A stretch of DNA of 64,000 bases from positions 337,124 through 401,123 of the forward strand of contig JAQGDQ010000181.1 in assembly GCA_030141605.1 (NCBI GenBank), in the 5' to 3' direction. The position numbers and the translations under genes were made by a program. Position 1 is the stretch's first letter. Every line of letters starts with the position of its first letter. The notes beneath the pieces were generated by a model. It was not told the DNA's origin, searched no databases, and saw only the letters and a program-made list of their open reading frames with translations. Shown here in pieces: positions 1 through 64,000 of this stretch. The DNA is from Tubiluchus corallicola. Taxonomy: Eukaryota > Priapulida > Priapulimorpha > Priapulimorphida > Tubiluchidae.

Positions 1-282
1 TTTGTCTGTCAATAATTAAGCAGTTGACAAAGCAGTATACAATAATTAGGCAGTATACAAAAATGTTTCATTGTGTGGTAAATTCCTCTTTAAATACAGA
101 GTTAATTATCCCAGAAACTATTTTTTACATAGGAATAATTTGTGTAACAAAGTTTTTTTGACATTTGTCTGTCATCTGGTGACGTTAACAGAAAACAGAA
201 AAGTCATGTCGCAACATGTCAATTACTGCACGCAAAACTCAAACAAACATAAAAACAAAAGCTACTATCCTGCAAAAATGCA

Positions 283-3200
283 TCACCTGTTGGTGCTGTT
301 CACAGAAGCTTTTAACTTTGCTGGCTGAGTTTTATGTCCCGGCTCAGACTTGGTTTTCTTTGGTGGTAGTACAACTTGCAAACTAGGTGGTGTAGAGGGC
401 AGCACCTGTAACAAAAAATATTTTTGAATACAAAAAATACTTGTATACACAAAAATATGTTGGCAACAAGTTCAAAAAATATTTCAAGCAGCTCAAAATA
501 TTGCAGTAATAACATGTCACCATTATAAACTAGGCTGGAAGCACCAATGTGCTTGGATCCCGCAGGTCTACTTCTGATTTCTTGTAAAATTTAATGGTTT
601 TCATAAGAAAATCCTGGGACGCATTTATGGTTAACAAGGAATCCACTTTTCTGCAGTAAATTAGATGCACAATTTTGGGGCAGATCCATTTGAAAGAACC
701 CACAACAAGTAACAATGTATAAGGTAGATCAAATTGACGGGTGTGAAACATTTAGAGGAAGACAGGATGATTTTTTATATATTACCCCCTTTTTCAAGTC
801 GGAAAAAATATACATTTTAACACAATTAATACTGCAAAAGCGTTTCTGATAATTAAGTAATAGATTAAATACTTAATTAACGGCGAGTGAGCCCAACTAC
901 TGATGACATCACAAACTAAAATAGTTTTTAACAGCTAAAATATTCCAATATTAGATTAAAACAAAGAGTAGATTGTTTTGACCTACAGTTTAAGATTGGG
1001 TCTGGTTTTGCTTTAAAGGGAACATCCGAAAGCCATACTGGGAAAGAGAAAAATCAGGCTTCGTTATGGTCTATGTTAATAGCATATCAAACACAAAAAT
1101 AACTGACAACTAATGTTAAGCAAATGTATCGTTTTAGTTGCTCTAGACATCACAACAAACAACTATGTGTTAGAACAAATATGGAGCTTGGTAAAAAAGC
1201 ATAAAGTAAAATTCATTCCCAAATGCATCCGCCATTTTACTATTATTCAGTATTCTACTTTTTTATTTTGACAAGTGAACAAGTTAAAAATGTAATGTAG
1301 TTATACTGTTAACACGGCAGTTTTTATTAATTCTTGATAGATGTTAAAACTTACTCTCTGGTTTCTTGATGAACTGTCAGCTATTTTTTGCTCGTCACGA
1401 GGAACAATGTTACTAGGAGGTGCCTGATGACGATGTCGACGAGGGACGCCCGGCGAGTATTGAGGAGCTTGTTGTTTTGGTAGTACTTGGACGTCTTTCG
1501 CTCTATTTGATTTGGCTGAATCGTTCACATCAGCACACACGGCCTGCAAGTAATCTCTGTGTCAAACTGAGAATTCTGGATACATACACTGAAAGCCATG
1601 AAAGCAAACCAAAGAAACTCAAAGATATTTTAATAATGCATCATAGCCTCACAGGTCAAAGATGATGAAGGACACAAGCCATTTGCCTGCCGAAGACGAC
1701 CTTTCTCTCACTGTAGGAAAACCAGTAAGGTAAAAAAACTTTTATTAGATTTAGACAATTGTGATGTCGATACTACATCATAAATTTCAAATATCATTTG
1801 AAAATTAGGCAAAACACTCATTGGTTAACCTTAAATCAGTTCATCTCTAAACTTATTTAAAAACTCCTTTAGGAGAGCTTAAATTATATTATGGAGATTA
1901 GTAACCTTTCTTGCTTCACTAAAAACAAAAATTGGAATTTTCTCAAAATGCTAAAGTCACAAAATTTGACAAAAGAAAAGGGAAATTAGCAGTCTGAAAT
2001 CACTGCAAGGATCTAGCTAAAAGAAGGTAGAACTGCATATATGACCAGCAGGTCACACAAATGCAGCACACAAATACGTAAATTTGAAAAATGTAAAAAG
2101 AAAAATGAAAGCGTAAATTTTGCAAAGCTTTGCAGTTATCGGCAAGTAAAGACACAGAAATTTTCTGCCATTTATTGTTTAGTTTTTTCAAAAAAACATG
2201 AAAGATAGTTTAATCACAGAATGTGTATGCAAAGTGAGCTTACATTTGCTTAAAAACTCATAGTTTTGCACTTCCTGATCATATGGTGCCCACATTTGTG
2301 GCAGAGAGATGTTGTAAGGCAGAAAGAGAACCATGCTTATGTAACGTAATGTTTTTGCAAAACGTCACGATTGTTTACAAGTGAAAAAATACAGCCACCG
2401 TGATACAGAGTATCATAATCGTGAGTTGTCTGATAACACTCATAATTGGCTACTGAGTTGTGATTCGTTTGATTCTCACTGGTCTTTATTGACCATCTGC
2501 ACATCAACGGTAGTCATATAGCAGCACATTACAGTTCTTATGCATAGATCTTTGCGAGATGGTAAAATTCAAATCTGCACCACTTACCCCAAAAATCAAT
2601 AGGATCCGAGTTTGACCCATGTCCCCCTCTGGAACTTCCTAGATTATGCCGGGCCAAAAGAAGTTAAGTTAGCGGCAAGACAGACACACAGCCAGGCAGA
2701 AAGACAGACCAACCAATAATTCTATAGTTAGTCACTTCATAGGGACAATTATAACAATTTATTTGTGTGATTACCTGATGCTGTAGAAGGCAACTTGCTG
2801 GAAAAGCTTCTTCACAAAATTCACATGGCAACCATTCTTCATCTGCTTCCTGCTCTACTTGTTCATGCAAGACTGGCGAGTTTCTGAAAGACAAAGAACA
2901 ACTTATCATTGAACAAAGCTGACAAGACTGCAGACTTAACAACACGAGCTTAAAGGACTAAGAGGTCTTGTCAGCATTGCAGGTAACAAACACCAGTATT
3001 CTACAGAAAACAGATCACAAGATTTTGATAAAATTTGGCCATTTTTAACTAAAATCGATTGACAATTGTGAATTGGCTGAACTCAGATTAGTGAGGGATA
3101 TCCGCTGTATTTTTAAAATCGATTAACTGGCTACAAAACCAATTAGATACTCGATTATAATCAATTTAAAAGAAAGCAGGTGCATATTCGAATCACATGC

Positions 3201-6200
3201 TCTTACTTACGAGAAGCCTTCTCTTCTAAGCAGTGACGCCAGCGCACTAAGTTACTGCTAAAACATGACATCATATACAGTGGCGGCTTATGTGTAGGTA
3301 CTGCAGAATGCAGCACTCCCTATTTTCACTCGATATTATCGATAATATTTAATATAATAAATCTTTTTTCTTTAGTTCCTTTTTATTGGAACCAGAGCAT
3401 GTGAGGGTAGCATTGTTTGCTTCAGTGCACTCCAGCAATGCTTTTTTCTATTGTGCGCATGCGGCTATGAGCACATGTCTGAGCCCAGGTAGAAAAAGTA
3501 CTGTCACTCACACAGTTTGTTGTCAGTAGTCATGTGCTTATCGTGAATGGATCAAGCTTGAACTGCGACAATTTAGGCTATTAGTAAGCAAAAAACATTT
3601 TTTGTTTAGGATTCTATCAAGTTTATGCATAAGTTTTTGTATATTTGTTTAAAATTACAATTACAAATTACAACATTAAAATTACATATGTTCGTTTCAT
3701 TTCACATAGTATTTAAACAATGACTAAAAATTTTCTGAAGCAGCATCCACGGTAATTTTAGGCAGACTGCCACTGATCATATTATTTGATTTTACTGTAA
3801 TGACTTCTAAATTTGTAAGGTGATTTTTATGGATTTTCCGAAAAATGAGTTGAAAATGGTCCTGATAATACAATTGATTTGCATTAATAGCTGCAAAAAT
3901 AACTGATGATCGGAAACAAAAGCCCAAAGCAATTATAATCGATTAAATCCATTAATACAGTAGTTGCCGCTTAACAGACTCACTTTGGGACCGACGTGTT
4001 TTGACCCAATTAACCGACTGAACCTATTAACCAATGGGTGTAGTATTACTGCTATAGAAGTATGAGTCATCAGCTTACTACGATTCCTTTGTGCAGTTAA
4101 AAATTAGAAAAAAATATTTTAAAATATTAATTTGTAGAAGTTAATTAACAATAACAGATTCAAAGCAAAGCTAGCGTATTAGCGCATGATAAACGTACCT
4201 GTTTACAAACAAAATGGTACTTAACATGATTGTTTCTACATATATGATGCACAAAAGGGAAGTAAAGATGACATTAAAGGCAGAAAAAGCTGTTTGGGCA
4301 CATACAAATATCTTATTTTAACTATGTGAAGAAAAATTTTGAGTCAATTAAGTGAAGTTATTTGAGTCAATTATCGATAGTTTTTATGTATATTTGGATA
4401 GAAGCGGCCCCATTCCAGGCGTTTTGACTCAATTAAGCAATTGAGTCTATTAAGCGGCGCCTACTGAAAGTCTAATTGGTCTTGAAACTAACTCAGATAA
4501 ACCAATAAATTATGGATATGAATCGATCGATAATCAGATATTTCATTAGTGAAAAATGTGCATAGAAATTAAATGTAAAAACAAAAGAATTGCTTCGAAA
4601 ACACTCGAGCTTTACTTGAAGGAGAAAAAGGTGGTAAACCTTAAATTATCTGAGGACAAATTATCAACAATTTGGGGTTGCTCGGTGATGCTGGGTTCTC
4701 TGTTGACTTTGTTGTTCAGCTGTACTGTTGAGTCCTTTACAGTAGGCACCAAATGAGCTAGCTCGGTGTTGCATCCGGATTGGTGCTGGATCAGAACATC
4801 TGGATGGAACAACTCGTTGCAAAACTCACATGGAAGGGCTGATGAATTTTCTGCAAAGTAAGAGGAAGCATGTTGAGTATAGTTCTTCGTCGATGGCTAT
4901 TTCATACCACTTTATAACATTTTAGGATTTCGCCTTCTATTAGTTATAACATACCACAAGAAGTTTCATACTAGGACTGCACTGCTGGTGACAACATGTG
5001 AACAGCAGTGCAGGCACTAAAAGCACTACCCCATCAGTAATATAGCGTACAAATATTCTGGGATTTTCGAATTACCTATAAGGGGCCATACACATATAAC
5101 GATATCAAGTTTTCGGCCGATTTCTTGCCCACCTACCTTGCATTATAAGGTATTATATTAAGCTCCATCACCTATATATTGATAACGATATCACAACAAT
5201 GCAGCTTTTTTACATTCTATTCTTCCTCCTCCCAAGCATAGGATACGACATCATAAACAAACACAGTGAACCGAGATTTCTGACGATAATGGCAGCCTGC
5301 TGGGAACAGGACCAGCGCAAAATGGCTGCACCATTATAGCCGTCATCTGCTGCTAGCACGCACATGCATGAAAAAAATGTGAAGTCAGATAATGATATCA
5401 TGATAAATCATCTAACTACCATTCATAATAAAAGCATTATCATGTCTCCTGCCACCTACCAACCTTAAACTTCATATCGTTATATGTGGCCTCTAACCTC
5501 AAACTGAACTGGCCACTCACAATCTCACAACTTTCATATAGACAATGCTAGCAGAGCAAACTAATTTGTGGACAGACCCACATTTTAGATTTTTTTTCCC
5601 GTAAAAATTATCATGTTATTAGACCTACTCAGTGTGCATAGATAAGGCCCAATACATGACATACCATGCACTGTAGCCCTAGGACAAAACCCGTGGCTGT
5701 AGATGGTACATAAAAAGACGTCAATGACCAAAGGCTATTGCATAACCACATTTAATCTTTCCACCACTGTATTGAATAAATGAACTAAGTTCGACTTGTA
5801 CACTGCACGTGCACAGCAGTCGATACATGTGAAAAAATGTCATTTTATTTCAAGTCTTTCACTCTGTACGATCGGAGGTAACAGTGCATTCTACCACAAG
5901 GCAAACTTATTATTAAAAATTTTGAATAAAGTGATTTTAAGTCGTTACACGGTATCAAGATAATTCACTATGCCTAACAATTATCAATTACCAAAGAACA
6001 ATTACACAAAGACTTACCATCGTCAGACACATTAGGAGAGGGTGAACAAGGCGACAATGTGTCTCCTAGACTCAACGACGTGTCCCCATAGTGAACATCT
6101 TCGGCAAAATTATGCTTTGCCAGATGAATATCTGTATACACTTGATCCCCGAGACCATCTTCGGCACACAATTGCCATGCCAACGCTTCATCAGCATCCA

Positions 6201-9200
6201 TGTCTCGCAGCCTCTCCTCTTCTAAAATTCAAAAAATGATGTAGAAAGCAAACTTCTCCTCTATCAATCGTTATAAAGCACTGTACGTGGCCTTCTTAAT
6301 AAACTCACAAAAGACCAACAAGCCATGCAGGATTACAAGAACATGACAACACGACTTTGTGATACATGTATTGGGCACCCACACTTACCAAAATCGCATA
6401 ACAAAAAATGATAGCATAAGATTCTTTTCATTGAATCAAGGTCATCAAGGCTACTACTACCTGAAAGCTGCTTGAAAACTCAGCAAACTCATTAATTAGG
6501 TTATGACTGTGAATACCAGAATATTGATAAGCTATTGCAGCTTATTTCACAACAATTATTACCTGTTGTGAGTAATGAGTTAAAAGAAGATATTCTTAAA
6601 ATCTGGCAAACTAACATCAATAACAGTAATAACAGACAGTCTGAGTACCTTCCAAAATATATTAGTGAGTGGAAATCAAAACGAATGCTGGTATTGATTA
6701 ACAGCTATTTGAAAATCAAGCAAAGAGAAATAAATGCTTGCCTGATAAGATATTCTTCGAATCATCCAGTCTAGTTTTGCCAAAATATTCCGAAGCTGCA
6801 ACAGTTGGTATCTGATTTGTCCGTTTGTCCTGATTGTGTATATTATCAACAACAGACACGGTTGGCTTGCTGACAGTACTCTCTCGAACATTATTTGGTA
6901 CGGAAGAACTATCTGGTTCCTCGTGAGGTCTGCTGGGAAACTCTGGGAGGTATTCAGCATAGAAATCTCGAAACGTGTTGTCCGCTACTAGCACATTATA
7001 CCTGTTCTCGTCACTGCCTATTTCATCAAAAATTGTCCTCGAAATAGGTTTCCTTGCGGGGAAAGCACAGTTTGACACCTCGTGCTGTATGAGGTCTCGC
7101 TTTTGCACATATTGTCTGCATTTCTCACAAGACTCGGTTCGTGACCCGCACTGCACCAAATGTTCCTCTAGACTATCTCCACACAATTCCAAATCACAGA
7201 AGTGGCAAGGAACAAGACGCTTTGGACAAGTCAGCTAGACAGACGAACATTATAAAATAAACAAGTTGTACTGACATTACACTACTCAAAATAACATTCG
7301 GCAATTACAGTTATTCGCTATGTGTAAACATTTGTATAGTAAGCAGGTTTATATGGGCTAAAAAAATATAATCATTCATGAAGGTTAGGAAGCTTCACAT
7401 TATATTTCCCATTGAGAATGAAAATACGAATTTTTTTCCAAACTGCAAATTTATTCTAAGGCACAAGAAACACTTAAAAAATGACAACACTCTTCTACTT
7501 TATCATGACGTCATTATCAAGTGTTCTAATAGCAAAAACATGCAACATTTTTTTTAAAACATCACAAACAGTTGGGATAAATGCTTCAGTAAGCAAAAGC
7601 AAATAGTTACTGCAGTCTAAACATCTTTTAAGACAGTATCCAGTAGTAAACTGGGTTATCCAGCTACAAAAACATCATTAGCGTAGCACCTAAGAACCCA
7701 TTACTTTTTTGACCATTTACTATCAAAGTAATTCTTTTACTAATGTAACTGTTACTATTACATTTCTGAAAACTGTAGAACTCTCTACAGTAACAAGTTT
7801 CACTGTCAGAAAAAGAGACTAGTCACAGTTACAATTCACTCTCCACCAACAGAAAACTAACTAGTTAATGGAACCTGTTACAATTACGACTTAGTTTCCG
7901 AAAAATTGTAACTCATTGCGGTTACAGTTCCAAATTAAAGTATGTATAACAAAGTGCAAGCAAACAAGAAAGTGTGTAAATAAAAACTTGCCAGGTTTTT
8001 GGCAAATGCGTTTCAAATGCAACAAGGGAATTTCAAAGGTTATCTCTCAGTGAGTTCGTAGACGAGCAATTAACAAAACCGTAACATAAAAAGGAACGGA
8101 TTAACGAAAGCTTGAAAAAGCTTAAATAATAAAACAGTTTGTCAAATGTAGGCTCGAAGATATTGCACTCTAATAGTTTGTGTGTGTGTTAATGACCGTA
8201 TGGTCGTACACTCACCTCGCCCTACTCAAATTATTTTATTTAAAATTTATTAATGTGTTTGATATTGTTGATAGTTCATAGTTATGAATGTAAAGCAATT
8301 CAAAAATGATTTTAAAAAGCTTTCGTTGTTGAGCAGAAGTAAATCATATGATACGACTGAAACTGTTTTCTGTATATTTGACCTAAGCATTTATGCATTG
8401 ATTGATTTCAGCTGAAGCTTGAACAAGTTATCTTCTTGGTTAAACTGATTTTCTAATTTCAATTTAAACTAATAAATAAAATCGTTGTACTTTCACTGCT
8501 CTACCTCTAAATTTAGCTAGGCAATAACTGCTAAATTTCTTCATTTGTATAGTTATTCGGCGTATTTTTGTTGGCTCTGAATGCACAATAAATTATAAAA
8601 AAAATGATAACTACATATCATTTAAAAATTTACAATAACTACACAAAATTTGTAAATTTGTAACTACGTGTTATGCATATTTGTTTTAAACTGATTTCAG
8701 ATGGTTCTGCCATCGACTCGAAAGTTAAGCAACTACTGTACTACTACAAAAACTAGCTAAGTTACAAGGCGTTACAAAACTACTGTTCTGTTGAGAGTTT
8801 TCTCTCTGACAGCAAACTCTCAAGTGTGAACTGCTTTGCAAGTTACTGTCGGCAAGAAATTACAAACTCTCCTACAGTTGCGGTGAGTTGATTTACTATC
8901 TAGTGTGAACACCTAGTGCATTACTCTTGATGCTTCTCACAGTGAACAGAAACGGGAGTGTCAGCTCACGCTTACTATCGGAGAATAACTCGCAGTAAGT
9001 TTTGCTCTCTAGTCTGAACATGTTTGCAAGTTACATAGCGAGTTTAGTTAGCAAGAAAGCTCGCTAATCTGAATCTGCTTTTAGTCTTAACAAACCTGAT
9101 GATTCGCTAGTTGTGATTTCTCTACACCAGCATCACACAGCGAACAAGACACTACAGCATGATATTCATCATCATGATCTTGCAACTGATCCTTTGGAAC

Positions 9201-10526
9201 TGGTTCATCACATTTGCGACAAAGAATTATGTTCCGTGAACAGTGAACTTGATGCAACTGAAAATTGGCCAAAGAGACGTCCCTTTTGCTAGATTAAATT
9301 AAAAAAACTATCATTATACACAAAATTAAAATTACAGTTAAATCTAAAAACGTCCATGTTATTTGTTATAATAATAGTAACTATTATATGTATACATTTA
9401 TTCGCTTTGAATAAATTTACTCTGTTCTGTTGTATCCAAGAGTTTTCTTATTCCACTCTATTCTATACTATTTCACTCTTCTCTGACTCCACTCCGTAAC
9501 TTCATTCTGCTCTATTCTCATGTCACACCCTGTCGCAATCCCGTCGCACCCAAATTTACTCTATTCTACCCTATTTTTGTTCATTAGTTCTCTCTGTCGA
9601 AATTTTGATTCTTCTTTAGGTCAAGATATTTTTCTCCAATTTACTCTGCAGAAACAACAAGTTGGTAGCCATGTTGCAATGCCCACACCCAAAGCTTAGG
9701 CTTATCTGTTTTTTATCTAGGGGTAAGGTGACTACTCCTGTAATATAGCAGCATAACACATTAAAATTCATGAGCACTGTATTAGCTATAGACGATCACA
9801 CAAAGGCTGAAAATTGCCGATAGTGACAGGTTTTCACTAGGTGTCAAAATCCTGAGCTATGTATCTGATTTTGTGCATTTTTACCAAAATCAAAAATTAC
9901 AAAACTTATTCATTCTGTCCCCATGTTGCTATTCAACCAGATAACTAACCCATAAACTGCCACTGCTAAGGTTTTTAGACAAATGATGAAGCTACAGACT
10001 TTAATAACAGATATCAACCCTGACTGTCCTATACTCTGGGCACAAACAATAACCAATATCGTATTTAACATTTAGCACCTGTGCTTAATTAAAGGCCTGT
10101 CTGAGTAAGCGCTCCAGGAAAAATCATAAAAAATAAGAAGCACCCTTGTTTGAATAACCACCGAGGTACAGATTGCAAACAATAGCATTTATTAAACACT
10201 ATCTAAGTAATATGCAAGTCACCAAGCCAGTCAACTGGTGACAATCAAATGTGCAAGCTACTCGCCATCTGTAACAGGCAGCTAACAATTTTCATTATAA
10301 TTTTCAAGTACCGAGAACGACAGTATGCATGGGACTATGCTGTATTGTTACCTGGTGCACATAAGCAATAAGAGATTTAAAAATTAATAAGCTCCGTTTG
10401 AATAAGGACCAGTTGATTAATTTGGTTGAAAAACAGAAAGCCCCAGGCTCTAAAATGAGTAAACACAATAAATACACAGCATAGTGATACTTGCCAATTT
10501 GGACAAGTTTTGGAGTCATCTTCCAT
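283..10526 (-). CDS. TRAFD1: TRAFD1/XAF1-like TRAF-type zinc-finger protein, 8 exons, complete
   Basis: Exons in order: 10495-10526, 9096-9288, 6742-7234, 6018-6221, 4640-4850, 2775-2883, 1355-1543, 283-405. Phases agree at every junction and the sum is 1554 nt (517 aa plus stop). The N-terminus has Cys pairs and His-x3-Cys fingers (CPNC at residues 8-11, then HQVHC) followed by two more C-x2-C/H-C fingers to about residue 125. This is the finger array known in TRAFD1 (FLN29) and XAF1. Two C-terminal PCEFC fingers (about residues 314-335 and 397-420) are typical of TRAFD1; the rest looks disordered, with a basic Pro-rich tail. In vertebrates TRAFD1 dampens TLR and innate immune signalling; that role here is inference. 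The chosen ATG has a good context (AAA before, G after). Another in-frame ATG lies two codons upstream (10530-10532), directly preceded by a TAA stop. Introns 1 and 3 use GC donors. XAF1 is less likely because it is shorter and lacks the PCEFC pair. Confidence 0.88.
2990..4560. repeat. Dispersed AATCGATT-rich repeat in intron 5, with a nested pogo-like element
   Basis: The AT-rich block around 3030-3950 carries AATCGATT motifs and resembles 26,030-26,400 in the same orientation. Both contain the string CAATTGATTTGCAT, then GGAAA-CAAAGCCCAAA variants, at comparable spacing. The block continues after the pogo-like element (4467-4560, again with ATCGAT motifs), so the latter appears nested in it. 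No coding capacity was recognised. A separate hAT-like terminus (CAGTGGCGGCTTATGTG) lies at about 3280 without a visible partner end. Confidence 0.5.
3958..4466. mobile_element. Non-autonomous pogo/Tigger-like DNA element
   Basis: The left end reads CAGTAGTTGCCGCTTAACAG. The right end, inverted, reads CAGTAGGCGCCGCTTAATAG, so these are clear terminal inverted repeats of the CAGTA-plus-CGCTTA type known in pogo elements. A TA lies immediately left of the element but is not visible on the right. The first about 200 bp match, inverted, the 45,310-45,526 copy that carries a transposase relic, so both belong to one family. At 509 bp there is no room for a transposase. Confidence 0.7.
6740..6741 (-). 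promoter_or_regulatory. GC splice donor, intron 3 of the TRAFD1-like gene
   Basis: Exon 3 ends TTATCAG followed by GCAAGC. The phase (1) fits the next exon at 6221, which continues with an acidic stretch EEERLRDMDADEAL. No GT donor downstream of the coding stretch would preserve the frame. This is the second GC donor in the same gene. Confidence 0.75.
7235..9095. other. Intron 2 of the TRAFD1-like gene (no gene seen)
   Basis: This AT-rich intron carries no recognised coding exon. The stretch 7690-7930 is dense in GTAAC/GTTAC motifs on both strands. The stretch 8790-9070 repeats GTGTGAAC and GCAAGTTAC-type strings, suggesting decayed transposon or satellite-like sequence. Neither was resolved to clear termini or target duplications. 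Confidence 0.4.
9420..9600 (+). repeat. Pyrimidine-rich low-complexity tract
   Basis: Degenerate CTATT, CACTC and TCTGTT words dominate this stretch in intron 1 of the TRAFD1-like gene. There is no single period and no coding signal. Confidence 0.5.
10493..10494 (-). promoter_or_regulatory. GC splice donor, intron 1 of the TRAFD1-like gene
   Basis: Exon 1 ends TTG followed by GCAAGT. Joining to the acceptor TCTAG at 9289-9290 completes a Cys codon and makes the first CPNC zinc-binding pair, and the phase (2) matches. No GT nearby gives a sensible join. Apart from the C, the hexamer matches the strong donor consensus, as is usual for GC-AG introns. Confidence 0.8.
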
Positions 10527-11100
10527 TTTCATTTATATCTAATGTACTTGTTTGTACCAGCATTCTCTGTAAAATGCACTGATATGTCACTTTTTTTATC
10601 CAACTTTGTCAATTCATCAAGTTAGCTGAAAAAAAAATACAGAAAAATCACAAACGAGCAGTCAGATTGGGAACTATCCCTGTTTGCTATATTCGGTAAT
10701 ACCCTAATAAGAAGCACGACTGTATAGAATGCGTTAATAGTTGATTGATGTTATAGCAATTAGCAACGTCTTAAGTTGATGACGGAATGAAGCCCATAAT
10801 TATTACATTTCTGAAACCAAAATAAACAAAAAGCAAGAAGAAGAAAAATAGGGCCCTACTCCCGAAAAAAGTGTTGGATAGTATTGTAGTGTTAGTGATT
10901 GTATTGTAGTATTGTAGATAGTGTTAGGATAGATAGTATTGCAGTTATTTACGGAACCTTGACACAGGAGGGAGAAGGCGGCTATCTGACCTGAGCTGTC
11001 TTTCCTTTCCTGGCATTCATAAACAAATATTCAAGCCTGACTAGACTCAAGAAGGGTCAGAAGGTTCTGTTAGGGTGGCACTTGAACTAAAATGCCACTA

Positions 11101-11160
11101 TGGGTAGGATTTGAATCCAGAATCTCTGGACTGGCAGCCAAGTGCTATAACCACTTGGGT
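11101..11160 (-). repeat. tRNA-derived SINE-like fragment
   Basis: On the minus strand there is an A-box-like TGGTTATAGCACTTGG followed about 30 nt later by a B-box-like GGATTCAAATCC, the spacing expected of a tRNA or tRNA-derived SINE head. The flanks do not form a full acceptor stem and the B box is degenerate, so this is a SINE relic rather than a functional tRNA. The exact element ends were not resolved. Confidence 0.5.
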
Positions 11161-11978
11161 AATAAGAAAGGAAGAAAATGCGCAAAAGTCTTGACTGAAC
11201 CTAGATTTGAAACCAGAAAGCACTGGGTTAAAATCTGCAATGTCATGAAAACTACGCATCTGCACCTTGTAGCCCTTTCTACACAAGGCAAGACTGAATA
11301 CATCCAATTCCATGACCTTTAAAGCCCACAGCCCAAGGTTGTAATCAACACACAACACTCAATAACGAACCAAGTCCTACTTAGTCTCAAAGGGCTCAGT
11401 GAATTGACTTACTGCTTGCCTTGATCACAAGGGTCTATATGGCCCTTGAAATTAAGATTATAACTGAATTTTAACTAACTAGTATTACACTGTGACCATG
11501 ATTTTACTAGCACATACTCATATCTGTACAATACCTTTAAAAAACTTTAGTTTTTTATATTATAATAACGATAACTAGTTATAATACGTATAATAAATTA
11601 ATTACACATCTTCTATCCAGCGATCAAGACTTCATAATGACTGACTTCTATCCTTACGCTTTTGTCATCTGACACAGCACTATCAACTCCACAAATTCCA
11701 ATTTCAAGATAATCCGTACCGCTGCAACAATACTGAAAGCATAATAAACAAGTGAATAATATGGCAAAAATAGCTTAAAATAAAAATGAAAACGAATACA
11801 TTCTACAAAACAAAAACTGAAATATACAAAACTAAAACAAACTTTACTGAGAGTTAGAAATCAGAATGTGCAGAATCAAAACATGTACTGTATTTTTTGT
11901 GTACAACGTCATTTCGCGCATGCGTCGTAAATCCGAGACGTCAGACCTTTTTGTTTACATTCGCACAGTCGCAGCAGC

Positions 11979-11996
11979 ATGGAGAAATTTGTTTGA
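11979..11996 (+). promoter_or_regulatory. Five-codon upstream ORF of the phosphatase mRNA
   Basis: An ATG at 11979 opens a five-codon frame (MEKFV) that stops at 11994-11996, three bases before the main ATG at 12000. If the transcript starts upstream of it, reinitiation or leaky scanning would be needed to reach the phosphatase start. Whether the transcript includes it is unknown. Confidence 0.45.
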
Positions 11997-11999
11997 GAA

Positions 12000-14900
12000 A
12001 TGGACGACTCTACAGTTTCAGAACATGACGAATATAAACGGATTTTGAACGGCATTGCGTCGGAATTAAGAGAAAATAATAGCTTACCCGTTATCCCAAC
12101 TACTAGTTATGTTACAGATGCAGAAGTTGAAGCTGAATGTCTGGAATGGGTGCTACTGTTCAACAGGGCTAGGAGCAAAAGCAAGTAAGTTTCAATTTCA
12201 GAATCTGAACCTAAACGTAATAGTGCATATGTGTGTGTCTGATTAATTCGTGCATTTTTCTATAACTTGGCGCAATACCCACTTTTTTAAGTTTTGAGTT
12301 TTAGCGTTTGAAACAACTTTGCCAGAGACCTTAGAGTTGTAACCAGGATCACAAATTGTAAGAGATGAATAACACAATATGCATATTTCAATGTACATGT
12401 ACTTTCTCACTGAGAGAACTAGCTGGGGTAGTGTGGCAGATAAAGTGTCTATAAGTAGTCTTCTTTTCAGTCGTGTAACTATTCAATTACAAGCGAGTCC
12501 TGACGTTACTTTATTTAACAACTCTGTAGCCAGTGACAATCTAATTTTTAATCTGAAAGAACTGCATAAACTGCAGACACGAGATTAACATTTTTAAAGC
12601 AGCAGTAGTTGCGCATATACTGGGATAAATTTAATTTTTCAAGTTTGCACGACTACTAATCAATTTTTTGTTTGGTTAGCAATTAACATTTTGTTGGTTA
12701 GCATTTACCATTGTGAATAATTTTTGTGAATGTATGATGACTACAAAAATACAGCGATTACAAGTAAAATGACAACAGTTGCTGTTTTGTTTTATTCTAA
12801 ACTCACCGAAGGTAATTAAGCGAAACTTGGTTATTTACTACCGTCTTTCGCTACCCTTTCTCCTGCACCCCCCACCCCTAACTCTTTCCTTTATGCTTAA
12901 TTTATCCTTTTTAATCAATAACTATAACAATAATAGTCTATTGTATACTGGTGTAAATAAGGAGATAAATAAAAATGTCTATTGTCTATGTCTATTACTC
13001 TAACTGTTTCACCTGGTTTTGACTTGCGCACCGCTTTGCTAATCATGGGCGTATGTTACAAATTCAACAATGCAGTCTGGCTTCTTTGTCAGCCTTACAG
13101 CATGCAGATGTATGCTGGACATTAAGTATTTTTTCAAGTTATTACAGCTCATGGAATTTTCACTAAATCCCACTGCAAGTACTGAGCTAAATTTTCCGGG
13201 CGTGCTTTTCGTTTTATCTCAGTAGACCTATTATGTGGAAATTGTGTTGTACAAGAAGCCACAGGTGACACTAAATTGTCTCATTTTCAGTTGTCTTATA
13301 ACTCATCAAATACCCACTGTTTACCATTCTAGTGATTTTTGCCAGTTTGTCTAGTACTTTGAAAATTGGCTAGTACTGGTTTCGCTAAAATCATGAAAAG
13401 GCACTACAGGCTGTGCTACAGTTGTTATGAGATTTTGCAAATGCCAGGCCTAGCTAAAAATCCGTTGAAAGTGACAGTTGGGTTACAAGTTAGAACTAAT
13501 CAACTAAATTGCATGTTGCATTAGTGCACCGGCCAACAAATAGCTCATTTTACAACAGAGGACGCACCATTATATATATATAGATAATTTGCATTCACCC
13601 ATTACCTTTTTGCCTGTACAGTTTGTTATTTGGGAGTTTTATTTTTTCCATCAGCATCATGCCATGGTGAAAATTAACAGGTTCTAATTCTAGCAATAAT
13701 TTTAAGTCAAAAGCAAAAGCATGATTTCACACGCCCAACTATACGTACAGCACTCACTCACTGCACATGGTCTCACACAACTAACAGTGTGTACAGCACC
13801 GCACATGCTGTAGTGATTTTTTATACCCAGCTGTACATACAATACACGCACACGCGCGCTCGCGCACTCACACACACACACACATCCTGTACATGATTTC
13901 ACATACCCAACTGTACGTATGCTGGATGCAGCACTCACATATTCTGGTGCCATAAGTTATTTGAGTTTGGCTGTCTTATTCTTTTCAGCTTTTAGTTGTA
14001 ATGCACCCATTCAGAATTACCAGCTCATTTTGAGCCAGTTGAAAGTAATGTAAAATGTTATTTAGTGCTGTGACTTGACAACAATAAAGCCACATGAAAA
14101 GACTGTAAGGAGAAAGCATGAAGATGGATTTACTGCATGTCTGGTTGCTGTGTGAGCGGTGATAGCACTTTCAGTGATAAGTATCTCATTGCATTACTAC
14201 ACTGATGCAGTGCACTATGCCTTGCAAGTTTTATATCTAAATATTTTCTTTTTTCAGAAGAATTCCCTCTCATTTTTGTTCTGCGCTGGCCCGAGCTACA
14301 GCTAGTCGAATTGTTAAATCTGATTTGACTGTTTATCTTGAGCAGAGATGTCAAGACGATGAAGTCCCACAGACGTGTAAGTTGCATTGCAGGTCTAAAA
14401 CTTTTTCTTTCTCTTGGTAGAAGTTTGTAAGCTTTTTTTAGTATTATTGTTAAATAAATTGTACCGTGTTTTACTAACCTGTGGCATGGATTCTGTAACA
14501 ATTTTGTATAGGTTCATGCCTATAAACAGACCTTAGTGGTCATTATCAAGGTCTGCTGCCGTCACAATATAATCAGCTGTTTATAATAATTCATACTGAT
14601 CTCTGATGAGATCCAAGTGCAACACTTTTATGGAACTCGCTTCTAATTGGTTAGAAACTGAAGATTTTACATATTTTGAGAACTTGACAGTTCCTGTTTT
14701 GACTGCATTAGTTTCAAAAACAGTTGTAGTCCAAAGAACAATCAAAAGGCAACGTCCAGTCTCTTATCTGATGTCACTTGACTCTCTTACAGATACAGCC
14801 TATAATTCATTTCGGTTGTATAGGGCATTTTATACTCATGATTTGAAGCTACATCTCCAACGACAAATTCTCGGCGATCTATTTATCATAGTCCTTTACT

Positions 14901-17900
14901 ACCAGGAGGAATGAGAGGGGGCGAAAAACCTCTCGTTTCTTTGCAAAATTCATACCTCATTTCTAGAGATTGAAAAGGTTGGATAGCCAATTCACTTGTG
15001 TGTGTAGCATGCATATTTGAATTTTTGAATTCCCGGGAGAGCCGTGGTTTCCCATAACAGGCGTTTTCCTGGACCCAACTCCCGATTTTTTCAAAATTTT
15101 GACGGAATACCGTGTAACAAAAACGTTCTAGCTATGCCTGGTGCGACTCTTGGAAGAAGATGTATTGCTCTTTGGAAAGAGGAGAAGAGAGCTACATGAC
15201 GATTTCTTTTCATCGTCTCTTTTAAGGATGCCTCCACCAGGAAGAACGGCTACAAGTTGATTGGAGGTTCCATTTCGGATGATTCTCGCTTTGTAAACTG
15301 CTAAAGCATTGCATTTTTTGACGTCATTTTATTGTAACTTTTTATTACCTATAACGTTGCTTCAGTAAATAAATGGCTTATTTGCATTAGGTAAATAAAT
15401 GAACATCATGTAGGATGTTCGTGCTATATTGAATATAAGTGCATTTTTACGTAAATTTTGCAGGCCCTTTTGCTAGCAGTCATATTAATTTTCATTACGT
15501 TCAGAGCCTGGAGAAACCTAAACATTTCAAAATACTCTTACTACTATAGACAAAGTGCATTAGCTCAGTGAACTCTCTCAAAGATGAGGCACGTTGACCA
15601 TTTTCCAAGGCATAATATTTCTTACTGTTAATTGGAAGTGGTGCTGACAAGCCACTGGCATAGCAGTGTCTAGTTTTTTGCTGGATCATTGCTGTGTTTA
15701 CCTGTCTTCGGGGCAGATTTCTTTTGTTTTAGAATTCTATCTGCTCATTGTCAGCAGCAGAAGTAACGGTGCATATGCTGATGATTTCTTCCTCTATAAT
15801 CTTCTTCTAATAGAAAGTTCTTTGCCAGCATATTGCAGTTTATTGCGAAACTGCATCACTAGCTGCCAAAACCTGGACTCTTTCAGTGCCTGGAGAGTTC
15901 CTGGCTTCCCTGGGAAAGTTCTGCCTGTGTTTGAAGCAGCTTCTTGCAGCTGAGCAGTACGTGACATTTCACGCTGGTATGTGCAGTCAAGCGGGCAAAG
16001 AAATGCCAGAACAGTTTCTGCTTTGTTGGCAAATTGCCAAAACTGGCAAAGTCAAGGTTTCGCCATTTGTGAAAACTTGTCACAGTGACGCCACTTTGGG
16101 GTCTTCTAGTGTTTAACAGAGTTACAAAAATCATATCAGCAGCGAACCTTTCATGCTTCAAATCATTTTTGGAAAATTTCTATTAGTACCTGGGAAAATA
16201 CTAACCTGGCAGTAGAAAAAAAATTGTATTATGTAGCAAAGCATATCATTTTGGAATAATAAGCTGTGCATGCTTATTATTATTGTTGTTGTAGTTGTTG
16301 TTGTTCTTCTTATTCTTATAATTATCATCATCATCATTATTATTGGAATCCTATTAATGGAATGTCACTTTTTGCATGTGTGTCAGCCATTTTTATTAAT
16401 ATGACCTTGAAAAACTGAAAGTCATATGCCATTTTATCTGCCAATCCATACAATATTTCAAATCAGATGATGTAGAAAATTGTACATACACTTGACATAA
16501 AGTCTGGGCATGAATGTTGATCTGGAACTTGCAATGTATATTTTTATATCTAAGAATGGTAAGACTAAGATATATGTGTATGATACAGGCAATGTGTGTA
16601 AAATGCCTAGTGATTTTATGGAATGCCAAAACAAACCAGGTAAAGTGTTTGAAGTAATTCCTTCTTCACTATTCCTAAACATTACATATAATGCAAAAGT
16701 ATGTTTTGGGAAAATGTGTATTTCTCAGATTTTGGATATATTCCTCTTAGGCATTTTATTGAATGTTATTTTGTTATGGGGAATGTTTGAAACGAGTCGT
16801 GTTCCAAAGTGTTTGCAAAGCTTTGCTGTAATACATTCATGCACTCATTGGCCTTTACTTGTGTTCAAGAATTTCCTCATGATGTCGTTCCTCTCCTGTG
16901 GTGACAATGTTGACAACTCTGAAGGCCAATTCTAGTTTAAAACATACTGTGACAAAAATGACATTTGTAAGTTGATAGACGGCACTGTTGACCTTGTCGA
17001 CTTTTTGCTGATCCGCACTTTTTTCTGCCTCTTCCGGTATCGTAATGCTGGATGGTCCAGGAAAAGCAGAACATTGCTGGCATTGTGAATGTTTTCAAAT
17101 GTTTGCCTTTGTTTCCGCTTTGTTTGAGCATGGGTTTCAACTTGACTTTGTAGTTGTGAAGAGGGCATCCTTGTGGTTGTGGGCCAGTTGTGAGCTCATG
17201 TAAGGGAATTTGACAAGGAAGCCTGGTCTCCTGCATTCTCTTGACATGTCCTGGCAGAATTTCATAGCGGTGGGCACCATACTGTGGCTGCTTGCTTTTT
17301 CAAATCAATGGTGGCGTTGCTCGTAATGTATTGATGCCTTTGCATCCAGAATGGAGCGAAACTTTTCCTGGTGTAGACGTGAAAATGTTTTGGTATCAAG
17401 ACGATATGGAGAATTGGCAACTATAAAGCAAAGTTAAGATGACGATTGCTTAACAGAGCGTGAGTTTCATCTCTGGAACTCATTTCGTAAATTTCCTCAA
17501 GGTTCTGTGAACATTCTAATTCGATCATTTCGTGCTCCATATCTTTTTCAGAAGTGCATTTGTTGGAGAGAAAGTTTGCTACATACAGAAGATGGCCTAT
17601 TTGGCTGGGTGGCATGTCACAGATGCCAAAATTGCATCCATTGTCAATAAAACAATTAGCTCCCTGACTTATTTGAATTGCTTGCTTAATTTAATGCATT
17701 GACAAAGTCTTTTTGTGCATTTTATGTAATGCCTAGGTAATGTATAATATGTCTAGGCAAAGTCAGAGTAAATGCAAACTAAGTTCATTTTACACTTTGC
17801 CAAAGCAACTTTACGCACAATATACAGATCCTAGTTATTATATAAAATGCCTGGGTAAATGTGTAAAAGTGATGCAGCAAAAACGTTTGTTCCGTACTTT

Positions 17901-20900
17901 TGTTATGTGAAAAGCCTAGGGATTTTATATAATGCCTAAACTTTGCACATTGCCTGTATCATATACACTACTACATCTCTATAACAAAATGGAATGCTTT
18001 ACAAAACCTATTTTGATGTCTTGGGACCATTTTGTTAGTTACCCTAGTCACCAGCGACTTAACATTGTGAGGCAGCGAAATAGTCTTATTGATAAGGCAC
18101 TGTATTGCGGAAGCTTCAGACCTAGCAGATTCACTCCTCTGCTTTCAGCTGTGTAAAAATACCCGCAGCTGTTTTCTGGAGCAAGAATATAATATTGCAC
18201 TAGGGTTTCATCAGTGTTCGGCATCCACTAATTGCAGGGCTTGCGGGGGTGGGTGAGCTGCAGTCATTGTCAACCCCTACGTATATTAAGGCAATAATAT
18301 CTTGCAATATTGTAAGATATTAAGCATTTCATATAGGCTAGTATAGGCTGCAGCCTAGGGCCCTTCAAGCCTTGGTAACATTTGGTAAAAAAATCTGTTT
18401 TTCCACTACGGCTGTGCTTAAATATTTGGTGTGCAATAAATTTAATAATGGTATTTCTTTAAGAATATTTTTATTGACAGAGAAAAGTTATTCTTCTTTA
18501 GTTAAAATTATAATAAGAATTATAATGGATTGATATACATACTTTGATAAGTAAAAGGCACCACGCAAACTTGCATTTGTCTGTTGCAAAATCTGTAAAT
18601 AATGCAAACATGCATTTGTCTGTTGCAAAATCTGTAAATAACTAAAGTCTATGAGAGCCCGCAGACTTATGCAACTAAAAGTTGAGTCAAAAAAGTTGCA
18701 AAGTGGGCTCAATCTGTTAGGTGTGTCATGGTTTTGGACGTGCAATTTTTAATTGCATAATCTTTATTCGAAAAACATTGGATAAGTATAAGAATTCAGT
18801 GTCTTGTGGAAAGGCACCATTTAAATATGAGTAAAAGTAAACAAATTAAGGAAGAGAACTCATTCTTACAGTCTTTGCTACAATCTTTTAGGAAATTCAG
18901 CGACAAATTTACAAGGCATTTCTACCACCCATTATTGATTTTTTGCTGCTACTGTTATCTACTGTTTTCTACTACTACTACTATTGTAAGACCCCCTTAC
19001 AATTATATTCCTGATCCGTCACTCAAACTCCCATGTTCCAGTGTCCCAAATGACAATCTAACTCACCTTAATAATTCACCTTCATGGTGAGTAAACCCTG
19101 ATTTCCATATCTTGCACCGATCTCTTGTCCACTGAGTATTTCCATCTCTCATCCGCATACCAAACTGGTATTAAAATAGGAGGTTCCTCGCATGGAGTTC
19201 TGCATCAAGTTTATGTTTTAAAACTATTTACATTATTTGCTCTCACTAATGATTCTGGTGACGAGTTCCACATTATTACTTCAGCTTGTGAAAACCTTTT
19301 TCAGTATTGACCCTATGCTTGAACAATTTAACACTATGCCCACGTGTAATGCTTCTATTGAGTGTAAAAAATTGGTTTGCGTTCATATCAGTATATCTCA
19401 CTTGCCTCAAAAAAAGAATACACACCTTCCCCTGGAGCATAAGAACTGTAATAACTATAAATTCGCAACTACAGCACTGGTTAAAATAATGTGAGAAATG
19501 TTAGTACATTAAAGATCCGTACGAAACTGTGATCCACAAATGCAATGCAGAAATAAAAGTTTGTGTAATCCTCCGCGACGAACTGTCTTTGATATGTAAA
19601 AGCTCCGCACGGATGTTCAATTGTCATTTGTGCAACTAAAAGAGTAAATAACTTGACCTTTTCACATGAGCTGGTATCACTAAACAACATTGGCATTTGT
19701 GTTTTGATACTTTTAATTGCATAAGCATTCCTTTTGATTCACTTTTTATGCACTTTTTGTTCTTAATGGATGCATGCTAATATATTATGGATGCTATCAT
19801 AGTTAGTTGACATTATGTATGGATTGATAATCATTTTGTAAATTACCTATGCAAGCTGATGTATTTAAAGTAACAAGATCAGCCTAGGAATCATAGTCAT
19901 TTTTGGGGTAATGTTTTTTTTCAACTTTATATCGAGATAGGTAATGTACAGCCCAAGTATTTCCAAACATTCATAAAAACTACAACGATCCAGGCGATTG
20001 TTGCTGAAACATTTACTCTTGTGAGCTCATATAAGTTAGTCCAAGGCTTAAAAATTGTCCTGTTATTAATTGCTGGCTATTTATTGCATAAGCCCTATAT
20101 TTTGAATGTATATTTCTCTTTTATATGAACTAGCAACGTGCAAGTCCGAATTGCATAGTGCTAATTACGTAATTAAAAATTGCATATCTGTTCTTCCAAT
20201 CTTGGTACTTCAATGAAAATGCATGTAGGTGTGGGGCCTTAGCCTGTAATCACTAATTAATCGCAGAAAGAAACTTTATTACTATTGAAGTGATTTTAGT
20301 GTCAGTTCATTATTCAGCGTTTTTACCTGTACAAGAAGCATGTACCAGCATATAGAATTTTGCATGTACCATTCGCTAAAACTTTACCAACTTTTTGGCT
20401 GATTGATGTTAAGAATTTCTATTGGTTGAAAGTATCCTTTAGCATCATTAGATCTACTATAAAGTTTGCTTGCAAGTGCCCGTAGATTCTTCCAAAATGT
20501 CTTCAGTTGCAGGACAATTCATTGGTGGTCCAGGTCAAGGCTTCATCCTTGGCCCCGCATCCTGCTGGGGGATCTTTCAGCGCTGAAATCCTCAAACTCC
20601 TTAGCTGAAATTTCATTGGGGGTTGCAAGCCACCTAGTAAATTTCCATTTATTTGTTTGGTAAGCTTTGGCATCGCTGTTAGTATAGCAAAAAATGAATA
20701 CATTTGCCATTATGAGAACTTGAAAAAGCAGTTTGTTAAATTTTTCATACCATCTGAGAATTATCATTTTTAACAAGAAAAACTTAATCACACAGTTTGA
20801 TAATATCTACATTAAAATGGTGGGTACCATTGGACATGGACATGATTGAAACTAAGTATGCTACATTACTACTTCACCTCTCCAATTCCCTAGAAGATAA

Positions 20901-23900
20901 CATTGCTCTGAAGCTCTTTTCCATATTGCTATTTGCTAATTCTGGTTTGTTTACCATAGTTGTGTAATTGTTTATTACCAAAAACAAGAATCTCTAATTA
21001 GCTGATAAATGCATTATGCTGTTAAAGATGCCTGTGGGGACATTATAACCATTTCCGCTGTTAGTTTGTTGGTTATGTAATTACAATAATGTCAGAATGT
21101 TCATTGGGTCTCCGAAATTAATTTGAAATATTGTTAATTGTTGTTTCAGTAATAAATGCAGAGAAGTTGGCGGCCATGACATTTGAGACGCTAACAGAAA
21201 TCTGTGATAGCTGGTCAACTGATTTGCCGAAAGTGGCGATCCTCCGTCCACGACTGGACATCTTCATGTGTGCAATAAAGAACACAAGGCGGAAGATGGA
21301 GGACAAGCACACAATACTGCCAGAGTTTAATAGTTTATTTGGGTTAGAGGTGAGAATAAAAGAAATACACTCATATCTCGGTTTGCTGGACCTCGCTTTT
21401 GTGGGTATTGGAAAATTCAGACAAAATCTCGTCCATTAAATGTCCCGCATAATACGGATACAGTACGGATACATTTTGCGAGCTGACTGCCAGTTGGCAG
21501 GCCGTCACTTTGTTTACCTTTGTACATCAGTGTATATCTCTGTGTGTAGAAATATAGAGACAATTATATGGAGTTATTTGAGTCAATTACCGATAGTTTT
21601 TATGTACTTTTGCATAAGAGAAATACTAGACATTTTTTAGACAATTAGCTGATTCATTCTACATTACCATGAGTCTAATACACGGGGCCTATTGTATTAG
21701 GTTAGTATCGGAAAATACGGACGATCGGCAAATTCGGACCGACGTCTCCCCACTTTTATTCATCAAACGGAAATATGAGTGTATTGTAAAAGAGATAAAA
21801 GTAAACATGATACAGGTAGTCGTCGCCACAAGACGACTTGGTCTCAAGTCAGACACATATTCATTGATGCACCCAAAGAAAATAAATACAATATTCTGAA
21901 GTTTGATAGTTTTGAGGTCAGGATAAATACAATACTGCCAAATTTGCTTATATTAAAGGTGAAAATTATAATTACCAACGTGTGAAATTTTTTGCACATC
22001 TTAAAGGAAGGCCGGACGATTGTTTAGATTCAATCTCATTTTAATTTACTGTCCAAAATATGCATTTCCTTGCCTGTAAAAGTTAGCAATTGTTTCTTAT
22101 ATTTGAATAATTAGCTTAGAAAGTTAATTAATGGTAACCGGACACAGCTATTGCTTACATCAGAAACTAACCACAGTTTGTGCAATGGCAGGCATCTTCA
22201 CTTGCGCATCAAGAACGTTTGGGTAAGTGTTACTGTTTAAACGCGTGATGTCACGAAAATGGGCTCTACGTCATATAACGTCTGAAACTAACACTGCAGT
22301 TCATGATCATTGTTATCACGGTACCACCTTTTATTTGTCGGCAACACGAATGTGGCAAAAAGGTGCCACTGCCAAACTTAGTAGATTCACTGAGCCGCGG
22401 GTAGCTTTAAAAGTTTAACAAAATTTGAGTATCATGTGTAATTATTATTTAATTTAAGCTTTGATTTAAAATAAGCTATTGTAGTTTTCAATATTTTAGA
22501 GCATTCTTTATTCTGAACTAATGTTTACACAATCATCCAGTTTTCCTTTAAAGTTGAAAATGATTTCCTGTCTGCTAAAGTGTGAAGGCCTGTCTTAAAG
22601 TCTTAAAGGTGAAAGTTACAGTTTGCTGATTTGTTTGGCTTACATATGAGGAAAACGCAATGCTGTAGAATTTAAATTTAATGTGGATGTGGAAATAAAC
22701 ATCGTATTCTAGAGCGTAACACGTTTAATGCGCGAAGCCGAGCAATAACTGTGCGATTAGCAGTCAAGTTAACAAATGCTGCGCTTGGTTAGTGACTGGA
22801 TGACTGACTCTCAGAAATGCTACTTTTGAATAGTTTTATCTGCCATACTGCCATGCAGAACTTGGGATGCTTGCATAAATTATGTGAATATTATTTAGAC
22901 ACTGCTTCCGGTTCAGTACCCCATTTTAGAAGACCATCCTTAGTAATTAGCCAGGATTTGGTCCTTCACAACCGTTTAGGAGTGAGCATTCTCTGCCAGA
23001 AAGCGAATTCAAATCGAATCGGCAATTTTCAAACTCACATAAAACTGAATTTAAAGATTTGGAATTCGAGTTCACTTTTAAAGATTTTCAAATAAATTTT
23101 CGAATCATTAGTAAAAAGCTTCTCACAAATACAATGCACATTATTTGATTTTATTCGGCAGTAAAAACGTTAATAGTTTGTTGAAAAACTTTGCACAATA
23201 ACTGCAGCAAAATTGTTCTGATTACATGATGTTTTAAATGTTTTGATGATAAAAAATGTATGTTGCTGAAGTGCTGAATTATTCAAATCTATAATTTTAG
23301 GTTTGAATCAAATTTGAACTAGAAAACTCGTACGAATTGAATTCAAACATTGGAATTCGAACATTCGATGCTCACTCCCTATTTAGCCGTAAAAAATAGA
23401 GCATGCGTTAATTGTTGGATTCTATCTCGCAATGAGCCAAGTAATATAGCGCTTAGAAATGTGTATAAATATAATACTGCAGATGTTTCTGACTCGAAGG
23501 CCTGATTTGAAACTTGCTTTTCATATCAACTTTTGAGTATGGTAGTCAACTTGAATATCCAGTCAAAGTTATTAACTTTTCGCTCAGCGCTGATTGCCTA
23601 TTGTATTACAGGGACAGCCGATCCAGTCGTTCTTTGGAGTCTATGACGGTCACAATGGAGTTGAAGCTGCCGAATATACGGCAATACATTTGCATCGTAA
23701 CATCATCCGACATAAGTCTTTCCCTGATGATATGCACACCGCTATTAGGGAAGGTTTTCTACAGACAGACGACGCATTCTGTGAGCGGGCACGCCGTGAG
23801 GTCAGCAAAGGAATTTATGTTTTATTGTTTTCAGTTTTGTAATAATGATACTACTACTAATAATAATAATGTATTTATGTATAAAATATCTTTCAATAAA

Positions 23901-26900
23901 AATTTTTCAAAGGCGCTGTACAATTAAAAATATTTAGGTAAAATACTAAAACACTATAATGTAATTAGACCTAATCTATAAATAGTAAAAATCTGCTAAA
24001 CATTTGCCACTTGTGCATTAAAATGCAGCGTAAAAAGATGATTTACTTTAGTTTAAAAGAACTTACGGGTAAATTAGTACAAGCGCTGATTTTAATTGGT
24101 AGCTTATTACAACACTTTGGCACAATGCTTGAAAATCTTAAATCAGCAAAGATTTTCTTTTTTTTAAAGGTACAAGAAGTTTTAATTCATTTGCTTTGTT
24201 AGCTATTACTTACTGCCTTGTCTAAAACTCTGCTGAAATCAACTTAACGTATGCATGAGCCAGATCATAAGACAATTTGATTTTGAAGCGTAAAGCAAAA
24301 AAAGTCTCTGAGCTTAATAAGACTCATCCTGGTGCCTACAGTTACCTGTTTCATATCAGTATTTCTGTATTTTTCTTGTCACAGTGTTTGAGGTTTTGGT
24401 CAAAAAAGCCTTTTTCCATTAAGAAACTGAAACAAAATTTGAAAATGGAAGGATTTATGTATAAATTACCAGTGATACTCTATGTTACTTGGCTTAATTT
24501 CTTGCGGTAGTCCCAAAGAAAAGCAGCTTTTCCAGTAAAGCATTTTTTTCTAATTAACCATACTTTCTTCATTTTACTGACAGCTTTTTGCCATTTTGGT
24601 TTGGTATTTTGCTACAATTATTTTGGAAATTAATTAATGTAATTAATTAATAAATTATATGTCATTATCATCATTAACTTGTTATTTCATAGACTGCAGT
24701 AGAATTTTTACTGTCTATCCACTGCCTGATATGATGCTAATTTGTTTTATAGTTTTCAAGTAATTATAGCAGTTGACCCTTTCAAAAATCTGCTGTAGGA
24801 CAACTGAATCTCCTTTGTTTTGGTGATATCTTAGATTTGTTTAGCATTTTTGATAAATTGTGTACAGTTAATCTGAATAGGCAAATGCTATTCTAACTAT
24901 TGTAGAAATTTGCGCATTTTAGGCTAACAAGAGCGGATCCACCGCCGTTATAGCGCTACTGCAAAATGACGTGCTACATGTAGCTTGGCTTGGCGACTCG
25001 CAACTTGTGATAGTTCGAAACGATTCGGCAATCTCAGTAACAAAACCTCACAAGCCTGATAATCCTGTGAGTTTATTATTATGACATTTTTCCTGTGCCA
25101 ACAGTAGTTGGTACATATGGTAGGATATTTAGTTGTGTCTGTTTGTCTGCATATTAAAACCAAAACAGATGAAGCTATAATCACCAAACTTGGTACAGGG
25201 ACGTGTCTGAGTAAGACCTAGTGATATGTTGTTTTTTTGGTTCAAAACCTCCAAGGTCAAGGTCACAAGGTTACAGTAAAGATTAGTTACAGTTGAAGCT
25301 TTCACTACCAAACTTGGCACAAGGATTGTTAAGCCATATAGATTAATTGCTTCTTGGTTGAAAAGGTCAGAGGTCTAAGCTGTAAGGTTACGAAATGCAA
25401 AAATAAATGTTTGCCCATGGTGTCTTTACTTGAGGGCATGGGTATACACCTCTACTGAGTATAGCTAAATGATTGTTGGAACTTCACATTTTTTCATAAA
25501 CCTTCATAAAATTGTTTGTGTGTGGTGGTTTTTCCACACGTAATAAAGGATATACAATGATTTAATATGTAGGCAGTTTAGAAAGTTACTTCAAATTATA
25601 AATTTCGAATTTGGTTTATGTTGGCTTCTATTCCTTCTTTTACTTATTATAAACTATAATGTAATAAACAATAACGGCTATAAATTTTACAATTGTGATG
25701 GCTAGATAAACATAGTTTACTGTCAGTCATTATTTTTCATTTACAGGAAGAGAAGCAGCGGATAGAGTCGCAAGGAGGATGTGTTGTTTGGCTGGGTACA
25801 TGGCGGGTGAATGGCATGTTGTCTATATCTCGAGCAATCGGTGATGCGAATCACAAGCCTCACATTAGCGGTGAACCGGGAATAGAGTCGCTGCATCTGG
25901 ACGGAACGGAAGATTACTTTGTACTGGCATGCGATGGTTTGTGGGATGTACTGGAACCGCAAGATTTGCCAAAACTTGTCAGGTACGTAAAATGCTTTTT
26001 TGAGCATCACTGTTTAGGTATTGTACTAGAAATGTGTGACTTGTCAAAATTTGTAAACCAGTCGGCGGACATCTGTTGTATTTTCGTGGTTGATTAACTG
26101 GATGAGAAACTGATTTGATTGTAGGTAGGCCTATGCCAGAACCACACGTTTGTGCTTCTATCCTATATATCTGTAAGTGCACATCAATAGCTTATGAGAA
26201 ACCATGTCGTGTAAGCGTCTGTTATTTTACTTTACCGCGATGACGACTGTATTTGTCATGGGATTTTTCTGGATTTCCAAAAAAAATCACTTGAAAATGG
26301 TAATGCAATTGATTTGCATCTGGAAAACATAGTCGATGATTGGAAATAAAGCCCAAATGAATTGCTTGAAAAATTACTATGGATTAAATTGTTTAATCAG
26401 CCTAATTACTACAGTGCTGGAAATTTTTGTGACTTATCAAAACTTATCAACTATATTGACTAATATAACAACGTAACTTGCATGAATTTTTTCAGTTCTT
26501 ACTGAGTAATTAAAACTAAAAATAAGTCGTATTGAATCCACATGATTTGTCAAAAACTTTTTTTTGGTGAATTTGGGAATGGCTCTTTTAAATTATTGAG
26601 GAAACTTAATTTTCGAATTTGTGAATATGTCAAAGTTTTACTGAAATCATGTCAGTGGGAAGTCACCTGCAAAAATTTTGTAAAGTGATTCAGAAAATGA
26701 AGCATGATTCCTCATCATTTGTCGGTTTACTCTGTCAAGAAAACTATTTTTGTTTAACCCTTTGAGCATTAGTACTAACTTTATTTACAATAACGTGACT
26801 GTATTAAGTTATTAATATTACCCGAGTTTTGACTTGATTTATCAAATTTGAATATTTTTCTGAACTTTAAGGGGCAGGTTTAAGGGGCTTTTTTCTCATT

Positions 26901-27393
26901 TCGAGAGCTTTATGTAATAGGAAGAGGAGACTCCTGGGGTAGTGTGATCCATTGCAGTCTTCTTACTTTGATTTGTTTACTCCAAGGATTCTTCTTCGTC
27001 ACATCATACAGATCATCGTTGCCATTTTATACTTCAACGATTTTTACAGAGACATGTTTGAAAGGCTTTAATTTATTTCTGTTTTTTTTAAGTTTTATTG
27101 TCCGTAGCTCATCTGTATAAAAATTGCATAAAAATGCATCATTGTATAAAAATACAAGTTCAACTAAAGTTGAAAGGGCCCGGACTTTGGTTTCAACATT
27201 TCTAAATTTACTGACGCTTGTGCTAAATGATACATGAATCGTATTATGATTTTACAGAGATCACATGGACAGTACCAGTGATAACCGTTCGACTGTAGCT
27301 GAAACACTAGTGAAGTACGCACGGGGCGAAGGCTCTGCAGATAACATAAGCGTAGTTGTTGTTTTCTTCAATCGTGCATCAAAGAAATCATAG
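12000..27393 (+). CDS. PPM/PP2C Ser/Thr phosphatase, PPM1E/PPM1F (POPX) type, 7 exons, complete
   Basis: Exons: 12000-12184, 14258-14376, 21150-21349, 23612-23800, 24923-25066, 25747-25982, 27258-27393. The total is 1209 nt (402 aa plus stop) with all phases matching. After a 100-aa helical, acidic N-terminus come the PPM landmarks: NTRRKMED (146-153), FGVYDGHNG (176-184), WLGDSQ (253-258), SRAIGD (307-312), LACDGLWDV (339-347) and SADNIS (384-389). The metal-binding Asp residues of DGH, CDG and DN are present. NTRRKMED and the following [10 protein letters not shown] are characteristic of the PPM1E/PPM1F (POPX2/CaMKP) branch, which dephosphorylates CaM kinases and PAK; that substrate choice is inferred. 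The usual DGHGG is DGHNG here. Human PPM1F is slightly longer (about 454 aa) because of its C-terminal tail. The exon 2 acceptor is a CAGAAG tandem, so a 401-aa form is possible. Confidence 0.92.
13560..13945. repeat. Degenerate tandem-like block with TA and CA runs
   Basis: A short (TA)n run at about 13,571-13,583 precedes two copies of a unit containing TGATTTCACAxxCCCAACT-TACGTA (near 13,721 and 13,898). A CACACA/CGCGCG run lies between them at about 13,838-13,886. It lies in intron 1 of the phosphatase gene. The minus-strand open frame across it is an artefact of the repeat. Confidence 0.45.
16265..16345 (+). repeat. TTATTATTG/TTG/ATC trinucleotide microsatellite
   Basis: Runs of TTG, TTA/TTC and ATC triplets follow one another, a compound degenerate simple repeat in an intron. 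Confidence 0.7.
16570..17985. mobile_element. Inverted-repeat element with a possible LINE relic inside
   Basis: GTGTATGATACAGGCAATGTG on the plus strand near 16,577 reappears inverted near 17,945-17,970, and both are followed inward by TAGGCATT/ATGCCTAG words and TTTTATA-rich sequence. Several TGCCTAGG submotifs recur at 17,730-17,930. The interior (about 17,000-17,400, minus strand) can be read as [12 protein letters not shown] then LHELTTG, words resembling the conserved tail after the reverse transcriptase of some animal LINEs, broken by frameshifts and stops. The plus-strand 141-codon frame at 16,510-16,935 spans the left arm and is not credible as a gene. Confidence 0.4.
18572..18650 (+). 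repeat. 39-bp direct tandem duplication
   Basis: TGCATTTGTCTGTTGC and the following AAAATCTGTAAATAA occur twice, starting at 18,572 and 18,611. The two copies are nearly perfect. Confidence 0.8.
21568..21625 (+). mobile_element. Fragment of the pogo-like family
   Basis: GTTATTTGAGTCAATTA-CGATAGTTTTTATGTA matches 4347-4390, inside the pogo-like element at 3,958-4,466, in the same orientation. No terminal repeat is visible here, so this is an internal fragment in intron 3 of the phosphatase gene. Confidence 0.5.
22977..23385. mobile_element. Candidate short AT-rich MITE with GAGTGAGCAT ends
   Basis: The left end TAGGAGTGAGCATTC pairs with the right end GATGCTCACTCCCTA in inverted order. The interior is rich in GAATTC and TTCGAA words. 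Left and right 8-bp flanks do not match, so a target duplication is not shown. Confidence 0.45.
23836..23925 (+). repeat. AAT-rich repeat with GCGCTGTACAA tail
   Basis: An (AAT)n run leads into TTTATG... and GGCGCTGTACAAT. A similar arrangement, an (AAT)n run then AAGCACTTTACAGCAATT, occurs at 60,870-60,945. This suggests a dispersed repeat family inserted near AAT microsatellites. Confidence 0.4.
25100..25460 (+). repeat. Dispersed repeat with CACCAAACTTGG and AAGGTCAAGGTCA motifs
   Basis: The block contains two copies of the string ACCAAACTTGG-ACA (near 25,183 and 25,308), each after a GAAGCT-T motif, and AGGTCAAGGTCA near 25,253. It has no open frame. Strings of this kind are familiar from non-coding dispersed repeats in several marine animal genomes; that recognition is from memory and was not searched. 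It lies in intron 5 of the phosphatase gene. Confidence 0.45.
26030..26400 (+). repeat. Second copy of the AATCGATT-type dispersed repeat
   Basis: TTGAAAATGGT, CAATTGATTTGCAT, a GATGATTGGAAA variant and AAAGCCCAAA occur in the same order as in 3,840-3,940. The copies are diverged. It lies in intron 6 of the phosphatase gene. Confidence 0.5.
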
Positions 27394-27631
27394 AAAATGC
27401 TAAAACTTGTTACTAACATATTTGTACAACCAACCGGATTCATTTGTGGAACTCAGTGAAGAGAGAAGTTTAACGTGGGTGATGCCTGAGAGTGCTCTTA
27501 CGTATGTCACTTAGTGATGACTAATCATGCTATATACCAGGTTGGGGAGTGCTGCAATGATGGAACAAAATGTCGGCGCATTGCCACTCTTCACGTTTCC
27601 GGTTTAAATCGTTTAGAGCAGGAAAGACAAA

Positions 27632-27637
27632 AATAAA
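27632..27637 (+). terminator. Candidate poly(A) signal of the phosphatase gene
   Basis: AATAAA lies about 240 bp after the stop codon, followed by a T-rich stretch within 50 bp. It is the nearest canonical hexamer downstream of the CDS. Use is inferred. Confidence 0.4.
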
Positions 27638-27927
27638 ATCGATTTTCTCATCTTTTATTTTTAATTTGTTAATTTTAAATGATTTTTTTTTGCAAAAACC
27701 TCTGTGCTCTAATATAAAGTATAGGGGGGTATTTTGTTTGTTTACCCTTGCATTTAACTGCAGTATGGTATCAAAGCAACCATGGAATCGTCAAAGCCAC
27801 ACCCACTGTCAGCATTGAGCCAGGAGTCATCATGAAGGAACCACGCCAGGATTCGGATTTCAGCTGCTTTTCGTCTTCCTGCAAATCTATTTTAAAACAG
27901 TTTGATTATACCAAATTATATTTAATA

Positions 27928-28353
27928 CAGGGGTGTGCAAATTATCTGACTAGCCGGGCCACATAAAAAATTCCCGCTATTCCTGTGGGCCACATGCAGT
28001 TTGGTCAAGGAGCCAAGTACAGTAGGACCTAGTAACGATTTTCTTTGCATCCGATTTGCGCACATCATTACTACTACACTCAAGAAACTATTTTAGAAGT
28101 TATTAAAATTTATATTAAAAACTATATATTTCGTCATGTCCGACAGTGACATTAAGTGACAACGGTCTTGTAAGGGTTAATGCCATCCGATCTAGAAGAA
28201 AAAACTACCCGCACTATCTTTGTGATATTGGCGCAGACTTCAGCTGGATTGCGTGGGCCGCACTTTCATTACGTTGACAAACCTCTTCGCGGGCCGCACA
28301 AGATCTCTCAGTGGGCCGCAAGTGGCCAGCGGGCCGCAGTTTGCACACCCCTG
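27928..28353. mobile_element. hAT-type MITE with exact 8-bp target duplication
   Basis: The left end CAGGGGTGTGCAAA pairs with the inverted right end TTTGCACACCCCTG. Both subterminal regions have repeated GGGCCxCA words. The flanks are identical 8-mers, ATTTAATA at 27,920-27,927 and at 28,354-28,361. CAGGGGTG-type ends and 8-bp duplications are diagnostic of hAT elements. At 426 bp it is non-autonomous. It is GC-richer than its surroundings, and the intact duplication suggests a relatively recent insertion. Confidence 0.9.
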
Positions 28354-29311
28354 ATTTAATAGTGTATGATGGATCATTCATATTCCTCACTTCTGCATTA
28401 ATTTCAGCAATCAGAAGTAGATGCAGAAAAAATCTCACATACTACTGTACATATCTGCGATTGGTGATATCCTTTCGTATCGAAACTCTCACTGAGCTTC
28501 ACTTTTGAGTCCGTTGTCCGTTTTTTTTCTTTAATTGTTTGTTTTAGATAAAAGTATTGCATTGTTTGTTGTTTATTTTCTTGTGTGTGTAAATATCAAG
28601 TAATTAACGACTAGCAATGTGGCGCCATTGTTTCTTCGGACGTCATTGTCATTTTATCGTCATTCGCTTAACATGCCACTCCCCTGTCGTTGAGAGTTTT
28701 TGTAAGTTTGCGTACCTAAATTGTTTGACAGTTCTGGTAATATATAACTGTCATTCATCTTACTGACTCGAGAGCAGATATAGGTCTATCCAATTTTTCG
28801 CAAAAAGCTCACTTGAACAATGACATTTCACAATGCATCTCTGCATGCATGCCGTTATGGTTGAATCAGTGAGCAAACTGTCCACAAGAACAAGAACAAC
28901 AGTGCAGAGAAGTACTAGACTATGTCATTCTGGGATATAAAAATATTTTCCGTAGTTTTTTGTTGAAAAGGTTTTATACTGAACAAGTTTATTGGTGTGT
29001 TATAATTAGCATACAACTTCATGTGTTGCTATAGAGTTGTAAGAGACGCTTTAGCCGTTCAAATAAATACAGAAATTTCTATGTGTAAGAAGAGAATTAT
29101 AACAACAGCAATTTAAATAACTAGATGCCTCCCCATTTAAATTTTGAAAGAGCATTTCTTCATCATGAAGAGACTTGCATGCACTCCAGGTATCTTTCTT
29201 AACAGAGGTGTCTGCTTTTGAAATGCCTTAAGTTCACCTGCACAATGTTCTAAAGATAAGAGTTATATTTATACAAGTATCTCCTAATTTCTTATTTGTC
29301 TAATTGTTGGC

Positions 29312-29558
29312 CAGTGGTGTAGCAGGGTGTTGACTGCACTGTTTGGTAGCTAAATTGGCCTCCCACTTCCTTATATGTAACACGTCTTCGATTGCTACAA
29401 ACAGGCGTATATGAAACATCTATATTTTACTTATTGATTCAAAATTCAGCCATTTGTGAAAAGAATCGCCATAAAAAATTACTTCAAATGGCAAGAAAGT
29501 AATAAAATTATGGTATTGACCGCACTGCGCAGTTTACACATCCCACGCTATGCCACTG
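29312..29558. mobile_element. Second hAT-like MITE (CAGTGGxxTAGC ends)
   Basis: The left end CAGTGGTGTAGCAGGG and the inverted right end CAGTGGCATAGCGTGGG form terminal inverted repeats. Inside, both arms carry GCACTG near the ends. The 8-bp flanks (TTGTTGGC and TTGCTGCG) are similar but not identical, consistent with an older hAT insertion. Confidence 0.65.
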
Positions 29559-32169
29559 TTGCTGCGCTTGTGCTAGATTATCATGTGAAACCAGTGCACA
29601 AGTTACTTACTAGTCATAGATGTTCACACAATGCTTAAATATAGGTATATTAAAATAGTTATTAATTTTTGTCCAATTTTGTAGAAAAAGATAGGAGTTA
29701 CAATTTAAGGTGTTTTTTGTAATTATGATCAGGTATCATGCTAGCAGTAAGCATTGCCTAAACTTGCTTGCTCAGATAACTTCTCTTTGCAATTTCATAG
29801 GTGTTTTGATACCCTTGTATCTGCATCTAGCATACTTCTATAGTTTCATACTTGTAGTGTAAAAATCATCATGCTTCCCATTTGCTTCAGGCGTAAGTAT
29901 GTAAGTGGCTGAAGCAAGTGAAATTTTGGAAAAGTACAGAACGTGTCAAGCGTCTGACTTTGGTAGATGTTAAAAGCCGTTTCTTAAAGCGTAAGAGTGC
30001 CCAAACTCCCTGCCAGTATGCTGATTAAGTCCGAATTTGGTTTAGATTTTGTTTTAACTTGGTAAGCAGGAGAAAATGCCAGTCACTATCATGTCTTTGA
30101 AATCTGCAGTGTGACTCTGCAGCAGCTTTATACAATTTTGCAACTAAATTGTTATTATTGCATACAGTATGCGGAATTAGAATATTCACATCTCTTTAAT
30201 ATGCACATGATTTCGCTTTTAACTTAAAAATCAAACTTCTAATCTACCTCTTTACACCTGTGTTTGTGCCCTTTACACAACTCTCTGTAACTATGATAGT
30301 GTTACCTTAACATTACTGTGCACAGAAATAAAGTTACTCTTTTTGCCCCATCAGAAATGTTTATTATGGTGAAGTTTTAATACAATAGTGCATATTTCGG
30401 ACATGCTGCTTCGGTTAGCCCAGAAGTGGCGGTTAACCAATTTTTCAGGTCAGCAGTTTGCACATTAATTTACCTTGAAACATTTTGAAACTTAATCACA
30501 ATGTTACAATTGTTGCAAGTTATATTTGTGCTGTTAACATAGCTTTCTTTAAAAACGTGCATTTTTACATGTAATATTCCACTTCTAGACATAACAGTTT
30601 CCAGGGTGATTAACTTTCATCTTCAATGCAGACTATATTGTTTGCATTTTAGTACTACAAAACAGTATTAATTTATTTCTGTCCATTCAGGACTAATATT
30701 TGGGAAAGTTTGATGACTTTTTAAGAAAATTTTGTATTTATAGGTACAAGCTAAGAGATAGTCTTTCACGATAGTTGTATATTGGTTTCTTTGTAGAGTA
30801 CTTATTTAATACGTGTGCAGTGATAAATTGTAATCGATTTACTAAGATTCTTAGGTTTTCAGTTGCTAGAACACGCATTATCTCAAGTAGTTATGAGTGT
30901 GTGAATTTGATTTTATTACAATTATTCAGGTGTTACCCACCAGACTTGACTTACTAAGTTACCCAAAGGATGTAACAATGTCATCATTAGCATGAAGGTT
31001 TTGTCTCATATTGTCAGCACATTGGACATTGATGAGGTTTTAAGAAAACTTAAGAAAAATATTCTCTTTGTTTTCAATAGATTTGGCATCCATTATTGAC
31101 AATATCAATAAAACAAATATTATAGACGAAAAGATAGATGTACTATGTAATCAAAATTTTGCTTATTATTTTTATTAACTAACAGAAAATTCGTAGCCCA
31201 TTACGGCTTGGTTCTTAGAATGGGCTGTGAAATTTCTGTTAAATAGCAAAAATGAAAGGCAGAATTTTGATTTGTACATCCACATTTTCCGTCTGTAATC
31301 ATTGTTTTATTAAAATTTCTTTGCTTTCAATTTTTGTCAGAATTTGTTTAAAAGTTTTTGCATTTTTCTTTCGTACTTAATTTTGAATAATTGGATAATA
31401 GAAATGTTACTAGCGCGAAATCAGACGGTTACAGCAAACTCATTTATTTCTTGCATTTCTGCTTATTGCATTCACTAAAAGTTTACTGGTAAATGCTGCA
31501 ATCGTGTCAGTACTTGTTGTACCAATTTTTGCTACGTTTAACTATTATTTGAAATTGTTTAACATGCTTCGCTAACAAAATTTAAATGTGACTTGATGTA
31601 TTTTTGATATGTTGCATTATTGTATTAAAGTATTGTTATTGTTGTATTACTAAGATAATTTATAAGTCCCTTCAGACTTATTTTAAATAAGTTACATTTT
31701 TTTAAAATCGTACATGTAGTAATACTGCAGTAAGTATCAGGGTTTCAATTGTTCAGAAGTTCATATGTTAGGATTAATTCTACTAATAAGCAAAATTGTA
31801 CTGTAGATATTTTAGACGTTAGGGAATATTATAAGCAATGCATTTAAGACTAAGACACTGTAATAATTATCATTTTGCACTGTTGATCTCTGAATGGATT
31901 AGCATGACAATGATGTCTTTGAAGATGAACAGTTAAGAACAATCATGTCTCACGCATTGTACAGTTTGTCAAATGCATTGTTCAGTTATTGTTGTCAAGT
32001 GATTGTAAAACGTCTATAGAATAAATATAAATTTTTTTAACACATTAAGCTCTTTATTGTGCATCCGTATTTCATAATCGTTGGAGAAACGTATCTACAA
32101 GAAGTGGCACTGGGTAACAATGATGGGAAAATAGTATGGCTTCTGGATACAATTGAATAAATACATCTC

Positions 32170-32186
32170 TCTCCCCCCCCCCCCAT
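32170..32186 (+). repeat. Poly(C) run
   Basis: A run of about 14 C follows TCTCTCT. It is a simple repeat in intergenic DNA and prone to assembly or length error. Confidence 0.8.
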
Positions 32187-33053
32187 TTGAATCATAACAA
32201 CAAGAAAACTAATAAACCATCAAAAGATTCCTAAAAACTAGTAGTGATTACCTACACGAGCAAGTAATATTCTTGGTAAATTCACTAATATAATTGGTAA
32301 CATCTCATCTGAAGTCCGTTCGCAACTAAAAACTGCCATACATTATACGCTTTAATGTGCACTAAAATGCAGGACCTATATACACGGATTTACAAGAAAT
32401 GGTACTAAACCTACTGGGTTACATCTATTGAAAAATAGAAAGTGTAACTTCTGGTTAATTTACATTTAGCTGACTAATGAAATATATCTTATGGTAACAA
32501 TAATTAGGACAAAATTAATAAATTAGTAAAGAAATTAATACATGTGCTAACATCTCTTCTAAATTCATTGGCAACTAAAATCAGCAGTACATAATTATAC
32601 TTTTAAATAGGAACAAAATTTTCCATTCAACTGAAACATAAAACAACATTACAGCAAAATAGTCCCAATAATTCCATAATGTAAGAAAGAAACTTGTCAG
32701 GTACATACTATTCACTTTTGTCAAAGTACAACTGAATTGACAATATGTCATACACACTGAGCTCTCAGTTGATTATTCTTTTTTACTTTTTTTGAGTAAG
32801 ACAAAGAATGCTTAAATTGGCTAAAGTTTTCACTTGTTTAATCACAATCATGCACATGATACAGTCCTAATTAACATTATGTTCACATAATATGTAAATT
32901 TTCCTGATTTGAGTTAGTAGTAGGAGCAACTACAACAGAATGGTGTGTGTTACATGACTTACATCCACTTGAATAAATATTTTACAACATAATGTATGAT
33001 ATTCTTTCTGTTTAACACTGTCTACAACAAAGCGCTGATGCTGCTGACACCGA

Positions 33054-36000
33054 CTATTTCCTTACTTGCTTGACCTCATCAGTGTTATCTAAAAAATAAA
33101 AAAACATAGTCATTAGTTAAGCAGGTAATAGATGACACAAAAAAGTGAACAACGAAACATAGTAAAATGCAATACAAAACGACGCGAATCATCGCCAAAA
33201 ATAACATTACTTAATAACAAAATAAAAATTTGGCGAAAGAACAACAAAACAAAAATAGTTTAGGTTGCTACAAATAAACTTGATAAAAATAATTTTCTAA
33301 TAGAAACAGTTTGACAATCATAAACATAGCTCTTACTAATGAAGAAACAGGAAGTCAAAGACTAACAAAAGCGCAACTATTATACTCTAAATGTATTTCA
33401 TTTAGTGAGGGTTTGAATTGGACGGATTTTCGCATAAAATAAATAGTGCAATCTACTAAAACATTGCACAGAAAAGTTTATAAATGTAAAAATTCAGCCC
33501 TACACAAAAGATTATTTTACTAGTTATACTAATCGAAATTCAAGTAAAAGACAACTGAACACAAAATAAAACCAGAAGAGAACTGGTTTAGAAAAGGCTT
33601 AACACAAGAAAGTCTCTAGTTGCATTAAAATGAGTTTACATTTTACCAGTATTATGTGTAACCATACAGATAGGGACTGCTTATTTTAAGGAACAAACAC
33701 AGTAGCTATTATAACCATGCATCAGGCAGATGACTGTATTTTTGCAGGAAACAGTGTTATTTTTTAAAATAAACCATAACAATATCTGAGCACAAAGTCA
33801 TTCATACACCTGGTGTGAACAGGTGCCTTCTACCTGAAGTGACATGAACTTTAATGAAGCAGGTAACAGTTGCCCTAGAAGATGCGGCTACCAATGTGTT
33901 CGTATCATCTGCAAAATTACAGCCTTGTCAAAAAAGTATTCATTTTCATGCTCAAACATCAATCCAATATACCTGAATTTCTAGTCCTGCTAGCACTTCG
34001 CTCATGGTGTACATTTCTGTTCTGTTCTGGTGAACTTTCAATGTCTGGTTTCAGTGTATTACCAGTGGAAACAACTTCCAGACCAGCAGCATGATCACCG
34101 ATGTTCATTGATAGTTTTTTCAATATCAATGTTGGCAAAATGTTGGTTCTTGATGCCAACAGCGACAATTTATCCTTACTATCAACCATCTTTCTTTTAT
34201 TGTCCACAATTGCAGTTTTTCTTTTCCTAGCCCAAGCAGGTGATTGTTCTTCACAAATTATATGTCGTTCTTCGTTACTTATATGTACACTTTCACCTTG
34301 CGATTCTGCTGCTTTGTCTTTACTGTCAACCATCTTCCTTCTGTTATCCACAGTCACAGTTTTTCTTTTCCTAGCCCAAGCAGGTGATTGTTCTTCACTA
34401 ATTATATGTTGTTCATCGTTACTTGTATGTACACTTTCACTTTGTAGATCTGCCACTTTATCCCTACAGTCAGCCATCTTTCTTTTATTATTCACAGTTG
34501 CAGTTTTTCTCCTCCTAGCCCTAGCAGATGATTGTTCTTCACCACTTGTACATTGTTCTACGTTAGTTGTATGTACACCTTCACACTGCAGTTCTGCTGC
34601 TTTGTCCCTATGGTCAGCCATCTTTCTTCTGTTATCCATAGTCGCAGTTTTTCTTTTCCTAGATCCAGCAGGTGATTGTTCTTCACCATTTATATGTACG
34701 CTTTCTCTTTGCGGTTCTGCTGCTTTGTCTTTAATGTCAGCCATCTTTCTTCTGTTATCCACAGTCGCAGATTTTCTTTTCCTAGCCCTAGCAGGTGATT
34801 GTTCTTCGTTACTTGTACATACGCTTTCTCTTTGCGGTTCTGCTGCTTTGTCTTTAGAGTCAGCCATCTTTCTTCTGTTATCCACAGTCGCAGATTTTCT
34901 TTTCCTAGCCCTAGCAGGTGATTGTTCTTCGTTACTTGTACATACACTTTCTCTTTGCGGTTCCGCTGCTTTGTCTTTAGAGTCAGCCATCTTTCTTCTG
35001 TTATCCACAGTCGCAGATTTTCTTTTCCTAGCCCTAGCAGGTGATTGTTCTTCGTTACTTGTACATACACCTTTACTTTGTGGTTCTGCTGCTTTGTCCC
35101 TATAGTCAGCCATCTTTCTTCTATTATTCGCAGATGGAGTTTTTCTTTTCCTAGACCTAGCAGGTGATTGTTCTTCATCACTGGTAAGTACATTTTCACT
35201 TTGCAATTTTGATGCTTTGTCTTTACTGTCAGCTATTTTTCTTCTATTATTCACAGTCACAGTTTTCCTTTTCCTAGCCCTAGCAGGTGATTGTTCTTCG
35301 TTACTTGTACATACGCTTTCTCTTTGCGGTTCTGCTGCTTTGTCTTTAATGTCAGCCATCTTTCTTCTGTGATCCACAGTCGCAGTTTTTCTTTTCCTAG
35401 CCCTAGCAGGTAATTGTTCTTCTTTACTTGTACATACGCTTTCTCTTTGTGGTTCTGCTGCTTTGTCTTTAGAGTCAGCCATCTTTATTCTGTTATCCAC
35501 AGTCGCACATTTTCTTTTCCTAGCCCTAGCAGGTGATTGTTCTTCGTTACTTGTACGTACACTTTCTCTTTGCGGTTCCGCTGCTTTGTCTTTAGAGTCA
35601 GCCATCTTTCTTCTGTGATCCACAGTCGCAGTTTTTCTTTTCCTAGACCTAGCAGGTGATTGTTCTTCGTTACTTGTACATACACCTTTACTTTGTGGTT
35701 CTGCTGCTTTGTCCCTATAGTCAGCCATCTTTCTTCTATTATTCGCAGATGGAGTTTTCCTTTTCCTAGACCTAGCAGGTGGTTGTTTTTCACTACTTGT
35801 ATGTTGTTCTTCGTTACTTGTAGGCAAACCTTCACTTTGCAGTTCGTCTTTACTGTCAGCCATCTTTTGTCTATTATTCACAGTTGCAGTTTTTTTCCTA
35901 ACAGGTGATTGTTCTTCGTTACTTGTATGTACACTTTCAATTTGCAGTTCTGTTTCTGTTATAAAGGACACACTCCCCGTTTTCCTTGCAACATCACTTT

Positions 36001-39000
36001 TTGTTGATTCTGCTGTAAGTATATTTGTTGTTTGAGAAGTTTTTTGTTCCTTCACTTTTAGGCATTCAGGAAAAAGTCTTTTTCTAATTGCACTACGCTG
36101 TGCATTGGCACTGTGATCGATAACATCAGGAAATATGGTTTTATGGCATTGACTGGAAGGTGACAGCTGACGTCCAGGGGATATAACAAAGCTCTCGTGA
36201 TCGTTCACAGGGACGTCAATTGTGGACAGTGACGTGTGAAATGAGACGTCCGTATTTGCTTCACATTCTTTGATACACCTTGCTGAACTCGCATGACTAG
36301 AAGAAATGCTGCTAATAAGTGACTGTGAGGGTGACTGCATAAGTCTCTCGCCAGGTGCAACAGCATTCTCAGCTTCAAAGCGCTTTCGATGTTTACTAAA
36401 TGCAAGTTTAATAAGTTCACACTTTCGCAACCGTGGTAAAGGAACTGTTGCATTTCCTAACGGTTTGCAGAGGAACTGGGAGCTGCTCAAGGATGAGGTT
36501 AACAACGACTCATTACTTGCAGTGTTAAAAAGTTCCGACTTCCTTAGATTGTCATTATCTATGTTATTAGTGACAAGTGAAAAACGTGTTCTGTTCATAA
36601 TTTCATCATGAAGTTCAATTTCTACTGGCTCTGTGGTTAGGATCCCTGCTTCTCTTTCAATGTGGCTTTGACCAGGATCAAGGTTTGCATGAAACTCACG
36701 TGTTCCACTTGTCATTTCAACATAAGGTACAGTAATACTATCAGGCACAATATCTGTTGACTCGGGCACTATCGCATCTGAATTGTGAACATGGTTTACA
36801 TGTGAAATCTCTAATCTTGTTTCAGAATGAAGCATTTCGTCATTTTCGGGAATGACAATAGGTGACGCAGGTTCCTGAATTTCCTCGTGGTTGACTGTTT
36901 GTGCTGTGACGGATGATTCTTGATTGAAAAAGTGGTGAGCTTTTGAACTTCCAGCTTTAGGTCTCGTTTCATTATTAGGATCAGATATAAATGGTAATGT
37001 ATCATTATCAGTCATACTACTGAATGATTCACCATCAGTTCGTTCAACGACTGTTGTCTTAGCCAAGCTCAGAGAAAGGTTTTTTGCTTCCTCATCAGAT
37101 GTTATTTCTTCCTCATCGCTTATGTGTTCACCATCATTTAAATTTTTCTGCAAGCCGACTTTCTTTGCTATGAAAGGAATTTTTACCTTCAATATATTGC
37201 CTGTTCTTACCTTTCTGGATTTTTGCACTTTTCTATTTGAAAATTCACCTGACTTTTCCAAAGTGTTCAGATCCCCGTTACCCGACTTACTTGAGCGAGT
37301 TCTGACACGTCCTGAACATTTTAAACACTCTTGTTCGCTTGAAGAACTTTGCACTGGTGATATTGACACGACTTTTGCATGAATTTCCGGTACATCATTG
37401 TTGCCCATCCTTTTCTTTTTCTGCAATGAATCCCTTTGTTGCTTGGGATCAGATGCACTTTCTTTAGGATAATTGTCATTTTTAGATATCACCAACACAG
37501 TATTAACCTGTTCCAGAATTACTTCATTATCTACGTTTTTTAATTTTTCTTTCATAGTTGATGGTGACATATGACTAGTGGCGTTAAGTAAAGTTTGTGC
37601 AGATATAAATGGAGATGTTGTTACGGTTTTGTTCTCGTTGTCATTATCTAACAATGCAGCAGTATCTGCGGCAGGCGATGTTAACACGGATTTGTTAACA
37701 GTATCCGTGACTGATTCACTTGTAATTAGTGGAGTGAATGCTTCAACAGCAGATGAAGGTGATATCGTTTCAGTTGTAGTAACTGACAAAGGCGGTATAA
37801 CTTCATCAATGGCAACGGCCGAGGCTTGTGTTAAATTCATTTCAGGACTGGACAATGAATGTGCAGATATTATTGGTGCAGATTCAACACTTCCAGTTGA
37901 TGTTTTTTCGGATATGGTTAGTATAGATTCATTAGCTACAATTACAGCAGATACAGATTTTGCAGAAGCTCCCCTGCTCTTTCTCGATAATGAACGAGTT
38001 TGCCTTCTCAAAACATCAGTGTTCAAGGATAGGTTGTTTTCCTCTGGTTTTTTAGTCTCCACAACAGCACTATCAGAGTTCACGGTTACTTCTGACACAC
38101 TGTCACTTACAATTGCCGCACCATTTGCAGTTGGTTCAAGTATTTCATTAATATCAGGCTTCTCTTTAGCTAACACAGTAAAAGAAGCATCATCTTTGCT
38201 TTCCTTATTTTCTACTAGCTGCTTCAAAAGTTTCTCATGATTTTCGGATTTTCTCATTATGTTACTGTCTTGCGACTGTTTCAGTATGAATTGATCATCA
38301 CTGTCAAAGCCAATCAGTTCAGCATCTTGTAAAAGACTTCCTGATGTGCAAGCATACCTCAAGTTGGGTATTTCAATATCCTCGGTAATATCATGTGTAC
38401 GTCTAACTCTATTGAGAAAACTTGTTGATCCCCTAAATAAATCTAGACTGCCAAGCTCAAACCATCCTCGAAAGTGATTGCTTTCCTCATTTATGGTTTC
38501 CTCCGTCACTTCCTGGGAAGGTCCTGCAGATCGTAAACCACTGGAAAGCTCAGTAGCTGGATTGTGCGACTTAGAAGTACCAGAAGAACGGAGGTTACAA
38601 TGTCCTTTGACTCCAGACTTCAGTGACACCTTCGATTCCCTATTCAATGTATTTATATCATTTACCTTATTCCACGCTTCTTCACCTTTTTCTGCAGAAT
38701 CCTCCACACTTTTCTCTTTGGTTTCTTTAGATGTTTCACCTTCGTGTTTCGTCTTTTTGCTAAGGTTTAGAACTTTAGCATTACCTGCATCAGTCTGTCT
38801 CTTGGAATAATTGATACCAGCATTTTGCTCAGATAAGTGAATGTCATCAATAAGTTCACTTGTTCCACTTTCAAGTGATGCAAACATCTCGTCGTACTTA
38901 ATTGCTAGAGATTTGCTACGTTCTGTTTCTGTGTGAGAATCATCAAATCTCTCCTCATCTCCAGGCTCAGGTGTACCTACTTCAAAAATCTCTTCTTGTG

Positions 39001-41053
39001 TTCGTTGTTTAGTGTCCGCTGCAGAATCATTTCGTATGTTAAGAGTCATTCCGTGAGAAAATCAGCAAAATAGTGGAAGGTGACAAATCACCGATTTTGT
39101 TCATATTCACAGGGTTTGATGGTCCCCTCAGATGTACCCCACAGCCAAAATATTAGATTTCAGAAATGAGCCGTTTCGGAGAAAAGCCGCCATTTTGATT
39201 TTTTTCGGATTTTGGCCATTTTGGCGTAAAAAATTGCCCATTATTTCTCACGTTATTACAGACAGTAAATGAGCGATCCAGCACTAGTTAATTGGTGATA
39301 TATATAGTAGGGGTCTTACCCTACCGTACCATTATCGTTGCCAAATTGAACCTCCTTTTCAGTTGGTGTCATCAGATTGCAAAAGATACGTGTCTGCTGC
39401 TGCTGAATTTAGACGCCATTTTGAAATCCCCGTAACTCCACTGGGGCGGGTATTGGGGGACTAATCAATATATTTTTATTTGCAGCTTGACTAGTCCTAC
39501 AAATGCATGAAATAAAATTTTGGCCAGCGATCTCCCAAGAATCCAGAATTTTTAGCCGAAGTTGCTCTTTTTTGCCATTTTCACAACCTTGACCTATATT
39601 TAGCTATTCGCTTTGGATGACGGTGTTGCCATTAGAATCGATACAAAGTGCAGCAACGTCAATGTTTATAGTAGTCATGGACTGGCTTTAGATGTCTGGG
39701 CACTCCTAGCAACCAGGCCCCTCATCAGGGGCCCATTCCCTTCGAAGGGCCCCTGTGACGATTACAACATAGTGATTTTTATAATCTGTATAAAACACGG
39801 AATAGTTTCATGTACATAATAACAGTTTCGTGTACAAGTGCTCGGGCTATATACCTATGGCCCGTGGATCAATACGGAGGCCTCGGGAGGGCCCCACTCT
39901 CTTGACTGAAAAATAGACTTCAGTCAAAAAGGTTTAGTGTCGCTTTCTAAACAAGATTCTAAAGTAAGGCGGACAAGGCGAGGCAAGGCACTATTTGTGA
40001 AATTGTGTTGAAACCGCCGCGAGCATCGAATATAACATGTTGCGAGCCAATTTTTAAAACGCGCACAGCTTTGTGTGGTCTTGTATTCAACAGGCGAATA
40101 GTTGTCAGTCCCTGATATTTTTCCTCAAATCAATTCGAGTTAATAGTTAGTTAGTTACTAATACCCTGGTGTGGCAACTGCGACAACCAGACTTCTGCTT
40201 ACTAACAACGGGCATTAACAAAAAAAACTGGTTAAGAAACGCAGCAAAGGTTAGTACGACCCTGCCTCGGCCGTTACATACTAATTCCGACTCTGTGCAA
40301 CGTATGTTTCAAGCCATTCGCTCATATTGTATTTAACCGCTAGGTTTCCACCGTCTTGTAAAGATATACGCATATACACCGACTACCATATTCAACTAAA
40401 CTCTAACGAGAATCAGGGCGCTGACACTTATAATCACAAATTTTCAAAATAACAAAAAGAGAAACAACAAATTCTTTACGTCCACGACTATTTTTTATTC
40501 GCCAATATTCAATGAAAAGTCGCACTATAGTAAATAATAATAAGCTAATAATTGATAATACATACAGTAAGCTGCTACTATGTGTTGCTATGGTAACCTC
40601 CTTATCAAAAGAGACACAGAGAGACAGAGAGAGTCACAGAGAGACAGAGAGAGTCACAGAGAGACAGAGAAAGAGACAGAGAGACACATAGAGACAGAGA
40701 CAGAGAGAGAGAGACACACAGAGATAGAGAGACAGAGAGAGACACAGAGAAACAGAAAGAGACAGAGAGAGACACACAGAGACAGAGAGACACAGAGAGA
40801 GAGACAGACAGAGACAGAGAGAGAGACAGAGAGAGAGACACAAAGAGACACAGAGAGACAGAAGAGACACAGAGAGACGGAGAGAGACAGAGAGAGGCAC
40901 AGAGACACAGAGAGCGACACAGAGAGACACACAGAGAGAGAGACAGAGAGATAAACGCACAGAGAGAGAAACACAGAGAGACACAGAGAGACAGAGAGGG
41001 AAACAGAAAGACAGAGAGAGAGAGATAGAGAGAGACACAGAGAGACAGAAACA

Positions 41054-41120
<67 letters not shown>

Positions 41121-44100
41121 ACATGGAGAGACAGAGAGAGACACAGACAGACACAGAGAGAGACAAAGAGAGACAGAGATAGACACAGAGAGACAGAAAG
41201 AGACACAGAGAGACACAGAGAGACAGAGAGAGACACAGAGAGAGAGACAGACAGAGACACAAAGAGACACAGAGAGACAGAAAGAGACAGAAGAGACGGA
41301 GAGAGACACAGAGAGACAGAGAGAGGCACAGAGACACAGAGAGACAGAGAGCGACACAGAGAGACACACACAGAGAGAAACACAGAGAGAGACACAGAGA
41401 GACAGAGAGAGACACAGAGAGACAGAGAGGGACACAGAAAGACAGAGAGACAGACAGAGACAGAGAGAGAGACAGAGAGAGAGACAGAAACAGAGACACA
41501 CACACACACAGACATGGAGAGACAGAGAGAGACACAGAGAGAGACAGAGACAGACACAGAGAGACACAGAGAGACAGAGAGAGAGACACAGAGAGACAGA
41601 GAGAGACACAGAGAGACAGAGAGAGACACAGAGAGACAGAGAGAGAGACACAGAGAGATAGAGAGAGACACAGAGAGACACAGAGAGATAAAGAGAGACA
41701 GAGACAGAGAGAGAGTGACAGAGAGAGACACACAGAGAGAGACAGAGAGATCCAGAGTGAGACACACAGAGACAGAGAGAGACACAGAGAGACACAGAAA
41801 GAGACAGACAGAGAGAGAGAGAGACAGAAACTGTAATTTATCGTTTCTTTTTGAAATTTTCATTTTTTTATTCAGAATTATGAATAATTCGTACTAATTT
41901 TTTTCCGATTTAGGTCACATTCAAGATCGAATCTCGTCAATTTATGGACGAGCTGGCCAAAATTTTATTAATGACCTAAGTATGCCTGGTCAAGCTGTAA
42001 ATAAACATATATTAATTATACTTCAAATACCCGCCCCAGTGGAGTTATGAGAATTTTAAAACAGGGTGTCATTCAGACGGTAGCAGACACACATCTTTCA
42101 TGAGCTCATGATACCTACTGAAAGAGAATCTCAATTCATCAAACTCAATGTGGCAATAGGGCAAGACCCCTACTATATATACCACCCAGCAACTAGTCCT
42201 GGATCATTCATTTACTGCCTGTAATGATGTGACAAATATAGGTCATTTTTTACGTCAAAATGGCCAAAATCCAAAAAAAATCAAAATGGCGGCCTATCTC
42301 CGAAACGGCTCATTTTTGATATCTAATATTTTGGCTGTGGGGTACATCTGAGGGGATCATCCAACCCTGTGAATATGAACAAAATCGGTGATTTGTCACC
42401 TTCCACTATTTTTTGACTTTTGCATGGTTTTCTCGCGGAATGACTCTTAATAGTCTCAGCAGTTTCATCAAGCTCATCCTCTTCGTCAAAAACCTTGCCG
42501 GAATTTTCTTCACTGTTGGAACTTTTTTCACCACTGGAAGGTTCATCGCAGGACACACTCAATTCAGGCTCAAGCTTTGACTTTTCACTAATGTTATTTC
42601 CTTTATCACTCTTTAAATAACTGTTAATCGGTAATCGGTGATTGCTCTTTTCTACATGTTCAACTTCTACTTTGTCACCTTCAATAGAAACGTCATCTGA
42701 AAAATCGCTGAGGGAGTTTTTGCTTAAATGCCGTGGCAATGTTTTATCTAAGTTCATTTCAACATTCTCGCCAGAGGAAGTTGCTGGCTCAGTTCCCCCA
42801 AGCTTATTATCATTTCTAAGTTCTTTATTTTTAACACCTGATTCAGAATTTATTATACTGAACTGTGATTTTTGTTGTGGAGATATGCTACACTTCTCAT
42901 AATCAGTATCTTGTTTCTTAGCAGACGCTTTTTCTTCACCTGCAGGGTATTCACATTTCTTAAAAATACTTTCTAAGCTTTCTCCTGCTGCCAAATTGCC
43001 ACCTTCATCAAAATCTGATTGTTTCCTACCTGTAGGTGTGTTACCTTCTGAACTACTATCACTATCACCCATTTCTCTGCTAATAGTTTTTCTATTAAGA
43101 TTTACTTTAGTCTCGTTTTCAGCGTCAATATTACATACAGATTTTGATTCTGTATCATCTGAAGATTTTTCGTTTTCTGAGCAGCTTCTACTGATATCAC
43201 CTGCTTCTTCATCATCATTAATTCTCTTTACATTGTTCTCTTCATTTAGGGCAGATTCTGTGCTTCTGCTAGTAGGTTTTAACAAAATACCATCATTACC
43301 TAATTCACCAACATTTTTGTTGTAATCCGATATCGCAAATATTCTTTCTTCAATTGTGTCACCACTAACCAACTCACCGAACACTGATTTTAAGCTCTTT
43401 TCCTCTGGTACATTTAGTTCCTCTTCTTCCCCATCTTCTTTGTCCACCGTTGACTTTGATTCCTCCTCCTCCATTTCTATTTTTTCGCCAACACTAACAA
43501 CTTCCGACTCGAATTTCTGATCAAAGTACTCAACAGAACTATGTTTTCCATATTCATAACAAGTTTCAAGTTTACTAATTTTTTCATTTTGCATTTTACC
43601 TTGTCTATTGTCTTTCAAGCTACTTTCTTCTACTTCTTGTTCTTCTTCTTCCATTTCCTCTTCGTCATCTGACGATAAATCTGACGTAATGTCTCCATGA
43701 GATTTCGACAAACATTTTTCACTTTGCAAGCCCTCTTTAGATGTGTCTTTTGATTTGTTCTTTTCATTTTCACTCATATTATCAGGTTCCTCCTTGTCAT
43801 CTTCTGATGACCTCATCTCCATGACCTGATAGGAATCCCCATTTTTGTCTTCTGATCTCTCTTTAGTTTCAATGTCTGATTCTTGGGTTTCATGTTCCTC
43901 TTGTTCGTTGTCATTTTCCTCTTCCTCATCACTAGACGTAGACTCTGATTCAGTGTTCTCTTCGACTTGATCGTCACCATTCATAAGAGATTCGACATCT
44001 GTATCGTGATCAGTCATTCTTTGATCATCAATTTGAAAGATATCGAAGTCATCACTTTCAGCGTCAATTTCTTCCATTATAACGAGTGTGTCATCTAGTT

Positions 44101-47100
44101 TGCTTTGAGCATCATCTTTGTCTTCATCCTAAAAATTAAAATGAAATTATGAAATAACTAGTTGCAAATTCCTCCTGTCAAACATTACAGGCAATGCCCA
44201 TGTGACCCACATCTAAATCGTTAAATATGAACTAGATATTATTTTTGTTAGACTCGTCCTAAGTATGAGTATGAGTGCGCAATGTGGGCAACCTTCATTA
44301 CAGTACTTTCAATTTTTCCATTTCTCTCCAAAGGGCTTTAAAATATTAAAATGCCAAATACTATCACACTTAAATTGTTCTCAACTTCTCCGTGAAAATA
44401 AATTAAATTATAACCGTGCACAATGCTTCTTTGCAGCACTAAATTTACGTAGAACATGGGCCTAAAGGAGAAATTTAAACATGATTATTAATGTGTGCTT
44501 GCAAAGCAAAATCGTCCATAAGCTGGCAATTAAGCTTTTCATCGCTCTATGTTTTTTCTAAGCTGAGATAATCCATGTTGAAGTTCAGGTGCACGCTACA
44601 CACTGAAAAACGTAATCCTGAGAAAAGCGCTGTTAAAGTCAGCCATTGTTTTTTTTGTCGCGTCTCTACGAAACACATAGCAACTGTGCTACGGAAGTTA
44701 CACTTAAATCCAGTAGATGGCTCTTCCTGACGAAGATCTAGTCTTGTGAACAGAAAAAATCCAAAGCAAAATGGTTGCTTCCACGAGCTACAATCGTAGT
44801 TAGAAAATACAAGTTGTTTTACAATTACAGTACTAGTTTCTAAGCAGAAAAGTGGGTAAGGAGTGATAAAATTAGACTTTTTGCATTTTTGGAAACTGAA
44901 AATTGGATGACGGCTGTATTGTTTAACGAATGGTTAGTGAAATGGTAGACAACTGTACTGCCCATGTAGTCAGCACATCATTGAAACACATTACAGTTGC
45001 GTTTTGCCTGCAAACACCACATCACTTATTCAGCCCTGTGATCAAGGCATTATTCGAACACTGAAGGCATACTATAGAAGAGAAATGCGGACGAGAGTGT
45101 TAGAAGCAATAGATTCAGACGATGCCATTGATCAATTAACCGCAAATGACCTAGCCTCCTGAACGCTTTACATGTACTGGCTATGTCGTGGAGCAATTGT
45201 AAGTGAGCAGCCAACATTGGAGGAATTTTTGTAATATTTGCACAGAAACAGACCTGTGTGATTTGGAAAAATATACTATATTATTTATTATTAATTCACT
45301 TATATAAATTCATATTTTAAAATATTTTTTCCAATTTTTAACTGCACAAAAGAATTTAGGCATTACTTCATTTCTAAAATTGATTAAAAGCCTTTGCAGT
45401 GCATAGTAACCTGATGACTCATACTTCTATAGCAGTAACACTACACCCATCGGTTAATAGGTTCAGTTGGTTAACTGGATCAAAACACGTCAGTCCCAAA
45501 GTGAGTCTATTAAACGGTGACTACTGTATTAATATTATGTGGATTCAAGTGTATGGTGTTATAGTTGTATTACCTTAATTTACTCACACATGTACTATAT
45601 AATAAATTACTATAAACTAAATAATATACTACAAAAATACTAAAATCATTAGCACTAAGTGCTGTATATAGTATAATCAGCTAAAAAATGAAATTTAAAC
45701 CTGATAGACGTCTACAGAATTTGTTGCTTTGTCAATAGAGAAGAGTGGCTGATGCTGATCTGAAGGTTCGGTGCCAAGTACGGGTGCCATCACTTGTAAG
45801 TTGAAACTCTGGAAAAGCACACGAAAAATTATTTACAACATGCTCATATAAAAAAATCACATACTGCAGACTTAGTAGCGATATGTGACAAAGACTCTGA
45901 CTATCTCTCTTTCCTATCTCTCCTTGCAAAAAAAAACAAGAGCAAAGAAAGAAAGAGAATCATGGCAAACTAAGTAAAATCTAAAAAATGCAACATACAT
46001 CCAAGATTCGATTGCATAGGTCAGTTTGGGCAGGTTTCAGCAGATATTTAGTGACAGCTAGCATATCATTTCCTCGCAATTTGAGAGGCACTTCGTGCAA
46101 AAGCATAGAATTCAATTCTTCAAGCCAACGCCAAAAACGTGTCGGTGCTGGAGTATCTAAAACAAACAAGGATAACCACATTAATTATATATGCTAGCAT
46201 AACTCACTAATGGTATTTAACTGAGTGCAAAAATGGACAGCAAAGGAAAGAGAAGACGAAGACAGGAGAGACATATTCCATAAAAAGACTAAGGTTCTGT
46301 TTAATATACGGACTGTGGTGAGAAACGCTCAAGACATGCCAGACGGCCAGCATGGTGAAGACACATGATAAGAACTTTGAATTGAAATAAAACAACAAAT
46401 GGGATGATCGGGCATTTGCAAAATGTAAAAAAATTCAAGATCGGGCAAATAACAATTTTCAAACATAAATTTAAGCAAATTTTTCATTTTTTCTTTTGAA
46501 GTCAAGTGAGTATACCGAGTGCTTTCTTTCGAAGTTCCGCTGTTTCACTCTTTCCTAGTATGTCTGTGGTCATTTTCACTGCAAGGATGTATTTAAGGTA
46601 CTGCGTGCAGGTCAGACCATCCGGTAAAGACATGAGCACTTTGTAAGCTAACGAGTAAATGATATCCTTGTGCTCTGGTTTAAAAAGTGTCACCTACATA
46701 GCAAAAAACACATTTTAATTGGTGTTATGTGAATCTATGTATGATCCAACACATCGTCATTATAATCAAGTTCTGTGATGCAAAGTAATATTAACCTTGA
46801 AGTTTAAAATAATATTTCTCTGAACAAAAGTATTTGACAACTGCATTAAACCTAACAGTCCTGTTTTTGAAATGCAGGAAAAAAAATTAGACTGATGTTA
46901 GCAACAAACAATAAGGACGGTTGTGGAAAGGCTTTAACATAAGTTCTTCTGAACCTGTTTGCCAATCCTTTCAACTATGTATGTGTATGTGGTTGCATAG
47001 CAAAATCATCAATAAGTCGGCAATTAAGGATTTCTAGTTATTCACATATCCTGACTCTCCATTTCATGAGGATCATTTTGATACCAAGCTCATTGCTCTA

Positions 47101-50100
47101 CATTATTTCTAAGCTGAGATAAACTATGTTGAAGCTGAGGTGCAAGCTGCGCACTGAAAAACATAATCTTGAGAAAATTGTTGTTAAAGTTAGCCATTGT
47201 TTTTTGTCGCATTTCTACAAAGCACTTAGCAACCGGACAAATATTGGTTGCTACGAACTTTACACGAACACATTGAAGTTACGTTTAAATCCAGTAGAAG
47301 GCTCTTCCTGACAAAGATCTGGGCTTGGCAACAGTAAAGGCCCAAAGCAAAATGATTGCTTTTATGAGCTACTGTTAGAGTTTGAAAATACAAGTTTTTT
47401 TTTACAATTGCAGTAACCAGAAAAGTGAATACGGGGTTATAAAATTAGATGTTTAGTATTTTTTGAACACTTTCGTGATCATTTGATGCTAGAATATAAA
47501 AGCCCAATATATTTAGTGTCTATTTTTATAAAAAACAAAAAATTGACATTTGACCAAATTTTTGGTGTATTCTACTTTGAAGCATTATAACATAGTTTTA
47601 ACTATGCCAACTTACGGACGGTGTAGGTTTGCAAGCACACATATATAAAAACTTCACAATTAACAATATTCTGAAAATTTAAAAATTGAAAGAAGATCCA
47701 GAACCATAATGTAAAAACAGAAAGCATGCCTGAATTGAAAATTTTGCAAAACAGTAACAGTGATTTAGTATTCATGTTGCTAAAATTAGCTAAAACATAT
47801 TTTCAAAATTATATTTGCAAAGATGACAGGAACCTATTGCTACAAATACTACATTAGCATCCAGTACATTACAGATATAATGAGCTAACATCAAATAGCC
47901 TACAGAGTGATATGATAAAAAAAACAACTTACACTATTCAGCTCAGACTATTTTACAACGAGGAGGGAAGAGCATTTAATACCTGTGAGCAACTTAACTT
48001 CAAAATAACAGGTTTGCTTAATAAATTTACGAATTAAAGTGAGGTGAATAAGCAACTGGTTATAATATGAATTTGTGACTAAAATTAAGCAACATCGGGG
48101 CTGGTCAGTGAACAGATAAGTGACTGGCAAGTCCAATAACTCGTACTAACCGGTTTCGTTGAGCGTCAGCATACAGATTCTGGGTATGCAACTCGCCATT
48201 GAGGGAAAACATACTCACAATTGAATGTGGCGAAGATACTTCCCGTGTTATATTTTGGGAGAAGCACCCTCAATAACGAGTCAGATTCTGGCCTTGCTGC
48301 AACCATCTACATTAATTAGGACAAGCACGTAATTCTCAAAACGCTAAGGTTCTACAAAAATTTGTCATCATCATTAGTGTTCCATTTGCTGTAGTCGATG
48401 TGATCAGATTTGGTTTACGAGAAATTTGTTTATCTACTGTTTCATGCAATGTTCCCTTTTAGTTTTAAATGTACTCTTGAGAATGGCTGCCATTAAGTAC
48501 TTGAGATATTGAGTTTATCTATTAATAAATTATCTCTTGTACCCATTTAGCTATTTCAGTATGTTTCACGGTGTTAGTATACCAATTACATACATATGCT
48601 TAAAATAAAACACCTTATTTCATAGTGAATGTAAGCAAAATAATCATAGCTCTCACCTGTAGAATTACATCAAGCATAAAAGTAGGATTGTGTCCAATGA
48701 ATGCATATAATTGTAAGCAGATTTGACTAGCGATCACAGTTTTATCTTCTGCTTTCCTAGATGCTGTAATATGCAAATCCACTAACATGGACATCAATGC
48801 TGCTGCAACATCATTGCAAAATGCTGACGACTGTAAAAACACTGATAATCATCAATACAGTTACTATTTCACCACATGATACAGCAGCAAAAACCCAAAG
48901 AAAAATAATAAAAGATTTAAGTAACCGACGAAACTTTCCGTAGGAGTCTTTCTAGCTGCAACTTGTAATTTAGTAAATTAGCACAAAATAATGACTTCAA
49001 AATACCTTAATGAAAAATTTCCATTATTTGAATGTCTGTTACATACATAGTGATGTGAGCATACAACGAAACACAAAGAATAAATAAAATTTAAAATAAA
49101 TTTCAACTTACGATTCAAAGTAAATAATAATGGTTATTTGGTAAGAATAGATTTACAATAATGCAATTTTATACAGCCACCTGTGCATTACCACAGACAC
49201 ATATTCGCTTTGATGCTAGACGGACCTTATGTCAGGTGAAACAGCTGCTTAGCACAATATTGAAACAACTGGCATTGGCATGGTATATCATAAACGCATT
49301 TACAGACACACATATTTTTACTATCGCATTTTATATTGATGCCGGAGTAAAACAAAATGAATCCAATGTATATAAAACAGTCACATGTTATCGGGTAACC
49401 GTGCCAGTTGATGTCACAGCCAATGTGGAGCATAATTAGGCAAGCACCACACTACCAATTTAATTCACATATTCAAAATAAAAACTCACGTACTCTTGGT
49501 AACTGCTGGGTCTTCATATGGCAAAACGAAAGGAAATCCTGCAGTCCAGTTGCTAACTTCTTTGCAGATTTGACTTTTTTCTTTTCAACACACTTCTGAA
49601 CTACACTTGTCATCATCATCATGAACTCCTTCATGAGATTCTCCACAGCCGCTGCCGTTGTAATGCCAGTTAGAAGGTGTTGATAGACCCTCGTATTTCG
49701 AAATGGAATGTTGCTCGTATATTTGCTAGATATGGCTTCAGCAGTCTATACAAGATACCGATATATGAAGACTGAATAGCGAAAACAGAAACAACACTTT
49801 CACAAACTACACAGAACGACATGTCATATTAAAAATAACAAGTCTTTGAATTTAGCAAAAAATATTGTATTGCACAAAATTTTCTTGAAAAAATCTGCAT
49901 TTAAGACCCGATGTGACTAGTTTTTTCTTGCTGTTGGCAAAATCCCTGCAAAACTGCTCATCATTTGAAACGTCTATCTCTATAGCGAGAAAAAACTCTT
50001 GCGTGTTTCTTGCTACACCACAAAAATGCAGGCGAAAATGGCTATGGCAGCATTTTTATATATATATATAACATACCAGCGAAATTAATACATACGATCT

Positions 50101-53100
50101 TAATAAGCGTTGATTATTACCTGGTCAATCAATGCTTTGTCCATATCAGTAATCATATTGTGTTTTAGCTTCTGAACTAAATAGTGACAGTCTAAAAAAT
50201 AAGTAATAGACTAGACTTATCAGCTGTTAACTGAATTACACTTAATATGCATAAGAGAAACCTCTCACAGTCTACTGCTACTTAATATAATAAGTTAATA
50301 TTAATATATTAAGTCATAAAATGGAGTAAGAGATTTTCTGTATATATGCTAGATTCCATCACACAAAGGATACTAATAATTTCTGAATGGTTCTGTAGAA
50401 CTGGAGTTCAGCTCATTACCAGGGATATCTAACCAGTAAAGGTTTTTCAGCACATTCAGATGTATATGTTGTCACTCAGTGAGTTAGACAGAGAATAGAG
50501 CAGATGAACAGAAATGTCACTGAAACATTTGCAGTTTTATTTTCAGTGCAGACAACCATGAAGCTTTAAGGTCTCCAGATACAATCAATCGAAATATGAA
50601 AGTGCAATTTCAACAAAACTAAGTTTAAATTTGAAATTTATGAAATATAGTCAACTAACTATTTACAAAATAAAATATGTTTATTTTTTTCAAGCGTTTA
50701 GTTCCAAGGTATTACTTCTGGTTGCAGTTGAATAACAGTAAGCTATAGAATGAATATCCAGGATTCAACTGTCATGTAATATTAATTTTTCTTGGCTAGC
50801 TGTTTTCATCAAGTTTAGATTAGAGCAAATAAAAGCAAAAACAAAGTATTCTACTTGAATTTTTTTTCATAGTAGCTGGTCTTGAAAAAAATGTTTTCAA
50901 TTCACTTTACTAAGTTTAATAATTTTTGGTTTTCGTTTCAGTTTGTAATATTAGTTTCGGTACTCCTTGCACTTAAAGCTCTATGAAAAACATCCAGAGC
51001 AGCACAGGTTTGGTACATCCCTGCCAATAAAACCATATCAACTAGAGCTGATGCTGCTTAATTCTGTAAAGCTAAAAGCTAATAGTAAAAAATTTGCTGT
51101 TTCCCTTTACTACGTAATACTTAATATCGGAGCTCAACCTGCTACAATAATTTCATTCGAGATGTATAGTTTTGTTATGAACAGCTAAACAGAAGAGACA
51201 TGAATTTTACATTCGCTACATACATGTACAATGTTGATTTGAAACTTCTATTAATTACACATCACTGCATTATACAAAGCACATTTTGTAAATATTCATT
51301 TTACTTACAGACTTTTTGCTGAATTTCAGGAGACAAACAGTCAGCCAATCTCTGATTTAGAACGCAAGATTCCCGGATGCAAAAATTGTACGGTGCTTCT
51401 AAGTGTTTGTTGTCTTCATCAGTTAACAAGTCTTCTCTGACAGTCTTCTGTTTCTTCAGACTTGAAGGCTCTTTCACTGTTTCCAGACGACCATCCAATA
51501 ATCTAGAAATAAAACAAAAAAAAAACAGTTTAAGGTAAGTAAAGAAATTTATGTGGAAAAGGTGAGGAGACCATTACATTCACCATTCAAATATGGTCTA
51601 AAGAGGGCATATTTTTAGCAATTAGATTAGAAGATACTTGACTCTTTCTTACCATCTCATGTATGATTTTAGTAGAGACATGGGAACAATATGAGCAAAA
51701 TAACAGCAACCAAAAACAAAATGATCAAATGCTAAACTTCTATACAATGCTAAACTATACACATCTTACCATTATATGATGCTAAACTTATATATTTTAT
51801 ATACTATTTTATAATGTTAATCTATACACATCTTACTATTATATAATGCTAAACTATACACATCTTACTGCAGTCAAACCCCGTTACAGTGCCTTAAGGG
51901 CATTAAGCGAGGTTGGCATTACAAAAAGGGGCGTTATAACGAGGTTTGACTGTATTATAAACAAAAAAGTGCAAAGTAGAAGAATAGGTACTTTAGCTAC
52001 ATGTACATTTGTGATACAGTAAATGTCTTGCAATGTTTTAGCAGACACATCTAATCTTTACACCTCAGCATAAAGTTAAAGGCCGAAAATGGTATTTGGA
52101 GGTCTACTGTAACACTCATAATCTTAGCGCTAACATAATCCCTAATGGGGGAGCCTAAGGAATTTGTCTCCTTGCTAGTTACATAACCGCAACAGTAAAT
52201 ACAGCAGGTTTAGCGAAACAGAAGAGAAGGTGTAACCTCTGAAGCATAGTAAGATAAACTTTGAATTGGTTTTCAAGATCATCCTTTAACGGTCCTTCTG
52301 GTAGGCTAGCAACAGCAATCTTCAGTTGTTCTTTTAACTTCTTCTTAGTGACGACAATACCTACATACAGAACAAAATAAGCAGAAATTACAAACGATAA
52401 TTATCATAATCTACTAGTTTAATCTAGATTTTACTTATGAAAAGTACAACAGGAATGGTATTGTAATTTCACGTCACAAGTTTCTGTTGACCCAACTCTC
52501 AGAAGCCCTATGGAAATTAATAATGGCCATAATTAAAAATTAAAAATTTACAAGATCAAGACAAAGTCTCAGGACAATTTTCTGTTGGTTTTATAATTAA
52601 CTATGACTATTTCTTCTAATTTGCTATACTAGCTCTAGTTGCCTATGGTGATGGTGACACTGGGTCAATAAAAGCTGTCCAACAGAAGTTGCTATGCCTC
52701 TGCCATACTTTAGTTTTATTTTACCTTCAGTAGGTAAAGTGAGGTCATCCATTGTTAGCTAATGAGTTGTTTTTTAAACTTTTTTAAAATCAGCCATCTA
52801 CTTAATACAGCAGGTTGTGGCAAGACCAAAATCTATACCTCATTATCAAGCATCTAAGATTAGATACTGAATCAGCAGCAGTGCCTTAGTCTTATTCTGA
52901 TGAGCATACACTCAAACTCAACAAGATAAATTAATTACATTTGGCAGCACAGTATGGCTGTTTACCAGCCAACGGAAGATCCAGGAATTCACTCACTTGA
53001 TTATTCTACTAATCAGGCTCAGTATGGCTGATCATATCAGATGTTTACTTTAATGAAAAAAATTACTTTTCGAGTATTAGCTACAAACATAGTATGATAT

Positions 53101-53864
53101 TATTGGGTAAGTGATACGAGCTGTCTTTCTTTATTTTCTTATGATTGTTAAATACTAGCATTTTTTGAAACATGTTGGTTGTAGATGCATGTGCCAATAG
53201 GCATACGTGTACTTTGTACCATTATTGTAATATATGAAATAAAAACTTGTACTCAAAAGTACTGTAACAATAACCAATATTATGTAGATTTTTTATGGCT
53301 ACCAACTGTTGTAGGAGTCTACTATTTTTATTTATTGATGTATTGAGTTGAATTATATTAGCACTGGAGCATGGCTGGAGCAGCATACATTGTAACTACT
53401 CAACTGTTTTCTCCACCTGAATACAGAAAAGCTCATTTTACCTCAATAACATAATCAACATAGCATTAACAAATGATGCGACTACTAAGAGAGACAGGGT
53501 GGCAAAAAGACCGACATATCATAGAGTCTACCAACCTTCAACTAATTTAATAACAAAACTCTACTTAGATTAGTACTGTGATCTATGTAAATTAAACTAT
53601 AATGTAAATGTATTTTAAATTATTATATTTTATCTGAAGGCAAACAAGGAACATAAACTATTATTGCAAATTTATAGCTCAAGCAGTTGGACCGAACTTG
53701 CTCTTAAACTTGCGTTAATATAATTATGCATGCAGTAACATGTTTCTGTTCATTTAAGTTAGGTTTATCGTTCAATAATAACAATTAACCAAAAAATAAA
53801 ACCAATCACCTTCATTTTGCAGCTTATCGTGCAATTTTCGAATAAACTTCTTGGATTTTTTCAT
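33054..53864 (-). CDS. Giant nuclear-type protein: helical N-terminus, acidic region, 41-aa basic repeats; CDS split by a transposon
   Basis: Exons: 53810-53864, 52237-52360, 51309-51502, 50121-50191, 49494-49745, 48657-48830, 46516-46693, 45999-46156, 45701-45808, one giant exon 44128-33973, and 33054-33088. All phases match. Without the element at 39,043-42,446 the CDS is 8097 nt (2698 aa). Residues 1-438 start very basic (MKKSKKF) and look all-helical, HEAT/ARM-like. Residues about 439-980 are extremely Glu/Asp/Ser-rich. About 1000-2050 is a Ser/Thr-rich disordered region, followed by about 14 tandem 41-aa repeats and a short tail. The composition suggests a nuclear, nucleolar or chromatin scaffold. 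I do not recognise the family; URB2, RRP1, RIF1 and Ki-67 were considered and not supported. An in-frame stop lies five codons before the ATG. As the sequence stands, without splicing, the frame enters the element and ends at 42,323. Confidence 0.82.
34165..35900 (-). repeat. Coding tandem array, 123-bp (41-aa) unit, about 14 units
   Basis: The spacing of the conserved RRKMAD codons is 123 bp (for example 34,861, 34,984, 35,107 on the plus-strand complement). Each unit has EEQSPARARKRK, a short linker, then NRRKMADSKDKAAEPQ. Two basic clusters (KRK and RRK) about seven residues apart resemble a bipartite nuclear signal, and seven units contain SPAR, the S-P-x-R form favoured by CDKs. Units at the 5' and 3' ends carry small insertions. 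A variant unit with PSANN and YRDKAAEPQSKG appears twice, 615 bp apart (five units), showing a block duplication. The antisense frame at 34,101-35,105 is a shadow. Confidence 0.92.
39039..39042. other. Left TTAA target-site copy
   Basis: This TTAA flanks the inner-left end of the inserted element, with its partner at 42,447-42,450. Keeping a single copy joins the two coding halves in the same frame (ATT AAC across the junction). Confidence 0.85.
39043..42446. mobile_element. 3.4-kb palindromic TTAA-flanked element inserted in a coding exon
   Basis: The left end reads GAGTCATTCCG, inverted at the right end as CGGAATGACTC. The arms (about 39,043-39,533 and 41,945-42,446) are long inverted repeats, closest in the outer about 230 bp and with indels inward; they share strings such as AGTGGAAGGTGACAAATC and GATGTACCCCACAGCC. 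TTAA flanks both sides, the target preference known for piggyBac-type elements, but the ends do not match the piggyBac CCC/TTT ends I know, so the superfamily is open. Between the arms are about 1.07 kb without a gene and the AGAGACAC microsatellite. No transposase was seen, so it is non-autonomous (foldback or MITE-like). It interrupts codon 998 of the giant gene. Confidence 0.88.
40606..41833 (+). repeat. Compound AGAGACAC/GAGACAGA microsatellite with a (CA)n core
   Basis: About 1.23 kb of degenerate GAGACAGA, GAGACACA and related words, with an uninterrupted (AC)n run at about 41,053-41,116. Because the words contain no stop codons, long open frames appear on both strands; these are artefacts. 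The tract is the core of the palindromic element. Confidence 0.97.
42447..42450. other. Right TTAA target-site copy
   Basis: This is the partner of the TTAA at 39,039-39,042. Beyond it the reading frame of the acidic half of the giant gene resumes directly. Confidence 0.85.
44485..44900 (+). repeat. Direct repeat copy A in intron 9 of the giant gene
   Basis: Strings TTTCTAAGCTGAGATAA, CACTGAAAAACxTAATC, AAATCCAGTAGAxGGCTC and CAAAGCAAAATGxTTGC occur in the same order as in 46,985-47,440. The copies are diverged but collinear over about 420 bp. No coding content was recognised. It abuts the transposase relic. Confidence 0.7.
44945..45233 (+). pseudogene. pogo/Tigger-type DDE transposase relic
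   Basis: The translation shows VDNCTAH, then after a one-base frameshift LPANTTSLIQPCDQG, then LKAYYRREM and a stop at 45,160, after which similarity seems to continue to about 45,233. DNxxAH and QPCDQG hold the second and third catalytic Asp residues of Tigger/pogo (CENP-B-like) transposases. The N-terminal part is missing. The element ends at 45,526 with the CTACTG terminus, so this is a truncated, dead copy in intron 9 of the giant gene. Confidence 0.75.
45310..45526 (-). mobile_element. Terminal region of the pogo-like element, matching 3,958-4,160 inverted
   Basis: The reverse complement begins CAGTAGTCACCGTTTAATAG and continues with ACTCACTTTGGGAC and GTGTTTTGA as in the copy at 3,958. 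TA follows the terminus at 45,527-45,528. It forms the 3' end of the element carrying the transposase relic; the other terminus was not found. Confidence 0.7.
46985..47440 (+). repeat. Direct repeat copy B in intron 6 of the giant gene
   Basis: It is collinear with 44,485-44,900 (see the shared strings listed there), with a longer 5' segment. The exon at 46,516-46,693 lies outside it. No open frame is conserved between the copies, which argues for a non-coding mobile element or an old duplication. Confidence 0.65.
51725..51870 (+). repeat. Imperfect tandem AT-rich repeat
   Basis: The words ATGCTAAACTATACACATCTTAC and ATTATATxATGCT-type recur about three times with a period of roughly 60 bp. 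The block is immediately left of a short foldback element. Confidence 0.6.
51871..51952. mobile_element. 82-bp foldback MITE
   Basis: CAGTCAAACCCCGTTA at the left end pairs with TAACGAGGTTTGACTG at the right end. TA follows the right end. Ends of the CAGT-CAAACC-CGTTA kind resemble small Tigger/pogo-derived MITEs. It lies in intron 2 of the giant gene. Confidence 0.7.
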
Positions 53865-54433
53865 CTTTCTTTCTAATTAATCAGCGTAACAATGTATAAT
53901 TTTGTATAAAAAATTTTTCAACACATTAATGCGGTGCGCGGTGGAGTGTAGTGAGTCGACATCTATTGGTAATTATGGAAACTGTGGAAAGACCAAACTT
54001 TACTTTTTTTGTTGAGCGGTGGCGCCACGCAAACTTTACCGCTTTACTGCCATATAAAAAAACGTTCTAAATTAAAAACTTCCCATAAAACGCATCACTT
54101 TTAATCCCTACGCATACTTTCAGGAACAACCTACGATTGCTACATGCACCTATTTGTTACAGTAATAAAACAAATTAGTTAATTTTTTTACGGAAAAATC
54201 AAGCTAATAAAAAGTTCGTTAAAGTGTGTATTAATCCGTTCCTAAAAGCAAAGGAGTTCAGTGATCTCCTTCTGAATTTATTAGTGAATGTAAAATTTTT
54301 GTATGTTTTTGGTTTTATACGTTTATCTTTTTTGTAATTTCTTTGACGCTAGTTGGATAGAGTATGCGACTTCGTCACAACCATTTTATAGCTTTTTACA
54401 CAAATCTATGAGGGCTAATTGTGTGGTAACTTA
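53865..54433. promoter_or_regulatory. Short divergent promoter region (giant gene / ataxin-2-like)
   Basis: Only 569 bp separate the two start codons on opposite strands. The part next to the giant gene (53,925-54,045) has several CpGs and a GCGGTGCGCGG cluster, unlike the AT-rich surroundings. A bidirectional promoter is the simplest reading. No TATA box was seen at a convincing distance. Confidence 0.6.
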
Positions 54434-57400
54434 ATGACTGACGCCATGATGATGAACCCGAACACTAAAAAGAGAGGGTCACGTACTATGCCGGGAAGGT
54501 AAAAGAAAATTCTTATTTTTCTGTTGATACTTGATACATTTGTTATTAGATAGCTTCATCGCTTCACACTACATTGTAAACTAAACCGATAGTATAGCAA
54601 TTGTAAGCTACCATATACTATTTTTATGCATGTGTTTTGTAAACTAGTTAGTAGCAAAGTATCTTCTCTTCTACCCACAGTTCCAGTTCATGCTGTAGTA
54701 GATAGTAGTAGATAGACAACTACTACTCTGTAACTAATTAACAATCACGAACTAAAATTTGAGGAGTTTGTGGCAGTAGATTAGAAAGAGACTGAAAGAA
54801 AACTTAGATAAGTGTAATCTCAAGTTCATTATAGTAAGTGGTCCACATTTTTATGACAAGTCACCTGGGGAGGACTTGCCCCTATCATGGCCAATGGCTG
54901 CTCCAGGTAAGTATAAGGGGTTACAGTTAGAAAGGGGAAATACTGTAATGACAAATAATTGTGCTAATACAATACAAAATAACGAGTATCCAATACACAA
55001 CTATCCAGAAACTTTTCTCGCATTCCACATGCCAACAGAACAGGTGTTCAGATGGCAAGAGGCCAAAAGAACCACAGAACCATTACTTGCCAACTAAGAT
55101 ATAGAGCTCTCTGTTAGCAGGCCTATGTTATGATTTCATTATGGTTCAAACCACAACGTGGAGAATGCGAAAATAAATGGATTTCACTATGAATACTGGG
55201 TTGGAGAACTAGAATTTTTAATGCTACTTGCACATCTTCATATATCTCCTATCAGTTAAATGAGGTATCTGTTGATGTCCTTCTTTGAAGCAGTTAAGGT
55301 TATCGTTAACAGGGTTTCAAACAACTTGAAAAATTGCACAGTGCTGAAGTTAGTACAGGTATTAATTTAATGATTTGTTTAAAGTTTTCCAGTAATTATT
55401 TGTTTAAGAGGAAATTGAGGAGCTAAACTTCAAAATTGAAGATTTTTCGTGCTTTTTTTCAAAAGCTCTAGTCCGATTCTGGCTGTCTTTTGGACTGGTG
55501 TTTGAGTCCTTGTTTGGTTCTGATTCGTGTTATCTAGATGTCCACGATAGTCCTAGTGCTGTATAGTAGTGCTGGTTTTCTGGTCATGGATTGCAACTAC
55601 ACGTTATGCTCTGGACTAGTTTAATCGTGGCTTTATTATTATTATTATTAATTATTAATTTTTTATCATATAAAACTTTATACAGTAGTGTGATTTTAGT
55701 ATTAACAGTTATTAATACCATGAGTGAAAATTTTCTTTAGTGTTTATAAAAGCATCGTGATTTCAGTATTCTACTTGTAACAATATTTAACCTTCAATTT
55801 ATTTCTTGGCAAGTCTCATGTTTTTTATTGATTTTCAGGGGTGGTGGTGGAAACCGATTCAAACCAGAGCGAAACATACAGGTAAAGCTAATGTATTGTG
55901 ATTATACACTAATCGAATTTGAGTATATTTTTGCATCGATCTTTTCTTGCTTTTCTCAAAATGGAGTGTGGCTACTCATGACACACATGTTCCTATTACT
56001 GAAAGATTTGTTTTCTTTTTATTCGGCAAATACTCACTACTGGTGCTCATGATACGTGCCAATTATTTGCCAAAACTAATTAACAGCAAATTTAAACTTC
56101 AGAGTTGGATTATAATTATACATAAGTACTTCATGTAGCATTACAAAAAATTGGTAAAAAAAAGTTGGTAAAAATGTAATTTTTTTGACAATTTTTTAAC
56201 AGTTCATATGTCTACTTTCACACACTTCTAGATATCTGAAAAGTTAGCCATTTGGACAGGTCAAAGTTTTTTGGCAAACTAGCAAAATTTTGGACAAGTT
56301 ATTTTATTTTAAAAAAAATTGTGCTGGCTATTGATATTTTTGAATAGCAGATTGCAGTTTATATTACGAATTTGTTGCAGCTTGACAGTTTGCGAGGCCT
56401 TGTTACAACATAGTGCCAATCTGCCAAATCATTTTCTACATTTACTGTTTATGTTTTTTAATTATTTTACAAGCACTGTCGTATTAATTTGGTCACCTCA
56501 GGCTTGTGTCAGTAGTATCTACAGTCATTACAGTGTCAGCCATTATTGATACTATTACGTACACTCCAAATTTATATTTATTAGCAAAAGTATCAATTCC
56601 AGTCAGTGGGTAATCTCTGAACTAAAAATGATGATTGGTTATGGGAACCAACTGTTTTACTGGAAATATTCACTGCCTCAAAACTGAAGTGAAGAACAGC
56701 TTACATAATTAAATTTTGTTTCTAGACTATGCTCAGTATATTGCAGCTTATAGCATCGTAAGCTAAAGTCGCTTAAATGAAAAAAATGTAATATTAAAAT
56801 GTAAAATGTACCGCTTTTCATTTTGTCGAGTTCTTGACGTATTTCATTTTGCATGTTTTCAACAATACAAATGCAGCAGCTTGACTAGGGCATTTTTAAA
56901 CAGAAGTTGAATAGGTAATGCTCACAATGTAATAAGCGCTTTTTTAATTTTTAAGCGAAATGTTTTTAAATCTGCGTAGTCATACACCTTTTTAACAGTC
57001 ATTGTACACGGTACTGTTATTAACTGAACCTCATTTAAAGCCGATGTTTAGAACAAGCAGTTTGTGTGTTTATTTAGTTTAGCTTATACGTGCGCTCTGA
57101 CCCTGCTCGCATTACCAGAAAGAGAAAACTTTGCCACGAGCATTCCAGGCATTGTACCTGTAATCTTAGATGCCCTTCATTCTCTTCTGCTTGCTAAATC
57201 CTTGGCCCATTTATTTAATCTGCAAAGAGAATAAGTCTATAAGTTCTTATCGTGGATTCTATGATATGTACAAGTCTGGTACAGTTCAGTGATTTTTGTT
57301 GGAAATAGTTATAGTCCAGAATATGCAGAGTTAGCAAATAGCCAAAATTGCTTTATAGGACAGTTGCATGACTCCCTCAAAGAGGTGCTAAATTTTCATC

Positions 57401-60400
57401 ACGATTTTTTTGCGTAAATTACTTGTTGTGTCTGCTGTTCTTGTTTCATACACTTTCATACACTGTTCATTGTTTGCATAAGACAATTCCATGATCCCTT
57501 CCTGAACGAGGTGCTAAATTTTCATTACATTTTTTACATAAACTATTTGATTGTTTTGGCTAGTATTTAAAGATAGCAAGCATATTGGAAAGAGACATGG
57601 CAACAGTCATCAAACATTCTGTATCAGCCACCATTCTTAAATATCACATTACGTTATTAAGCTACTGTTTAGAGCCTAAAAAGATTTCTACTTAATTTAA
57701 CAATTCCTGTCAGTTTAGCCAGTTTTTGAGTGTTTGTAACATAATGATTGTTCAGTCAACCACACAGACAGCCCGAAGCACTGACTATGCCATTAGGGAC
57801 TATTTTTGTTCATTAATTGTTTTCCCAGTGGCATACTCATTTTCTGCCTACCCAAGATTTGTATGACTGTGTGTGTGTATATGTGTGTCATTTACCAAGC
57901 AAACTGAACTTGTGTAAACATTTTAGCTTGTTAGCCCGTGTTATTTTCACTAACTGACTCAAGGTTCGAGGGCTTGTTTTAATTTTGAAAGGCTTCTGCT
58001 ACAGACAAACCGAACTTTCACTTTTCTTTTTGAGTGTGAGTGAGACTTTACAATGTAGTGCTAGAGTGCCGATGCTTAATGTATAATAACATTTAATGTT
58101 CCACATATTTATGGGTATTAATATTTTGTGTGACCTGTGTGAATTAATATCTACGAAGGTACAACGAATAGTAAATAAAAACAAAAATAACTTATGTTTA
58201 TCGAAGAACGAGACACCATAAACAACAGCGGCAGCTGTGGGATTATAAAACAATTTAACAGAGTCAAAAACTTGTGTCGTGCTTCTGCAAACTTTGAAGT
58301 AAAATTTAGCGTACTTTCCAAGAAACTTCTGGCATTCACAGAATTATAAATTAAGTAGATCCTAACAGATTCTGGAAAACTCATTTTTGATTATTGCAGT
58401 TTATTGTGTATCGTTGCTTTGCTTGCTGGTGATTGCAATGCAAGTGTGTGTAGAATCGCTGATCATTTTTAAGTGTATTTTTGTTACTAAAACATCTTGA
58501 AATTCAACATGTTTGATGTGCTACAGTTTTGTGAAACCCTGTTGAGTATGGTGAATGTTTTGTTTCATTGGTAACTATGTTAACTGTTGAACTAGATAGT
58601 GATTTCGGTTATCCTGGACAGATATTTTCATCATCGGTTTGGACAAGTGTTTTGAATGCTCTTGTTTTGTGGATGTTCTTCTGTTATTCCATTAGGTGGT
58701 TCTTGACGAGGGTTTCTTACTACATCTACGCATCAGACGAACTGGAATATTATTAATCATGTGACGTTAGTGCACTTTTGAGGATTTATTTATTGCAACT
58801 TAAACCAGGATGGTACTTTACTGAAATCATGGCTCCAATTGATATTGATTTAGCGTGCATACATCAGATTTCCTTACATTCTGTGAGTTTCTGTTCTTGT
58901 TTTTTTGTGCACATTTTCACGTCTTGCAACTTTTCTCTTTAGTCTTCATTAGTACAAAAAGTTAATGGACAAGAAAAGAAATGGAGGTATCTGAAGTAGG
59001 TTTCAGAAAAGTTACCTTAAAAAATTATATTACTTTTAGCAATTTTATGCACATATTGTACTCTCGTTAAAAGGAATTTTTGTTTGTTTTCATTTTAAAT
59101 CTCCCGCATTACTGTTCCGAAGTCGCCATTGCATGACGTTACCTACGCAAACATAAATCAGGTGAAGAAAGGGCAATGTTAAATTATGTCCCAAAAAAAC
59201 TTTCCATGCAAATCTATATTACTTAGCATTTCGATTACCTGCTGGAGAGATTTATGTAACTAGAAATGATTTAAAATATTTGTGTCAATTGTTAAAATGT
59301 CGCTGGCTCCCCCTCCAGGATGTGCCACTCACTAGCCAATAACATATTTTTAATCTCATTAGCAAGTTAACAGCAATTTAAAATTTTACTTAGTTAGTAA
59401 CATGAGTGTTACGCATGCTCTGATTATTTTTGTACACTTAATGGAATGTTATCTAAACTTATGTCAAGCGACCTACCATTGAAATTGCTGCGACTAATGG
59501 TCATTGCAGGAGTTTAAATTTACAAGTTTTGTACATCGTTACTGCCGACCAAGCCCTGCATGCAAAAGGGCAGTATGTAAGTGGTACAAAAATTTAAGAC
59601 AAATTTTTTAAGCTTGCTGTAAGTGGAGGTTTTTCTTGTGCTGTAGCAATTCTAAACCTCTCGTAAAGCTTATCGAACTTGCTTTAAGTTAGTCGCTGGT
59701 CAGTATCTGAATATCAATTATACAACTGACTCAGCTGTAAAAACGATGCAATTTTATTAGTTAGTGAGCAACCACAAATGTAAATTAAGGACTACAGTGG
59801 TTAATGTCGTAGACATCACTTATGCATAAAGCTGAATATTTTATTAGATCATAATACATACATTTTTTGGGATAAATTTAAATGTTTTTGTGAAGGCTGA
59901 AGGGACTAGTTTTTTATAGATCAGAGAATTATCAGATAAAAATTACGCTAGTATTACCAATATTTGTTTGACTATGAATCACCTACTGATGCACCAGAAA
60001 AACGCCAGAAAGGCAGTCTTTATCCAGTCATTAGTATCCTCAGTCATCATTGTACATAAAAACTGCAAAATACTTTCAATTCAGAATTTGTTCACCAACC
60101 TTGGGGGCAGCATGGCACAGTAACTACAGATGACTTCTTTTCTTGCATGCTTAGCCGTGAAGATTACATGCAAGGTCTTGAGTCACAGTTTGCTATATGC
60201 CAAAGGGTCATAAGGACCTCCTTTTCGGTGATAAAATTCTGGTCATTCATATTATACAAGTAATCTTAACATATTTCATATGGACCTCCTTTTCGGTAAT
60301 AAAATTCTGGTCATTCATATTATACAAGTAATTGCACCACTTCTTTGATGTTTCTTTCTTTGTTTTAAATCCATTGCTATCAATTATCTTTTTAAAACAG

Positions 60401-63389
60401 TTCTTGTAAAAGAAAACTTGTTGCCTGACAAGTTCTAGCTTCACTAGAAAGCTCTGATCTCTGATATGACAGTCTGGAATCTTATTGTTGCTTCTTAATG
60501 ACATTATTTTGCCTCACTGTAAAAATCCGTGATGCCGTTATTCATTACCTTCTAAATAAACATTTTATAATTATACGGAACCTGTTCACACTGTGTTTGC
60601 TTGTTTCAGTTGAGAACAGATTTGAGCTTTGTTATTTTCTGCCTATTTTCCTGTGTGGTGCCATGTGGTCTCTTTCAAGAGGATTCAAGGTGTCCTTGTA
60701 TGAGCTAGGCAGAGTTCAGCAGAAAAGTCAGTAACTGTGTTTAGAAATGTTTCAGTATGCAGTGCAAGCTGTCAAATTAACTCGTGGATGAAAATAGGCA
60801 CAGTCTTGCTGTGTGTTTGATCCTCGAAAATATTTGTCATTCTTATTCATTGATTTATTACTAATCAGTTTAATAATAATAATAATAATCATAATAATAA
60901 ATTTATTTATTATACACAATATGTCTTAAAGCACTTTACAGCAATTGAGAAGATGTTACAACTGCAAAGTTAAATTACGAAGTTAAAAATATACCTTCAC
61001 AAACTTCAACAAATCATCAAACTTTGCACTAACAAAATAGCAGGAAGTTATCAAAATTGAATGACAGAATGAGACAAATTAAGAGAATGACAATGACAAT
61101 CCGAAGTTAGAGAAACAATCTTAAAATGTCTTTGTTAAAACTAATAAACTTGTCATTAATCGTTACGCAAAATTAAAGTTAATAAAATAGTTATTTAAAC
61201 ATTAAAGAGATGGGTTTTTGAGTGTTTTCTAAAAAGTGCAAAATCATTAATACATCATAATGTGTTGGGGAGGTTAGTTACGCAAAATTAAAGTTAATAA
61301 AATGTCAAATAGTTGATTGGAGGAACGAGTCTGATGTTCATCATCGCTTTCCTGTTATGAGCTGTAAGCTACCGTTCCACGTTAGTCTCTGTTTTCTAGT
61401 TGACCTTTCCCAGCATTCTCTTGGGTTACACATTCAACTGAGATTTTGTGTGGCTGAAAATACAAGTTCCTTACTTATTATGGTCATCACCTGGTCCAGG
61501 ATTCTAGACTCCAAACAGCCATGTATAATAACTTAACAGATACGCAGCTACACAGCTATTGTTACGTATTCATGTATATTGTGATTAACGTGGTATAACT
61601 TTTTACCCGCTTCATAATTTTAGGTATTTTAAAAGTATTAAAATGAAGTTGTATAGCTTTGTACTATATGATAAGACATTAATAATGAATGTATTCGAAC
61701 TTTCGTATTCGTATCTGACTGGTCCTTATTCTTTTCCCTATTTTTCGGAAATGTGCCCTCGCGAATTCAGTTAAAGAAGACATCGGTTAAAGAGTCACAG
61801 GTAAAAATGTCGTAGAAAAAAAAAGAAATAACCCTAGCCATAATTAATTGTGACTTTGTTACTGGTAAGACGCAGTTAAAGGGAAATCTTTCATATTTGC
61901 AATTATTTACATATTTGAGCTTGTGAAGCCTATAGAACAGCAAACTGAGTCTGCAAATCCTTACAGTCAACAAATGATATTATCTGTCTGGCAATGAATT
62001 GTCAGTTATGACGTAAATCTCTTAAAGCATTCTCATATTTAACGATGTTAGTTGGCCATGGACAAGACACGCGTCACTGATGACGGTAAAGCATGCATTG
62101 CATGACCTAGTTTTACTCGTTTTGTAAATCCTAAGTTGCTCGCCCTTTCCCACTTTCGCTGTTAAATGCCAGACGTGCCTGCCTGGTAAACTATGCAAAG
62201 GAAATCCGATACAGGTCGAGTTTGGCGACACGTACTCCTAGTTTTTGGGCGATACTAGGCGAGAAACTTGTAGCCCGAGGTTTTCATAGATCACCGGCTA
62301 CCTTAAACCATTTATTTATTACCCAATTTTATTTACTCTATGATTATCAGGTTGACAAGTTTTTAAATGTGGCTGCTCAGTACTTGTCTTTGTTATCTCC
62401 AGGTCTCTTGCTTTTGGCTTCTTTTATTGTGCTTCAGCTGCATCTCTGTAAATGAACTTCTAGTGAGTGTTGTGAACATCAGCGCTGTTTAATAAGCCAG
62501 TGAACGGTTGCTGAACTTCGCAATTTTACTACTCATTTCCCTTTTCCAAGTCTGTCCCACGCCTGACCTGAAAAGAAGGACGGTTCAATACTGTAATGAA
62601 TTCTAGCAAAAGCGAGAGAAAGTATTTGATGGAACTGATTTCTTGTTCTAATGGGCGTGTTCTCCTGCTACAACAGTTACTATTCTACAGTTTGCTCTGT
62701 CTGTGAACTCGTGTACAGTTTAATGCACTGTGTTTGACCTGTTGTCTGGGTTGCATTGCACTGTACAGAGCGGTTGTAGATCATTTTTAGAAATTGAGTG
62801 TGTTAAATTACGATGAATCCTGAATAAAAATAACCCGTCGTCTACCTTAGCCTGGCCTGACTTTGTTCTTTTTTCTGTCTAAATTGTGCTGTGTGGAAAA
62901 TTTCAAGTTTTCCAAATGGACGCCTTTCTCTTTTCGATTATTTTTTATTAATTTTATTTTTTGAGAGTTAAAAATACGTAATGTTAGCTAATAGGAGTTG
63001 CAAATATAGAATATAGCTTTTTAAATTACGTAGAAAAATGTGTGTAAAATAAAATACTTGAGAAAAATTGTAAGTTATTTGCCTATTATAAGGAACAAAG
63101 AATATTGCAATGGAGGCAAAGTTAATTATATACAAAACACACGTACAAATTTGTATCAAGCATCCAGGTAGTTTTAATTCAAACCTGTAGATTGTTATTC
63201 ATTACAAATTTATGATTAGTGATACTGATAAGCTTCTATATTATTAATGATGTTGTGGGGTTTTACGTTTAACCATAATCAGTCAAAATCAACAATAAAA
63301 GTAGTTTAATGTCAGTTTATTTTAATTTCTTGCAGACAGATGGCGTGTATGGCAATGGGAGGTTAATGCACACAGCTTCTTCACTAGTG
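54434..63389 (+). CDS. ATXN2: Ataxin-2-like protein, first three exons (continues beyond the window)
   Basis: Exons: 54434-54498, 55839-55881, 63336-63389, phases 2, 0 and 0, giving 54 residues. The N-terminus is Met-rich (MTDAMMMNPNTKKRG), then RGGGGNRFKPERN, then DGVYGNGRLMHTASSLV. The last stretch matches the start of the ataxin-2 LSm domain (family form D-G-x-Y-x-N-x-R-x-x-H-x-x-x-x-x-V). Ataxin-2 is a cytoplasmic RNA-binding regulator of translation and stress granules, with LSm, LsmAD and PAM2 elements; only the very start is here, so LsmAD and PAM2 cannot be checked. The start codon is the first ATG in the head-to-head spacer. Other small exons in the 7.5-kb intron cannot be excluded. 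Confidence 0.65.
60214..60334 (+). repeat. 68-bp tandem duplication
   Basis: GGACCTCCTTTTCGGT-ATAAAATTCTGGTCATTC and the following TATTATACAAGTAAT occur at 60,214 and again at 60,282, nearly identical. Confidence 0.9.
60870..61320 (+). repeat. Dispersed repeat after an (AAT)n run
   Basis: An (AAT)n tract leads into TTTATTTATTATACAC and AAGCACTTTACAGC, resembling 23,836-23,925. Within it TTACGCAAAATTAAAG plus TTAATAAAAT is repeated at about 61,162 and 61,277. Confidence 0.5.
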
Positions 63390-63865
63390 GTGAGTTATTT
63401 TATTCAAGGCTGTCCGTATCTAAGTAGCTGTTAATTATGTGCAGATTTATTAAATTACTACCACGTAATCATGGCAGGCTGTTCTGGACGATGTGGTCAT
63501 CCTGATCTCCGCAGGGCTTTTTCACTGCCCATTTTGTAGTCACTGTAAAGTTGTGACTAAAAATAAAAATTTGAAGAGTCAATGTATATGTATTCCATTG
63601 GTAGTAACTTTTTGCGAGAAAATTCTGAATATTCCATCATTTGCAAATGAGCCCTTTTCTTGTTTTTTAATATATTACTAGCTTCTGTTAATTCAAAAAT
63701 AATTTCAGTAATTGGCAATATTAGCTTTCTGTGCTGGCAGTGGCACATAATGTATAATATGCTGACATGTACTGTCTGAAAGTGGAAGCACATGTGGTGC
63801 CCAGGCTTTGAAACACAGATTAGGTACTCAACACTAAGACAGTGTGGCCAGAAGCTTAATATGGG

Positions 63866-63878
63866 AATAGTCTCTCTC

Positions 63879-63936
<58 letters not shown>

Positions 63937-63965
63937 TTTCTGTCTTTCTCTGTCTGTCTCTCTCT
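63866..63965 (+). repeat. (TC)n microsatellite
   Basis: A long TC run with a few TTTC and GTC interruptions near the right edge. The open frames across it are artefacts. Confidence 0.95.
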
Positions 63966-64000
63966 TTTGCTCTAACTTTTTAAGCCTGAATTTTTTCTCA

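Follow-up and report, generated by a model that had tools for sequence, protein, structure and literature searches.

Two long open reading frames lie on the minus strand of the 64,000-nucleotide stretch of Tubiluchus corallicola DNA analysed here (C1859:337124-401123; hereafter the window), and a palindromic sequence separates them. The question that this locus raises is whether the two frames are the halves of one giant exon interrupted by a transposable element and, if so, what the element is, how old the insertion is and what has become of the gene. The initial annotation had described a palindromic, TTAA-bounded element at 39039..42450 splitting one exon; the coordinates, the TTAA copies and the inverted arms were all confirmed. 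Our reading, in which we have considerable confidence, is that a recently active non-autonomous TTAA transposon, probably mobilised by a Kolobok-type transposase, inserted in a giant minus-strand exon and duplicated the TTAA. Such an event is of a known kind, basically an ordinary DNA transposon insertion. The features are as follows.

39039..42450, no strand assigned: non-autonomous TTAA DNA transposon, 3,412 bp including both TTAA copies
39039..39042, no strand assigned: left TTAA, target-site copy, read in the sequence
42447..42450, no strand assigned: right TTAA, target-site copy, read in the sequence
39039..39528, plus strand: left inverted arm, ca. 490 nt, best in the outer ca. 200 nt
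41952..42450, minus strand: right inverted arm, from the arm alignment
40610..41828, no strand assigned: AG/AC-rich simple-repeat array within the element, ca. 1.2 kb
42451..44128, minus strand: part of the interrupted exon upstream of the element, acidic, 559 codons and one additional base
42326..42446, minus strand: element-encoded tail on the upstream half, 41 codons, followed by a stop at 42323-42325
33973..39038, minus strand: downstream part of the interrupted exon, ca. 1,689 codons to a putative donor
45999..52360, minus strand: candidate upstream exons of the same gene, boundaries approximate

Bounded by the two TTAA copies, the element has the inverted ends TTAAGAGTCATTCC. The arms matched at ca. 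81.5% over 502 alignment columns (ca. 490-500 bases) and are thus imperfect, with a complementarity of 92% over a stretch of 26 nt, 94% over 175 nt and 72% over 329 nt. A Pfam run on 10 proteins in all gave no match with an E-value below 0.09 for the eight open reading frames of the element (56-76 residues, lying outside the array or, in one case, at its edge). No Rfam match reached its gathering score, a tRNA scan found no tRNA, and the predicted RNA folding of the left arm was unremarkable (z = 0.12). As judged from its open reading frames, the element appears to be non-coding, with no recognisable transposase.

The whole assembly (343.5 Mb in 2,344 contigs) was searched with the left 212 bases of the element, and at least 40 matches, including that of the window itself, were found at 96-100% identity (40 scored among 90 candidate matches). 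Long stretches were fetched for 20 of the 39 other matches. TTAA was present at both ends in 18 of these 20, at independent sites, as is characteristic of TTAA cut-and-paste transposons, and these copies were 2,892-3,999 bp long; for the remaining two (L037 and L042), the right end was not found within the fetched stretch. The printed 20-base flanks differed among the fetched copies, except that the right flank of one copy, L050, was the same as that of the window. When the window copy and the 18 others were compared outside the array with gaps excluded, the mean pairwise identity was 98.3% in the left part and 98.4% in the right part, and the copy nearest to that of the window (L031, on contig C2195) was 99.5% identical in both parts. 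These 19 copies belong to a young, non-autonomous family that has multiplied recently. The length of the AG/AC array among them ranged from 669 to 1,799 bp, indicating that the family carries an expandable simple repeat.

The minus-strand frame that begins at 44128 runs for 601 codons to the stop at 42323-42325, its last 41 codons being derived from the element. The second frame opens within the element: it runs from 39061 to 33962, over 1,700 codons. When 42451-44128 was joined through a single TTAA to the sequence below 39039, a frame of 2,253 codons with no stop was obtained; the 2,249 codons given in the initial annotation, which counted to the donor, agree with this by arithmetic. Keeping both TTAA copies, the only other join compared, produced a stop after 561 codons. 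Agreement of frame alone would occur by chance in one of three cases, yet both frames are open at the junction and lie on the same strand. As a control, the same join was made at the 17 other full-length copies, where just 25-81 stop-free codons spanned the TTAA, the flanks available being short (173-212 bases to one side, 490-1,613 to the other). This result suggests that the family has no preference for exons. At the 18th copy, L050 on contig C877, 360 stop-free codons spanned the TTAA, since this copy is bordered on its right by the same half of the exon as the window copy. That a TTAA element was inserted in one continuous exon is thus well supported, by the two TTAA copies, by the frame and by the existence of a family with many copies.

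The outer borders of this exon resemble those of its neighbours. The GT after base 33973 scored 6.3 as a donor and the AG before 44128 scored 7.7 as an acceptor in our own, approximate splice-site matrices, and both values fall within the range of the neighbouring candidate exons, which lie near 52238-52360, 51309-51502, 49476-49745, 48657-48830, 46505-46693 and 45999-46156. Glutamate and aspartate make up 28.9% of the upstream half and 15.4% of the downstream half, a difference in composition that counts against our reading; serine and charged residues are abundant in both. A single exon of the gene is probably disordered. Neither half had a Pfam match. Exon 49476-49745 had three, at E-values of 0.022-0.073, all below their cut-offs, and the best match of the concatenated exons (E = 0.05) was likewise below its cut-off. 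The exons of the gene had no NCBIfam match and one non-significant match among PDB sequences (E = 0.73). A search of 5.8 billion proteins, possibly few of them from animals, was scored for residues 1-420 of a concatenated query, which comprise the candidate upstream exons and 55 residues of the first half; none of its 7,432 candidates reached an E-value of 0.01. That the two halves form one gene is suggested by frame and context. Within the downstream half, 34169-35801 consists of in-frame tandem repeats (ca. 10 copies of a 123-nt unit and 3.7 copies of a 144-nt unit) encoding a basic motif of ca. 41 residues.

Other repeats and genes were seen in the window. Just upstream of the giant exon, 44941-45159 is a transposase relic matching Pfam DDE_1 (E = 8.2e-11), which we take to be pogo/Tigger-like. 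Two diverged, dispersed repeat pairs, ca. 73% identical, were found at 44539-44894/47090-47467 and 3951-4154/45285-45533. The minus-strand open reading frames at 6719-7234 and 9090-9293 carry a TRAFD1/XAF1 zinc finger scoring above its cut-off, together with additional TRAF/UBZ-like zinc-finger matches below cut-off, and probably belong to another gene.

A second contig bears on whether the junctions themselves are correct. C877:106017-113239 (fetched as L050 and L052) has the same right junction as the window, but the element there is another, full-length copy, and the sequence to its left is unrelated; thus, two contigs contain the right junction and only C1859 contains the left one. Since C877 shares the right junction and differs in the left flank, one of the two contigs must be misjoined or rearranged. 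If the exon-element-exon order of C1859 had arisen through wrong assembly at this 3.4-kb repeat with its many copies, the arrangement in C877 would be the true one. That the identical upstream exon half (no difference in 1,678 exon bases, and none throughout 42,362-44,747) is followed in C877 by a different element and left flank is consistent with such a misjoin, as is the similarity of the right part of its element to that of the window (99.05%, the second closest among the copies compared). In the left part the similarity is 98.0%, as is typical for this family, and the element of C877 is not that of the window. However, the join in C1859 stays in frame for ca. 1,690 codons, whereas C877 joined without its element reaches a stop after 562 codons, one codon past the restored TTAA codons. 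The C877 element also keeps private alleles at 42250, 42294 and 42361, that is, to within 90 bp of the junction, and the gene portion of C877 is just its last 3.8 kb, as expected if C877 is the misjoined contig. We therefore consider a misjoin in C1859 unlikely; most simply, the arrangement in C877 probably arose when terminal reads were wrongly joined across the repeat.

C877 might also be a real structural variant produced by ectopic recombination between two element copies. Such recombination is known between inverted-repeat copies, as described for Galileo in Drosophila in part of PMC4168063, and one flank is exactly common to C1859 and C877. Against it, no reciprocal product was present among the copies compared (exact identity over the last 40 flank bases). 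Besides, C1859 and C877 hardly differ in the unique sequence that they share. Beyond the element, the differences are mostly confined to the repeat-rich 44,975-45,608, which holds the DDE_1 relic and a repeat; a single one lies at 44,748, and four are close to the end of the contig. The overlap thus looks like one haplotype assembled twice, and a real variant of this kind is very unlikely. The 3.4-kb repeat is accompanied here by a second, conflicting contig within one and the same assembly.

The age of the insertion in C1859 can be judged from the element. Of 2,209 bases compared, five are private changes of the window copy (0.23%), an upper estimate of the change since insertion because closer siblings may be unsampled. 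This low divergence bears out the earlier suggestion that the insertion is recent. Single-base changes could create a stop by 278 and 686 routes in the two exon halves, and at 0.23% a total of 0.73 new stops would be expected in both halves if selection were not acting. With frameshifting indels added, at a rate of 0.12 per substitution that is our assumption, ca. 2.6 disabling changes would be expected, and none was seen. This difference is mildly in favour of either an even younger insertion or selection. The five private changes imply that a young insertion suffices to explain why both halves are open, so no special mechanism is needed.

One such mechanism would be programmed DNA elimination, by which the element would be precisely removed from somatic DNA in the manner of the internal eliminated sequences of ciliates. 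These are located in exons in Paramecium, according to part of PMC8354472, and here, with two joins tried, the frame is regained only through the exact one. No long frame arises from this join at the 17 other full-length copies, however, and a recent insertion needs nothing more; we regard elimination as extremely improbable.

Removal from the mRNA, which the initial annotation had offered as another way for the halves to stay open, received little support. In this case, splicing at cryptic sites would treat the element as an intron, and a nearly normal protein would be made. By the same approximate matrices, the right arm does contain a donor-like site (last exon base 42400) whose score of 6.5 compares with 5.6 and 6.3 for two of the candidate donors of the gene, and a frame-compatible acceptor is present at 38928. 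This acceptor, the best in 38,700-39,400, scores only 1.9, whereas the five candidate acceptors of the gene score 3.6-9.5, and the TTAA ends themselves have no GT/AG. Such splicing is improbable.

The third possibility raised earlier, that the insertion is polymorphic, was not shown. A 43-bp empty site, allowing up to three mismatches, was not found in the whole assembly, in a search with no positive control behind it, and so the pre-insertion state is reconstructed rather than observed. The individual may nevertheless be heterozygous, as a single-haplotype assembly would hide an empty allele. The insertion might be a segregating or somatically reversible allele, from which a transposase still active in the animal excises the element precisely at the TTAA, and does so often enough for carriers to keep some functional gene product; the element would then be a switch within the giant exon that can be taken out. 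We think it unlikely that the allele is of this kind.

On the basis of these results, we propose that the insertion came about as described below. A Kolobok-type transposase, encoded elsewhere, probably mobilised the element in trans. The element would then have been inserted by cut-and-paste at a TTAA within an exon of the minus-strand gene, the TTAA being duplicated. The protein would end after 560 codons of the exon, the last of them completed by the TTAA, and 41 codons of the element, and ca. 1,690 downstream codons would be left untranslated. The family with its ends, the pair of TTAA copies, the break in the frame and its exact repair by a single TTAA can be seen in the sequence, whereas the superfamily, the direction of the event, the truncation of the protein and the state of the allele are inferred. 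This copy of the gene appears to be broken unless the element is cleanly removed, and the sequenced individual probably either carries an allele that works or can do without the gene. By analogy with piggyBac, for which precise excision is known (described in part of PMC7351741), precise excision could restore the gene. The locus shows neatly how a young TTAA transposon can break up a coding exon of great length, and the case would gain in importance if precise excision let carriers keep the function. Gene models made automatically from this assembly will probably show the interrupted gene cut short or in separate pieces.

The element can be compared with several known groups. MITEs are small, typically under ca. 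800 bp. The present family is similarly non-coding and has many near-identical copies, but its members are 2,892-3,999 bp long (18 copies), and the array alone accounts for 669-1,799 bp. Sola3 elements have a TTAA duplication and GAG ends, both of which are features of the window element, and on this general background Sola3 is a possible superfamily for it. Galileo elements have long inverted arms and a variable interior, as does the window element. Galileo belongs, however, to the P superfamily, as stated in part of PMC4168063, whereas the target duplication here is TTAA.

According to part of PMC2872659, piggyBac elements have CC[C/T]T termini and inverted repeats of 12-19 bp, and for the coral CMITEs one locus is described there with alleles having and not having the element. 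The window element is like piggyBac and the CMITEs, as far as that part of the source describes them, in its TTAA duplication and in being non-coding and presumably mobilised in trans. It is unlike piggyBac as characterised there in ending with GAGTC and in having arms of ca. 490 nt, and piggyBac was rejected as its family on the grounds that the CC[C/T]T terminal motif is absent from its ends. The same genome contains 47 piggyBac transposase matches. At one piggyBac-bearing locus (L055), where the piggyBac-type transposase match has one in-frame stop, TTAACC[CT] and [GA]GGTTAA lie ca. 2.8 kb apart; at another (L056), neither motif occurs in the stretch examined.

Kolobok elements, as described in part of PMC9587614, duplicate TTAA and have 5'-RR..YY-3' termini. 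In the window element, the ends are GAGTCATTCC (termini TTAA-GAGTC). By these termini the element may provisionally be assigned to the Kolobok type. It differs from non-autonomous Kolobok members in having long imperfect arms and a large simple-repeat array, whereas the TTAA duplication and the GA..TC inside the TTAA, which is of the 5'-RR..YY-3' form, are like those of Kolobok.
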